DNA from: Bolinopsis microptera
Taxonomy: Eukaryota > Ctenophora > Tentaculata > Lobata > Bolinopsidae
Assembly (NCBI RefSeq): GCF_026151205.1
Contig: NC_087072.1
Coordinates: forward strand, 9,111,669 to 9,175,668
DNA: 64,000 bases
Direction of reading: 5' to 3'
In this document: positions 1 through 64,000 of the stretch, piece by piece
Position numbering within the stretch: the stretch's first letter is position 1
Layout of the letters: each line of letters begins with the position of its first letter
The notes under the pieces: generated by a model
What the model saw: only the letters and a program-made list of their open reading frames with translations
Told to the model about the DNA's origin: nothing
The model's database searches: none
Made by a program: the position numbers and the translations under genes

Positions 1-300
1 TTTATATTTGAATAACGAATCTTAAACAGCTAGCATTACTACTTCATACTAAAAAAGCCGATTCTAGATATTTTACCTGTAAAAGAAACCAATAAAATAT
101 GGGCGTGGCCGGTGGGGACCGAAGATGGAAGAGTTTGAAGCTGAAATTTTTTTTTGTGGTCTTTGAACCTAAGGATCAACAGATAAGAACATACTCATAA
201 TTATTCAAGGACATTTTGTTTTTTGAACCGGTCTAACTTACATAGACGTGAATATCTTGAATATTTATCGAATAATGATAATCTCAAATTTCAAGACAAA
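1..300. other. AT-rich DNA without a recognised feature
   Basis: I see no long frame, terminal repeat or RNA gene here. The stretch runs directly into the decamer array. Confidence 0.5.
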
Positions 301-420
301 TTAATGTCAATTAATGTCAATTAATGTCAATTAATGTCAATTAATGTCAATTAATGTCAATTAATGTCAATTAATGTCAATTAATGTCAATTAATGTCAA
401 TTAATGTCAATTAATGTCAA
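301..420. repeat. Decamer tandem array, 12 perfect copies
   Basis: Twelve uninterrupted copies of TTAATGTCAA occupy this stretch, followed by a partial TGTCA. An inverted match (GACATTAATTGAC) lies at about 448-460, so the array can pair with sequence just downstream. The perfect copies imply recent expansion or an active length polymorphism. Confidence 0.95.
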
Positions 421-1150
421 TGTCAGTTTGGGGTTTTTATGGAATACTGACATTAATTGACGTTGCATCCCCCCCAACATGTATGTATGTATGTACCAAT
501 ACAAGTGTGTGGCTATATTGATTGATCCATGTCACGTGTCATTTGTATATGATATGATCTCTTAAAACTATTAATACTACATTCGAAGTGTTCTAAACGG
601 TAAACATCCTTCATTCGTGTTTATTAAATTTTCGGCGAAATAACCACCGAAAAACAGTTCACTTTACCGTCTGTACTTGAAAATTCACGGGACGAACTTA
701 TGAATATATCGAAGTTCCGGTGTTGTGTTATAGTGATTTATGGACCGTTCACATAATACGTTATCAACACAGAGTCAGTATTACTAATTATTATCGAAAT
801 ATATTATACGACTGAAAGATCAAGCCGTCTTAAATCCTGAGACAAAAGATTTAACGGAAGCTTCCTGAAAAAATCACACATTGAATAATTAAGCTAAATA
901 ACGATACAGTTAATTCCCCCCCCCCCCCCCCCCCCCCCCGCCCCATCGGCTGATTAAGTAACATATGTCAACACCCCGGCCCCTCAGTACGCCGGTGATA
1001 AAAACCGGAAGAGAAGCGCGGACAAACTTAGAAAGAACTGCTGAAAGAAGTGTATTTTATATTAAAACTGGTGTATTATAACTGATGTATAATTCTGTCC
1101 GTGACCCAGAACGTGATCTGAGCCGCGCGCACGTGCTACAACGGTGATTA
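421..1150. other. Intergenic DNA with a poly-C run
   Basis: No gene is recognised. The stretch holds the inverted decamer match near 448-460 and a run of 24 C residues at 916-939. No coding frame is convincing. Confidence 0.5.
916..939. repeat. Poly-C homopolymer (24 C)
   Basis: A pure run of C, followed by G and four more C. Similar runs occur at 2,098-2,123, 20,260-20,277 and 57,634-57,661, so long C tracts recur in this genome. Exact length in the assembly is unreliable. Confidence 0.9.
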
Positions 1151-1167
1151 CTGCAGCTCGGAGCTGA

Positions 1168-1233
1168 CTCGGAGCTGACTCAGCTCTGTACACACAGAAT
1201 GGAATGTGTGTACAGAGCTGAGTCAGCTCCGAG
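1168..1233. repeat. Perfect 29-bp inverted repeat (hairpin)
   Basis: Arms 1,168-1,196 and 1,205-1,233 are exact reverse complements around the 8-nt loop GAATGGAA. The arm begins CTCGGAGCTGACTCAGC. Part of the left arm is also tandemly repeated just upstream (GGAGCTGACT twice). It could be the core of a small foldback element or a structured RNA; I see no target duplication. Confidence 0.9.
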
Positions 1234-1524
1234 CTGAGTGTAGATAACTGATTTGAGTGACACACTAACTATTCAATTTTAACTGTTTAGAGAGATTTTC
1301 AAAGAACGTTCCATGGTTCCTAGAATACCAAATAAAAGATTCGAAATGTAGCATACAGTGAATATGTCCCTATAAAACATTGTAATGTAGATTATTATTA
1401 TCGACAATATAGGCAGTCGGCAGAGTGAATGAGTTCAGCCATCTACAGATTATCGGGAGACCCCCGAATTGCCCGTATCCATGGAAACGTAAAAAATACT
1501 TAGACGTCGCTCAATCTTTCGCAG

Positions 1525-1701
1525 GTAAGTTTAAGGCATATCTTTTCTAAAACGGAAGAAAGACTGATTGTTTTAGTTCCATCCAGTTAAACCCAATTGT
1601 CAAGCGACAAAATATTTATGAATGTGCTAGAACCTGGTGTCCCTATATATGTAGACGAGATTATTTGTGAATTATTTTTACGACTATGATCATTTTCTCA
1701 G
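1525..1701 (+). other. Predicted 177-bp intron
   Basis: A strong donor (GCAG then GTAAGT) at 1,521-1,530 pairs with a pyrimidine-rich acceptor (CATTTTCTCAG) ending at 1,701. The next base opens the only host-like frame of the region. The exon ending at 1,524 has an in-frame stop at 1,501 and no ATG after it, so it would be 5' UTR. Alternatively, 1,701 could be a trans-splice acceptor. Confidence 0.5.
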
Positions 1702-1956
1702 ACTGTCAAAAGAGACAATTTTGAAAAAGCGTTGAAAGACCTCATGGATCAAATCAGCTTTGGATCAATGCCGTTTCTCGATAATGACTTGACAGAGGGT
1801 ATTATCAAATTGATTGTACAGGAGTGCCACAAAATCTGCTTTCCACAAGATTTGGATGCCTTGGTGTCGGGGTTGAGTGAGTCAACTAAATTGGACATCA
1901 TGGAAATATTTTACGATATTTTTAGATTGAAGAAGGTCGACGGGATTTCGATGTAG
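1702..1956 (+). CDS. Last exon of an unidentified host-like gene
   Basis: The frame is open from the acceptor at 1,702 to a TAG at 1,954-1,956. The first ATG is at 1,744, giving 70 residues (MDQISFGSMPFLDNDLTEGI at the start). The protein looks like a real globular, mostly helical sequence: amphipathic stretches, balanced charge, two cysteines, and no low complexity. I do not recognise the family. No AATAAA lies close downstream. It may be the end of a longer gene whose upstream exons lie to the left, a small protein starting at 1,744, or a gene fragment. It is the only non-transposon coding candidate I find in the window. Confidence 0.45.
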   Translation, partial: TVKRDNFEKALKDLMDQISFGSMPFLDNDLTEGIIKLIVQECHKICFPQDLDALVSGLSESTKLDIMEIFYDIFRLKKVDGISM

Positions 1957-2701
1957 TTATGTCTTATAGCAGTCGCAAATACATTTGACATAATATTGGA
2001 CACCCCCCTTAGTACCATGTACCTGTTTTTCTGGGAAATGTGCCATGTACTAACTGTGTTTTGGAAGAAAATATGACCACGGTACTAAGTATATGATCCC
2101 CCCCCCCCCCCCCCCCCCCCCCCGATGCTATCATGATTGCATAGAATTATGTACTGTGAATATGTTAAATTACAGCATTACCAAGTATAATTAGTTCACA
2201 GATCCACGCCCTACCTACCAAACTGTTACACAACATGAAGGCTTTGATTTGCTTCTAATTTAAGAGCTATAAAGTGTATGAGAAAAATCAACTATAACAG
2301 GTTTAGATGTTTACCTGAGTTCTGTATCGTTCGATAGCAACTCCATCTATACATCTAGTCAGCAAGCCATTACTGTACGTGTATTCCACCAGTACTTGCG
2401 ATCCTCGTTGCAGCTTTCGCATGTTTTATGGGTCCAGCTTTCGCAGTTTATGGCTTCTACCTTGCGATTTCGTAGAAGGTAGACCATTTCTTGCTGTCAC
2501 GGGCTAACTAAATGGCATAAGAACATTGAAGAGCGACCAAAGCAGCCTCATTCAGTGCTTTCTTCTTCGTTCTCTTCGTCAGTCCAAAGCAGTTGAGTAG
2601 AGCTGGTAACCCAATCTCTACCGTAAAGAGCTGAGCTTTCCAAACTCACCCGTCGATGCCAGCTCTAGCTGTTGTACCTTACTTATTTACGCACGACTTG
2701 G
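1957..2701. other. Non-coding stretch downstream of the exon
   Basis: Contains the poly-C run at 2,098-2,123 and no convincing frame. From about 2,300 the base composition becomes more even and may belong to the decayed retroelement trace that follows. Confidence 0.4.
2098..2123. repeat. Poly-C homopolymer (26 C)
   Basis: An uninterrupted C run, one of four long C tracts in the window. Confidence 0.9.
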
Positions 2702-2983
2702 TCACCACAAGTCAGTTCTATCAGAACCACTTCTCTCTACAATTTCAGGTCTCTCGGATGTGTTGTAGATGTGTTGTATCGTGTCCTCGTCCCAGATCAG
2801 CATCCAGTCATTCGCCCTCTCAAACGGCATCTCCTTCCTCAACTTCAGCTCATCATAGCTCCCATTCTTCAACTTGAATCGTAACGATTATTTGTCGGAG
2901 GGCGTGGAAAATGCGGAATTGTAAGTCTTGAGTTGGTCTAGCAAGGCTCCAGCTATGACACGCAGAACGTTGTCATGCCTCCA
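2702..2983 (-). pseudogene. Decayed retroelement-like coding trace
   Basis: Two short minus-strand frames lie end to end. The first (2,888-2,983) reads WRHDNVLRVIAG then LLDQLKTY. It resembles the WRHDxVL motif that precedes the reverse transcriptase in R2-type and related non-LTR elements. The second (about 2,702-2,868) reads LKLRKEMPFERANDWMLIWD. Stops and a frame change separate them. No reverse-transcriptase motif is visible around them, so the assignment rests on one short motif. Confidence 0.3.
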
Positions 2984-3248
2984 GTTGTATCTCTTGGAGT
3001 TTCTTGCTACACTACAGACAGTAGACAGCCAGGATGTGGTTGATGTTGCACGTCTTCCAAAAGTTTCCTGTCCTCGAATAGCTTCACAGCTTCATATTAG
3101 CAGGGGTATTAGCCACATCATTTTGTCGAGTTTAGATGGAATTTAAGGAGAGCTGGGCTCATCTTGTAGTTGTAGATAAGGTTGTTCCAATAAAGTCTAA
3201 TTGCGTTGTGTCTCCCATGTCAAGAACCTGCCCTGTACTACCTTGTTC

Positions 3249-3288
3249 ACCGAGGAGGACTCATGTTTACATCTGAGTCCTCCTCGGT
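3249..3288. repeat. 15-bp perfect inverted repeat
   Basis: The arms ACCGAGGAGGACTCA (3,249-3,263) and its exact reverse complement (3,274-3,288) flank a 10-nt loop. It looks like a stem-loop or a remnant of a small palindromic element. Confidence 0.85.
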
Positions 3289-3746
3289 CTTTAGTTATTA
3301 CTCCAAACAGCTCCTGGAAGTAGAGATCTCGCTCCCTAGCAGTCAGCTCCGTCGTATACGACCATTTTGAGCTGTTATTGTAGGCTTGTTATATAAGGCT
3401 TCTATACATCTAGTGTTATCACTGTTCTTTAAGGCGTGTCCCTTTGATACCTGAAGAGACTTGTATTAAACTAAATTGATAATTCATTGCGATTATAATC
3501 ATGATAGAAACTTTGATGAACCTATTAATTATATTATAGTATTATGATTATTATATAGTGCAATAAGAGTTTCTACCTTTTTAACCCTGCACTAAGCTAA
3601 AATATATTAATTAAATCTGAAAATCACTTAAAATCTTACCTAAAAATTGCAGTCTAGCCTGATTGCGACATCATTAGAAGAGAGAAATAATTGAAATCCA
3701 ATTCAGCAACAGACAAGAAACCATACTTCCTGCAAATTTGGTAGTT

Positions 3747-3984
3747 ATTTTTTATTTGAAAATTCAATTAATCATTATATACAATGTATATAAATCAAGC
3801 GTTACATTTCAGCCATGCAAAATTACAATGACATATTTTGATATACTAAATGATAAATGGTACTGCAATATAAGTTGCTTAATGTTTGGCCGGATGATAA
3901 CTAACGAGAAAAATAAACTTGATTAAATATAATAATTAATTCGGCTGAACCAACACATAGCAAGAGCCACATTAACGTTGGGGC
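3747..3984 (-). repeat. Interspersed repeat X, copy 1
   Basis: About 240 bp match 43,329-43,567 at roughly 90 percent by eye, with one internal replacement. Read on the minus strand, both copies start near AACGTTAATGTGGC and end in TTTTCAAATAAAAAA. That gives a polyadenylation-like signal and an A-rich tail, so X is probably the 3' end of a retrotransposed RNA in minus orientation. No coding capacity is seen. Confidence 0.7.
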
Positions 3985-4099
3985 CGTCGTAAAAGTCATG
4001 TCAACCTAGGAAATTGTTTCAGAGTATTTCTCTGATTCTGTCGTGTTGATCATCATTTCACAATGCCTCAGCCGTACTAAAACACAACCTACGATTTGA

Positions 4100-4409
4100 A
4101 AGGGCTCCCGTATGTTTGTTTTATGTGGGCAACATCGTAGAATACACACGCTATACACTATGGTTTCAGAGCGGATACTAATCTCATGCTGCAGTGTTAA
4201 TAAGCATGAAAGTACAAAAGGTAACAAAATCTTATCGACTACACAAATTCAGGTTATTAAATGATAAAACAACTTCTTATCTACTTCAGCCCTAATGTCA
4301 TAACTGATCACATATTATCTCACCACCTCCCTATATTTACAATATTTGACTGGGAAATTAGCAAGAACAAAAATATTCACAAGCACACTCAATATTATGA
4401 CTATTATAA
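4100..4409 (+). mobile_element. LINE fragment, 5' part (split by a DNA transposon)
   Basis: Plus-strand sequence just before 4,409 reads VITDHILSHHLPIFTIFDWE then QYYDYYK. This aligns with LINE-A ORF2 (GILTDRISHHSPIFQIFD then QYYDYNK), the end of its endonuclease domain with the catalytic SHH histidine. Similarity fades toward about 4,100 (a HES/HEK match near 4,205). The continuation lies at 6,635-7,395, after the inserted DNA transposon. Confidence 0.8.
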
Positions 4410-6630
4410 GGACACGTTCATTTGAGTTTGAGGATATTGGTAAATATAAGTGACCCTATTAAAAGGCACAGTGTAGTTGACTTTGTCACACTATGAAATT
4501 ACACAAACCCTTGATGGTTAGGATAATCGTCTCATCCTCTAGGCTAACTTTGTCACATAACGATATCTTAATCAGGTGATAAGATATCGCTTAAATACGG
4601 CCGGCACGGAAATGGTTACATTGTCACACTATAAACATGTGACAGAGTAAATATGGACCCCTTGCTGCTTTTTTTGACCAAATTTTTGAGTGTCCAGTTG
4701 ATTGGATGGGTACATATGACCATTACCTACATATTTGACGACTTTTTTCGTTAGATGGTGCACTCAGGTTTACTCTGTCACACATTTAGGAAAATTTGTG
4801 AAGAATGTTTAGGGCACCCTGATAAGCAATGCTGAGAAGTGTAGGTTAATTTGATGGTCTGGAAGTGCTAGGAATTTTTATTATATCATATGGTCGTAGG
4901 GAATTAAAACACGAAGGCACAATTAACAAGTTTACTTTGTCACATAATCTTGATGATATCTGAACATGTGTGGAATTGAACAAATGATGATATAACAGCT
5001 TAAACCCCTTATATTACGTACTATGGATCAAACAACACTGCTATTACCATGCACCAGACACATAAATCATAATCAGGTGGTATTATGTTAACAGTGTCAC
5101 AATTAAACTACCGCAACATGGTCAAAATAGGGTAATTTCGTCACAACAAAATTATTATAACTCTGTTAGGTCCTTGCTGGCAAAATAACTAGTTTATCGA
5201 AATTTTTTTGATGATAAAGTTACATAGTATTCTAATAGAGGTATAGTTCCTCAAAATAGGGGCAAGACATGTTCACTTTGTCACATCAGTTATTATAAGA
5301 GTTAAGTAATCGTCATCAGATTAACAGATATTTTCCGTAGTTTGGATCGATTAATATAGGCAACTAGGCAATAAAGCATCTTATGCCAATTTTAACACAC
5401 TATCTTAATATTGTTGGGGCAGGGAAAGTTAATTTTGTCACATTTTCAGTGTCTTTGACAAATTAATCTAAAATTGTTAAACTTGAGCTCTTATGTTCTG
5501 GACAATATTCTACCAATCGTTTCTGAAAGAATGCTGAATTCTAATAGAGTTATAGATCTTCAAAATAGGGGCAAGACATGTTTACTTTGTCACATCAGTT
5601 ATTATTAGAGTTAGGTAATCGTCATCACATTAACATATATTCTTTTGTAGTTTGGATTGATTTATATAGGTAATAAAGCAGCCTTTAGCCTATGCTAATT
5701 TTTACACACTATCTTGAAATTGTTGGGGCAGGAAAAGTTAATTTTGTCACATTTTTTGTGACTTTGACAAATTTAACTATTTAACCTAAAATTGTTAAAC
5801 TTGAGCTCTGATGTTCTGGACAATATTCTACCAATTTTTTGAAAGACTGTTGAATTCTAATATAGTTATAGAATAATATATAGATATTCAAAATAGGGAA
5901 CAAGACATGTTTACTTTGTCACATCAGTTATTATAAGAGTTATTATAAGAGAATATTTCATTCTATAACCTATTTACGATTTCGTATAATTTTTTGTGAC
6001 AATGTAAACGTCAACTGATCTTAACTTGCATCAACTACATTGTCATCATATAAAGTTTTTCCGCCTTTCAAACCAAGATCAGATATAAATAATTCGCCCA
6101 AAATTTAAAATTCCATATATTGTGACAGAATTAACATCATTTCCCAATAACCGAGTGCCTGTATTAGCTAACTATTCAAAACAACATATTTTAGGGCTAT
6201 GATTGGTATATCAACCATCAAATAATGAGTTAAAAGGGTTTTGAGGACACCTCACAGTAGAATAGAGGTATGGTATTCTGAGTGTGACAAAGTTACCCAA
6301 ATATTGCCTTGTAACCGTTCGATCCGTGCCCTTTAATCAATGTTGTATCATAATTGTTAGATTGACCTAATCTACTATATTTCAGACCAAGGAATGATAA
6401 TAAGACAACTGCAGTTAACTAAGTCACACAAAATGTGACATTTGAACCATTATAGTGCCTAACAACAATAGATTTTCTTTCTGAGCAGTACATATGGGAG
6501 TATGGGTAACGTGGCTAATGTTCTGAACTTCTGAACGTGCTAGGTTAATAGATGTCAAAATTAAGCCACTATCGTCGAAAACGCTATTATTTTTGTTTAC
6601 CAATATCCTCAAACTCAAATGAACGTGTCC
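4410..6630. mobile_element. Non-autonomous DNA transposon, GGACACGTTCA family, copy 1
   Basis: Perfect 35-bp terminal inverted repeats (4,410-4,444 and 6,596-6,630) begin GGACACGTTCA. The target duplication is ATAA (4,406-4,409 and 6,631-6,634). Removing the element and one ATAA restores the LINE codons for DYYKSN, matching DYNKPN of LINE-A, so the boundaries are secure. No transposase frame exists. The interior carries about 16 dispersed copies of a motif like GTTTACTTTGTCACA, for example at 4,476, 4,930, 5,271, 5,580 and 5,909. They are mostly forward up to about 5,920 and inverted at 5,996, 6,121 and 6,283. A unit of about 310 bp is tandemly repeated near 5,253-5,925. The superfamily is uncertain; 4-bp duplications occur in Sola, Chapaev and Ginger. 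Confidence 0.92.
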
Positions 6631-7395
6631 ATAAATCAAACACTGATAAATTTGCTGAAGTCTTGGGTAACAAACTAGACAAGAGGAAGTGTGTCAAACA
6701 GTATATATTCATTCAATTAAATCAAGTGATGCAATACAAACCAGACAATGAACCAATTATAGATTTTACTAACTTTCATGATATCTTTAAAAACAGCATT
6801 GACGAAACCTGCAAACTAGCTGTACCCAAAACCACTAAGCGCACTATCCAGAACAACCCCTAGATTACTGGCGGGATTATAGCCTCAGTAAACCACTGCC
6901 ATGGACTGTATGATGACTGGGCGAAAGTCAGGAAAGTTAAGTGTAAACAAGGCGAAACTGACACAAAAGGGGGCACATGCCTGTGTTCTATCTGCTGTAA
7001 TAAAAGATACCGTTATGATGACTACATATAGAAATATAGAAAGGCTCTAAAAAAGGTTCGTTAAAAGGCTGTATCTGAATATTATTCTGACAAGTTTCTT
7101 GAAACTCAGGGAAACTCCAAGAAAACCTGGGAACTGATAAATAAAATTCGTGGCAAACAGAAACGTGATATCAGACCTATATTTACCATAGACAATGAAA
7201 AGATAACTGATCGCAGAGTTATAGCTAATGAATTCAATATAAGTATTTTGTATCCCTAGCATCTAACCTTAATGCAGCCTACACAGAACTAGGAGAGATA
7301 CAAATAAATCAGCTTCCAAGTTTCTGTGACTTCTTACCTAAATCGAATAGAGCTAATATATATCTACATGACTGCTCACCTGAGGAGGCTAATAT
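6631..7395 (+). mobile_element. LINE fragment, 3' part
   Basis: Continues the LINE copy of 4,100-4,409. It includes FTNFHDIFKNSIDETCKL (LINE-A: FTTFHDIFKDCIDRTCKL), then AKVRKVKCKQGETDTKGGTC with a following CSICC cysteine cluster, then GNSKKTWELINKIRGKQ and DNEKITDRRVIANEFN. It stops near the start of the reverse-transcriptase domain at about 7,395. Several stops and frame changes show that it is dead. It belongs to the LINE-A family but is clearly diverged from it. Confidence 0.85.
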
Positions 7396-7901
7396 AATGT
7401 AACTTGCCCAAGCGATAATCATGTTATTGCATGACTCCTACATTTAGGCTGTGATTAAGAGGTAAATAGGGGTGTGATAACCTAAGACTAGGAGGGTACA
7501 AAATTACGGCCACGGTCCTTTTAAGTTTCGATTGTTTAATATTTAGCTGAAAATACGACACCGATAATAGGTAAATACCGATTAAACGATTGGTATTGGT
7601 CAATATACTCACCATGTATAATTAATCTCAGCAATAATGGATACTAATCCAAACAGCCGGCCTGGTAACATAGTAATGTATCTCTTGACATATATTAATG
7701 ATATAGAAATACGATATTTTGGGGAAATATGTTATGATCGGCCTATGCTGCTCAGAAGTAGAACCTAAATAGTCGAACAAGCCTATTAAACCAATTTCAA
7801 CATTCAACAACCACTTCATAAATCAATGATTGAAAATTGAAATATCAAAATTGGACAGTGATCTTGACTTACCCTTATTATATGGGCCTTATAGTTATAC
7901 A

Positions 7902-7927
<26 letters not shown>
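7902..7927. repeat. (TA)n microsatellite
   Basis: Thirteen uninterrupted AT/TA units. Confidence 0.9.
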
Positions 7928-7932
<5 letters not shown>

Positions 7933-8496
7933 TATATTAAATCAGTTTCTGTATAAAAGCATTTAAACCGGCGTTGACAGTTTTGAAGTTACTGTAAAAG
8001 AGGACATTAGTTTCTAGTAACTGAACTAACTTACACAAACTCAAACAAGTCAGTCGAGTTTCTGTATTTGCTTAATAAGCTGGTAATCGTACCGTTCCCA
8101 ATGTAAATGAAAAGATTCCTGACCTTCAATTTGCTGAGTAATAGATCATACGGAATTAATGAATTAAATGGTTAAAGCCCAAGATTGCTTAATTACTACA
8201 AAACACAACAGGTTCTTAGTTCTAAAACGACAGCTGTTCCATGTTCTATCAAAATTGAGAAGAAACGTAACTAAAGCTCAAAAGATAGATTCTTGATATC
8301 TCTTCTGTTACGAAAATCAGCTGGTTCATAAAATTAATAAAGAGATTCGCATGCACGATTTAAAATAAAAGTAGAAACGTAATCGAAAGACAAACTGAAC
8401 AAATGAGGATTTCGTCTTGAAACGAGCTATATATAAGAGTATAACGTAGCGCTCGACTCCAAATAGAATTCAAATAAAAATGCGCTCCGGTAGTTT

Positions 8497-8519
8497 CAAC
8501 TCCCAGCAGCTGGGAGTTG
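8497..8519. repeat. 11-bp palindrome with 1-nt centre
   Basis: CAACTCCCAGC and its reverse complement are separated by a single A. Outer bases (TTTC and GAAA) extend the symmetry with one bulge. Such a tight palindrome may be a dimeric protein-binding site or the centre of a foldback. Confidence 0.8.
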
Positions 8520-8559
8520 GAAACCTGGAATTCACGTTACTGTCGCTGTGAGAAGCCTT

Positions 8560-8598
8560 ATTGAGTGCGCGGCGCGGCACAGTAACGCATCGCGCTAC
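8560..8598. repeat. GC-rich 39-bp repeat, copy 1
   Basis: The stretch containing GGCACAGTAACGCATCGCGC recurs in inverted orientation at 60,998-61,036 with one mismatch, within otherwise AT-rich and dissimilar flanks. Confidence 0.75.
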
Positions 8599-10584
8599 GT
8601 ACAATTTTTCCAATATTTTGATCAAAAATAATTTTTATTTGGATTTCAAAGTACGCACTACGCCGCGCAGTTAGAAATCGTAATTAAGAGATTTGAGATT
8701 TAATCATTATTTTCACAAGTGAGTCGATATATTGCAATCCCATCTCTTTTCGCTGCTGCTCACAGCATAGAGCTTCAATGCTCAAACCGTATATCTAGTT
8801 GATAGTAAAGTAGTATAGAAGTAGTAAAGTAGTATAGAAGCTGTTTCGTTGCACATCGAAATACAGATATTACTAAATGATCTTGAGAGGTTATTTAATG
8901 TAATCGATTTAGTGTTACTGCCTTTAAGCTGTGATGTGCTGGAGACTACTAAAACTTGTTCTAGTATAGAAAAGCACAGCGGATTTTGCTATCATGTTAC
9001 ACTTTTGTAGATCAGGATCGAATTTGAACGTATTACTCCCAAACAGATTATTTCAATCCTTCATTATATGGAAATATCGATAACCCATTCGAGCCTTTTT
9101 TTAAATGTGTTTATGTTTTTGAAAAAGTATATTATTGTGATACTTCCATGTATTAAATCGTTTAAATGGTATGGTAAAGAACAGTACACAGATACTTATT
9201 CTTTGATGCCCCGAAACACATTCCTAGCTCTAGATCTGCCTTACATTTCAATAATGGCTCTTTCATCACATTTGCTTGATAACTGCTGATTTGTAATGCT
9301 TAAAATTGATCCCACTCAGTTTGACTATCTTAGGTTAGCTGTAATATCGAACTCGACAGTAGCTTCCTCTGTCATGTCGGAGATCTCAGGAGACGACTGG
9401 GTATTTTGTGTCAAGAAGAGGTTAACCTCCCACTTAACACGAAACAAATTTGAATTTTGATCTTTATTACAGATTAAACATATCATATATAACCATAAAA
9501 GCCGCGCGTCGGCTGATTGCTTCAACTTGGATTGGTAGTAATTTCAGTTTACAGAAGCTGAAGGACGGCAGCTCAAAAGCCCCAGTGAACCATCGGAAAG
9601 ATCAAGGACTCGAGTGCCAATAGTGGCTTTTTCGAACCCATTTTCGCCGATTTGCTGTGGCCCAGATGAGCCGCGCCCTGCTGCTTAACGGCACATGGTG
9701 GTTTTTGTTTAAATACTTATTTAAATTTAAGCGATAATTCATTTGGTGGTTTACAGTTTTTGAATCATGTTCATCATTTATTTTTCGTTCAATTATCACG
9801 TTTTTACAATTCAGTATGCATAGTCAACATTGTTGAGGCAACCAGCTTCCGCAGTTCAATAATTGGAGACCGAAAAATATAAATTGATCGAAATTTACAA
9901 TTCATCGTTATCAAATATAGTCAATAATAATCTTGATTCCATTTAGTACATAATAAGTTGGTTTTATTCTCTTGCAACACTACTGCACAACAAAAACTGC
10001 GCCTGTCCACCAGCAACAGCGCAGTCATAGGTGTGCAGCCAAAGCTAGGCCACACACCCATGGCCGCGCCGGTTAAACAACTCTATATTCAATCGTTATA
10101 TTAGGAAATTTTAGTTAATTCTTTGATCACTCTTCAGTGCCGGTGGGCAGGCGCCCCGCATAGTTGGCTTTCCAAATTTACAGTCTCAAGAAAGCCGATA
10201 CGGTAATCGAGTCCCGGAGCAGAACACACATTTAGAAAATTGAAAAATTAAAATTAAAATAACAAATTAGAAATTAAAAATTAAAAATTACATGACTACG
10301 AGAGTCCAGACAGGCGACAAACACACAAACCGGACGAAGAGAGGACCCACTGCTGAATTCGACATATAATGAATTGTTGAAAACATAATGATTCCTACAC
10401 TAATATGATCTTGAGGCATGCCCTGCATGTACTGTGCGAGTACATTGTAAATAATATCTGATAAGATGGGCCAAAAATAGCGGCACAGCGCGCAAAATGC
10501 GCGGCGTGACCGCCGAAATTTTATACTTTAGACATTAACATTTCAATCGGCTTTAGCGCTCAGCATATCTTCATTGAGTAGACA

Positions 10585-12498
10585 TTAGAATTTCAGTTCG
10601 TTGGAATCGAAGTTCAGTTCACACCAATCTATTTCGTCGTACCTGGACTGCATGCCGAGTAACTCCTTTTTTATTGTGGATTTCACAAGGTTCGTTGATG
10701 TAGAGAAGTTGATATTGCTAGCAGTGTTTCTACAATCGTTCCACATTTTTGTCGATTGATATATGAAGGAGGTGGATGGGGTTGGAGTGATGAATCGATC
10801 AGCACGTCTTGATGATCTGTTAAATAGATTTAGGAGTGGGACTGGGGATTCTAATTTATTGATTTTGAACATTTCCAATAAACATGTGTGTTTGAACAAA
10901 CTGTGTATGGTTAGTAAACCATTTTTCTTAAATAGCGGTTTTGTGTGCTGTTTTTCATAGAAGTCGCTTCCTAATTTTTGCTTGTCTTTACTTCGTGTTC
11001 TAGCACAAGTTCTAAACTTTTCTAAGTACGCCTCTCGGTTACCAAATAGTATTCTAACACATTTCTTCTGAGTGATAAATATTGGTTCAAGCCTGTTGTT
11101 ACTAAGGCCACCCCATACTGATATCCCAAATCGCAAGTGTGATTCAAATAGTGTGTAGTACAGTTCTTTGTAGAGTTTTTCTGGAATAATGTGCCGTATT
11201 CTACAAATTTTCCCACTTTCACATTTCAGCTTTGTGTTGAGCGACCGTATATGAGCATCCCATTTAAGCTGATCATCAATAATAACACCAAGAAACTTCA
11301 CCTTTTTGACTTGCTTTATTACTACATTGTTTAGAGTAAGTACGTGTTCTTCTTCATTATGTTCTACCTTGCTTTTTCTATTCGTTGGTTTAAAGTGAAT
11401 GTAACAGCATTTCTTAATGTTAATATGCAGGAGATTACATTTCATATACAGTTGTACCAGTTTGAGAATTTGGTTTGCTCGTTCATATAACTTTATCTTA
11501 CATTCATCCGCGACAAATATATTTGTATCGTCAGCAAATAGAATGAACTTGCCTAGTTCAGTTGCCCTATATAGGTCGTTGATATAAATAATAAATAGTA
11601 ACGGACCAAGACAAGATCCCTGGGGTACTCCAAAGAGAACTGGAAGCTTGTCAGACTCTTCTCCTAGGACCGAGACGTATTGATATCTATTAGAGAGATA
11701 ACTAGCAATGAGTTTGTTGGCATTGCCTCGAATTCCGTAATTATCTAGCTTACTCAGTAATTTGTCAGCTGAGATGGTATCGAATGCTTTGCTTAGATCA
11801 ATGAATATTCCGAGCACGTGCTGCTTTTTATTAAGGCATGATTCTATATAATTCACTGAGAAATTCAGGGCATGACTAGTAGAGTGATTTTTACGGAATC
11901 CATACTGATTTTCATAGATCATATTTTGTGACTGGAAAAAGCTGTATAGCCTACTATATATAATTTTCTCGAATAACTTACCAAATACGGCTAAGGTAGA
12001 GACTGGTCTATAGTTTTCAAGTAATTCTTCATTTTCTTTCTTGTATATGGGACTGATCCTGCCAATCTTTAAATCGTCCGGGAATATTCCCTCCTTCAAA
12101 CATTCATTGTATAGTACAGATAATAGGGGGGCGATAATTCTGGATGACGCTTTTACAACATGTATTGGGATATCAGACGATTTGCCATTTTTCAATTCTG
12201 ATATTATTTTACATACTTCATCGATTGTACAATCATGCATGTAAATACTGGTCGTGTTGGATTTTGGTAGGTAGTCATAGATACTGGGGATGCCATTAAT
12301 TAATAGTTCGCCGATTTCATTGTATGCCTCGTTAAGATTAGAAGCTAGGGAGACAAAGTACTTATTAAACTCATTAGCTATTACCCTACGATTAGTAATT
12401 TTTTCATTATTGATAGTAAATAGAGGTTTGGTTTGTCGTTTTCGTTTACCCCGTATTTGGTTAATTAATTCCCACGTCTTTTTACTGTTTCCGTGCAA
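10585..12498 (-). CDS. LINE-A ORF2, reverse transcriptase part
   Basis: Non-LTR reverse transcriptase, which copies the element RNA at a nicked target. Visible motifs are FGKLFEKIIYSRLYSFF, NQYGFRKNHST, GIFIDLSKAFDTI (catalytic Asp), GVPQGSCLGPLLFIIYINDL, and FADDTNIF (the two catalytic Asp), then the thumb motif KFLGVIIDDQLKWDAHI. The C-terminus (MWNDCRNTASNINFSTSTNL to NSNELKF) has no RNase H or zinc knuckle. The frame overlaps the endonuclease frame at 12,465-12,498, where the reading frame changes, so as it stands the copy cannot make one continuous ORF2 protein. The first Met of this piece (MHGNSKKTWELI) lies within the linker between the domains and is not a true start. Confidence 0.92.
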   Translation of the reverse strand: MHGNSKKTWELINQIRGKRKRQTKPLFTINNEKITNRRVIANEFNKYFVSLASNLNEAYNEIGELLINGIPSIYDYLPKSNTTSIYMHDCTIDEVCKIISELKNGKSSDIPIHVVKASSRIIAPLLSVLYNECLKEGIFPDDLKIGRISPIYKKENEELLENYRPVSTLAVFGKLFEKIIYSRLYSFFQSQNMIYENQYGFRKNHSTSHALNFSVNYIESCLNKKQHVLGIFIDLSKAFDTISADKLLSKLDNYGIRGNANKLIASYLSNRYQYVSVLGEESDKLPVLFGVPQGSCLGPLLFIIYINDLYRATELGKFILFADDTNIFVADECKIKLYERANQILKLVQLYMKCNLLHINIKKCCYIHFKPTNRKSKVEHNEEEHVLTLNNVVIKQVKKVKFLGVIIDDQLKWDAHIRSLNTKLKCESGKICRIRHIIPEKLYKELYYTLFESHLRFGISVWGGLSNNRLEPIFITQKKCVRILFGNREAYLEKFRTCARTRSKDKQKLGSDFYEKQHTKPLFKKNGLLTIHSLFKHTCLLEMFKINKLESPVPLLNLFNRSSRRADRFITPTPSTSFIYQSTKMWNDCRNTASNINFSTSTNLVKSTIKKELLGMQSRYDEIDWCELNFDSNELKF

Positions 12499-13982
12499 CT
12501 CTGCAAATTTTCCACCATAGAACTTAGATTGAGCATTGCGGCGATCTTTTTGACCTTCCGCCTGCAGTCACTGTATTTTTTATACTTGTCATGTTTTGAG
12601 CAACATATTGGGCATTGGCATGTCCCCCCTTTATTTTCAATTTCCCCAAATTTACATTTAACTTTTCTGACCTTTACCCATTTATCGTAAAGTTCGTGCT
12701 GATATGAAATTTTGCCCACAAGGTCTGGTGTAATCCATGGGTTGTTCAGTGCTGTTCTTTTAGAGCATTTAGGGGTTTCTAACTTACAAGTTCTATCTAT
12801 ACAGTCCTTAAATATGTCGTGAAATGTTGTAAAATTGTCGATAACATTATTATTGAGATCATGTTCCAGAGTCTGTAAAAAAGCTTTTACATTCGGTTTG
12901 TTGTAATCATAATACTGTTTGTATTTCAGGTCAATTCTGCTAGAGTCCAAGTTTCTATCAAAGATTTGGAAGATGGGTGAGTGGTGTGATATACGGTCAG
13001 TCAGTATTCCAGAAGCTACTATACTCTCTACGTCGTTAGTTATTATGTTATCAATACAGGATGCTTTGCAGCCTGGTTTCTCATGTGTTGCTAACGAAAT
13101 TAGGGGGAAAAATCCTTTACTTAATAGTATTTCTTCATAGCGTTGTACGATTGTGCTATTCTTATCGTGTAAATCAATGTTAAAATCACCCGCTAGGTAA
13201 CTACACTTGGGGAGACTGTCAAGGATGTCAGAGAGTTCAGATAGTGCAACATTGACATTACCACTTGGAGGACGGTACATTACACCAACTGTTACTGGGG
13301 AAGTTGTACTACTTACGGCCACAAAAAGAGTTTCTAAATGTTCAGTGATATGGGATACATTGCCGTTTACTCTGGCACTAAGAGTGTCACAAACATAGAG
13401 AGCCACTCCAGTGCCCTTTTTTTTATCTGGTATTGTGTTTTGGTAGAAACTGTTGTATCCAGTTAATTGATACAAACTGCTGGATTCAGGACCTTCATTT
13501 GTTTCCGCTAAGGCTATGATCGAGAATTTCTTGGTGAGCCTATGGGATTCAATAGCGAAAGTGTCGAAATTTGACTTATTGCCGTCGATGTTTTGGAAGA
13601 GAAGCGATGAAAATTCATTCATTTGATTATCTAGTGCTTTGTTGAATTCCTTGACATTGTACGATACGCAGTTATTTAGTATTTGATCTACTTTTATGAT
13701 AGTGTCATCCACTTCACTACTTTCAATATCACTTAAATTAGTGCATGCAAGTCGAAATGGATTGTAACGAATAACTGCTAAATGTACGCACTTGGGACAG
13801 TAAAAATCGTCAGATAATGTGTCATTGTTAATGGATTTGGTATAGCACTTATGGTGCATTGGGCAGTCGCATTCACAGCATTCAACAATGAATTGTCCTA
13901 CGTTAATGAACTTCGCACAGACTAGGCATACCTCTTTACTCAGGGGAGTCAGAATGGCTGGTAACCATCCTGGTGTCGAGAC
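12465..13982 (-). CDS. LINE-A ORF2, PHD finger and endonuclease part
   Basis: The frame opens after a stop at 13,983-13,985 and overlaps the end of ORF1 by about 34 nt in the -1 frame. It has no ATG before the Met at 13,859, which lies inside a zinc finger. Reading from the open end gives VCLVCAKF, then ECCECDCPMHHKC, then FYCPKC. That is the Cys/His spacing of a PHD-type finger, so translation must begin without AUG, by frameshift or by reinitiation. The APE-type endonuclease follows: LFQNIDGN, IIALAETNEG, KGTGVALYV, GVMYRPPSGN, LAGDFNIDL, SCIDNIIT and RISHHSPIF (terminal catalytic His). It nicks the DNA target for priming. A CPICC cysteine cluster lies in the linker after the nuclease. Confidence 0.85.
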   Translation of the reverse strand, partial: VSTPGWLPAILTPLSKEVCLVCAKFINVGQFIVECCECDCPMHHKCYTKSINNDTLSDDFYCPKCVHLAVIRYNPFRLACTNLSDIESSEVDDTIIKVDQILNNCVSYNVKEFNKALDNQMNEFSSLLFQNIDGNKSNFDTFAIESHRLTKKFSIIALAETNEGPESSSLYQLTGYNSFYQNTIPDKKKGTGVALYVCDTLSARVNGNVSHITEHLETLFVAVSSTTSPVTVGVMYRPPSGNVNVALSELSDILDSLPKCSYLAGDFNIDLHDKNSTIVQRYEEILLSKGFFPLISLATHEKPGCKASCIDNIITNDVESIVASGILTDRISHHSPIFQIFDRNLDSSRIDLKYKQYYDYNKPNVKAFLQTLEHDLNNNVIDNFTTFHDIFKDCIDRTCKLETPKCSKRTALNNPWITPDLVGKISYQHELYDKWVKVRKVKCKFGEIENKGGTCQCPICCSKHDKYKKYSDCRRKVKKIAAMLNLSSMVENLQSCTETVKRRGN

Positions 13983-16177
13983 TCAGCAGCAGTAGTAGAA
14001 CCCGTCCCACTCAACACGTTCCGATATGAGCGTCCATCAACCTCGTCTGTTCTCCTTTTCCTTCTATCAACTCCTCCATTCATTCTAAGAAGCACTGTGT
14101 TACGAATCAAAGTGCCTAGTTTAGCTGTACCCCTCCAGTTAAGGTGGAGATAATCTGGTCGCTGGTCTCGGCCGATGTTTCTGGAGAACTGTTGGCTAAG
14201 AAGCCCAGCATCATCACAGAACCCACCGAACCCATCAACGTAAGTCACACCAAAATTTGAAGGGATCAGCTCTGTCAGAATAAGGCGGTTAAAGCAAACA
14301 ACTTTTCTATTCAGTTCAGCAAGCTTTGTAGGCAGGGCTGGACAAACATATACATGTGCCTTAGGGTTAATAGCATGAATTTTCTCAATCTTTTTAATTA
14401 AGGGAATAAATACATTTCGTTTAATATCAGCTGTATTCTTGATCTCAGGTTTTTTAAGATCATTAATCGCACACATCAAAACAACGTTACGATAACCACA
14501 TGTGACATATGGGTCAATCTGGTCAACCACTGGTGCAAAATATTGCCTCCCAGGGAACCATTGTCCAAACGATTTCCTGGCATCTGACCCAAACTTAAGC
14601 CCCCCTGTATGACTGTCTCCTATGATGCACGTAGAGTTCTTGTTCCTGAAGCTAACTGAACGAAAAGTTAGGCTGTATCTGACCCCACCAGTTATTGCCC
14701 CATCCATGATACAGTGGCTGTAATACTCTTGGCTACTTCGTGTCATGCGATACATGGATCTTGGAACACATGGGTGGTCAAGGACTATATCATCCGTCTT
14801 CTTGTCAAAGAATTTGATGCTGCACTGGCCTCCGATGGACACAGTGAAAATTTCGGATTCGGGGTGGATGGTGGCTTCATCATCCGAATGTTTTGGTAGG
14901 GAGCCATCCTCTTTGAAGCGGTTGATCAGCAGACTATTGATCTTCGGTTTCTCACCACTACAGAATGCCCCATTGATTTTGTCCATCAGTTTGGAGAAGC
15001 TGGTTGACTCTAGCTGACCATTGGGTGACTTGGAGCCATTATACTTGTATGGTTCTCCCAGAGAATACACAGCACGAGCTCCTTCCACAACAAAATCCTC
15101 GTCAAGTGATTGACAGGCAAGGAGGAGAAGATCCTGCTCTTCTGTGGTGATAAACTCTTCTATAGCGCCTACAACTGGTTCTTCTCTTGATTTGAGATGC
15201 TCATTAGCTGTTAGGTCTGGGCCAGGGGCAAGTGAAGAATTGGTAAGTTGGGCATTTAAATGGTCAGAAGAAGCCAAAGAATTTTGCTCAAGAGTGTTCA
15301 AAGACTGTCTAATGGCTGTTAGCTCCTGATTCGTCTCCAGAGACTGCTTGGAATTTAGCTCCTGCAGATTCTTCTCTATTTTTTCCATGAGATCGTTGGT
15401 CTTGGAGGAAGATTGAGCACTTACTTGAGGAGTAGAAAAGTCCTGCAGTTGCTTGTTCAAAACTTTAATCTGTTCTGTTAGGCCACTATCAGACTCAGAA
15501 ACCTTTCCGAGTGTAGAGTCAACTGAAGTTTTCAGCTGCTTTAGATCTCCTTCCATCACTTCAACCCATGCTGGAGCAGTGCCCTTGTCACTTACCAGTA
15601 GGTGCTTGATATGGAGGTCAAGGTTCTGGATGGCAGCAATGCTGTCGTTTAGACTGTCAAAGTCAACCTTTGCAAGCTTTTCACCAAAAGCTGTGATGGT
15701 ATTAAGCTTCTCTGTGGCAATAGCAGTCTCACACTGACTGTTAGATTTTTGAAGTGTCAGAGTGTTCCTACACACATAACACACATCTTCAGCAGTTTCG
15801 AATGTGGGGATTGGTGAAACCAAACAAAAAGGGCAGTGCCAATTGGTCATGCTGTTGACATTTTTCTGGTTGAGTCCATTCATAGTTAGACAGTCTATGT
15901 GCCAATATTGCTTGCACTTTACACAGTCAATCTTCCATGACGATATTGACTTACTACATGGACATTTCGTCTTGTCCCTGTGTGAACTGTCAAACTTTGG
16001 GGGTGTTACATCACTGTCTACAACAATAGTTTCACAAGATACATCCTTTCCCTTCGCCTCTGGTCCTGGAGTGTTGTTCTTGATTCGGGACTTTGCCTTT
16101 TTGTCCGCAGGGGAAGGAATCCGAGACATATTGGTGATAGATGAGGCTCTCTTGTTACTCTTGTTGTTGTCACCCAT
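13949..16177 (-). CDS. LINE-A ORF1: PHD finger, AlkB-like dioxygenase, SGNH esterase
   Basis: The start is the ATG at 16,177 (MGDNNKSNKR); a TTG lies three codons upstream. The product is 742 residues; numbers below count from that TTG. A PHD-like finger spans about 75-121 (KCPCSKS, DCVKCKQYWHIDC, WHCPFC). Helical, coiled-coil-like sequence follows to about 310. An AlkB-like 2-oxoglutarate/Fe(II) domain spans about 345-510: YKYNGSK, then HSD at 433-435, a distal His in YYSHCIM (491), and RYSLTFR (503-509). These are the HxD...H iron ligands and the RxS/TFR signature. An SGNH hydrolase follows: GDSH at 523-526, IND at 574-576, and DYLH at 678-681. CR1 ORF1 proteins are known to carry PHD and esterase domains and to bind RNA; the AlkB insert is unusual. 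Possible roles are RNA demethylation and lipid or acyl ester cleavage (inference). Confidence 0.9.
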   Translation of the reverse strand: MGDNNKSNKRASSITNMSRIPSPADKKAKSRIKNNTPGPEAKGKDVSCETIVVDSDVTPPKFDSSHRDKTKCPCSKSISSWKIDCVKCKQYWHIDCLTMNGLNQKNVNSMTNWHCPFCLVSPIPTFETAEDVCYVCRNTLTLQKSNSQCETAIATEKLNTITAFGEKLAKVDFDSLNDSIAAIQNLDLHIKHLLVSDKGTAPAWVEVMEGDLKQLKTSVDSTLGKVSESDSGLTEQIKVLNKQLQDFSTPQVSAQSSSKTNDLMEKIEKNLQELNSKQSLETNQELTAIRQSLNTLEQNSLASSDHLNAQLTNSSLAPGPDLTANEHLKSREEPVVGAIEEFITTEEQDLLLLACQSLDEDFVVEGARAVYSLGEPYKYNGSKSPNGQLESTSFSKLMDKINGAFCSGEKPKINSLLINRFKEDGSLPKHSDDEATIHPESEIFTVSIGGQCSIKFFDKKTDDIVLDHPCVPRSMYRMTRSSQEYYSHCIMDGAITGGVRYSLTFRSVSFRNKNSTCIIGDSHTGGLKFGSDARKSFGQWFPGRQYFAPVVDQIDPYVTCGYRNVVLMCAINDLKKPEIKNTADIKRNVFIPLIKKIEKIHAINPKAHVYVCPALPTKLAELNRKVVCFNRLILTELIPSNFGVTYVDGFGGFCDDAGLLSQQFSRNIGRDQRPDYLHLNWRGTAKLGTLIRNTVLLRMNGGVDRRKRRTDEVDGRSYRNVLSGTGSTTAAESRHQDGYQPF

Positions 16178-16284
16178 ACTCAGCAAACGTTAAAACAAAC
16201 AGCCAGCAAAAGTCAAAACAATCAGCTGTTAAGGCAACGTGTAAACTTACTGCACCCCTTTGAGGGAATTACGACATACTTTCC

Positions 16285-16326
16285 CTCAAATTATTTGTTA
16301 TATAGCAGCGTTGAAAGTATTAAAAC
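16285..16326 (-). promoter_or_regulatory. 42-nt leader at the 5' end of LINE-A (copy A)
   Basis: Minus strand begins GTTTTAATACTTTCAAC, passes through CTATATAACAAATAATTT and ends GAG. It matches 31,738-31,779 (LINE-B 5' end) with two differences, and 40,462-40,502 (before an LTR-element gag). Sequence beyond both ends differs among copies. It may be a spliced leader fixed by retrotransposition, or a promoter module with a TATATAA box. Confidence 0.75.
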
Positions 16327-16962
16327 TATTAACTACTAATATACCCCTCCACCATACTAGATCGATTTTAAGTCAGCCAAGGCATAATTACTGCCCAAAA
16401 AGCCTGTTCCAAATTTGTCTCAATTCTGTTCCAGAATCCCAACTTCTCTGAAACCAAAATGGAACATTGCCCACAAAGCCTTTTCTGAGGATGCTAAGGC
16501 CACCAAACTTTTCAAGGACACTCCTGGTATCGATACCAATCGATTCTGATCGCCTTCAACTCAGTTTAGGCGATTTTAGGGTAAAGTTCATTTTTGTTCA
16601 TTTCATGAACCAGGGGATCATTTTGCACTAAAAAGGTTTTTTTAAAGTTGAACAAAAAATGTCACAATTTGATGTGTGAAAATAGTGCTTTCGATGTGAA
16701 ACTGGATGATTCAATTGTTTGTGTCAATTGTTTCCACCATCTCAACTACTCTGAAACCAAAATAGAAACATTGCCCCAGAGCCCTTTCTGAACATGCTAG
16801 GCACACCAATTTTTTGTTTTAGCCCAATTCAGGGGATTCTAGGAAAATGTTCATTTTTTGTTCATTTCATTCATTCCATGAACCAGGGGAGTAATTTGCA
16901 CTTCTAAGTGGCTGGAAATGTTAGTACATGTGTCCTTCTACCATACCAGATAGATTCCAAGT
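16327..16962. repeat. Tandem repeat of about 298 bp, left part
   Basis: Units recur with diverged copies. ACTTCTCTGAAACCAAAATG near 16,441 matches ACTACTCTGAAACCAAAATA near 16,745. The CCACCATACTAG stretch near 16,344 matches CTACCATACCAG near 16,939, two periods later. Short blocks GTTCATTTT and CATGAACCAGGGG recur in each unit. The array continues at 18,919, past the inserted DNA transposon. No coding frame is seen. Confidence 0.65.
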
Positions 16963-18918
16963 GGACACGTTCAAAAAAAGGTGGCACTAGAGATTGATTT
17001 TTTTTAAATGAGTTTTAAAAATGGTCATTGCTCTTTGTTGGTTGATATATCTATCTATACCTTTAGAAATTCGATTAAATTTCATGATCCTGAAATCATG
17101 GAGTCTGTAGTGCTTATATCACAGGAGTTATCGTTATTTGTGTGCCAATGATTCAAAAATCACACAATTAGAAATGCAAGATGAATCAACACTAGATAAT
17201 CTGAAAAGTACTATTCACAAAGACGCCAAAATTGATATGGTGACTATAATGCATGTAAGGAATAAAATGTCTTATCTGAAATTGTTATTGGTGCCAAAAT
17301 GATTCAAAAATCACAACTTAAACATTGGAAATGAGCCTATTTTGAGCAGTGATTATTGAATCATCTTACGTTTTTATTGGCTTTCTATCATTTTTTAGGG
17401 TACAAAATAGTATTAAATAGTATTAAAACCAGTTAATATGATTCAAAAATCACATTTTCGTTATTGGTGCGCTATTAAGTCTCACTATAGTAAGCCTTAA
17501 ATTAAGTGCACAATATGACAACATATATCCATTCTATGGTTCTTATTATGTGATTTTTGAATCCATGTCTAAGCTTATACCATATTGAAGGCCTTGAGCG
17601 ATAATTTTTGATCTGGGTGGTTAAATGATTCAAAAATCACACAAATCTGGCTACCAACTATGTAATTTTCTTTAAAGTATGACAATTGAATCATATGTAA
17701 TGTTCAAGTTGTAATGACATTTTGAAAAGAAAGGTAATGAATCGATAATCACATTTCAAAAATTCAATTAAGTATTATACGTAACTGATTGATTCATTTG
17801 TCACAGTATGGAGACAAAATTATCATGGCTTGAGTAGTAAAAGTACTTGCCTAGTTTAATCAGTTTAAAATTCAGTGTTTTGTGATTATTGATTCCACTA
17901 TTACTCTAATAACGAACTTCTCCATGACCATAAACAAGTGCAGTGTCACAACAAATTACTGCAGATTTACTATGAATACCAACCTGATATAGAGCCAAAA
18001 AGTGATGTTGTTGTTGGTGAACCAGTATTTCTGGTACCCATAGGGGATTTGAAATCAACTTATAAATCAAATGTCATTCCTCAAAGTATCATAATCAAAC
18101 CCCGGGCGAGTCCAAAATTAGAAACCTGAGTATTGATTCATATGAAATATGAATATCTCTTTAACGATAAAATTTCCTGAACCAGATCTGACTCGCTATG
18201 TCTGTTCAGACATGTTTGTCTGCCAGATCGTGGTACCTTCATTGCCGTGCATTGAAATCACACAAATAACACACAAAGCTAGAATCACGGCAAATCGACA
18301 TTCATCGCTTTTTCATCGGAGTACTAATGGACAGTGTTCAAATGGACAGTGTACATTTCCCCTGATACAGCATCATTTCAATACATGCTCATTTATGTGA
18401 GTTTTTGACTCATTATGGCACTTTTAACCATCTAAATTCTCTAATATTAGTTAGCATGATATAATTGTGATTGATAGAGTTCATTGTTACAATCATTCCG
18501 TTGATATATTCATATCCACATTCATCATTCTAAAATACTTAGTCAGAATTAACCCTGTATGTGATAATTGCATCGTAACTCCACATTTAACCGGTGATTC
18601 TTTGCCACTTTTAACACTCAGCTATCTCAAAAAGGTTCAAATAAATCACATTGAGAAGCAGGACACACTCACAGAATGTAAATTCATCATTAGAGGTGCA
18701 AGAAATGAATATTTTGTGATTTCTGGCTCATGTCTGCACAATTAACAGATATAAAGAGATGAATGACTTTATTATGTGACATTTGAATCTTTTTGGACCA
18801 CATTAAAATTTGGTTAACTTTCATAGCATACTCCTTGAGATACAAGTATTTTAAAATGCTTCACACAATTTTGGCAGTGAAAATCAATCTCTAGTGCCAC
18901 CTTTTTATGAACGTGTCC
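16963..18918. mobile_element. Non-autonomous DNA transposon, GGACACGTTCA family, copy 2
   Basis: Terminal inverted repeats of 39 bp (16,963-17,001 and 18,880-18,918) with one mismatch begin GGACACGTTCA, the same first 11 bases as the element at 4,410. The target duplication is AAGT (16,959-16,962 and 18,919-18,922). The target reads AGATTCCAAGTCAG when closed, matching the satellite unit near 16,370 (CGATTTTAAGTCAG). The interior holds a dispersed motif TGATTCAAAAATCACA at about 17,148, 17,299, 17,438 and 17,625, with variants at 17,736 and 17,788. Inverted copies lie at 17,549, 17,880 and 18,775. No transposase is visible. Three short plus-strand frames at 17,938-18,745 (63, 83 and 92 codons) have no recognised similarity; they may be captured host sequence or chance. 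Confidence 0.9.
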
Positions 18919-19500
18919 AAGTCAGTACAAGCATAAATACGGCTGTAAAAAGCATGTTTCCCAAAATTGTATCAAATGTTTCCACCATCTCAACTACTAT
19001 TTTCATTTTTGTTCATTTTCCATACATTCCATGAACCTGGGTAATGTTATTTGAGTTTTTGATGGCTCTTAGGCCTAGTTTTTACCTACATCCATCTTAG
19101 AAAACCGAATTGAGGCTTCCCAGCACTTAAATACAGCCAATACTTCGATGTGCCCATGTTCTGGATTCTCAGGGAGGATTATTGTGCCAAAATTGGGACA
19201 TTTGGAACATTGGTAACATCGGTTCTAGACATGCAAATGATTCTCAAACTTGGTTGAGTGGTCCTAGGACTAATATAAACACCTTTCCGACCCATTTTTA
19301 AACCATTCTGAGCACTTTGAGAAGAATGTTCATTTTCGTTCATTTTCGTTCATTTCTGGTCATTCCATGGGTAGTTTTATACGACTTTTTATGGTTCCTA
19401 GGCCTAGCTTACGGCTATATTCATCTTAGAAATCCGAACTGAGCCTTCCCAGCACTCAAATACGGCCCAATACTGTGATGTGCCCATGTTCCAAATTTAT
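18919..19500. repeat. Tandem repeat of about 298 bp, right part
   Basis: Continuation of the array interrupted at 16,962. Two units can be aligned by eye: CCTACATCCATCTTAGAAAA near 19,085 against GCTATATTCATCTTAGAAAT near 19,411, each followed by CCCAGCACT, AAATACGGCC-type sequence and GATGTGCCCATGTTC. Confidence 0.65.
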
Positions 19501-19799
19501 GAATTCATCTACTGCATCTTCTGATGGCGGCTGGCGCGAATTCGATTTTCGGTAAAAAACCACATCAGTTTTCAAATTTGAGATATTTTTAGCGCGCGGC
19601 GCGCGCACTGCGTGTTAAATTTTAATTTACGCCAGCTAGCAGGTGTCAGATTTACTGGTTATAATTGTGGAAGTCCATCTATGTTTATTATTAATAATTT
19701 TTGGTTGGACTATTTATTTTCCCAGGAAACTTTACTCACGTGCAAAAGACGAACTCTAAGAATGGAGAATAACGGCAGTAGACAGCAGTAACTTCCCCT
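19501..19799. other. Unassigned spacer
   Basis: Contains a GC-rich AGCGCGCGGCGCGCGC patch near 19,590 and no frame or repeat I can place. Confidence 0.4.
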
Positions 19800-20790
19800 G
19801 TACTCAACGACATCGAACAATAGACATGAAATGACTCGCTGACCCCCTACAAAGTACTTGTGCTCGGAGGCCCGAATTTGCATCGTTTTGGTCGAGAGAT
19901 TTCAAGGGTAATGATACAGTTAAAACTGTATAAAAATACCTCTCCAAAACAACTTTCTCCTGGTCGGCCATGTCCCTCATCTGCACTTGACCCCTGCAGA
20001 GTCACAAGAACATCCGGAGCACAACTGAGCGCAGAATCGGGGAGGGAAGCCTTAGCACCGGTGTCAAGGACTGCATCACTAGCACCTACCCTATTGAAAC
20101 TCTTGAAGGTTAAAAGTAGGGCATCTTCTACGCAATCTGCGGGACCCACCTCCTAGCAGCGAACTACGGATATACCCTCCCTATTACATGCGTTCAACCG
20201 GCACCCGAACCACACGCTGTTTCTTAGACACAACTCCCACTTAATCAGTGTCCATACCACCCCCCCCCCCCCCCCCCTGTCGCATCAACCTTGCATTCGG
20301 CAAGTGGCGACACTGTGTAGGACTCTACCCTGAGCTTTGATCAGTATCTTAGTCACAAACCTGACACCTTTCCTGGGCATGAATACGGTTTTCTGTCAGG
20401 CTCCCAGCAGTTTCTCTGGACCACCAATCAGATCTGACAATCACCCGAGGATACCTGCCAGAGCTCGCAATATACGACGAGTTAGCTTATGGCCCTCTGG
20501 CTGTGAGTGAAGTCATAAGCTCAAACAGCTCTCATCTCCCATTCTCTCTTCCTAGACAAAGCAGACCCTGGGAGATACTCCTCTAGCCGGACGTCACGTG
20601 TGATGTACGAGAAACTACGGACAGGTGTGTACCTATACTTTTTAAAAATTACACATTCGTCTGGATTGTGATTCAACTTGCAAAAACAAGTCGGCAGGTT
20701 CCAAATGTAGAACTTATAAAAATTTAAATGATTCATGGTTAGATTATACGGCCTAAGCGGTATACAAATAAAGCGTTATTATTATTATTG
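19800..20790 (+). mobile_element. Possible retroelement 3' part with (ATT)n tail
   Basis: More GC-rich than its surroundings. It ends in CAAATAAAGCG followed by a short ATT repeat at about 20,775-20,789, a tail style common at the 3' ends of non-LTR elements and their SINEs. It includes a poly-C run at 20,260-20,277. No reverse-transcriptase motif is visible, so it would be a 5'-truncated or non-coding copy. A 100-codon minus-strand frame (19,847-20,149) has no recognisable domain and may be chance. Confidence 0.3.
20260..20277. repeat. Poly-C homopolymer (18 C)
   Basis: An uninterrupted C run, one of four long C tracts in the window. Confidence 0.9.
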
Positions 20791-22937
20791 CCTCTAATCC
20801 TCAGGGTACTCCTACTTGCGTGCGAAAGACAAAGGCAGCAAGAATCGAAGAACAGAACCCCGACCACACTGCTTGTGAGAAATGAGCAGCTCTTGATCTA
20901 GGACAAAAAACTTTCTTCTGTTTAATATCTAAAACGTGTTACGTGTGATATTACACCAACTTTTGATTAATAATACGAAACTGTATACCTTATAAAGTAT
21001 GATATTTAAACACGAAATTTACATTCTGAAATTGGTATAGTGTTCCTTTAACTGTTCCTTCAACTTTCATCGTAGCTTTTTTCAAATATTCTTCAGTGCC
21101 ATCAACAAACAGATTTTTTCATTTGACTGAACTGTGCCATATTTGATATTGCCTCTGTATTTTATAGGGAAAATTTTTTAAATCTTGCAAGTTGATGTAA
21201 TTAAGTTTTAAGTTAACGTATTATAGATTGTTAACACTAGTTTATGTTTCAGTATTTAAATTGTTTCCATTTATAGTTTAACCGATCCCTGATGTAGAGT
21301 TATCAGATCTTACTTAGGATAACAATATAATATGAAGTTCGATAATAATATTAATAACTTTAATTGTATTCACTGTTTTCTAGTCATCAAACTTCAGATC
21401 AGGAGGTGACCGGGACATGATTTTAGGCCTGACCGGGACCGGGACCGGATACAAAATGTGACTTGACCGGGACCGGGACCGGGACTGAGATATTCAATTA
21501 CCGTGACCGGGACCAATAATTGCTGGGATTTCTATCTTACCGGGACCGGGACCCAGGACGGGACAACAATACATTTTTTCGGGATGACCGGGACCCAAAA
21601 CTGTATTCATATTGAAAGCTGCAACTTTCATTTACATTATAATTGAACAATTTGAATAAGTAATAACTAGAATATTAAATTAGAAAAAACTAGAAAAACC
21701 CGTCAATATGGGGCATGGGCCTAATGTACTACACCAATAATGTTCGTGTACTGATACTCAAGTTCACCCTCATTCCTCATATATACCCTGTTTTTCACTT
21801 AGACAAATTAAATACAAGTGAAGGGTACTAAATATTAAAATGGATAGTTTGAAATTTGTTGCTGTTAACCGGGGTACACAGTAGTGTACAGGCTAAAAAG
21901 AGCGTTCACCGGATTGTGTGCGCAATATCTAATTTGTGGAGTGTCGACACTTTAAAATTGATAAGAGCGCTGGGGTGAATTCCATCGTACTTTCTCACAA
22001 ACTCAAAGAAGGCAGGTTTACATGCAATTCTGGTCAAAGTTTGGGCCTTTACTGTCACCAAGATGTAAATCAGATCGAACGAGAAATTAGATCTACTGTC
22101 ACATGTCAGTAGTGATACGATATATTATGTGAGAGTAAATCTAAATTGTTTAATTGATAAATTTGAATTAGTAACTAATGAATTCTTCCCCATTAAATTG
22201 TTCTTTTTCTTCTATTTGGCTAACACTAATGAATGAATTTTCGCCCCGAGCCCCAAAAGCAGATAATTTTGGCCACTGTTCATAAACATATTCATAGAAT
22301 AACTGCGGTTTAACTGTACACTGTAGAACAAGCTGTAGCTAGACTGGTTTTTTTTCTCAGGCAAGCATTTTAAACCCTGTGTCTTAAAAGGTGACTCTGA
22401 ATCAGTGTCCGAAAATGCATCGATTCAAGTTGGTTTCAACTGCGGGGGGCTTTATATTACATTTACTGAGCGGCAATCAGCCTGTAATTCTGACAAATCT
22501 CTATTCGGTTTATGAAAATTACAGTCCTGTTTATGAACATTATAGCCTTGACATACGTTGCATTTACTATACTGTGGAATACAATCAATAATACTGATAG
22601 TTTGGTCTATGTGACAATTGTGTAGATAAATTTACAACACGCCGAGTTCACATAACAATAAGCAATCATTTTCGATCATCAACGCTATGCGCGCTCAATT
22701 CACAATGACCACACGCTTAGTAACCATAACAACGCGCAGTAAGCGCTCGATTCAATTCCAGTATATTGCGACGAGTGTTTACATCACTAATTAGCTGTAA
22801 CTTTTTGTGATTACCTGCGATCTTGCTAATTTTAAGGCGCTGTGGCTAAAATCATCCACCGAACCAACAGGCAAAATTTCAGAAATATCGCACCCAGCGC
22901 CCATTTCGACCTCACGAGTAATCAGCTCGCGGTGGGG
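20791..22937. other. AT-rich intergenic DNA with a GACCGG cluster
   Basis: No gene is recognised. Apart from the GACCGG-rich cluster at 21,409-21,596, the stretch is ordinary AT-rich sequence. It ends at the left edge of the duplicated mosaic block. Confidence 0.5.
21409..21596. repeat. Interrupted GACCGG repeat cluster
   Basis: The word TGACCGGGACCGGGACC and shortened forms occur about seven times, separated by unrelated AT-rich spacers of about 20-35 bp. Each G-rich island is therefore an isolated mini-repeat rather than one continuous tandem array. No frame spans it on either strand. Confidence 0.75.
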
Positions 22938-23324
22938 CATGGGGATACCAGGCTATCATGTTTGTAAACAACGCCTGCGTAATTGAACTTAACGGGTGAT
23001 ACTCTTAAAATATATGTTCCATATATTCGACCGTCGACGAGTCCAACTCGGCGCGCGTCCTGGAAGGTTGTATACCAACAAAATTGAACCCTCTAAAATG
23101 TAAAACGCGCGTTTATGCGATTTTCCAATCAAATAATCAGATTTTACAATATAATCAGCGCGCGGCTCTTGTAGCGCATACGTCACTTTTTTCGATACAG
23201 GGGAGCCACGCACTCGTGCGCAGCGGGTCATACAACGTTTGACAAGATTTGTTATTAAAACAAAAAAGAAAGTATAATTTTATAAAATCTTATAAAATGA
23301 TACATTTTTTTTTTTTTTTTTTTC

Positions 23325-23823
23325 TGCAGAGCAGAATATCCTGAAGTCTTTTCTCCCGGAGCAAATTATCCCATATTGGAACAAACTCCTTCCGGACGCC
23401 ATTAACTTTGTGACAGTTTTAGGCTTTAAAATTAAAATAAAAAGGATTTAAGAAAGATATGATTTCTAAAAGTATTACAAATGATTGCTTTTTTTGGAAT
23501 GTTTCTAATGAAGTTTTCGTAAGAATTGAGGGAACCAGTTATGTCTGTAACGAAAAGAAACATAACGATTATTTTTGGTTTCATCTTTATATGTGGCAAA
23601 GAAGCGTTTTTTAAATCTTTATTCCACTGGGAAGTTTGATTAGGTTTTTAAAATAGGATAAAGTGTAAAGTTTTGATAAATCTTTTTTGAATATTGCATT
23701 TGATAAATAATTAATGTTGGTGGGGAAATATTTATTATATATTTTTTTCACAATGTTCGATGATATTTTGTAAATATGTGTGATGATTTGAGGTCATAAA
23801 TTTTACTTTACTTTACTTTACAA
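23325..23823 (+). mobile_element. LINE 3' end with (TTTAC)n tail
   Basis: After a poly-T run (23,305-23,323) the plus strand reads AEQNILKSFLPEQIIPYWNK, then LLPDAINFVTVLGFKIKIKR and a stop. This is the WNxLPxxV...FK end typical of Jockey/CR1-type ORF2 proteins. An AT-rich 3' UTR leads to TTTACTTTACTTTAC at about 23,806-23,822, a plausible LINE tail. The copy is heavily 5'-truncated. The sister copy lies at about 61,697-62,204. Confidence 0.7.
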
Positions 23824-24026
23824 TACGCAAGTAACGGAAATGGTCGTTTGCTACCAAACTTATTTTTGAATTTCAATAATACTGCTGTCAGCTGTGTCAT
23901 GTGTGCTGATTTTTCTACTGCGACCCCCTTTTTATTCACGAAACCATTTTTTGTCATTGAAAAAATCATTAATCAATATAATAGCCAGTAGCTGTACGAA
24001 TGCTTTGCCAAAAATTCCACAGTTTT

Positions 24027-24147
24027 TGATATAACAAGGAACAGTCTATTTGGAACTAGCCATAAGAGGCTAGGGAAGTTCATTGATTAGTAAATATGAT
24101 TAGTAAATATAACAATATCAATTATAGTAATAATACAATATATAACA
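24027..24147 (-). mobile_element. 121-bp LTR-like segment (solo)
   Basis: Nearly identical to the segment at 47,528-47,648 beside the primer-binding site of the older Gypsy-type element, and to 62,410-62,530. On the minus strand it begins TGTTATATATTG and ends TTGTTATATCA. It lies alone here, with no flanking element and no clear target duplication. Confidence 0.65.
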
Positions 24148-24649
24148 ATTCCCCTCGCTAGGTTAACCGAATAGTTCTGATCTCGCCTGGTCTGCGGCGC
24201 GCGCGACCAAAAGTCAATCGCTAAATGTTTAGCGCTATTGCTTTTGTTCAGTCAAGAACTGTTTGGCGTCCGCGCGTTACATACATATTCTTTCCAGTCC
24301 AATACCGGCCCTCACTTGGCGCTCGGTTGACTGTCACTATTACTCTCCACATTTCAAATATTGAAAACTCACATTATCAAACGGTTCACAATAAACATTA
24401 AAGTAAAAAAAACTGTAAAATTATTTCTCTGTCTTATTATAACATCTATAAAACGGTAACGATAAAAATAATGTCTTAATATAACATCTGTCCGAAAAAT
24501 TATTTACAATTACAAGGCCAAAATATTACATATTTTAGCTCAAATACCCTTACGTCATCTCTTTCATCTTTATCAGTGCATTAGTCTTAGCCCTTCTACT
24601 CGGCCTTTCATCTGGTCTGGCTACAGACGAACGGACTACAGACGGACTG

Positions 24650-24926
24650 TTAGACGCTACGCTAGTCACTTCTATCTTTACTCCACAGATCACCATCACA
24701 AAGACGTTGAGACCAGTTCATCACCCCGAACCCATCCTCCTCTTTCATTTATCATTCAACAAAAATGTGGAACGACTGTCGAAAAATTGACAGTTTGATA
24801 AGCTTTACTAAGTCAACGAACTTAGTTAAAGTAACACTGAAAAGTGAGCTACTCAAGATACAGTCCAGGTACGAAGAATTAGAATGGACAGAATTAAACT
24901 TCGATAAGAATGAGCTTGTATTTTAA
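24650..24926 (+). mobile_element. 3' end of a LINE-A relative
   Basis: The plus strand reads QFITPNPSSSFIYHSTKMWN then STNLVKVTLKSELLKIQSRY and ends NFDKNELVF, stop at 24,924-24,926. LINE-A ORF2 ends RFITPTPSTSFIYQSTKMWN ... NFDSNELKF. The copy is 5'-truncated with stops upstream. It shows that a second, diverged lineage of LINE-A exists nearby. The sister copy ends at 63,309. Confidence 0.85.
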
Positions 24927-25479
24927 AACAGAGTCCTTTGACTTTATTATTTTGAAATTGAAGAATCGTCTGGCCATAACTCATTTCGTTCGCATTATAG
25001 ATTCACATTCACTTTCATTTTCACTATCACGCACAGTACAGGGTCATACCTCAATACCAAATTATTATAGGGCACAAGAACAAATTTGTTTACAATTATC
25101 AAAATTTGTTGAGCCCAGCAGCTTACTTCCTTTCCTCTCTTCACCCGTCGTCTGGAGCGTGTGATGTTTGTTGATATCCGAGCTCTTATTTTTATCTTTT
25201 GGTTAACTTTCTGTGATTGGACTCGGTATTTTCGTCCCGGCCGAGTGGGACGATGCTTGCTCGCCAGTTAAGCTATACTGTAGATGACACTAATTTCTAC
25301 AAACCACAAAATATTAAATATAAAATGTGTCCAGTATGGCGCAAATGCATAATTTGATAATTTCTCGACGCTGTCGTCGGGGTGAGAGTTATCTGAACCA
25401 ACTGCATGCCCCTATGATTGCGTCACCACTGGTGAGCAAGCATTTGTTTGTTGTTTAGTTGTGTTGAAAGGGAACATTA

Positions 25480-25939
25480 CTTGATTAATTCATCCATTCG
25501 GATTTTAATAACGATGAGCTATGATATACCGTTCATCTTAGACTATTGGATCAATCTTATTATATGATTAGATTTTATTAATGAACTTGGCACACAAAAG
25601 ATTATAATGCGGAGGTTGGCTGGCTCTTCTATAATAAATACGACACTTCAATTTACAGAATGCTTGCTAGAGATAAGACAAAATATTATCAGACTATACA
25701 TGCAACATGAGTAACTGGTGGATAAGCCTTCGGTAAAAACGGATCCGGAAAAGTCAATGCGGCACTCGGGTCCTTGGTATTGTCGTCGGTATATTGTCCA
25801 TTATCTACGTTCTGCTTTCGTAGTTTAAACAATAGTGAGTTCTAAATATACAGCTTTAAACCGATTAAGTATGAATGAATGAAATACCTGACAATCCGCA
25901 CTCTTATAATCCAAAAGCATGAGTAACTCATCTAGTGAT
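25480..25939 (-). repeat. Duplicated Gypsy-associated 3' segment, copy 1 left part
   Basis: Matches 33,641-34,098 with only a few differences. In this copy the segment is interrupted at TGAT (25,936-25,939) by LINE-B and continues at 31,780. Confidence 0.85.
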
Positions 25940-26387
25940 TAGAATTAGAATTAGAATTAGAATCAAATTTACACAGCAATACAATAAGAATAAAAAATAA
26001 TTTAAGAAGCTTCAATCTGCTGTGCAGGACATTCAAGTCAGTCGAAAACTGTTAGCAGAACACCCTTCTAGGGACATAAGGATAAAATATGTAAAACATA
26101 ATGAGTAATAAATTAATGAGTGGTAAGATAAGATATGATTTAACAGTGAACTGTGGGCATGAAGGTAACAATTAAGATTACATAGATGCCCACTTTGGAA
26201 TTACGTTAGTAATGTTATTTACAGTTATACACAGAGAAGTATAGAACAATAATAGATTGGCAATGATAACAAATGGGAACGAATAAAGGAGATGTTTAAA
26301 GTTCTATACTTCTGGAAATAGGTCATATAACGCAGGGGGCCTTTCCACCCGACAAAAACTCCAGCACCATAAAATTTGTTTCCGTTG

Positions 26388-29378
26388 TCACATGGCTAGA
26401 GTGTAGAAATAGTCGAAACTATTGTTTATTTCATAGGATGAGACTCCTTGAATTACATCTGACATAAATTTAGATTTCATACATTGTGAGAATTTTACAC
26501 TACATTCTATAGTCCTTATGTTCTCTGGAATTGTATTCCAGCATTTTGCACCTAAATATGTAAAGGTTTTGTGTGTTCTGGATTTGTGAATATAAAGGTT
26601 GCACCTCTCAGCATCACGTGATCCTCCGGATACATAAGAAAATTTATCTGTGAATGATGATGGTGCAGCCTCATTAAGAATTTTATACATATACGTTGAT
26701 AGATGGAGTTGTCTTCTTAAGTGTAAGGGTAACCACTTCATATTTCGATATACATTTACTGATGGTTCCTGCCAATGAACATCCAGAGCAATTTTTGCTA
26801 CTTTCTTGTATAATATATCAAGAGAATTAAGTTTGGTTTTGGCAGCCCTACACCATATTATATCCAGGTAGTCAAATTGGGGGAGCATAAGAGCATTTAC
26901 AAACATTTTTCTATATTTCAGTGGAAGAAGATTTTTCGACCTGTATAATGCCCCTATTCTTTTAGCAATTTTTGTTTTCACATAATCAATATGGTCTTGA
27001 AAGTTCAATAAATTGTCTATCATGAGGCCTAAATATTTTTGAGATTTAGTTTCTTCTATAAATAGGCATTCTTTTTCCAAATCCAGAGGGATTGATAACG
27101 TGTCCAGATTAGGTGATCTATCAAATACAATAAATGAAGATTTTGCAGCATTTAGTCTCAGCTTGTTGATTCTAAGCCATTCATACACAATTTTCATATC
27201 CTTAATTACATTCTCATATATGCCTCGGGAAATGTTATCGAAATATAGTGCACTGTCATCTGCAAATAAGTAAACAGTAGATTGTGTGCAATTTCTACTG
27301 AGATCATTTATGAATAAACTAAATAGAATTGGTCCTAATATGCTACCCTGTGGCACACCTGTTTTAACAGGGAGTGATGTGCTTACATTACCACGTATTT
27401 TGGTGTGCTGCTTTCTGTCCCCAAGGTAGCTTTTGAACCACTTTATGACAAAGCCATCAACTCCATAATACTTAAGTTTTTTTAATAAAATATTATGGCT
27501 TACTGTGTCAAAGGCCTTTTTAATATCTAAGAATACAATTGCAGGTTTATTCTGTGATTCCTTAGACGTAAATATTTTATCAAATAGATTAAGCATTAGA
27601 AAAGTGGTGGAATGATCTTTTCTAAATCCAAACTGATGGTTGGTAAGCAGTTTATTTGTTTCAACATACTCTGTAAGCTGTTGGTTAACAAAATATTCTA
27701 TGCATTTTCCAAGTAGGGGGAGTATGGATATTGGCCGGTAGTTATTTGGATCATTAGGGTCACCAGTTTTAAGAATTGGAGTGACTGATGCGATTTTACA
27801 TGCCAACGGCATTGTTCCACTTTTCATACTAAGGTTTATAATATGAGCTACTGGATCGATGATTTGGGGAATAATATACTTATATACTTTAATGGGCATG
27901 ATATCGTTAATCGATTTATCTGATGGTATACTGAGTATATATTCTTTTACTTGTTCAACAGTCACCTCTTCGAATTCAGAGAGTTTACACTCTGTTGGAG
28001 GCGGCATATATTCTAGGAAGTCGTCTGAATCCTTTTCCATAATCGATTCTTGTATTATTGTACCAACTGTGGCAAAATGCAGGTTAACTCCGTTAACATT
28101 TAAGTTGCTTGGGGAAGAGCTACTTATTTTTCCAGGTAAGTTTGAAGCATGTTTGATAGTTTTCCAAATACCTTTCAAATCGTTTTTTGCACTTTTCACA
28201 GTAAGGTCCTGAACAATATTTGTACGTCTGTTTTCTTTGGATAATTTTGTCACATAGTTTCTTTGGGGACGATAGTTATCCCACGAAGTAGAGCATTTCT
28301 TATGTAGTTCACTTTTTCTGCATTTACATATTCCATTAATACAATTACACTTGGATTTGTTTAATTGTCCTAAACATTTTTTATACTTTCTGAAAAGCAT
28401 CTTCTTCTTCCGTATTTCTGCCAACAGTTCTTTAGAGGGATTACAAAGAAAGTTACTATTACATTTTATCTGTTTAGGTGGACAGTAATTATCATACGAT
28501 TCCTGGATGTGATGATTAAGTCCATCTAGGGCATGGTCTACATTAGTACAGCTTAGAATATTACTGTAGTTACTGCAGGATCCCAGAAAATAGCCTAAGG
28601 CTTTTAGATTGTTTAAGGAGTGGTCTCTGATAAGGACCTTCTGGAATTTACTAGCTTTGTTTACTTTAAAGTCGAGAACACATTTGAGAGCTTGGTGATC
28701 TCCTATTCTATCATCAAGTACTTTACACTCTATGAAATTAGAGTAACAGTTAGTCATGACAACATCTATTGTGCTCTGCGTTATTCTACCATCTAAGTTT
28801 GCAACTCTAGTAATTCCCGTAACAGTCTGTATCATTCCAAAGAGCTTCATTGTTATATCTAACTTTTTATAATCTAGATCAGATAAAGAGTTTTGGTTAA
28901 CATTAACATCGCCAATCCATATTACTTTCTTACCTTGAAGTTTCATCATACATTCAGTCATATAATCAAGGAAAGTATCTAGGTGACAAAAGTTTTGTGA
29001 TCTGTAGAAGCAGCAAATGTAAAGATTGGCATCCTTGAGCTGTATCCATATAGCTTCGATTTTAGAAATATCAGAGTAGGTTATATCTAAATTGAGTAAT
29101 TTGTGGTTAACATTTTGGTTGATCAATATACCACACCCTCCTCTTCCTCTATCGTTAGGTCTATCACACCTTATAAAATCAAAGTTTAAGGGGAAGTTAA
29201 GTGTACTAGTGTCTATATCAGATTTAAGGTTTGTCTCATTAATTCCAATTATGTCAAGCTTTTCGCGAAATATTAGCTCCTGTAGTTCGAGAGTTTTTGC
29301 CAGATTAGTCAGGCCACCCTGTATATTACATAGACCAAGAGAGAGATTATCGTTTATTGAGGTACGAATAAGGTTAAA
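26388..29378 (-). CDS. LINE-B ORF2: endonuclease and reverse transcriptase
   Basis: The frame is open from 29,378 (after a stop at 29,379-29,381) to 26,388, about 996 residues. No ATG, GTG or TTG precedes codon 85 (29,126), which already lies inside the endonuclease, so the start is non-canonical or coupled to ORF1. The nuclease begins LSLGLCNIQGGL, KLDIIGINETNL, RGGCGILIN, then IWIGDVNVN, STIDVVMTN and DDRIGDHQALKC (catalytic DH). Reverse transcriptase: LPLLGKCIEYFVN, HQFGFRKDHSTT, AIVFLDIKKAFDTVSHNILL, GVPQGSILGPILFSLFINDL, YLFADDSALYF and KYLGLMIDN. The C-terminus ends with a YLGAKCWNTIPENI motif. No RNase H. A CNCINGICKCRK cluster sits in the linker. Confidence 0.93.
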   Translation of the reverse strand, partial: FNLIRTSINDNLSLGLCNIQGGLTNLAKTLELQELIFREKLDIIGINETNLKSDIDTSTLNFPLNFDFIRCDRPNDRGRGGCGILINQNVNHKLLNLDITYSDISKIEAIWIQLKDANLYICCFYRSQNFCHLDTFLDYMTECMMKLQGKKVIWIGDVNVNQNSLSDLDYKKLDITMKLFGMIQTVTGITRVANLDGRITQSTIDVVMTNCYSNFIECKVLDDRIGDHQALKCVLDFKVNKASKFQKVLIRDHSLNNLKALGYFLGSCSNYSNILSCTNVDHALDGLNHHIQESYDNYCPPKQIKCNSNFLCNPSKELLAEIRKKKMLFRKYKKCLGQLNKSKCNCINGICKCRKSELHKKCSTSWDNYRPQRNYVTKLSKENRRTNIVQDLTVKSAKNDLKGIWKTIKHASNLPGKISSSSPSNLNVNGVNLHFATVGTIIQESIMEKDSDDFLEYMPPPTECKLSEFEEVTVEQVKEYILSIPSDKSINDIMPIKVYKYIIPQIIDPVAHIINLSMKSGTMPLACKIASVTPILKTGDPNDPNNYRPISILPLLGKCIEYFVNQQLTEYVETNKLLTNHQFGFRKDHSTTFLMLNLFDKIFTSKESQNKPAIVFLDIKKAFDTVSHNILLKKLKYYGVDGFVIKWFKSYLGDRKQHTKIRGNVSTSLPVKTGVPQGSILGPILFSLFINDLSRNCTQSTVYLFADDSALYFDNISRGIYENVIKDMKIVYEWLRINKLRLNAAKSSFIVFDRSPNLDTLSIPLDLEKECLFIEETKSQKYLGLMIDNLLNFQDHIDYVKTKIAKRIGALYRSKNLLPLKYRKMFVNALMLPQFDYLDIIWCRAAKTKLNSLDILYKKVAKIALDVHWQEPSVNVYRNMKWLPLHLRRQLHLSTYMYKILNEAAPSSFTDKFSYVSGGSRDAERCNLYIHKSRTHKTFTYLGAKCWNTIPENIRTIECSVKFSQCMKSKFMSDVIQGVSSYEINNSFDYFYTLAM

Positions 29379-29608
29379 CTAATGCTAATGGGGAACAAAT
29401 CCACATACAGTCTCCTCAAGTAGACTAAGTTTCAAATCATGTCATACATATGATTTAAATTGAATTTCGGATCAGCAATCTTACTGCAATTTAAATCATA
29501 AAATTTAACAGCATAAAATAGTAACTCACTTCTGTTTGTGATAAATATAGCTTGAGAGATATAAAAACGTTAAGTTATTAAAAATTTGTGCTGATCTAAC
29601 ATTTTAAA

Positions 29609-29793
29609 CCAGATGAAACAGTAATCCTGTTAATATTCATGTTGATACCATTGGATTATAAAATTTCAGTGAAGTTTTAACACAAGTGAGTTACATATTT
29701 AAACCAGATAAAACAGTAATCCTGTTATTATTCATGTTGATACCCTTGGATTATAGAATTTTAATAAAGTTTAACACAAGTGAGTTACATATT
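29609..29793. repeat. Tandem duplication of about 93 bp across the ORF1 stop of LINE-B
   Basis: Two consecutive copies (29,609-29,700 and 29,701-29,793) share ACAGTAATCCTGTT, TTCATGTTGATACC, TTGGATTATA and AACACAAGTGAGTTACATAT with about 10 percent difference. The second copy contains the last codons of ORF1 and its stop. The spacer between ORF1 and ORF2 is therefore partly made of a copy of the ORF1 end. Confidence 0.9.
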
Positions 29794-31690
29794 TGAGATG
29801 CTTACCAAGCCTGGCAATTCCTAACTTATTAAGGTGCACATTGTCATGGCCCCTGCCAAAATACTTGTCCTTTCTATTATAATTTAAAGTAAAGAGATTG
29901 TTTTCATGTTCTGTGTTAATGTATATTAGCCCATGCTTATAACACATATTCTCTAAGTATCGATTAAGTCCCTGCACTATAATGTTCTTACTAGTGACAG
30001 CTCTAGGCAGAATATTTAAGATATATATTTTTGCACTATTAAATTCTGCCCACAATTTTTGAACAAATTCTTCCATGTCATTGGTGGCACTGTTGAAGTT
30101 CATTGTGTTGAGGTCAATTGGATCAACACAGTTAGTACCAGTTAGTAAAACAACCTTTTTAACCTTTTCTTTGTTGAGAGCTTTGAACTGACTGTCGCTA
30201 AAGAGTCTTTGGGACATTTGGATTGAGTTGGCCCCTGGGTAGAAAAATACTTTGGCCTTCTGAGATGAAGAGCTCAACAGTTTTTCATTCAGATGCCTAA
30301 ACATGCTGCTGCTGATATAAACTGTGCTCACATCGTTGGGTGTCTCCTTTTCGAACAATTGTTGTCTGTTAACATGCCGCCCTGATTGATGCAGATGGGA
30401 TGGTGGAGATGTATAGGGTGGGGTTAGAGGTCGGTGCTGATAAGCACCATTCGTTTTCCTTGATGGATGAACTATAAACTCGTCTTCTTGATAAGGTACA
30501 TAGCCGCTGGAGTTGGAGATGTTTTCATATGGGTCATGGTAATTGTCATTGCACATGTTGGTTGGTGTACTTGTTAATCTTTGGACAACAGCTACAGGTT
30601 TGATCAGTCTGAATGTGATACTGATCCTTTTGTTTGTACAAGATGGTTGAGTACAGATTTCATGTCTGTAATGAAGCTGGGATTTTTTAGACATGATACA
30701 AACATCCCCATGCTTTAGATCTAGGGCAGACACCACTTTTCCTGTTTGAATTTCTGTGAACTGCATCGTCCTAGAGGCACCCAGAGAAACTGTAACAATA
30801 TAAGAGTTTTCATCGATGCATTCTTCATTATCACTATGGATAGGCATGCATTCTGTCCCAGTACTGTAGTAGTTTACGAGAGCACTGTTGTAAACATAAT
30901 CCGGGAGTAACACATCAAGATATGAACAGATAGCAGCCAGATAGGACTGATGTGGTATCTCCTTCGCCTCGTGACTTCCCCCATTATACACATATGGGAA
31001 GTCCCCAAAGTAAGCTGTTTTCCTATTTTGAAACTGGTGGCTAAAATCCAATTCTCTCAGGAAGATGTCTAAGGAGAATTTTTGAAACGGTGCCTGATCA
31101 ATGAGTTCAACAGGTGGTATGATAATGTCAGGGCTTTCGTCATTTACACTTAAGGCCACACTAGATATGGGTGTTACATCTATTTCAGCATAATACTTGC
31201 CACTCCATGGATTGACAGATCCTGTACTCCCACTGATTTGATTTTCTGTGTTGTTGGAAATGATAGAATCTGGTGCTTCAATGATGCCATCACTATTGAT
31301 TAGCATGAAAGATTCAGGCACCTCGCATTCACTGTCATATTCAATCTGATCGTTTTCAAATTCTGTCTGAACTGCAACATCTGAACACCTATCCAGGACA
31401 GCCCGATAATCTATTGACTGATTGGTACTTTGATGTAACAACGTACCATTAATCTCTGCTATAGTCTGAGAAGTTTGAACAATGTCTTCTAGGATGATCA
31501 CTTTCCGCTCGAGAAACTTGACATGAGATTTGAGTGCAGTACAGTTTTTGCATTTTTGATCACATTCCGACAATAGTTTTCCAAAAAATGTTTCCATTGA
31601 ATCGTCCATGATATTGAGTTGATGATTTGAATTAAGTTGTTGATTTGAATTGAAGCAAATTGAAGAGTTCACATGTGAGATTTGTTCCAT
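29771..31690 (-). CDS. LINE-B ORF1: coiled coil, AlkB-like dioxygenase, SGNH-like esterase
   Basis: Starts at ATG 31,690; 639 residues, uninterrupted. A short cysteine cluster (CDQKCKNC, 43-50) is followed by a probable coiled coil to about 80; there is no full PHD finger. The AlkB-like domain spans about 205-362: YFGDFPYVYNGG (227-238), HSD at 285-287, LKHGDVCIMS (325-334), His 343, and RISITFR at 355-361. These are the expected HxD...H ligands and RxS/TFR signature. A proline-rich linker leads to an SGNH-like domain: VYISSSMF (457-464) in the nucleophile position, LLTGTN with Asn 520, and DNVH at 616-619. The order of domains matches LINE-A ORF1 despite low identity. Likely binds element RNA; the enzymatic roles are inferred. 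Confidence 0.92.
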   Translation of the reverse strand: MEQISHVNSSICFNSNQQLNSNHQLNIMDDSMETFFGKLLSECDQKCKNCTALKSHVKFLERKVIILEDIVQTSQTIAEINGTLLHQSTNQSIDYRAVLDRCSDVAVQTEFENDQIEYDSECEVPESFMLINSDGIIEAPDSIISNNTENQISGSTGSVNPWSGKYYAEIDVTPISSVALSVNDESPDIIIPPVELIDQAPFQKFSLDIFLRELDFSHQFQNRKTAYFGDFPYVYNGGSHEAKEIPHQSYLAAICSYLDVLLPDYVYNSALVNYYSTGTECMPIHSDNEECIDENSYIVTVSLGASRTMQFTEIQTGKVVSALDLKHGDVCIMSKKSQLHYRHEICTQPSCTNKRISITFRLIKPVAVVQRLTSTPTNMCNDNYHDPYENISNSSGYVPYQEDEFIVHPSRKTNGAYQHRPLTPPYTSPPSHLHQSGRHVNRQQLFEKETPNDVSTVYISSSMFRHLNEKLLSSSSQKAKVFFYPGANSIQMSQRLFSDSQFKALNKEKVKKVVLLTGTNCVDPIDLNTMNFNSATNDMEEFVQKLWAEFNSAKIYILNILPRAVTSKNIIVQGLNRYLENMCYKHGLIYINTEHENNLFTLNYNRKDKYFGRGHDNVHLNKLGIARLGKHLKYVTHLC

Positions 31691-31737
31691 TCCATTAACG
31701 TTACATTCGTATTACATTCGTATTACTTTGGTCATAC

Positions 31738-31779
31738 CTCAAATTATTTGTTATATAGTAGTGTTGAAAGTATTAAAAC
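31738..31779 (-). promoter_or_regulatory. 42-nt leader, exact 5' terminus of LINE-B (copy B)
   Basis: The empty-site comparison places the LINE-B 5' end at 31,779, the first base of the shared leader. The leader ends in AATTTGAG, followed by GTATGACC. The shared block is thus the very 5' end of the transposed RNA, as expected of a spliced leader or of a transcript whose start lies at the top of the block. Confidence 0.85.
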
Positions 31780-32214
31780 TGATGTATGATTTCTAGAAAC
31801 TTTAAATTAATTTTGGCGCTCACAGGTCCTCATAAATATGTGATCGCCGCATAAGGTTCTGTAAATGCGCAGGGCACCTTCAAGCTTAAATTATTCACCT
31901 TACCAACCAGTCAACCAACGCGCGGCTTTATTTTTATGATATGATATGTTTTGATTGTTATTAATAAATACCAAAATTTAAATTTGTTTTCCTTCCTAGA
32001 GCTACTAATCACGGACGAACCAGACACTAACTCACTATTTACAATCGGACTCAACTGGGACTCACGGACCAACCTACCTGGTTGCTCCACAGGTGAAGCT
32101 GATCGAGCTGACTGCTGAGGAATAACATTTGTTGTCATGTGGTCGGAAACAGGTATATGTGACTCCGCTCTCTGTCGTCTACGTTCCAGGACCTCGTTTA
32201 GTTTTTGACCCTTC
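31780..32214 (-). mobile_element. Fossil Gypsy-type 3' end, copy 1
   Basis: Continuation of 25,480-25,939. It contains the C-terminal tail of a Gypsy-type polyprotein (32,072-32,214, similar to 35,270-35,412) followed on the minus strand by 3' non-coding sequence. The corresponding second copy lies at 34,095-34,386 with 35,270 onward. This is a truncated fossil. Confidence 0.75.
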
Positions 32215-33435
32215 TGTTACAACCTATTCCTGACCTTAATTGATACACAATAAAATGGAATGTTAATACAAAATAAAACTCGGAATTATAATAAATAAAC
32301 TGAAATAGAAGGTGTTAATAAATTAACACTAGATATTATAATAATTCACTTACTCACTAACCTCCCTAGACCTGTACCCGATTCCCACTATAAACTAACT
32401 ACTAACTACTAACTAAAACTACTACACTAAAATATCACCAAATAATATCCGAACTAAAAGTCTTTACTTCCTACTAAAATATATTACTAAAACTATGTTT
32501 ATACAAATTACACTTCTTCGTTACTATCTTCTTTCTTCTAGTTGACTACTACTTACACTCCTAGCTACTGTTTACTATATCTTCTTATCTTCGTTCCACA
32601 CTCCACTACAATACTACACACACACACTAAAAACACCTGAAATATGATTCATAAGTAATACAATAAATATGAATCATCTACAACATAAGAAATATATAAA
32701 CCTACAACTATCATCAATCAATATAAAAGAATAAACCTAAACTATAACCTACACTAGAACCTACCGGTGTTCTACTACACTATCCACGAAGGACTTCGCA
32801 GGCTGGTACACCTTCTACACAGCACTGTTACTCTAACACACCTTCTGTTACTCCTTCCTCGTTGGATCTCTTCTTTACCTCTTCTTCACCGTGACACCTT
32901 CTCACATTAGCTATAATATATATTTATAATACAAAGAATAATCTTAGAACTCATATATTATAACACTCATCCCAATTTTAAAATTTTTTAAAAATGCCCG
33001 AAAACCGATCCACCAAAATACAAAAAGAACTGTCGTGCACAACACGCCGCGCCGTTCTAAATCTCAAATTTTGCTAGTAATAAGCAAAATTTTCCTTTCA
33101 CAAAGGAAAAAGGTCTACTTAAAAAATCGTTTAAAATCCACGTCATTTTAAAACTTCCGTCTCAATCATCTGAATCAAAAATTATCAGATTTACAAAATT
33201 CAAAGTACCCCATAATACTGCAGAATTCTGCAAAATCATAACTTACGATTAAAATTGGTGTTTTCACCGAAACTCCCTTTTAAAACATACCGTTTTTCTT
33301 GAGAAATTGCTGTGTTAGAATTTTTACTAGAAAACTGATTAAACTGGAGCTAGGTCAATATTCCGAAGAATAAGCCGACAGTTTAGCAAAACCTCTCTTA
33401 GTTGAACTGGAAAAAAGCTTCCACCAACTGTAACA
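32215..33435 (-). mobile_element. Possible solo LTR with TGTTACA/TGTAACA ends
   Basis: The stretch starts TGTTACAACC where the Gypsy-type sequence on its left stops matching, and ends CTGTAACA. Such inverted termini are typical of LTRs. It is AT-rich, non-coding and about 1.2 kb long. I find no second copy in the window and no clear target duplication, so this is a weak call. Confidence 0.3.
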
Positions 33436-33640
33436 ATCAAAATATAGGTTATTGCTCAACTGTTTCTAAAACTCAGTTTTCCAGTAAGATACAAACTAAT
33501 CAACAGCTTTAACAATATCTTAACATGCACACTCGATATTTATATTTTATATGAATTGATCTATTTGTTAGCAGTGTTAAAATTGATACTGACAGGTACT
33601 GACTAACTGACAAGAAATTAACTGCGAAAAAAAAACTGCT
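33436..33640. other. Unassigned spacer
   Basis: AT-rich, no frame, ends at the edge of the duplicated segment at 33,641. Confidence 0.4.
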
Positions 33641-34386
33641 TGATTAATTCATCCATTCGGATTTTAATAACGATGAGCTATGATATACCGTTCATCTTAG
33701 ACTATTGGATCAATCTTATTGTATGATTAGATTTTATTAATGAACTTGGCACACAAAAGATTATAATGCAGAGGTTGGCTGGCTCTTCTATAATAAATAC
33801 GACACTTCAATTTACAGAATGCTTGCTAGAGATAAGACAAAATATTATCAGACTATACATGCAACATGAGTAACTGGTGGATAAGCCTTCGGTAAAAACG
33901 GATCCGGAAAAGTCAATGCGGCACTCGGGTCCTTGGTATTGTCGTCGGTATATTGTCCATTATCTACGTTCTGCTTTCGTAGTTTAAACAATAGTGAGTT
34001 CTAAATATACAGCTTTAAACCGATTAAGTATGAATGAATGAAATACCTGACAATCCGCACTCTTATAATCCAAAAGCATGAGTAACTCATCTAGTGATGT
34101 ATGATTTCTAGAAACTTTAAATTAATTTTGGCGCTCACAGGTCCTCATAAATATGTGATCGCCGCATAAGGTTCTGTAAATGCGCAGGGCACCTTCAAGC
34201 TTAAATTATTCACCTTACCAACCAGTCAACCAACGCGCGGCTTTATTTTTATGATATGATATGTTTTGATTGTTATTAATAAATACCAAAATTTAAATTT
34301 GTTTTCCTTCCTAGAGCTACTAATCACGGACGAACCAGACACTAACTCACTATTTACAATCGGACTCGACTGGGACTCACGGACCA
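33641..34386 (-). repeat. Duplicated Gypsy-associated 3' segment, copy 2 (LINE-B empty site)
   Basis: Matches 25,480-25,939 joined to 31,784-32,071. It lacks LINE-B and therefore preserves the empty target (TGAT at 34,095-34,098). At its right end (34,386) it is interrupted by a LINE fragment and resumes at 35,270. Confidence 0.9.
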
Positions 34387-35269
34387 ATGAAACTAATAAA
34401 TCAATGAAACTAATAAATCAATGTTTTAGCTCATTTTACAAAGTCAAATATTTAAAACAATTAAAATTGTATAGTGCTCAATTTGTAAATGACTAGTTGA
34501 TCTTTGCTATTGGAAGTTTGTCAAGGACTGGCAGCTAACGGGGGCAAGGAATGCACGGGCTTAGGGGCTTTTGTGCACACCAGAACACTAGCTCGGTAGA
34601 TTTTTGGAAACTAGAAGGACTGAAAACTAAAATTGTTTTTGATGGAGGCTGAGGCATATTTTTGAGAGGGACGGTATAATAGCTTGTGGTAACAACTGGC
34701 CTTTACTTTAATAGGATGAAGTTTTAGTTTTAGGACAGGAAGAAGGCATTAAGAAAATTTGCTCTTTGTTTACAAGGCAGAATATAAGCAATGTTGGTTA
34801 TAATATGTATCAATATCTAGATCTTCGTTTATCAATTTTCACTAAATGGGTTTAAAATTTTAATAGGGAGGGAAATTCATCAACTTTATTAAGTACCTAT
34901 CAAAAATAAATCTTATATCAATGTAATATATTAAAAATCATAATCCTAAGTCTAATAATAAATCTGTTAAAAACACTTTCTCACTACACTGCGCTCACAC
35001 ACGTTAGTAAGACAAAGGAAAATGCACACCCAGCTAATTTTCAATTTCAAGATAATCATTTTGGATGTGTGGACCCTAGGGTAGACTTAATGTCAAAATT
35101 TAGATTAGAGCATTCGAAATCTTTGTTTGTCCAATCAAGATCAGCATGGTTATGCTGGTTGACGAGCAGTGATTGCTTCATCCTAGACTTCAGGCAGGCC
35201 ACACTTAGACAGTAGTCACGTATACCAAGCTTAGGCACAATTACGTTCCAAATACGAGTCGTTCTGCAA
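34387..35269 (-). mobile_element. 5'-truncated LINE of another family
   Basis: Inserted into Gypsy-type sequence: the flanks GGACCAA and CCTACCTGG are contiguous at 32,064-32,080. A 3-bp CAA repeat may be the target duplication. On the minus strand the insert starts with CRTTRIWNVIVPKLGIRDYC and LKSRMKQSLL, the WN...FK-type end of a non-LTR ORF2, and stops at about 35,056. The 3' UTR ends in a 17-bp unit, ATGAAACTAATAAATCA, present twice near 34,386-34,420. Confidence 0.7.
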
Positions 35270-35728
35270 CCTACCTGGTTGCTCCACAGGTGAAGCTGAT
35301 CGAGCTGACTGCTGAGGAATAACATTTGTTGTCATGTGGTCGGAAACAGGTATATGTGACTCCGCTCTCTGTCGTCTACGTTCCAGGACCTCGTTTAGTT
35401 TTTGACCCTTCATCATTGAATATCGGTCCCCGTCCTCTGTCAACCGTCGTCTTTGACTCTCGGGTACATCATCTCTCTTCATACTAATTACCGGTGAGTA
35501 TCTAGGTTTTAGCACATCTGCGTGTTTCTTAACCACTCTGCCTTCGTGCTGGATTGCGTAGTTGTTTGAGTTATCACCGTATCTCTTGATCACTCGAGCT
35601 TGTACCCACGGTCCTCGATTGTCCATTCGTACAAAAACTTGTTGGTTCTCCATAAATTCTCGTGTCTTTCTTTGCTCATCTACGACTTTTTGCAGTTTCT
35701 CTGTCTGTAAAGCTTGAACCTTCATGTG
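35270..35728 (-). pseudogene. G1 integrase C-terminal region
   Basis: The protein fragment carries QVFVRMDNRGPWVQARVIKR and VVKKHADVLKPRY, the beta-barrel-like C-terminal end of Gypsy integrases that contacts DNA, then a charged tail. It lies on the far side of the G2 insertion from the rest of the integrase. Confidence 0.85.
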
Positions 35729-37119
35729 TGTAAGCAGTGGACACTTGCTTCTCGGTTCGAAGTTTATTTGCATTTAATTAAGGGTTTGGACAATGGAAAC
35801 GAGCGTGATAATAAAGGGTAAACAAAGTTAAACTATGAAACAATACAATGAATAATTCGACAACCTCTACTTCAAATCCTAATTAACCAGACTCGTATCG
35901 CCCATAAACGCTCAGCGATCTAGTGCTGCAACATAAAACACGGATAGCACGGTCAACTCGCCTTGACCGTGCCTAATCTAGGTGCCCTGAAATAACCACT
36001 GTCGATTCTAAACCTCTAACGACACGTTCCATCCGTGCTCACCAGGCCCCAACCATAACTGGTCCTGGTCCCTTACACTAGTCTGGTATCAACCATGACC
36101 CTCTATCGAATAGGGTGAGAATGCAAACAAGGGGTATAATAAAGGTGCCCAAGGTACTTAACTGAACAATGAATAATCGAATATTTGCTCAACCAACGCT
36201 TAGTCACTTAGACTCATATTGCCTCAAATGCTGTGCAACAAATTCCTAATTGCTCCGATTCATACTGCCTCAAATATTACGCAACCTACTTCCTGCCGTT
36301 AATCCTACTCTTAATATAGCTTTACCTATCTAAGTCAACCAGCGCTGACTCCCGCTCTGCCAGAGCCCAGTGTTGTCAAGACATCCCCTGGTGTCGGCCA
36401 CAACCAAGCCTGATAACAGTAATTACGTAATGCTCCACTATTCTACGGCCGCCAATCTTATACTTACCACTATAACCATCTACCTAACTAAACGACCTAA
36501 CCTTAACCGGTTCTAGCTCCTACTCTTAGTCTAGCTTTACCTATCTAAGTCAACCAGCGCTGACTCCCGCTCTGCCAGAGCCCAGTGTTGTCAAGACATC
36601 CCCTGGTGTCGGCCACAACCAAGCCTGATAACAGTAATTACGTAATGCTCCACTATTCTACGGCCGCCAATCTTATACTTACCACTATAACCATCTACCT
36701 AACCAAACGACCTAACCTTAACAGGTTCTAGCTACAGAACCTGCCCGGTATCAAAATGACCCCCCTCTCGATCGGGTAAACTGGCACTCCTGATCTCAAA
36801 AGGCTAATCGTATTTTCCTCTCGCCCCTGATAGTCTAAACAATCCTTCATTTCCCTGGAATCTCAAACTATCCTGTCGATAGCCGCAACATTGTAACACT
36901 AGTATTCTGTAAACCCTCCATAATTCAACCTCGTACTGACCCAAACATATGTTAAACTGACCTCTCTGCACTTAAACTGCAATAACTGTCGTATACTAAT
37001 ATATGCCCAAAATACTACCGTCACATACTGGACACCACGACCGCCTTATTATAATCATTACACTACCTACATATTACACAATATTACCCTAAATTCATCT
37101 CAATTAATCACGGTTTACA
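35729..37119 (-). repeat. G2 3' LTR
   Basis: 1,391 bp. Contains an internal tandem duplication of about 215 bp (about 36,297-36,731; unit begins near CTACTCTTA). The other LTR shows the same duplication. Confidence 0.92.
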
Positions 37120-37479
37120 CAACTTTACAAAATCTGATCTTTCTTAGAACCCTACTATACTGGTACAATAATTTAATGGAAAATCTCGTAAAAATCTTGC
37201 CCGATCACAGCTTACACAACTTTACAAAATCTAATCTTTTTTAGAACTCTATCATACTGCTGGTACACTAACGGAATGGAAAATCTCGTAAAAATCTTGC
37301 CCAATCATGAAAATTTGATCTTTCTTAAAACTTTACTATACTGGTATACTAAAACACACTTTCTAAAACCCTTTTTCTGCTCTTCCTCAACCTTCCGAAA
37401 TACCAGGGAGAGCATTTAAAGCCCCACTATAATAATTTAATAAAGTTTCATCAAACTTAACAGCTTACTTCATCTGTCT

Positions 37480-38040
37480 ATATTGTCTTTCGTCTCTTAT
37501 CCTCTCCGTCTCGTTCTCCGTTTCGAACATCCTCATCTGGATCCGGTCTCGAGTCTCCGTTCGTCGTTCAACATATCTTTTTCTGGCTCTTGTTCTATGT
37601 CTCCACTCCTCGCCCAGACTATTTTCCTCTGGATCTCTCTCTCTATCTCTGTTCAGAATACAAAATGATGTATAGCGTCTCAGTTCGTGGGTTTAGTGTC
37701 ACAGTCTCTCTTGTACTCCAGGTATGTTATCCATCTTCTCCTCACCGCCCCTGTTGGGTAATACTCTCCGATAGTTATTTATTAAGACATTGTTTTACTT
37801 TTCATTTCAATATCGACAGTTCTTTCAGTTCCAAGTCATTTTTGATTAAGAGTGATTTGTCTGATTTTTGTGATCAATGATATTGCACTGTTATTTCGAT
37901 ATAACTACTGTTATATAGTTATATAAATCTTATGACTCATTCTGACTGTTATATAAATTTTGTGACTCATCCTGACTCTGTATCTCCTTCCAGCCTATCC
38001 GCATTCTCCCGTAACTCGTCCCCGACCACTCTCTGTTTCC
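37480..38040. other. G2 interior, pyrimidine-rich
   Basis: Low-complexity TC-rich sequence with a short TATATAAAT-type duplication near 37,911-37,975. No polymerase motif. Confidence 0.5.
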
Positions 38041-38450
38041 ATTTATCCGCTCTCTGTGTCTCCATTTATCAGTTCTCGTCTCCGATCACTCTGTGTCTCC
38101 ATTTATCAGCTCTCGTCTCCGACCACTCTGTGTCTCCATTTATCAGCTCTTGTCTCCGACCACTCCGTGTCTCCATTTATCAGCTCTCTGTGTCTCCGTT
38201 TATCAGCTCTCGTCTTCGACCACTCTGTGTCTCCATTTATCAGCTCTCGTCTCCGACTACTCTGCGTCTCCATTTATCAGCCTTCGTCTCCGACCCGTCT
38301 ATGTCTCCATTTATCAGCTCACGTCTCCGACTCGTCTGTGTTTCCATTTATCCGCTCTCTGTGTCTCCATTTATCAGCTCTCGTCTCCGACCACTCTGTG
38401 TCTCTATTTATCAGCCTTCATCTCCGACTACTCTGTGTCTCTTTTGATCT
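38041..38450. repeat. 37-bp minisatellite inside G2
   Basis: Degenerate tandem copies of a 37-bp unit containing TCTCCATTTATCAGCTCTCG and TCTCCGACCACTCTGTG, about ten units, some shortened. A further block lies at about 38,570-38,755. The open plus-strand frames across it are products of the repeat and not genes. Confidence 0.9.
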
Positions 38451-38523
38451 GTTTGGAGAGGCGAATCATACACAGTTTAGGCTCTTGAAATCTTCGAATT
38501 AAAAATCATCTTGAGAGAACCTC

Positions 38524-38566
38524 CTCAAATTATTGGTTATATAGTAAGTAGTGTTGAAAGTAAGAC
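38524..38566 (-). promoter_or_regulatory. Decayed leader copy (copy D) inside G2
   Basis: Matches the LINE leader (TTTCAACACTAC, ATATAAC, AATAATTTGAGG) with a small internal insertion and a shortened start. It interrupts the minisatellite of G2 and has no ORF directly downstream. Confidence 0.65.
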
Positions 38567-38569
38567 TGG

Positions 38570-38755
38570 TCTCCATTTATCAGCCTTCGTCTCTGACCCC
38601 TCTGTGTCTCCATTTATCAGTACTTGTCTCCGATCGTACTGTGTCTCCCTTTATCAGTACTTGTCTCCGATCGCTCTGTGTCTCCATTTGTCAGCTCTCG
38701 TCTCCGACCGTACTGTGTCTCCATTTATCAGCTCTCTGTGTCTCCATTTATCATC
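38570..38755. repeat. 37-bp minisatellite inside G2, second block
   Basis: Further degenerate units of the same CTCCATTTATCAG repeat, separated from the first block by the leader copy. Confidence 0.85.
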
Positions 38756-39175
38756 ACCGACACTTTCTGACTTCACTTGTCCACTACTGGTCTCTACATT
38801 ACCAGATTCTTCTATTGAAGTTTCAGTTTCACTCGAAACTTCCACTCCTTCTGCTCCACTACATCAGAATCCCTATTATCTGCCTCGGCTTGTTTTTGTT
38901 TACCAGGTAACGCTTCTAAAAGGGACTCTTCTATTTCAGGAAGGACTCTCGCTAACCCCCATGCCAGCTGGAACCCCTCTTTTCCCCTTTCTGGCTCTCC
39001 TCTTTCTGCTTTACTACATTAGAACCCCTCTTCTCCTCCTCGGCTTGCTCTTGTTTATCAGGTACCGCTTCTAAATGGGACTCCTCTCTTCCCATCATCT
39101 TTCCCCAGGATTCAGGAAGGACTCTCGCTATGGTCTTCCTCCTTGGAGAGGGTCCACTACCTTCAGGAGCGTGTA

Positions 39176-40447
39176 TTAGTTTAAAGAACTGTTATTATAA
39201 GGGCTGGCATTAAAGTTCCCTTGTCCCCTCAATGACTGCAGTCCTTCTCTCACTCGTTCCTGCCCTGCCTCCTGATTACCCTGTCCATGGTTACACTGGG
39301 TACTTACATGCCCAGCAACACCACACTTGAAGCAAGTCACACATTGATCCGCTCTATGTCCTCTCTTATTGCATCTGAAGCACCTGTCTCCCATTGGTCT
39401 TCTTTGCTGTACTCCTCCTCTTCTGAAGTTCCCTTGCTCTCTTTGAAGCCCTCCTCGGCCACTGTGTCCTTGCGCACAATCCATTGCAATATGACTCTGT
39501 CTCCCGCATCCATAACAAGTAGGGGGCTTTCTACATTCCTTTGCGAAATGTCCATGCTGTCCACAGGTGTAACAAGCACCGATGTCTCTTCTCGGCCGGT
39601 TCTCTTCCATCACTCGGTTTATCACTCCCTCATCCATCTCTATATCCTCCCTGATTTGGAACAAAAGTTCCTCCTCATTCTTCACTGGTTTAGCGTTACG
39701 ACTCGCCAGGATCCCATCCAACTTAACTGCCCTCTTTAGCGCGGCCTCAAAATCTTCCAATTCTGACTTGATTAACTCGATCCCGATTTCATCCTTTAAT
39801 ACCCCAGCTGTAAATACATCTAGCCTGATGGTCTTCTTGATCCCCTCCTCCTCCGGTGCATATGCCGCATCCGCCATGTCAGTGACTCTAGCTGCAAAAT
39901 CCGAAATTGTCTCTTCCTCTTTCTGACGCATCTCAAAAAGTCTCTTCCTGCACTCCGCCTTTGAATGCACATCACATAGCACCTCTGTCATCCTCTCCAA
40001 ACTCGCCTCTAAATTTCTCTTCTCGTCCCGGGTTAATCGTAGGGTCTCCACTCTCCTCTGTGCCTTGGGGTCCAAGTACGTCATGATCATGTCCACCAAG
40101 TCTTCATCCAAGATGTCCGCAGCATTGGCAAATATTTTAAACCCGCTCAGGAAGGTCCTAAAGCTGTGTTTCCCCAGCACAAACATCCGAGGTTTCATTA
40201 ATGGGTATTTCTTACCCACTGCTCTGTTCGCTTCTCTGATTCTCTTCTTTTCGGTCTCATTCTCCTGCATAGCTTCTAACTTACCCTCTCTGAATCCATC
40301 TCTTCTTAGCTGTGCTCCCTGCTGCCTCAATTCATCATATTGAGTCCTTAACTCTTCGTTTGCTAGCTCAGCCTCCTGCCGCGCTCTCATCATTACCTCA
40401 TTAGCTATCTTTATCTCTGCCAATTCCTCTCTCAGTACCGCTTCCAT
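39176..40447 (-). CDS. G2 Gag-like protein
   Basis: 423 residues from ATG 40,447. The N-terminus is a charged coiled coil (about 1-75). A retrotransposon gag-type helical region follows with RKRLFEMRQKEEETISDFAA (about 168-187). Four CCHC zinc knuckles end the protein: CYTCGQHGHFAKEC, CYGCGRQSHIAMDC, CFRCNKRGHRADQC and CFKCGVAGHVSTQC. Such a protein would form particles and bind the element RNA. There is no protease or polymerase, so the element would depend on a relative. A copy of the 42-nt leader lies about 15 nt ahead of the ATG. Confidence 0.9.
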   Translation of the reverse strand: MEAVLREELAEIKIANEVMMRARQEAELANEELRTQYDELRQQGAQLRRDGFREGKLEAMQENETEKKRIREANRAVGKKYPLMKPRMFVLGKHSFRTFLSGFKIFANAADILDEDLVDMIMTYLDPKAQRRVETLRLTRDEKRNLEASLERMTEVLCDVHSKAECRKRLFEMRQKEEETISDFAARVTDMADAAYAPEEEGIKKTIRLDVFTAGVLKDEIGIELIKSELEDFEAALKRAVKLDGILASRNAKPVKNEEELLFQIREDIEMDEGVINRVMEENRPRRDIGACYTCGQHGHFAKECRKPPTCYGCGRQSHIAMDCAQGHSGRGGLQREQGNFRRGGVQQRRPMGDRCFRCNKRGHRADQCVTCFKCGVAGHVSTQCNHGQGNQEAGQERVREGLQSLRGQGNFNASPYNNSSLN

Positions 40448-40461
40448 GACTAACCACTGTA

Positions 40462-40502
40462 CTCCAATTATTTGTTATATAGTAGTGTTGAAAGTATTAA
40501 AA
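40462..40502 (-). promoter_or_regulatory. Leader copy (copy C) ahead of the G2 gag ORF
   Basis: Minus strand shows TTTTTAATACTTTCAACACT, CTATATAACAAATAATTGGAG, then 14 nt to the gag ATG. The match to the LINE leaders stops at the same place on both sides. Confidence 0.8.
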
Positions 40503-41002
40503 ACACTGTCTCTCTCTTCAACAATGTACTAATTAAAATACAAACACTGTCTCTCTCTTCAACACTGTACTACTTACGATGCAAATATTATCCCGCTCTT
40601 TAACAGTGTACGAATTAAAATGTAATAATTAAAATAACCAGTGTACAGGTCAAATGTAATAATTAAAGCTCTCGCTTATCAGCTCTCTATTGCTCGGTTT
40701 TTAATCTAATTGATAAATCGGTGTCTCACACCGTCACTCCATGACTTAATCTCAGTCAGTTCCTCATATTCAAATATTCGGACAGTCAATTCAACACTCT
40801 CTTCACAGAAAAGTAGTCCTAGTTTCTTTCATCATAGAAAATACCATACCCTGGCACCCCTCAAATTTAAAAACCCCTTCAAAACGTTCCAAGTTTTCAA
40901 ATCAATACACCGCTCTAATTCCCTACAAGTGACGTCACCACTCTCAGAATAACCTCTCTTCAACCTCCAATGCTAGCATCACCCGGGTCTTATTTATATA
41001 AT
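40503..41002. other. G2 interior between gag and the microsatellite
   Basis: Contains two to three imperfect copies of a unit of about 58 bp (ACACTGTCTCTCTCTTCAAC) near 40,502-40,620. No gene is seen. Confidence 0.55.
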
Positions 41003-41156
41003 ATCTCTTCCTCTATCTCTTCCTCTATCTCTTTCTCTATCTCTTCCTCTATCTCTTCCTCTATCTCTTCCTCTATCTCTTCCTCTATCTCTTTCTCTAT
41101 CTCTTCCTCTATCTCTTTCTCTATCTCTTCCTCTATCTCTTCCTCTATCTCTTTCA
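41003..41156. repeat. 12-bp TC-rich microsatellite
   Basis: About 13 units of TCTATCTCTTCC with the variant TTTC in place of TTCC. Frames on both strands stay open across it (EEIE or SISS repeats) as a by-product of the 12-bp period. Confidence 0.92.
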
Positions 41157-41682
41157 TGATATCACAATACGTAGCGCTACTAAAAGAAAACAAGTCTGAC
41201 ACACTACAGAACGGTTCAGCAGGCAGCCACTCCCACTGAGGCTCTGGTGGCTGAAAGTATGTCAAGTCTGCCGTCTTAAAACTTAAAATAAGACCCGGTT
41301 ATCCCTGAATCAACTCATCAAAACACTCTCTCGAACCAATCCCTCAACGGACGGACATATACTTCCCAAAATAACCCCTCCTAACCTGTGCCTCTCCGGT
41401 ATCTAACCCCCTGTCCCCTCCATGATGAAAGAAACCCCAAAAATACCATTTAAACTCTTACACTTCACCGAGCATTCCTTTACAGCTTTACTGCTCTTGC
41501 ACTGCACTAGTCTAACAATGGTAACTGACAACACTGTATAATATTACGTTTACGTTACATATTTACAAATACTCCTGACCTCTGTCGACTCACTCTCACA
41601 CACTAAATAGTCTCCATTACCTTAATTAAAATACAAAACAAACTATCCTATAATAAAATAGGATCCTACCGTTCGCGCCATT

Positions 41683-43073
41683 TGTAAGCAGTGGACACTT
41701 GCTTCTCGGTTCGAAGTTTATTTGCATTTAATTAAGGGTTTGGACAATGGAAACGAGCGTGATAATAAAGGGTAAACAAAGTTAAACTATGAAACAATAC
41801 AATGAATAATTCGACAACCTCTACTTCAAATCCTAATTAACCAGACTCGTATCGCCCATAAACGCTCAGCGATCTAGTGCTGCAACATAAAACACGGATA
41901 GCACGGTCAACTCGCCTTGACCCTGCCTAATCTAGGTGCCCTGAAATAACCACTGTCGATTCTAAACCTCTAACGACACGTTCCATCCGTGCTCACCAGG
42001 CCCCAACCATAACTGGTCCTGGTCCCTTACACTAGTCTGGTATCAACCATGACCCTCTATCGAATAGGGTGAGAATGCAAACAAGGGGTATAATAAAGGT
42101 GCCCAAGGTACTTAACTGAACAATGAATAATCGAATATTTGCTCAACCAACGCTTAGTCACTTAGACTCATATTGCCTCAAATGCTGTGCAACAAATTCC
42201 TAATTGCTCCGATTCATACTGCCTCAAATATTACGCAACCTACTTCCTGCCGTTAATCCTACTCTTAATATAGCTTTACCTATCTAAGTCAACCAGCGCT
42301 GACTCCCGCTCTGCCAGAGCCCAGTGTTGTCAAGACATCCCCTGGTGTCGGCCACAACCAAGCCTGATAACAGTAATTACGTAATGCTCCACTATTCTAC
42401 GGCCGCCAATCTTATACTTACCACTATAACCATCTACCTAACTAAACGACCTAACCTTAACCGGTTCTAGCTCCTACTCTTAGTCTAGCTTTACCTATCT
42501 AAGTCAACCAGCGCTGACTCCCGCTCTGCCAGAGCCCAGTGTTGTCAAGACATCCCCTGGTGTCGGCCACAACCAAGCCTGATAACAGTAATTACGTAAT
42601 GCTCCACTATTCTACGGCCGCCAATCTTATACTTACCACTATAACCATCTACCTAACCAAACGACCTAACCTTAACAGGTTCTAGCTACAGAACCTGCCC
42701 GGTATCAAAATGACCCCCCTCTCGATCGGGTAAACTGGCACTCCTGATCTCAAAAGGCTAATCGTATTTTCCTCTCGCCCCTGATAGTCTAAACAATCCT
42801 TCATTTCCCTGGAATCTCAAACTATCCTGTCGATAGCCGCAACATTGTAACACTAGTATTCTGTAAACCCTCCATAATTCAACCTCGTACTGACCCAAAC
42901 ATATGTTAAACTGACCTCTCTGCACTTAAACTGCAATAACTGTCGTATACTAATATATGCCCAAAATACTACCGTCACATACTGGACACCACGACCGCCT
43001 TATTATAATCATTACACTACCTACATATTACACAATATTACCCTAAATTCATCTCAATTAATCACGGTTTACA
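41683..43073 (-). repeat. G2 5' LTR
   Basis: 1,391 bp, same length as the other LTR and almost identical to it, with the same internal duplication. The primer-binding-like site begins immediately beside it at about 41,680 on the minus strand. Confidence 0.92.
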
Positions 43074-43322
43074 TGTGGTCGGCTGGTTTTATCTGGTGTA
43101 GACTAAACCTCAGCGATCTGTTCCAAGCTAAAACTGCTGGTGTTTGTCCAGTAGACGAATGCAGGGTGTTTCTATATGTTAACAGGAAATCATATAGATT
43201 TTTACTCACGTCTTTACTCGACTCATTCATTTTCTTTAAAGCTCCTTTAAAGGTTTGCACCAAGCGTTCACAAATTCCGTTTGACTTTGGGCTATAGGTC
43301 GGAACTGTGACGTGTTTCACTC

Positions 43323-43786
43323 CATTTTTTTTATTTGAAAATTCAATTAATCATTATATATATAAATCAAGCGTTACATTTCAGCCATGCAAAGTTACAA
43401 TGACATATGGTACATATTACAACATTATCATGTTACAATGATAAATGGTACTGCAATATAAGTTGCTTAATGTTTGGCCGGATGACAACTAACGAGAAAA
43501 ATAAACTTGATTATATAATAATTAATTCGGCTGAACCAACACATAGCAAGAGCCACATTAACGTTTGGGGAGTCAAAGACGACGGTTGACAGAGGACGGG
43601 GACCGATATTCAATGATGAAGGGTCAAAAACTAAACGAGGTCCTGGAACGTAGACGACAGAGAGCGGAGTCACATATACCTGTTTCCGACCACATGACAA
43701 CAAATGTTATTCCTCAGCAGTCAGCTCGATCAGCTTCACCTGTGGAGCAACCAGGTAGGTTGGTCCGTGAGTCCCCAACGTTGGAG
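43323..43786 (-). mobile_element. Chimeric insert in the G1 integrase (repeat X joined to an inverted G1 piece)
   Basis: Repeat X (43,329-43,567, sister of 3,747-3,984) ends on the minus strand in AAATAAAAAAAA. It is joined to about 200 bp of Gypsy polyprotein tail in the opposite orientation to G1 (43,577-43,770, matching 35,270-35,450). The composite lies inside the integrase region. It may be a retrotransposed chimeric transcript with a poly-A tail. Confidence 0.65.
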
Positions 43787-43793
43787 CGCAGGT

Positions 43794-46700
43794 AACTCTC
43801 GATTTCCTCAGACACAAACTGGGGTCCATTGTCGGATACTAGTGTCATAGGAATACCTGTTCGTGCAAATATCGATCTTAATGCACGAATTGTTGCTCTA
43901 GATGTTGTATTAGCATTCATCTGAATTACTTCAGGCCATTTACTATAAGCATCTACCAGTAAGAGCCACATACTGCCTAAGAAAGGCCCAGCAAAGTCTA
44001 CATGGACCCGTTGGAATGGTGCTGTTGCTCTAGCCCACGGATGATCTACCAGTTTGGGTAGGTTCTTACCGTACTTGCCACACGTCTCACACGTCCGAGC
44101 AGTATCCTCGATTTGTGTGTCAAGACGAGGCCAGTATACATAAGAACGAGCTAAGCTCTTCATACCTGACATACCAATGTGGGTCGAATGTAATATACGT
44201 ATCACAGTATCTCTCAACTTTACAGGGATGACCACTCGAGCTCCCCAGGTCACACAGCCTAGTTCCACTGTCAGCTCGTCTCTCCTGCTCCAAAAAGATG
44301 CTAGTTCTCCCTCACATTTCAGGTAATCTGGCCATCCTTCCAGAATATAACACAAAACCTTGCTCAGTATCGGATCTTTCTTCGTTTCTCGAGCCACCAA
44401 CTCGGCGTTGAGCATGGCTTCACTCACTGTCAGAGAAAACATATCCAAACAGTCATCTTTAACCACAGTTGGGTGTCTCACCTCCTTTGGTAGTCTCGAC
44501 AGCATATCACAATTTGCGTGATCTTTTGTGGTGCGATACTCGATGTCGTATTGGTAGTTCATCAGGAACAAGGCCCACCTTGTTATCCGGTTAGCTGTCA
44601 TCTCTGGAATTGGTTTGTCTCCAAAGATTCGAACTAAAGCTTTGTGATCCGTGACCAGTTTAAATCTCCTTCCATAGAGATAACTGGTTTAACTGAAATT
44701 TTTGTTTAACTGATAGATATGCAGTCTCTTTATTGACCATACTATTGCCAAAGCTTCTTTGTCCATTTGTGCATAGTTCCTTTCTGCAGACGATAAGGTT
44801 CGTGACACATACTCGATCGGGCGTTCTTCTCCATTAGGCATTATGTGAGATAATACTGCTCCTATTCCAGATTTAGACGCATCCGTATCGAGTTTCAGAG
44901 GTAGCTTAGGGTTGTAGAATGTCAACACACGACGAGAACACAACAAGTTCTTCAAACTTTGGAACGCTTCATGCTCCTCATTGGACCACTTCCACGGCAC
45001 TCCCTTTGCTCTTAACCTATCTAGGGGAGCAATAACAGATGACAGGTTCGATAAATATCGTCGATAGTAGTTCACTGCACCCAGAAAACTGACCAGTTGG
45101 TCCACGTTTTTGGGTTCAGGAGCCAACTTTAAACTGTCTACTTTACTCTGTACCGGTTGTATCCCCTCTGCTGATACTCGGTGTCCCAAGTAAATCACTT
45201 CTTTCTCCATAAGGCAGGTTTTCTCGAGTTTGCACTTGAATCCACGTCTCTCCAAGCGAGAAATCACTCTGTTCAGGTTAATCAAGTGCTCTTCGTCATT
45301 TTTACCCGATATTAGGATATCATCTATTCTGCAACAAGTCATCGGCACACCGCGTAGGGTATCATCCATTATTGACTGAAAGATTGCTGCAGAACTACTG
45401 ATACCATAGGGTAATCTATTCCATTGGTACAGTCCTTTGTGTGTGTTAAGTGTCGTCAAGACTCGGTCCTCCTCTCTAATCTGGATGTTATTGTAAGCTT
45501 TCTTGATGTCCACTTTTGAAAACTTAAGGCCACCCCGAACTGTATTAAAGCACTCTTCCGCTGTGGGCAAAGGGTACTGTCGGGTGCTCACACACTTGTT
45601 CAACGTTGACTTGTAGTCTCCACATATTCGAACAGACTCACCTCCGTCTTTCTTTACTGGAACTAGAGGAGTCCCCCACGGGCTATCATCTACTTTGGAC
45701 AGGATACCGCTTTCAACCATTGAGTTAAGTTCATCCTCAACTTTGTGTCTCAAGGCATACGGCAGGTTTCTAGCCTTCAACATTATAGGCTTGGAGTCGT
45801 CTCGCAGGACCAAACTCGCCTCCACATCCTTCACTAGTCCAAGTCCCGATTTGAACACATCACTCAGTTTGAGCTCCTCCAAACTTCTGCACTGATCCAC
45901 TCTGGTACAGTCATCATTCAGTTTTAAATCATTCTTCACGTTGGTCCCATCAGTTTGCATCATTGGTCTCCCTCTACCGTCGCTACCTGCACATTTCTCA
46001 CAGTTGTTCACCTGCTGAGAATCTTCAGAACGCTGGGTTGTCTCAATTGCCAAACGGTTGACCAACCTGGTACTTAGCAGCTTGTCTAGCCAGTTCTCAC
46101 CACAGAACTTAGTTATCCAGGGTCTCCCTAACAAAGTTGGGAAATCCTCGGCTACATACAAGTGCAAGTCCGGAACTTTTTTACCATTCATTGTCACATC
46201 CACCACTGCATAGCCATCCACGATCACCTGCTGTCCACTAGCCACTCTCAGTGTTTTCCTGCTGGGTTGTAATGTTAAACTTGACAAACCACAGGACACT
46301 AAGACACGTTTACTGACAACAGATACCGCCGAACCAGAATCAAATTCCATATTTAAGATTTTACCGTTAATCAATACATCAACTGTCGGTTTACCTTCCA
46401 ACTGGTTCACATCATAAATCAATTTATCAGAATTAGAATTAGATTCAGCACTATTCAATTTAAACTTGGAATCAGCAATATTTTCATGCAACCGAGAAAT
46501 CGTACAAATCCCCAAAGAATTTACAATTATGGAACAATTATCATGCAACTGTGATCGCTCATTAACTTCTATGAAGTTACACTGAAGCCCATAAAACTCC
46601 TCGTCGAGAATGCTGTTGCAGTTGTCGTCAAACTCTTGTAGTTCTGCATCGCTGTCTACATTGTTGACATCTCGCTTGTTCCAATTATTCCTACACTTGC

Positions 46701-47514
46701 TACTGATGTGCCCAAGTCCCGAACATTTGTAACATCTCACCTCACATTTATCAGCCTCATGACCCCTTAAACCACACTTCTTACACTTGGTTTTTGATTT
46801 GTTGTTTGAGTCCCAATTTTCCGGCTGATATTGTTTTTTGTCCATTTGAGATGACTCCCCCTTCTTCAGATAAGGGTTATTTACTGTTCTCTTGAATGTT
46901 GGATGTTTACTATACTTAACACTGTTCACTGTGGCAGACATACTACCATGCATTCCTTGAGCCTCTTTCTGAGCTTGCTCTCTGTTGAGCGCTTCTCTTA
47001 TGGCTGTTTCCAGATCCAAATCTGTTTTGACCAACAGTTCCGATACCAGTTTCTCGTCCTTCAGACCGCACAGAATCTGATCTAGCAAAGCTTCGTTATA
47101 GTTTGTGCCAAATTCACACTCATTTGCCAGTGACCTTAATCTTGATATAAAGCTGGCTCCAGACTCATCTGACTGCTGACGTCCACTCCTAAATTTGTGC
47201 CTTTGAGCGAATTTAGTAGGTGCCGGTGCCAGGTGGTCCAATAACAACTTCCTCAGTCTTGGATGGTTCGAGTCAGCTACATTCTCCGGCGCACACAAAG
47301 CTTTTAAAAGCTTGAATATTTCAGCATCACATTTAGATATGAACACCGCTACATTCTTTTTTATGATCAAGGTTCGCTCTGCTGCGTTACTGCTGTCTTC
47401 TGCTAGGTCCGGCACTGTCCCCATCCAAGAATTGGCCAGGGCGTGAAAATCAAACCTTTCTAACCAACTTTTCACGTCCGCCATTAGTGACAGGTTCTCC
47501 AACTTGTTTGCCAT
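43794..47514 (-). pseudogene. G1 gag-pol region
   Basis: Reads from MANKLENLSLMADVKSWLER (Gag) through zinc knuckles (CKKCGLRGHEADKC, CYKCSGLGHISSKC) and protease (FDSGSAVSVVSKRV). Reverse transcriptase follows (VRICGDYKSTLNK, KVDIKKAYNNIQI, CRIDDILI), then RNase H (LKLDTDASKSGIGAVLSH) and integrase (HIGMSGMKSLARSYVYWPRL, CETCGKYG, VHVDFAGPF, TLVSDNGPQF). Gag and Pol lie in one frame, as in several Gypsy lineages. Fossil, with about one or two breaks besides the insertions. Confidence 0.88.
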
Positions 47515-47527
47515 CCTCGTCGCCAGT

Positions 47528-47648
47528 TGATATAACAAGGAACAGTCTATTTGGAACTAGCCATAAGAGGCTAGGGAAGTTCATTGATTAGTAAATATGA
47601 TTAGTAAATATAACAATATCAATTATAGTAATAATACAATATATAACA
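47528..47648 (-). repeat. 121-bp LTR-like segment of G1
   Basis: Minus strand TGTTATATATTG to TTGTTATATCA, immediately before the primer-binding-like TGGCGACGAGG. Two further copies lie inside the mosaic duplication at 24,027 and 62,410. It is short for a Gypsy LTR, so it may be only part of one. Confidence 0.65.
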
Positions 47649-48061
47649 GTTGGGGGGGTGTAACCCAAAAAACCCAACTCCTACCCAAGAAAAGGTAATA
47701 CTGGGATTGGGTTTTTTTTTTGGGTTTTTTTTGGGTTTTTTAAACAAAATTTAAACAAAATTCTAGCCATTTCATTAATTGTATTGAATGTGAATTATTT
47801 CCCACTGAGTCTTACCTACGTGTTGTTCTCATGTCTTAACTTAATAGATAGTTTACATAGTATATGAGTGTGTTTATATTGATAGTATGTTATCACGATA
47901 GCAAACAGGATGTCTCGGATCATCGAGATATAATCCATATGAATGCACAAAGTGGAAATGTGCCAAATGTGGCAAATGTGTTCTCCTGTCATGGATTATG
48001 GAAGGAGGCTATGACGAAGGTCAAGGGCAAGTCAAAGCACATGGACTTAAATTACTTGACT
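47649..48061. other. Spacer with GGGTTTTT-rich patch
   Basis: A homopolymer-rich GGTTTTTTTTTTGGG stretch near 47,700-47,745, then AT-rich sequence. No gene recognised. Confidence 0.4.
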
Positions 48062-48410
48062 TAAGGCGGCTTCAGAGTCCGAGTCTCAATGATGTGTCTC
48101 CAAAGCTTTCTGTCCGCCATAAGCTCCTTAATCTCCCCAGTGTTCTTGAGTACGGTGTCACTTATTAGGTTATCGATGAAAGTGAGCGGTGGTCTGCCCC
48201 TCCCTCTGGTCCCATGGCTAGGTTCGCGAAGGAGAAGTTGTGTACTGCCCAGGTCATCATATCGCTGGATCTCTGATGTGCCCAGCCGACCTCATTCTTC
48301 TGGCCTGTATCTTCGAACTAACTCTTGGGAGTGATTTAAAGACCTCTTTGTTGGTGCGATGTTCCTTCCAGTCCACGTTTAGGGCCATCCAAAGCATTTT
48401 ACTGTAACAT
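48062..48410 (-). mobile_element. C-terminal fragment of a LINE ORF2
   Basis: Minus strand reads MALNVDWKEHRTNKEVFKSL, KIQARRMRSAGHI, then in a second frame HGTRGRGRPPLTFIDNL, DTVLKNTGEIKELMADRKLW and a stop. The RRxRxAGH...GxRxRGRP...DRxxW order is the conserved tail of many non-LTR ORF2 proteins. At least one frame change makes it a dead, 5'-truncated copy. Confidence 0.7.
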
Positions 48411-49671
48411 CCGTCTATTCTTTTTCAAAGATTCTGCATTGCCCGTTTTTTTTGCCTACATGAAATTTTTTCAACTGTACTTGAAACAGGGGACTTTAAA
48501 ACATCTCGGTGGAGTCTCAAGAACTTGTAAAAAATTTTGTGTAGTTTGCATTTCATCTCCTACACCGCTCGCTGCATCGTTAGAATCATAGGTCTAGGTC
48601 AGGTCTAAAGTTGAAAAGACAACTGACAACAAAACCAAGCATTGAGTATTCAACAAATAACCATTTTTTTAACATTTTACCCCACAGTGGCTACTTTGAA
48701 TTTTAATTCCTTTAAATCAAATGATTATTAATGTTATATTATGTAGTAATGTAAAAGTTTCATTCAAACACCAAAATTACTAAAATGGGAAGCAGTAGAT
48801 CTAAAAATTATAAAATTTAAGTGATCGCATGACCACTTGTCATATTTGCGCTTACACAGTACCATTGACAGGTTAAAATACAACAATTTTATTTTAATGG
48901 ACATTTAAAAAGAGAGAAACAAATTTAGTGCAACAAAATTTATAAATTTTTTCCTTATTTTACAATCATATATAATAATAGTTATAAGCCTCCGTTTTGA
49001 AAGTTTTTAAATTTTTAATATACATACACATTTCCTATTACAATAGAATTATATGTAAAACAAGTCAATAACTGGCCGCCAAAGCCGCGCATTCTGAAAC
49101 AGGATTAACTTGAATTATAGTTATAACGACTAATGTAAAATTTAAAACTATCCGTGGTTTTTTCTTTTAATAAATAAATTAATAATTTTAACCTAAGTCC
49201 AAAGCCAGCGCCCTTTGAAAAATTTATTATTAAATAAATCATAATATATCGTCTACATTTAAATATTGACAATGCCAACAATTCATTAATCGGTATACAC
49301 GCGTACTCCAACCCCTAAACGCATAAATAGTTATGGCGGCGCGGCTTAGCCGGGCACGCACGTATTATTTGATACAGTTTGCATTCTAATAAATATCGTG
49401 CCAATGTGTACGTCGAAATTGGTAAACGTTCATTTTTGTGTAAAGTAATTCCAATTGGGACTAGTTACAAGGATAAGGACCCAAGTGCCTGACGGCTTTT
49501 TTCGGACCCTTTGACCACTATCGTGAAATCCACTCTACAACATTGACATTATATCTACTACTCATGTGCAGCATTGTCAATTTTAATCTAACTTTCTTAT
49601 TATTGCCGAGGGGGAAGAGTAACGCTTCACATTAAAATTCAATATACAAAATTCAAAACCATCCAATACGT
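48411..49671. other. AT-rich intergenic DNA
   Basis: No frame, terminal repeat or RNA gene recognised. Confidence 0.45.
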
Positions 49672-49965
49672 CAGTGGCGTAACGAAAGGGCCCTGCGGAC
49701 CCCGCTGTGCAGGGGCGCCTCTTAGGGGGGCGCCAAATCGTCCGTTTGAATGTGGACAATTTCGAAAACTTAACTAAAGTACTAGCAAACTGCGCATTTT
49801 GCTCTAGATACACACTTTTTTAGAGATTTTTTTAAAACCGGCGTATTTCTTTAAAATCACCTAATTTGTTCAATTTTAGGGAGGGCAAACCAAAAGGGGA
49901 AGGGGCGCCAACAGGGTAATCGCTTTTTTCGGCAGGGGGCGCCAACAGGCAACGTTACGCCACTG
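49672..49965. mobile_element. MITE, probably hAT superfamily
   Basis: 294 bp bounded by 13-bp inverted repeats, CAGTGGCGTAACG on the left and its reverse complement on the right. Flanking octamers CAATACGT and CAATCCGG match at 6 of 8 positions, consistent with a decayed 8-bp target duplication. The CAGTGGCG terminus and 8-bp duplication are typical of hAT elements. No coding capacity; a GGGGCGCCAA word occurs near both ends. Confidence 0.85.
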
Positions 49966-51700
49966 CAATCCGGTTTATATATTATGGACAAATCTATAGA
50001 TCTATTTCGTAGTCATATATTCACACGATTTGCTTTAATTATTTTTAATACGGTAATGAAGTACAGTAGGATTTTGTGTTTTCGAGAAAGAAATTTTTTA
50101 AAAAATTTTGTGACAAAACAATTGATTGTTTTAAAATTATAATTCAATGTTTTAAAATTTGAGGGCCAATTCAAAATATATTTTTAAGAATTTTACTATT
50201 ATCCATAGATAATTCGACTCACTGTTTGATGTTTCTTGAAAGAGTGGTCCCATGATGCAAAATTTAGGTCAAATTGAATAATCTCTCGGTTAGGGAAATT
50301 AGAGATTGCAACAGGGGACATTTTGGGAAATTTTGTCAAGTTTGGAAAAATAGTTCCTTAATCGTTCCAGTAGAATTCGTGGTAAATCCTGTAATTTTGA
50401 ATTTATTCTAGTCTTAAAAAACTGTTCATGTTTGAGGAGTGATGGAAAACAGTGGAATAGATTAGATCTATATTATCCAAATCTCGGGGATTTTTTTATT
50501 CTTTTTGTTCATATTTTTATTAAATCCTAAAGAAAGTACCTCATTGAGCTTAAAAAGCGTTTTCTTTTGTGTCCCAAAAATATAGCCAAATTACTGCATA
50601 TATTTTCATGCCAAAATTTTGCACACCCTCCCTCTCTCCAACATTTCTAAGACCAAGTGTTCAATCCGTTGGGTAAACTCCATAAACCACAAATCTCGAA
50701 CTGAACAGGAAAAGTTATTATTATATTCAACCTCAATTGAAAGCTTAGTGCACTTCTTTCAGACCAAAATGTTTTTCATCATTGGGCACAGGGATATTGT
50801 CAAGTCAAAGCTTTTTCACTCCTTTTATTAAGATTGGCCATAATGTTCTTGGTTCAAATCCATTTGTGACCAGTAACCAGGGGATATGTGGTTTTTCACT
50901 GAACAAATGATTTAAAAATTTTGATAAATGTTGTTTTTATTTCCCTCCTAAATAAAAATTCGAAACGTTGGTTTCCATATGGTATTAAAAGAATTTATAG
51001 TATTATTTTGAGGTTTACCTATCCAACCAATGAGTCCAAAACTGGGGAGTCAAACCATTTTTGGCCATATCCATAGGAATCCGGTAGCCACACAAGGATC
51101 TGGGGGCGGAAAGTGAAAATAATATGCAACTTTTCGATACATTCCTTTCCCACTAAAATTTGGGAAAATATTGGGGTGCAATGAATCTTTTCTTCCTCTT
51201 CAGTGGTGTACCACCAAGGAAGGGATAACCACAGCTCCCAACCAAGGTTTGAAGTATTTTTTTGCCTCCAACCTGTAAGATGGTAAAAGTCATCCATTGT
51301 ATCTATGAGTGCAAAAAAACATCTCTAATCAAGTCAGATTTTAATAATGGGATTAAATGGAAAACAATAGATTTGAAATTTGAGTTTCTTCTGCCAAAAA
51401 GGTGTTCCAACTCAAGAATAAAACTAAAAGAGTTTAAATAAATATAAACTCAGTGAAAATTGGAATCAAAAATTCCGCATTTCCAATGTTTGAAAGTGAT
51501 TTCCATTGTATTATGAAGTCCAATAACCACTTTCGGGATACATGTAAAGTCATCAAAGTAACCCACTGGGATTGCCCCCCCCAATCTCCCCCATTGAAAA
51601 CCTGAAGAGCCCCAAAAATCAAAAGTTTAAAACCAAGATTTTAATCTAAACTGGATCTCCTGGGGGTTTTCTCCTCTCAGAAAAAAGATTTTAAAAAAGG
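49966..51700. other. Intergenic DNA grading into suspect sequence
   Basis: AT-rich at first. From roughly 50.9 kb doubled and tripled letters become more common, leading into the distorted block. No gene recognised. Confidence 0.45.
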
Positions 51701-54700
51701 GATAAACAGTGAAAAAATTTAATAACGAAATGACAAAAACCCCCAAAAAGTTTAATACCCCCAAAAATAAAACACTTTCCCACACAAAAAAGGGGTCAGA
51801 AAAAAACCTTAAAATGAACCCGGTTTTTTGGGCCTAGCTAAAACATTAAGTTTTAGGGTTTAAGCACAAGCCAAACAGCAGGGGGTTTTACCCCAGAAAA
51901 AACAGGTTTGGGGGGTTTCTTTTAAAAAAAAATTGGCCCCGGGAAAGCCCTTGGGAAGAAAATTAAATGGGGGGTTTTAAACCTAAAAACAGGGCTTTTT
52001 GGGAAGGGGGCAAAAAAACCCCAAATTTAAAAACTTTTAAAACCCTCTCAAATTATTATCAAAAAATTTTAACCCCTTAAATTTTAGCAGAAAAAAAAAA
52101 TGTTTTTTTAAAAGGGCGGCCCCTTTTTATAGAAAATTTTATTTTTTTTATGCTTTTTTTTTTAAAAAGGGTTTAACCCGGCATTTTCCAAACCGGCCCC
52201 CATTTTTTTGCAACCCAATTTCCCTAAAAAATTTTTTTCCCTCAAAATTTTTGTGAAAGGGGAAAGGGAAATTTTCAAAAAAAATTTTTTTTTTCCCCGC
52301 ACGGAGAAAATATTTTTGATATGACTCAAAACCCGTAACTAAAAAGCTTTTTTTTAACCCGGGGGGGCGTTTGCGGGGGACCCCAATTTTATTTTAGAAA
52401 AATACCCCCACGTGGCCCCCGGGGCCAAAAACCCGGGGTTAAAAAAAAATACCAACCGTGGGGAACGAAAACTTTTTTAAAAAAAAACTGCCCCTTCGCC
52501 CGGATTTTTTTTCCCTTTAAACAAAACTCTTTTTTCGCGGAGTTTTTTTTTTGTCAAATTGGTCGAAAAAAAACTAAAAGCCGGGGGGAAACAAAACGGG
52601 CTGTTCCCCGGGGTTTTTAAAAACCTAATTTCCCCCCGGAAAAAATTTTCAGGTTCAAAAACCTTTCCCCCCCTAAAACCAAGCTTTGGGGGAATTAAAT
52701 TTGTGGAACTCCCCCCCAAAACTGTACTTGGCCACCCCATGAAAAATGAATCCTTGGATTGGGAAACCCCTTTCTCTCTCCCCCTTTTCCCCAAAACCCA
52801 TTTTGAAATTAAAGGGGAAAAATTTGGATTTTTCCCCCCCTGAAAAAAGAAAAACGGGGTTTAAAAATTTAAAATTTATTACAAAAAAACCCAAAAACCA
52901 TGAGGTTTTTAAAAAGTACGGGAAATTTAAATTTAAATTTTCGTTGGTTTTTTCCCTTCATTTTAAATTTGGGAAAAATGAAAATAATAAGTTGTATTTT
53001 TTTGGGGGGAAATTTGGGTTAAAGCCCCTTGGGAAAATTTAAATTTTTGTACTGTTTTTTTTTTTTTCCCACAAAAACCTACCCCCGGGTTTTTTAAAAG
53101 TGTTTTTTTTAAAACTGAAAAAGAAACATTGTTTAAAAACCTTTAAAAAATAAAAAGGGAATTTGTCATGTAATTTCCCCACCAAAATTGGGCCCAAATT
53201 TTTTGCGGGTTGTTTAAGGGAAAACCTGTTCGGGGGGGTTTTCACCCAAATTTGGGAAACAACAAATTTCTTTTTTTTCAGCCCCCGATTTTGGTAAGGG
53301 GAACCCTTTTTTAAAAATTTTAAAATTTTTTTAATTTTAAAATCCCCTTTCCTTAACATGGGGGAAAAAAACCCCAAATAAATTTTTTTAAGGACCCAAA
53401 AATTTAAATTTTTTGTTTCCCATAATAGGCCAAAGAAAAAACAAACAATCATTGTAAAACCAAAAACCCAGGAAAAAATTTTCCTTTTAAAAATGTAATT
53501 GGCCCCCCAATTTCTTTTAAAAACCCAAAACCCCTCAAGAAAATTTTGTTGGAGGTTGAATCAAAAATAAAACCCAAGTTTCCACCCCCCGGGAAATTTA
53601 TTTTTGGTTTTCCCCTTTAAAGAAATTTAAAAACGGTTTTTGTATTCGGGGGAAAAACTTTTTTTTTTTTGGCCCAAAGGGAAGAAAATAAAAGGGAATG
53701 AAGAAAAAAACCAAACCCTCCTATAAGGGGTAAAAAAACAGAAAGAAAACATTTAACCCCTAAAAAAAAAATTTCATAAAAAAGTTACTTTTTTCTAAAA
53801 CAATTTGTTATTCCCCTTCCCTTTAAAAACAAAAAAGGTTTTTAAAAAACAAAAAAGGGGGGGGGGGGTTTTTTTTAAAGGGGGTTTTAGGGGGGTTTTT
53901 TTTTTGTTTTTTGGTTCCCCTTTGGTTTCCAAAGGTTTTTTGGGGGGTTTTTTTCGATGAACCCCAAACGGGGGGTGGTTTTTTTTTTTGGGGAACCCAA
54001 ATGGGCCGGACAAAAAAGGGGATGAGGGGCCCATTGGCCCGGGGACTTGGCGGCCCGGAAAACCAAAATTTTGGCGGGCCCACTCGGACGGCCCCCTTTT
54101 AACGGCCCCGGGAAAGGACTTTTGGCGGACCCCCGGGGGAAACCATTGGTGGAAAAATTTAAACCCGGACTTTGGGGGGACTTAGGGCCCAAACCCATTT
54201 TTTGAAAAATTTTTTTTCCCCAAAAAAGGGAAAAGGACCTGGGGGGGGAAAGGAGGAAAAAACTGGGGGGGGCCCTTGAGGGGATGGGGGGGAAGGAGGG
54301 CCCTTTGGGGAAAAGGGAACGGAGGGGGGAAAGGGGAAAAGGGAGGGGGAAACCAAAGGAAAAAAGGGGGGAGGCTTGGGAAAGAAATGGGGAAAGGGGG
54401 GGGAAGGAATTGGGGGAAAGAATTTGGGAGGAGGAGCAGGGGGAGGAAACCCCAAAATAGGAGGAGGAAAAAGGGGGGGGGACGGGGAAAGGAAAGGGAC
54501 GGGAGCCAGGAGGGGGAAAAACTATGAAAAGGGAAATAAGAGGGGGAAAGGAAGGGGGAACCGGAGGAGGAAGAGAAAGGAAAAAATTAAAGGGGGGGGG
54601 GAAAAAGGGGGGGAGGAGGCCCCAGGGGGAGGACTGGGGAAAATGGTGGAGGGGATGGAGGAAGAAGGGGGGTTTTTTTGGGGGAGGAAAAGGAGGAGGG

Positions 54701-57620
54701 GGGGAATAGGGGGAAAAAACTTTGGGGAGAGAAGGGGGAAATGGAAAACCCCAAAGGGGGGGGGGAGGGGGGGAAAAGAAGGGGGGGGGGGACTGGGGGG
54801 GACGGGGGGAAAGGGAAAGGGGGAAACCTGAAAAAGGTAAAAGAAGGGAAAACCCGAGGAGAAGGGGGGTTTGGGAAGGGAAAGAGGAGGGGGAATGGGG
54901 AAGGGGGGGAGGGGAAAGGAAAAGGTGGAAAAGGGGAAGGGGGAAGGGGGGAAATTTTTGGGGGAATGTGGGGAGGATAAAAGGGGAGAAAGGGAAAAGT
55001 GGGGGGTAAAGGGGGGGAGGGGGGAGGAAAAAAAGGGGAAACCCGGGGAAAAAAAAGGGAAAGACCCAGGAGGAGGAAGAAAAGGGGGGAAAAGAAAAAC
55101 CCTTTTGTGGGAATTTTTCCGGGGGAGGGAAAAAGGGAAAAAGGGTGGAAACCGAAAAAAAAAGATGGGGAAAGGGGGGGAAACCTTGGAAAAGGAGGGG
55201 GAAAAAGGGGGAAGGGAACTGAGGGGGAAAAAGGGGGGTTTCCCAAAGGGGGAGGGGGGAAAAAAAAAGGGGGTAGGGGGGGGGGAAAGGAAAGGGGACC
55301 TAAAAAGGGGGAATTGAATTTTTGGGGGGGGGTTTTTTTTGGGGCCCCTTTTTCCCCCCATTTTTTGGGGAAAAGGGGAAATTTTTTTTGGGGGTTTTTT
55401 GGGGAAAAAGGGAAAAACCCGCCTGGGAGGTAAGGAACTGGGGGAAAAAACTGGGAGGGGGTTGCTTGAGGAGGAGGAACGGGGGGGGAAAAAAGGAAAA
55501 GGGGGAGGACCCGGAGGGAAAAAGGCGGAAAGGATAAGGGGAGGAAGGGGGAAAGGAAAAATGGGGAAAGGAGGGAGGGGGGCGGGAAGGGGAAAAAGGG
55601 GGGAAAAGGGACTGAATTAGGAGGGGGAATTGGAGGGGGGGAAAAACTGGGGGGGGGAAAGGGAGGGAGGAGGTGAAAAAAAGGGGAAATAAAAAAGGAA
55701 GGGGGAAAATGAGGAGGGGGGGAAACGGAGGAGGAACTGGGAGGAGAGGCTGGGAAGGAAAAGGAGGGGATGAAGGGGGGGAAGGAAGGAAGGCCCCAAA
55801 GGAGGAGGGAAAGGGAAAAAGGAGGACGAGGGGAACTAGGAAGGGGGGAAAAAGGAAAAAACTGGGGAAAGGGAGGGGGGAAAGGGGGTTAGGAGGGTTG
55901 GGGAAGGAATTGGAGGGGAAAAAAGGGTGAGGGGAGGGGGGAAACAAAGGAAAAAGGAGGGGGAAAAATTTAAAGGAAAAAAGGGGGAGGAAAAGGAAAC
56001 CCTGAGGAAAAAGGGGGAAGGGGGGGGAAAAGGAGGACTTTTGGGGGAAAAAAAAAGGGAAAGGCCCAAGGAGGAGGGGGAAAAAGGGGGAAGAAGAGAA
56101 AGGAAAAAGGGAAGGATGGAAATTTTAAAAATTTTTCTTAAAAAATTTCCTTTAAAATTTTTTGTCCTTTTTGGGTCCATTTTTGGGGTTTTTCCGCTCT
56201 ATTTTTTTTTCCTTTTTTAAAAATTATGGGGTTAACCGAACGGGGAGGAGGCTGAGGAGGGGGAGGAAAGGGGGGAACCTGGGGAATCGGGAAGCCCCAA
56301 GGGGGAGGCCCCCCGGGAGGGGGGAGGCCCCCAGGGGGAAGGAGGGGGGAAGGGGAGGGGGGACTAAAGGGAGGAGGACTGAAAATTAAAAACTGAGAAG
56401 GAAAGGACTGAGGGGGGGGGCTGGGGAGGATGGTGAGGAGGATGACTGAGAGGGAGGGGAGGAGGAGGACTCAGGAGGGGGAACTCAGGGGAAAAGGGAG
56501 GGGGAGGGGAACAGGAGGAGGACTTGGGGAGAAATGAAAAGGAGGACTGAGGGGGAACGGGCGGGACAGGGGGGAGGGGGAAATGAAAAAGGGGGAGGAA
56601 AAGGGGGGGACGGGAGGGCCCAAAAGGGGGGGAAAGGGGCCCTGTGAAAAGGGTTTGGGGGGACGAGGAGGAGTACTAAAGGCCCGAGGGGGGAAGAGGG
56701 GGGGGAGGATGAAGAGGGGGAGGGGGAACGGGAAGGACTAGGGGAGGGCCCTTGGGGAGGATAATGGGGGGAGGGGAAGGGGGAGGGGGGGAGGAGGGGG
56801 GAAGGGGGGAGGGGGGGGAGCAAGGAGGGAGGGGGAGGAAAAACTGAGGGGGACGGGTGAAGGGGGGGACTGAGGGGGAAAGGAGGGGAGGAGGGGGAGA
56901 GGAGGGGGGGAGGGGGAGGGGGAGGGGGGAAGGGGGGAGGAGGAGGGGGGGGGAAAGGAGAGGTGGCTGAAGGTATGGAAGGGGGGGGGGGGAGAAAAAA
57001 GGGGGGACCGGGGGAGGGGGGGTTGGGAAAAAGAAGGAAAAGGGGGAAATTTGAGGTGGACTAAGGGGGGAATAAGGGGGGAAGGGGGAATGGGGTTTTG
57101 AGGGGGAAAAACCCAAAGGAGGGGGCTCGGGGAGGGGGAAGGGGGGAACTGGAGGTGGGGGGGCTGTTGGGAGGGAATTGAGGGGGAGGGAAGGGGGAAA
57201 GGGAGGGAAGTAGTAGGGGGAAAACCCTGAGGGGGGGGGAGGGGGGAAAAGGGGAATGGGGAAAAAAACGGGAAAGGGAACACAGGGGGGAGGAGGGGGA
57301 AAAAAGAGAAAAGGGGGAAGCATCAAAATTTTTTAATTCCATTTTTTGCCCGGGTTTTGGGCCCGGCTCTTTTTTTTTTGGCCCCCGTTTTTTAAAATAT
57401 GGGGTACCGAAGGGAAAAAAAAAAAAACTAAAACCCCCTATAAAAAGCAAAAATTGAAATTTTTTTTAAAGAATTTGGGTTTGTCCATTTAATTTTCCGT
57501 AATGTCCGTTTAAATGTCCGTCATGTCTGTCTTTTCCCCCGCCTTTTCCCCCCATGCCCGGCCGGGCCCCCTTTTCCCCGGTCCTTTTTGGATTCCATAA
57601 AACAAGGGGAAACCTTAGAG
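51700..57620. other. Homopolymer-inflated block, probably unreliable consensus
   Basis: Almost every base here occurs in runs of two to eight, very different from both flanks. Stop-poor frames on both strands (for example at 54,522-55,361 and 56,676-57,326) translate to P/F/S-rich or G/K/R-rich low-complexity strings and are not genes. The base pattern looks like a poorly resolved repeat or failed basecalling. Confidence 0.75.
54200..57330. repeat. Purine-only tract of about 3.1 kb
   Basis: The plus strand is almost entirely G and A, built of GGGGA, GGAGG and AAAAGG words with few pyrimidines. It may reflect a real GGA-type satellite that could not be sequenced cleanly, or an artefact. Confidence 0.8.
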
Positions 57621-57633
57621 GGAAAGTGAAAAA

Positions 57634-57661
<28 letters not shown>
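57634..57661. repeat. Poly-C homopolymer (28 C)
   Basis: Marks the right edge of the distorted block; normal sequence resumes immediately afterwards with ATATATAT. Confidence 0.9.
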
Positions 57662-57664
<3 letters not shown>

Positions 57665-58315
57665 ATATATATTACAAACATTCAATTAAATCAAGTGATT
57701 GGTAGAGCACAATAACCAAGCAACGAAAATTTCAATAATAGTGATTCAATCGGCAGAGCACCATAAAACAAACAAAGAAAATGTCAATAATATGTACACT
57801 TATGTCCATGTTAACAAGTTTCAAACTTCTGCTTGGAATGCCCAAGACACACAGGTCCTCTCAGTACTACCACCAGAATAATTTTAACAGTCACACACAA
57901 AACATAACATTATAAATAATGCCCTTCATATCTCTGGGCATCTCACAAGAAAATTCACAGAAAATGAACAATCATATGACTCGCGAGATGGAATGAGATT
58001 AAATGGAATGAATTCCACATGAGCCCTCTTTCACTGCTTTTCCACTCACTACATTATATTGTAATTTTTATTTTGATTAATGCAAAACAGAGATTTTATT
58101 TTATACCCCATAATAAATGTGTTCAATTAATCAATAATAATACAATTTCAAAAATGTGTTTCGTAAGTAACGCTACTAAACTTTAGCCCAGGCAGAGAGT
58201 GCATGATTTAATAAAAGTGTTACCTAAGTCTAGGAAGTAAGCTTAACATTACGTTGAATCCGATACAAACATTACACATCTATGTACATTCTCCTCCATT
58301 GAGTCATCCTAATGA
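57662..58315. other. AT-rich intergenic DNA
   Basis: No gene or repeat recognised. Base pattern is normal again. Confidence 0.5.
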
Positions 58316-58451
58316 TGCCTCGCCGGGCTAAAGTATTGGATGTCCTTGCTGTACGGCAAGTTAAACAAGGAACTGAAACTACTAGGTTCCTTACAGACTC
58401 AACTCTGCACCCATGTCAATATGTTCATTATATGCAAGCCTCTTGATTTAT
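58316..58451 (-). repeat. Penelope-like direct repeat, left
   Basis: Matches 60,061-60,196 with about seven differences by eye. Confidence 0.85.
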
Positions 58452-58792
58452 AATCACCGGGTCTAGTAATTGTTTAAGAGGATTGATTTGGACACGAAGG
58501 GAAAACACACAAATTTGGCTTGGAAACTTCGTTTATTACATCGCTAGAGCCTACAAAAAAGAAATAAATTAGTCAGATAAAATCAATCATAATACTCAGT
58601 CAAAGAGATTCAAAAATTTATAAAAAGGTCATGATTAGAGAATATCATGAAAGACGATCAGAAAATGGAATACGATAAAATTGTTTCACTGATAGCGTGG
58701 TAGATAAAATTTATAAAGAAATATGACGCAAAATTGGCACAAAGTTGTTAAAATTAATTAATTACAGAAATTGGTAAATACCACAAAAAAAA

Positions 58793-59910
58793 CTATCTTT
58801 TAATTTCCATCCTATTTAAACCCCAAACATTAGTTCTAAACTTTGCACAAAATCTAGCCTCTTCCCTATCTAATAGGGAAGGTTTAGTCTTTTTCACAAT
58901 CCCGAATTTGAAACAGTCAAAACTGAAAGTGTCCTTGTGTACATCGTAACAGTGCATTGATAAGGCTGAGTGCTCGTAGAGGGCACGGTCGTCAATGTTG
59001 AACTTGTTCCGGTGCCCATTTGAGCCTAATGTGGAATGGAGTCAACGTCTGCCCAAAGTAAGTGTCCTCAGATCCCTCAATAGCCCTACACTGCTGGCAT
59101 TGTGCAACGTAAATAATGTGCTTATCTTTGCACGTGAGGGATTCGTCTAGATTAAGCTCCATGCCGTTGACCATGATCTTAGAGTCAAGATCAAACAATA
59201 CCGGGCAAGTCTTGCATCCAGGGGCTGAGCACTTCTGTGATGTTTTTTGGGGACATTCAGCCTTATTTCCAAGTTGTCGATTCTTCACTACCCTGTTCCC
59301 GATTGAAGGATGTTTTCGTGTGGCAAATATCACACGTATATCTCCACAGATCCTCCTGATGTCCGGTCCAAGTTCGTGAATCAACTTCTTCAGCTGAATG
59401 TTGTCCGAAGAGTGTTGTACTGAAAAGACTAAGTTATCAGCGTTCTCACTCTCCTTAGACCTGTTGGCTCCGTGGGTGTTCTCCAGTACTCTGACAACTG
59501 CTCTCGGCTCGATCTCCTCTAACTTGACGCTGTTATGTCCGCTTTTAGATAAATCTGCTTTCAGCTCCATTAAGTCTTCTACACAGGTTGAGTCTTGCGA
59601 GTTCCTTTCTATGATTCGTATCATCTGGGAAAACGCCACAGATTCGAATACATGGTGAGGATGAAAGCTATCCGTTCGCAAGTAATTCCTAGCATCTGTC
59701 TCCTTTCTGTAGAGTCTATATTGGATCTGGTTGTAAGTATCCAAGGTTAGAGTGATGTCAAGGAAATTAACAGTTTTACCGATTTGTTGGTCAGCAAATC
59801 TGATTCCAAATGGTTCTGCCAGTTTGTTCAGTTGCTCCACGAATAGATTGAACTGTCGGACTGTTCCTAACCACACCCCAAGTACATCATCAATAAATCT
59901 CCTCCAGAGG
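58793..59910 (-). pseudogene. Penelope-like RT end and GIY-YIG endonuclease
   Basis: The minus strand reads RRFIDDVLGVWLGTVRQFN, carrying the DD of the reverse transcriptase active site near 59,890. It continues with NFLDITLTL, YRKETDARNYL and HPHHVFESVAFSQ. Next come ATRKHPSIGNRVVKNRQLGN and a CSAPGCKTCP cysteine motif typical of Penelope-like elements. The nuclease follows as HIIYVAQCQQC then DTYFGQTLTPFHIR (GIY-YIG type). The rest of the nuclease (NGHRNKFNIDDRALYEHSA) lies in a neighbouring frame and ends near 58,793, so the copy is broken. Penelope-like elements are sister to telomerase; the nuclease nicks the target. Confidence 0.88.
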
Positions 59911-60060
59911 TTCTCTGGCAGTTACGAAGCTCGAGAGAATGTGGGATACTGAAGGGAAAGGAAGCAGTTCTAACGAGCGCTTCTCAAACACAAGGATATA
60001 TCTTGTGAACTTGGCTAGTATATATGAAACATTTGACATGGAGTTGTAGAGTGAGTTATG

Positions 60061-60196
60061 TGCCTCGCCAGGCTAAAGTAGTGGATGTCCTTGCTGTACG
60101 ACAAGTTAAACAAGGAACTGAAACTACTAGGTTCCGTACAGACTCAACTCTGCACCCATGTCAATATGTTTATTATATGCAAGCCTCTTGATTTAA
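60061..60196 (-). repeat. Penelope-like direct repeat, right
   Basis: Sister of 58,316-58,451; lies on the 5' side of the coding region in minus orientation. Confidence 0.85.
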
Positions 60197-61314
60197 AAAC
60201 CATGATTAAGTGTTAAATGAGAAGGAACCTTGCCAAAAGATCAAATATCTTTTAATAACAGGATTGAAGATACCCCTTTGGTATTAGTTCGACATGGACG
60301 TATTTTGAACACTGATTGTTAATGACTTCACAGACATAAGGCTAAAATGCTTCCTTTGCAAATTATCGCGTAAAATTTTCTTATAAGGAAGTGGGTCAAA
60401 TTTCCCTTTAGGCTGGGATGAGAATTTTTTAAATACTTTGAAAGCACCAATACACAATAACAATATTAAATTATATTAATTTTGTGGGTTTTTTCTTTTC
60501 CGTTGTTATTGGACTGAACGCTCGCTGCGCTACATCAACTTTCGGGGGCCCTTTAAGAACAATCTCGAAGATCGACTGTAGATTGATTTAGCACGCTCGA
60601 CTTCATGAACATTTCCAGTTTTATGTCGAAAGCTTTATTTGATGAACGGCGCGACCCAATTAAATAAATCATTATCAATCAAGACCAAGGTACAAATCGT
60701 TAATCAAATTTTTTTTAAAAAAACAAGCATATACTTGTTTGTTATTGACGCTAAATTTTGCAAATAGCCGCGCACTTTATCTCCCATGAAAGAACATTAA
60801 ATTAATTTAATGCATATTAGCTAGTAGTATAGTTTTATAATTTCTTTTATTTTGCAAATTGACTTAATGGGCGGCACTCAGCCTGTCATTCGGCCGAATT
60901 TCTATTATGAACATAAATATAATAGCCTGGGGTCCCCAGGTAACAAATTGACGTGCCCATCGACCAAAATTAAACGGGGAATCGTTTAAAATTACTTGTA
61001 GCGCGATGCGTTACTGTGCCACGCCGCGCACTCAATTATGCTTTTCGCAACCAGATCGGTGAAATGCGCTACTGGGCCTCACCGAGCTGCGATGAATGGA
61101 CATCGCGATCGTCAATTGAAAATTACTTTCGACATTCGAGACATTTTTATTTAACAAAAGCTATTTATACTATTGTGCTTTTTACAAAGAATTAAGACAA
61201 TATTGTTTTTGAGTTTGTTATTATCTTTCAAAATCATCCCAAGCGATTTATACAAGTATAACTACGCCTTTTGCAAATGGTTAACAGAGTACACAGTTTA
61301 ATTGCAACAACTTA
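60197..61314. other. AT-rich intergenic DNA with a GC-rich 39-bp repeat
   Basis: No gene recognised. Holds the second copy of the GC-rich repeat at 60,998-61,036. Confidence 0.5.
60998..61036. repeat. GC-rich 39-bp repeat, copy 2 (inverted)
   Basis: Reverse complement of 8,560-8,598 with one mismatch; includes GCGCGATGCGTTACTGTGCC. Confidence 0.75.
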
Positions 61315-61696
61315 CATGGGGATACCAGGCTTTCATGTTTGTAAACAACGCCTGGCGTAATTGAACTTAACGGGTGATACTCGTAAAATATCTGTTCCAT
61401 ATATTCGACCGTCGACGAGTCCAACTCGGCGCGCGTCCTGGAAGGTTGTATACCAACAAAATTGAACCCTCTAAAATGTAAAACGCGCGTTTATGCGATT
61501 TTCCAATCAAATAATCAGATTTTACAATATAATCAGCGCGCGGCTCTTGTAGCGCATACGTCACTTTTTTCGATACAGGGGAGCCACGCACTCGTGCGCA
61601 GCGGGTCATACAACGTTTGACAAGATTTGTTATTAAAAACAAAAAAGAAAGTATAATTTTATAAAATCTTATAAAATGATACATTTTTTTTTTTTT

Positions 61697-62204
61697 CTGC
61701 AGAGCAGAATATCCTGAAGTCTTTTCTCCCGGAGCAAATTATCCCATATTGGAACAAACTCCCTCCGGACGTCATTAACTTTGTGACAGTTTTAGGCTTT
61801 AAAATTAAAATAAAAAGGATTTAAGAAAGATATGATTTCTAAAAGTATTACAAATGATTGCTTTTTTTGGAATGTTTCTAATGAAGTTTTCGTAAGAATT
61901 GAGGAAACCAGTTATGTCTGTAACGAAAAGAAACATAACGATTATTTTTGGTTTCATCCTTTATATGTGGCAAAGAAGCGTTTTTTAAATCTTTATTCCA
62001 CTGGGAAGTTTGATTAGGTTTTTAAAATAGGATAAAGTGTAAAGTTTTGATAAATCTTTTTTGAATATTGCATTTGATAAATAATTAATGTTGGTGGGGA
62101 AATATTTATTATATACAATATATTTTTTTCACAATGTTCGATGATATTTTGTAGATATGTGTGATGATTTGAGGTCATAAATTTTACTTTACTTTACTTT
62201 ACAA
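61697..62204 (+). mobile_element. LINE 3' end with (TTTAC)n tail, sister copy
   Basis: Reads SFLPEQIIPYWNKLPPDVIN then FVTVLGFKIKIKRI and a stop. This copy keeps the canonical WNKLPPDV motif, which is changed to WNKLLPDA in the copy at 23.3 kb. Confidence 0.7.
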
Positions 62205-62409
62205 TACGCAAGTAACGGAAATGGTCGTTTGCTACCAAACTTATTTTTGAATTTCAATAATACTGCTGTCAGCTGTGTCATGTGTGCTGATTTTTCTACT
62301 GCGACCCCCTTTTTATTCACGAAACCATTTTTTTTGTCATTGAAAAAATCATTAATCAATATAATAGCCAGTAGCTGTACGAATGCTTTGCCAAAAATTC
62401 CACAGTTTT

Positions 62410-62530
62410 TGATATAACAAGGAACAGTCTATTTGGAACTAGCCATAAGAGGCTAGGGAAGTTCATTGATTAGTAAATATGATTAGTAAATATAACAATA
62501 TCAATTATAGTAATAATACAATATATAACA
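62410..62530 (-). mobile_element. 121-bp LTR-like segment, sister copy
   Basis: Same as 24,027-24,147, carried along by the mosaic duplication. Confidence 0.65.
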
Positions 62531-63029
62531 ATTCCCCTCGCTAGGTTAACCGAATAGTTCTGATCTCGCCTGGTCTGCGGCGCGCGCGACCAAAAGTCAA
62601 TCGCTAAATGTTTAGCGCTATTGCTTTTGTTCAGTCAAGAACTGTTTGGCGTCCGCGCGTTACATACATATTCTTTCCAGTCCAATACCGGCCCTCACTT
62701 AGCGCTCGGTTGACTGTCACTATTACTCTCCACATTTCAAATATTGAAAACTCACATTATCAAACGGTTCACAATAAACATTAAAGTAAAAAAAACTGTA
62801 AAATTATTTCTCTGTCTTATTATAACATCTATAAAACGGTAACGATAAAAATAATGTCTTAATATAACATCTGTCCGAAAAATTATTTACAATTACAAGG
62901 CCAAAATATTACATATTTTAGCTCAAATACCCTTACGTCATCTCTTTCATCTTTATCAGTGCATTAGTCTTAGCCCTTCTACTCGGCCTTTCATCTGGTC
63001 TGGCTACAGACGAACGGACTACAGACGGA

Positions 63030-63309
63030 CTGTTAGACGCTACGCTAGTCACTTCTATCTTTACTCCACAGATCACCATCACAAAGACGTTCAGACCAGT
63101 TCATCACCCCGAACCCATCCTCCTCTTTCATTTATCATTCAACAAAAATGTGGAACGACTGTCGAAAAATTGACAGTTTGATAAGCTTTACTAAGTCAAC
63201 GAACTTAGTTAAAGTAACACTGAAAAGTGAGCTACTCAAGATACAGTCCAGGTACGAAGAATTAGAATGGACAGAATTAAACTTCGATAAGAATGAGCTT
63301 GTATTTTAA
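63030..63309 (+). mobile_element. 3' end of a LINE-A relative, sister copy
   Basis: Reads SSSFIYHSTKMWNDCRKID to NFDKNELVF as in the first copy. 5'-truncated and dead. Confidence 0.85.
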
Positions 63310-63785
63310 AACAGAGTCCTTTGACTTTATTATTTTGAAATTGAAGAATCGTCTGGCCATAACTCATTTCGTTCGCATTATAGATTCACATTCACTTTCA
63401 TTTTCACTATCACGCACAGTACAGGGTCATACCTCAATACCAAATTATTATAGGGCACAAGAACAAATTTGTTTACAATTATCAAAATTTGTTGAGCCCA
63501 GCAGCTTACTTCCTTTCCTCTCTTCCCCCGTCGTCTGGAGCGTGTGATGTTTGTTGATATCCGAGCTCTTATTTTTATCTTTTGGTTAACTTTCTGTGAT
63601 TGGACTCGGTATTTTCGTCCCGGCCGAGTGGGACGATGCTTGCTCGCCAGTTAAGCTATACTGTAGATGACACTAATTTCTACAAACCACAAAATATTAA
63701 ATATAAAATGTGTCCAGTATGGCGCAAATGCATAATTTGATAATTTCTCGACGCTGTCGTCGGGGTGAGAGTTATCTGAACCAAC

Positions 63786-63790
<5 letters not shown>

Positions 63791-63823
<33 letters not shown>

Positions 63824-64000
63824 AGCAACTCACGGTATCACTCTCATAAGAGACATGTTTCATCATTTACCGGAGTTGCAACCAAATATACACAATAAGG
63901 TTTGGTACTTTATCTGTACCTCCCCTTTCATAGAAATAATAGCAAAAATATACACCTATCTTTAAGAAATCAACATCTGATATAAAACATTTGATCAACC
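63791..64000. other. Poly-T run and unassigned sequence
   Basis: About 25 T residues then ordinary AT-rich DNA to the end of the window. Confidence 0.6.

Follow-up and report, generated by a model that had tools for sequence, protein, structure and literature searches.

The window, a 64,000-nt stretch of the Bolinopsis microptera genome (NC_087072.1), contains two LINEs, each of which encodes an AlkB and an SGNH domain within ORF1 (Table 1). The first LINE was delimited by comparison with its copies on C5, C9 and C4: at its ends the alignments stop and the flanks differ. Its 3' terminal unit occurs as two units in the C9 and C4 copies. An Rfam search of window positions 9000-33000 returned no match up to E 0.5.

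Table 1. Features of the two LINEs, in window coordinates.
Feature	Position	Strand	Remarks
First LINE, whole copy	9441..16326	-	~6.9 kb; 5' end 16325/16326, 3' end near 9441
Spliced-leader-like 5' end, leader a variant	16285..16326	-	match to 5' end of second LINE
5' UTR	16178..16284	-	from leader to ORF1 ATG
ORF1	13949..16177	-	742 aa + stop; 28 homologues
PHD-like zinc finger + extra CxxC	15770..15964	-	ORF1 residues 72-136
Helical, probably coiled-coil region	15275..15763	-	ORF1 residues 139-301; predicted model
AlkB-type Fe(II)/2OG dioxygenase domain	14648..15196	-	ORF1 residues 328-510
SGNH esterase domain	14078..14647	-	ORF1 residues 511-700; S522, N572, D675, H678
ORF2 frame	10585..13952	-	
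Second PHD-like finger, ORF2 N-terminus	13788..13928	-	Pfam PHD
Apurinic-type endonuclease domain of ORF2	13158..13664	-	Pfam Exo_endo_phos
Reverse transcriptase domain of ORF2	11278..12042	-	Pfam RVT_1
3' UTR	9441..10584	-	short non-poly(A) terminal unit (ATTTGTTTCTCTAAAAA-like)
Second LINE, ORF1	29771..31690	-	639 aa; divergent
Second LINE, ORF2	26388..29126	-	endonuclease-like + RT
Second LINE, spliced leader a	31738..31779	-	5' end

A first-pass annotation had described PHD, AlkB and SGNH parts fused in the ORF1 of the first LINE, and profiles, alignment and structural models bear this observation out, the first part being PHD-like. Conservation was counted in 29 aligned rows (the query and its 28 homologues). 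The zinc pattern of the PHD-like finger is conserved, with C72, C74, C85, C88, H93 and C96 kept in 28 rows and C115, C118, C133 and C136 in all 29; the match to Pfam PHD is below the cut-off (E=0.11, 13 bits vs 24). The region that follows forms long helices in the predicted model (pLDDT medium to low), which suggest a coiled coil, and the order of coiled coil then esterase is that of Type IV ORF1 proteins. The esterase has its catalytic S, N, D and H (S522 and N572 in 27/29 rows, with two gaps; D675 and H678 in 25/29, with four gaps) and an SGNH fold in the predicted model, at a Pfam score of 20.1, under the cut-off of 32.9. On the criterion of a coiled coil plus an esterase, the modeled ORF1 is of the esterase type (Type IV).

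The AlkB domain matches the Pfam profile 2OG-FeII_Oxy_2 above its cut-off (43.2 vs 31.2 bits). In the predicted model it folds as an AlkB-type jelly roll (double-stranded beta-helix), and its sequence carries the HxD...H triad. H430, D432 and H488 are the predicted iron ligands, and by analogy with ALKBH5, N419, R500 and R506 would contact 2-oxoglutarate (2OG). H430 and D432 are present in 29/29 rows, H488 and R500 in 28/29 (one gap each), and R506 in 27/29 (two gaps), such that every ungapped row retains the iron ligands and the 2OG arginines, down to 31% identity. Seven of 11 sequence pairs gave usable dN/dS values for the domain (0.166, 0.162, 0.173, 0.169, 0.220, 0.139, and 0.130); these pairs share sequences, dS exceeds 1 for the last two, and the remaining four pairs have 0-2 changes or saturated dS. 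Neither of the outcomes named beforehand as telling against an AlkB assignment, the lack of a profile match or a triad that is not conserved, was seen: the triad is kept in other copies and families, at low dN/dS.

In the window copy ORF2 would begin at a CTG that overlaps the ORF1 stop, where related subfamilies have an ATG, and a shift of frame near 12465-12498 interrupts it; three other copies have a run of 1131-1132 codons free of stops. The reverse transcriptase is clearly recognized (E=8.2e-37), the N-terminal PHD-like finger scores 23.7 bits vs a cut-off of 24 (E=4.8e-5), and the endonuclease is also below its cut-off (22.1 vs 24.5 bits, E=1.4e-4). No RNase H family was found in a Pfam search of the first LINE up to E 1; an APE endonuclease and RT lacking RNase H would be expected of the CR1, L2 and Jockey clades.

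The second LINE is divergent, with an ORF2 29% identical to that of the first over the RT part. Its ORF1 comprises a helical region, an AlkB domain (residues 189-365; 82.7 bits to 2OG-FeII_Oxy_2, cut-off 31.2) and an SGNH domain (450-639). Pfam PHD was not found in this ORF1, although AlkB is retained. The pattern HxDxE...H...RxSxTxR is present in 69/72 homologues of this family, the exceptions being P0049 (lacking RxSxTxR), P0084 (lacking HxDxE) and P0092 (lacking both). Two pairs gave AlkB dN/dS of ~0.12 (0.205/1.73) and 0.26 (0.029/0.111). As judged from these substitution rates, the AlkB domain is under purifying selection in both LINE families.

Copies of the first LINE on C5, C9 and C4 share 98.1-99.8% DNA identity with it per aligned piece, indicating recent movement. 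Over the ORF1 half the C5 and C9 copies are 99.7-99.8% identical to the window copy, and their ORF1 proteins differ from it only at residue 593; the C5 copy lacks some sequence at the 5' end, and additional sequence is inserted in the 3' part of the C9 copy. A chimaera or assembly artefact was excluded because complete ORF1 copies are present on many contigs, two of them differing at one residue, and in other records. A cursory look at the aligned copy ends revealed no target-site duplications. In viral contigs, 11 stretches fit a search pattern, and none of the 11 encoded a relative. Four loci (L006, L011, L013 and L042) start within ORF1. We counted 15 five-prime vs 104 three-prime LINE ends; with no LINE lacking AlkB from this genome to set against them, the full-length fraction neither decides on template repair nor helps it.

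To place the domain among AlkB classes, a profile was built from seven LINE AlkB domains; its 44 hits include ALKBH2 (E=2.5e-12), ALKBH3 (5.7e-11), ALKBH8 (3.5e-7), E. coli AlkB (3e-6), ALKBH5 (2.2e-5) and ALKBH6 (0.086). FTO is absent from these hits, as is ALKBH4, which may have no solved structure. The HSDNE of the LINE domain aligns with HSDDE of ALKBH3, and the best structural matches of the model are DNA-bound ALKBH2 and ALKBH3. Closest similarity is thus not of the ALKBH5/FTO type, since ALKBH2/3 score better. The LINE domain appears nearer to ALKBH2/ALKBH3 than to the m6A eraser ALKBH5 by sequence, and less clearly so by modeled fold. In a quick tree (128 of 175 usable rows, the second family thinned to 24; 9/184 domain hits dropped as too short; several long-branched rows; midpoint root), a branch with an SH-aLRT of 88 separates 53 LINE AlkB rows, together with 26 unnamed short ones, from the rest. 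This is compatible with a single capture by LINEs, without proving it.

The 5' ends of these elements resemble spliced leaders. Over 44 nt, the leader of the window copy shares 95% identity with the 5' end of the second LINE, which carries leader a. Leaders a and b are both equal to exons encoded by tandem SL RNA genes that have a GT donor and an Sm-like site; for leader c no source gene was traced. The leader variant of the window family (GCGCTGC) also occurs on other LINEs, its common form being present in 26 exact copies. No SL RNA gene was found for it and no copy bears GTAAG; all five places with one mismatch read GTATG. Leaders are nearly whole in the LINE inserts, and near-identical copies bear mixed leaders; a related copy of the first LINE (L009) has leader b. 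Five loci (L002, L010, L015, L029 and L039) have no leader within 260 bases upstream, compatible with 5' truncation, and the other first-family loci that start within ORF1 were scanned for leader a only. Rfam searches of four SL-bearing loci gave SmY matches at the SL genes in three of the four, all under the gathering score. These searches also returned two tRNAs in L055 and further sub-threshold matches. By sequence, the 5' ends of the second LINE family carry a host spliced leader, as would be expected of trans-spliced RNA. Because the leader ends in AG, each insertion would regenerate an acceptor site of its own if trans-splicing is the correct reading.

We predict, with a probability of about 0.45, that the ORF1 AlkB domain strips methyl groups from the LINE's own RNA or fresh cDNA. 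The ORF1 protein would multimerize on LINE RNA via the coiled coil, and the ALKBH2/3-like domain, using Fe(II), O2 and 2-oxoglutarate, would remove adducts on the Watson-Crick face (m1A, m3C type), which otherwise would halt the reverse transcriptase encoded by the element as it copies the 6.9-kb template. The esterase may act at membranes, by analogy with the proposal for ZfL2-1, and the zinc fingers may aid nuclear or chromatin targeting. The analysis itself establishes the domain profiles, modeled folds, conserved catalytic residues, purifying selection, near-identical copies, the AlkB-SGNH pair in the second family and the host leaders on related copies. An m1A/m3C-type substrate is the likelier one, given the sequence affinities of the domain; ALKBH3 is described as acting on m1A/m3C in RNA and ssDNA in the accessible part of PMC11431407. 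A wider scenario, which we consider somewhat doubtful, is that of a young, large comb-jelly LINE lineage with its own RNA-repair enzyme and a 5' end borrowed each round by trans-splicing to one of several host leaders. The AlkB of the packaging ORF1 protein would clear RT-blocking methyl adducts, and the leader would be copied in as the new 5' end.

The substrate could be different. ORF1 proteins of LINEs are RNA-packaging proteins, which weighs against a role in repairing alkylation of single-stranded cDNA or of the target DNA as the element integrates, or in removing a DNA adenine mark at the insertion site. We regard such a DNA substrate as unlikely, even with DNA-bound ALKBH2 and ALKBH3 as the top structural matches of the model and with both proteins known as DNA repair enzymes (from the available text of PMC11431407). 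Erasure of m6A from LINE RNA, leading to escape from host decay or silencing, is the mechanism proposed for an orchid Gypsy element, whose AlkB ORF demethylates m6A in vitro (accessible portion of PMC9289625), and the LINE profile still matches ALKBH5. However, the domain is closer to ALKBH2/3, and retrotransposition of human L1 is promoted by m6A and suppressed by ALKBH5 (PMC7873242, as far as its text is available). Of the earlier suggestion that the LINE counters m6A or m1A marks, the m6A half is therefore the weaker, and we find m6A erasure improbable here. The m1A half agrees with the affinity to ALKBH2/3, with the substrate itself a prediction.

Other roles were considered for the domain. 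Esterase-type ORF1 proteins have no structural RNA-binding domain according to the accessible part of PMC3905857, and an AlkB fold could fill this gap as a structural or RNA-binding module in which catalysis is dispensable; the iron ligands and 2OG arginines in every ungapped row and the low dN/dS in both families make this quite unlikely. That inserts carry a nearly whole leader would fit an enzyme acting on methylated cap or leader nucleotides from the host spliced leader, letting RT reach the very 5' end, a very unlikely case for which we have no finding on cap or base methylation of the ctenophore leader. Least credible is an ALKBH4-like protein hydroxylase or demethylase working with the PHD finger on chromatin: PHD-like fingers occur in both ORF1 and ORF2, but ALKBH4 is not among the profile hits, with the caveat on structures given above, and the second LINE keeps AlkB without a Pfam PHD.

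Several known systems are close to this LINE. A non-poly(A) tail is usual for the CR1/L2 clades. ZfL2-1 of zebrafish (Type IV ORF1, CR1/L2 clades) likewise has a coiled coil then an SGNH esterase in ORF1, and LINEs of its type share endonuclease and RT in ORF2 and a non-poly(A) tail, whereas the Bolinopsis LINE has zinc fingers in addition and an AlkB domain placed after the coiled coil and ahead of the esterase. Neither the word AlkB nor the word oxygenase appears in the main text of the paper on the esterase-type ORF1 of ZfL2-1. Human ALKBH3 and ALKBH2 share the modeled fold and the iron/2OG residues, and ALKBH3 the HSDDE-type signature, but these are cellular repair enzymes at 17-25% identity and without LINE fusion. 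Titles and abstract openings in the open-access literature yielded no LINE ORF1 with AlkB and no animal LINE with a 5' spliced leader. The first-pass view that no AlkB-esterase LINE had been described therefore holds within that literature, but the orchid Phalaenopsis Ty3/Gypsy element is also a retroelement encoding an AlkB-type RNA demethylase. In the accessible text (PMC9289625) that domain is ALKBH5-like, in a separate ORF of an LTR element; in Bolinopsis it lies in a LINE ORF1, nearer ALKBH2/3, and is conserved across diverged families. Plant RNA viruses (Alpha-/Betaflexiviridae, Closteroviridae) carry AlkB, for which RNA repair has been postulated (as cited in the same text); by this description they too are selfish RNA-based replicons with their own AlkB, in a viral setting. 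Dinoflagellate and charophyte retrotransposons captured cytosine methyltransferases, also nucleic-acid modifying enzymes, which add methyl to DNA instead (PMC5890265, available part). Dinoflagellate retrogenes tagged with spliced-leader remnants likewise have a 5' spliced leader on a retro-inserted copy, but are host genes rather than autonomous animal LINEs (PMC12014239, available part).

ORF1 is usually viewed as a packaging protein, and here it includes what looks like a complete nucleic-acid demethylase, as predicted, that is selected across families. Whether base methylation of the template, from damage or host enzymes, limits LINE copying becomes a testable question, as does convergence on AlkB among RNA-based parasites as unlike each other as viruses of plants, an LTR element of a plant and a LINE of an animal. 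The mixed leaders on near-identical copies provide a natural record of the RNA that was reverse transcribed. If template repair by AlkB is true, a LINE could in this way ensure that the template it is copied from stays readable.

The first LINE of the window (negative strand) encodes an ORF1 in which PHD-like, AlkB and SGNH parts occur together, as the first-pass annotation had read it. The AlkB part was recovered above the Pfam cut-off (2OG-FeII_Oxy_2, residues 363-506, E 6.8e-11). Matches to the SGNH esterase (Lipase_GDSL_2, residues 545-683, E 0.00097) and to the PHD finger (E 0.11, weak) fell below it; the residues of both patterns are conserved. Downstream on the same strand is ORF2; its reverse transcriptase is unambiguous (RVT_1, E 8.2e-37), and its endonuclease match lies slightly under the cut-off.

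We aligned the query ORF1 with 28 matches of 31-87% identity to it. In these 29 first-family sequences the iron ligands H430 and D432 and the predicted 2-oxoglutarate contact N419 are kept throughout, as is E434, the glutamate of the HxDxE motif. The third ligand H488 and contact R500 are kept in 28 and R506 in 27, the remainder being gaps in truncated rows. The SGNH residues S522 and N572 are kept in 27 (two gaps), and D675 and H678 in 25 (four gaps). The conserved AlkB residues correspond to those given for ALKBH5 in PMC9289625. HxDxE is also matched in 71 of 73 proteins of the second family, that of the window's divergent second LINE. At the DNA level, 21 genomic copies were drawn by length from the 30 first-family loci. 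The stretch analysed is free of in-frame stops in every copy; all five AlkB residues, including the triad, are retained in all 21, and S522 in 20. AlkB dN/dS was 0.13-0.22 (Nei-Gojobori) in the 7 usable of 11 pairs, which share sequences and of which two have dS above 1. One B. microptera protein is 87% identical to the window ORF1; the other organism-named homologues are all from Mnemiopsis leidyi.

Esterase-type ORF1 proteins are already known (PMC3905857, PMC4120745), and an AlkB domain is known from an orchid Gypsy element and plant RNA viruses (PMC9289625). None of the open-access PMC papers covered by our search described a LINE ORF1 with AlkB, in line with the annotation's statement that it knew of no AlkB-esterase ORF1. 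The AlkB-bearing ORF1 is a real, conserved and new variant, whose mechanism we infer. In two short proteins, P0165 and P0177, a non-AlkB tail common to both comes after an AlkB-like HSDNE stretch, possibly AlkB in another repeat family.

Features of the window and of the wider genome (C numbers denote contigs)
Feature	Location	Strand	Basis
First LINE, whole element	window, about 9441-16326	minus	limits set by aligning copies on C5, C9 and C4
ORF1 of first LINE, 742 aa	window, ATG 16177 to stop 13949-13951	minus	
Spliced-leader-like 5' end of first LINE	window, 16285-16326	minus	
Spliced leader (leader a), 5' end of second LINE	window, 31738-31779	minus	
PHD-like finger, N-terminus of ORF2 frame	window, 13788-13928	minus	
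CTG (C-TGA) instead of ATG, ORF1 stop/ORF2 start	window, 13949-13952		
Frame change in ORF2, first LINE	window, near 12465-12498		
Related-LINE ORF2 fragments	window, 4288-4410, 6723-7390, 24695-24923, 63078-63306		
SL RNA gene arrays, two leader types	C3 13.51-13.55 Mb, C5 21.34-21.35 Mb, C1 14.49-14.55 Mb		
SL RNA gene arrays of the same two-type set	C13 12.78-12.95 and 15.24-15.25 Mb		

The ORF2 frame opens with a second PHD-like finger, the first half of which lies upstream of that frame's first ATG in the window copy. In related subfamilies (loci L008, L012, L014, L027, L028 and L030) the ORF2 ATG overlaps or adjoins the ORF1 stop; the window subfamily has CTG there. Stop-restart coupling of the two frames, with a non-AUG start in the window subfamily, is possible.

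ORF1 of the copies on C5 and C9 differs from that of the window by one residue, and their DNA is 99.7-99.8% identical to it across the ORF1 half, which points to recent movement of the first LINE. Where the window ORF2 has its frame change, the three other copies compared stay open for 1131-1132 codons. Between loci L001 and L008, dS in ORF1 is 0 over the PHD part and saturated over SGNH; between L001 and L004 it is 0.18 and 0.02, respectively. Such mosaics suggest that ORF1 sequence was exchanged close to the AlkB domain, by recombination or by template switching.

The first ~44 nt of the two window LINEs are 95% identical; a spliced leader stands at the 5' end of the second, and a variant of it at that of the first. 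The second family comprises 20 loci representing 19 copies (L046 and L047 are one). A leader is present in 17 of these (8 a, 6 b, 3 c); L039 has none and L042 starts within ORF1. In 16 of the 17 the leader is joined to an identical GTATGACC; in L043, with leader b, the junction lies 12 bases further on, after AAAG. Ten copies, the window's included, are 98-99% alike to the window copy in ORF1 protein, and together they bear leaders a, b and c. Since near-alike copies begin with different host leaders, the template for reverse transcription appears to have been trans-spliced RNA. In the first family, the 5' UTR start of the window subfamily is present in 11 of 30 loci, immediately preceded by an a-type leader in 10 and by leader b in one (L009). 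TTCAG separates a-type leader and UTR in 8 of the 10 and is absent from two, including the window copy. Among sister-subfamily loci, L027 and L030 carry leader a and L028 leader c.

Leader a also occurs in tandem arrays elsewhere in the genome (264,652,675 bases in 232 contigs), with repeats of 591 nt on C3, about 855-860 nt on C5, and others on C13; the C5 and C13 arrays are known from pattern positions only. GTAAG directly follows leader a in array copies, and a ATCTTTTGG-like site comes after it wherever the sequence was read, on C3 and at single sites on C1 and C2. These repeats are therefore spliced-leader RNA genes, and leader a is similar to the one published for the ctenophore Hormiphora (PMC8527503). 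Leader b, too, is found in a separate 434-nt array that includes GTAAG and a TCTTTTGG site; no SL RNA gene was traced for leader c. The first-LINE window copy bears a GCGCTGC-type variant of leader a, which occurs on several LINE types. No SL RNA gene with this variant was found in the assembly, so the copy's own leader may be inherited.

The annotation had proposed that the LINE may demethylate its own RNA, countering host m6A or m1A marking or alkylation damage. A profile built from seven LINE AlkB domains (six first-family, one second-family) matched solved structures of ALKBH2 (2.5e-12) and ALKBH3 (5.7e-11) best, followed by ALKBH8 (3.5e-7), E. coli AlkB (3e-6), ALKBH5 (2.2e-5) and ALKBH6 (0.086); the second-family domain alone had ALKBH3 as its top match (3e-10). 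Both ALKBH2 and ALKBH3 strip m1A and m3C from DNA; ALKBH3 does the same on RNA (PMC11431407). Their rank above ALKBH5 favors the m1A side of the proposal and makes the m6A side less likely, at a similarity of 17-25% identity. The LINE AlkB enzyme would thus remove adducts that prevent base pairing, and with it reverse transcription, rather than m6A.
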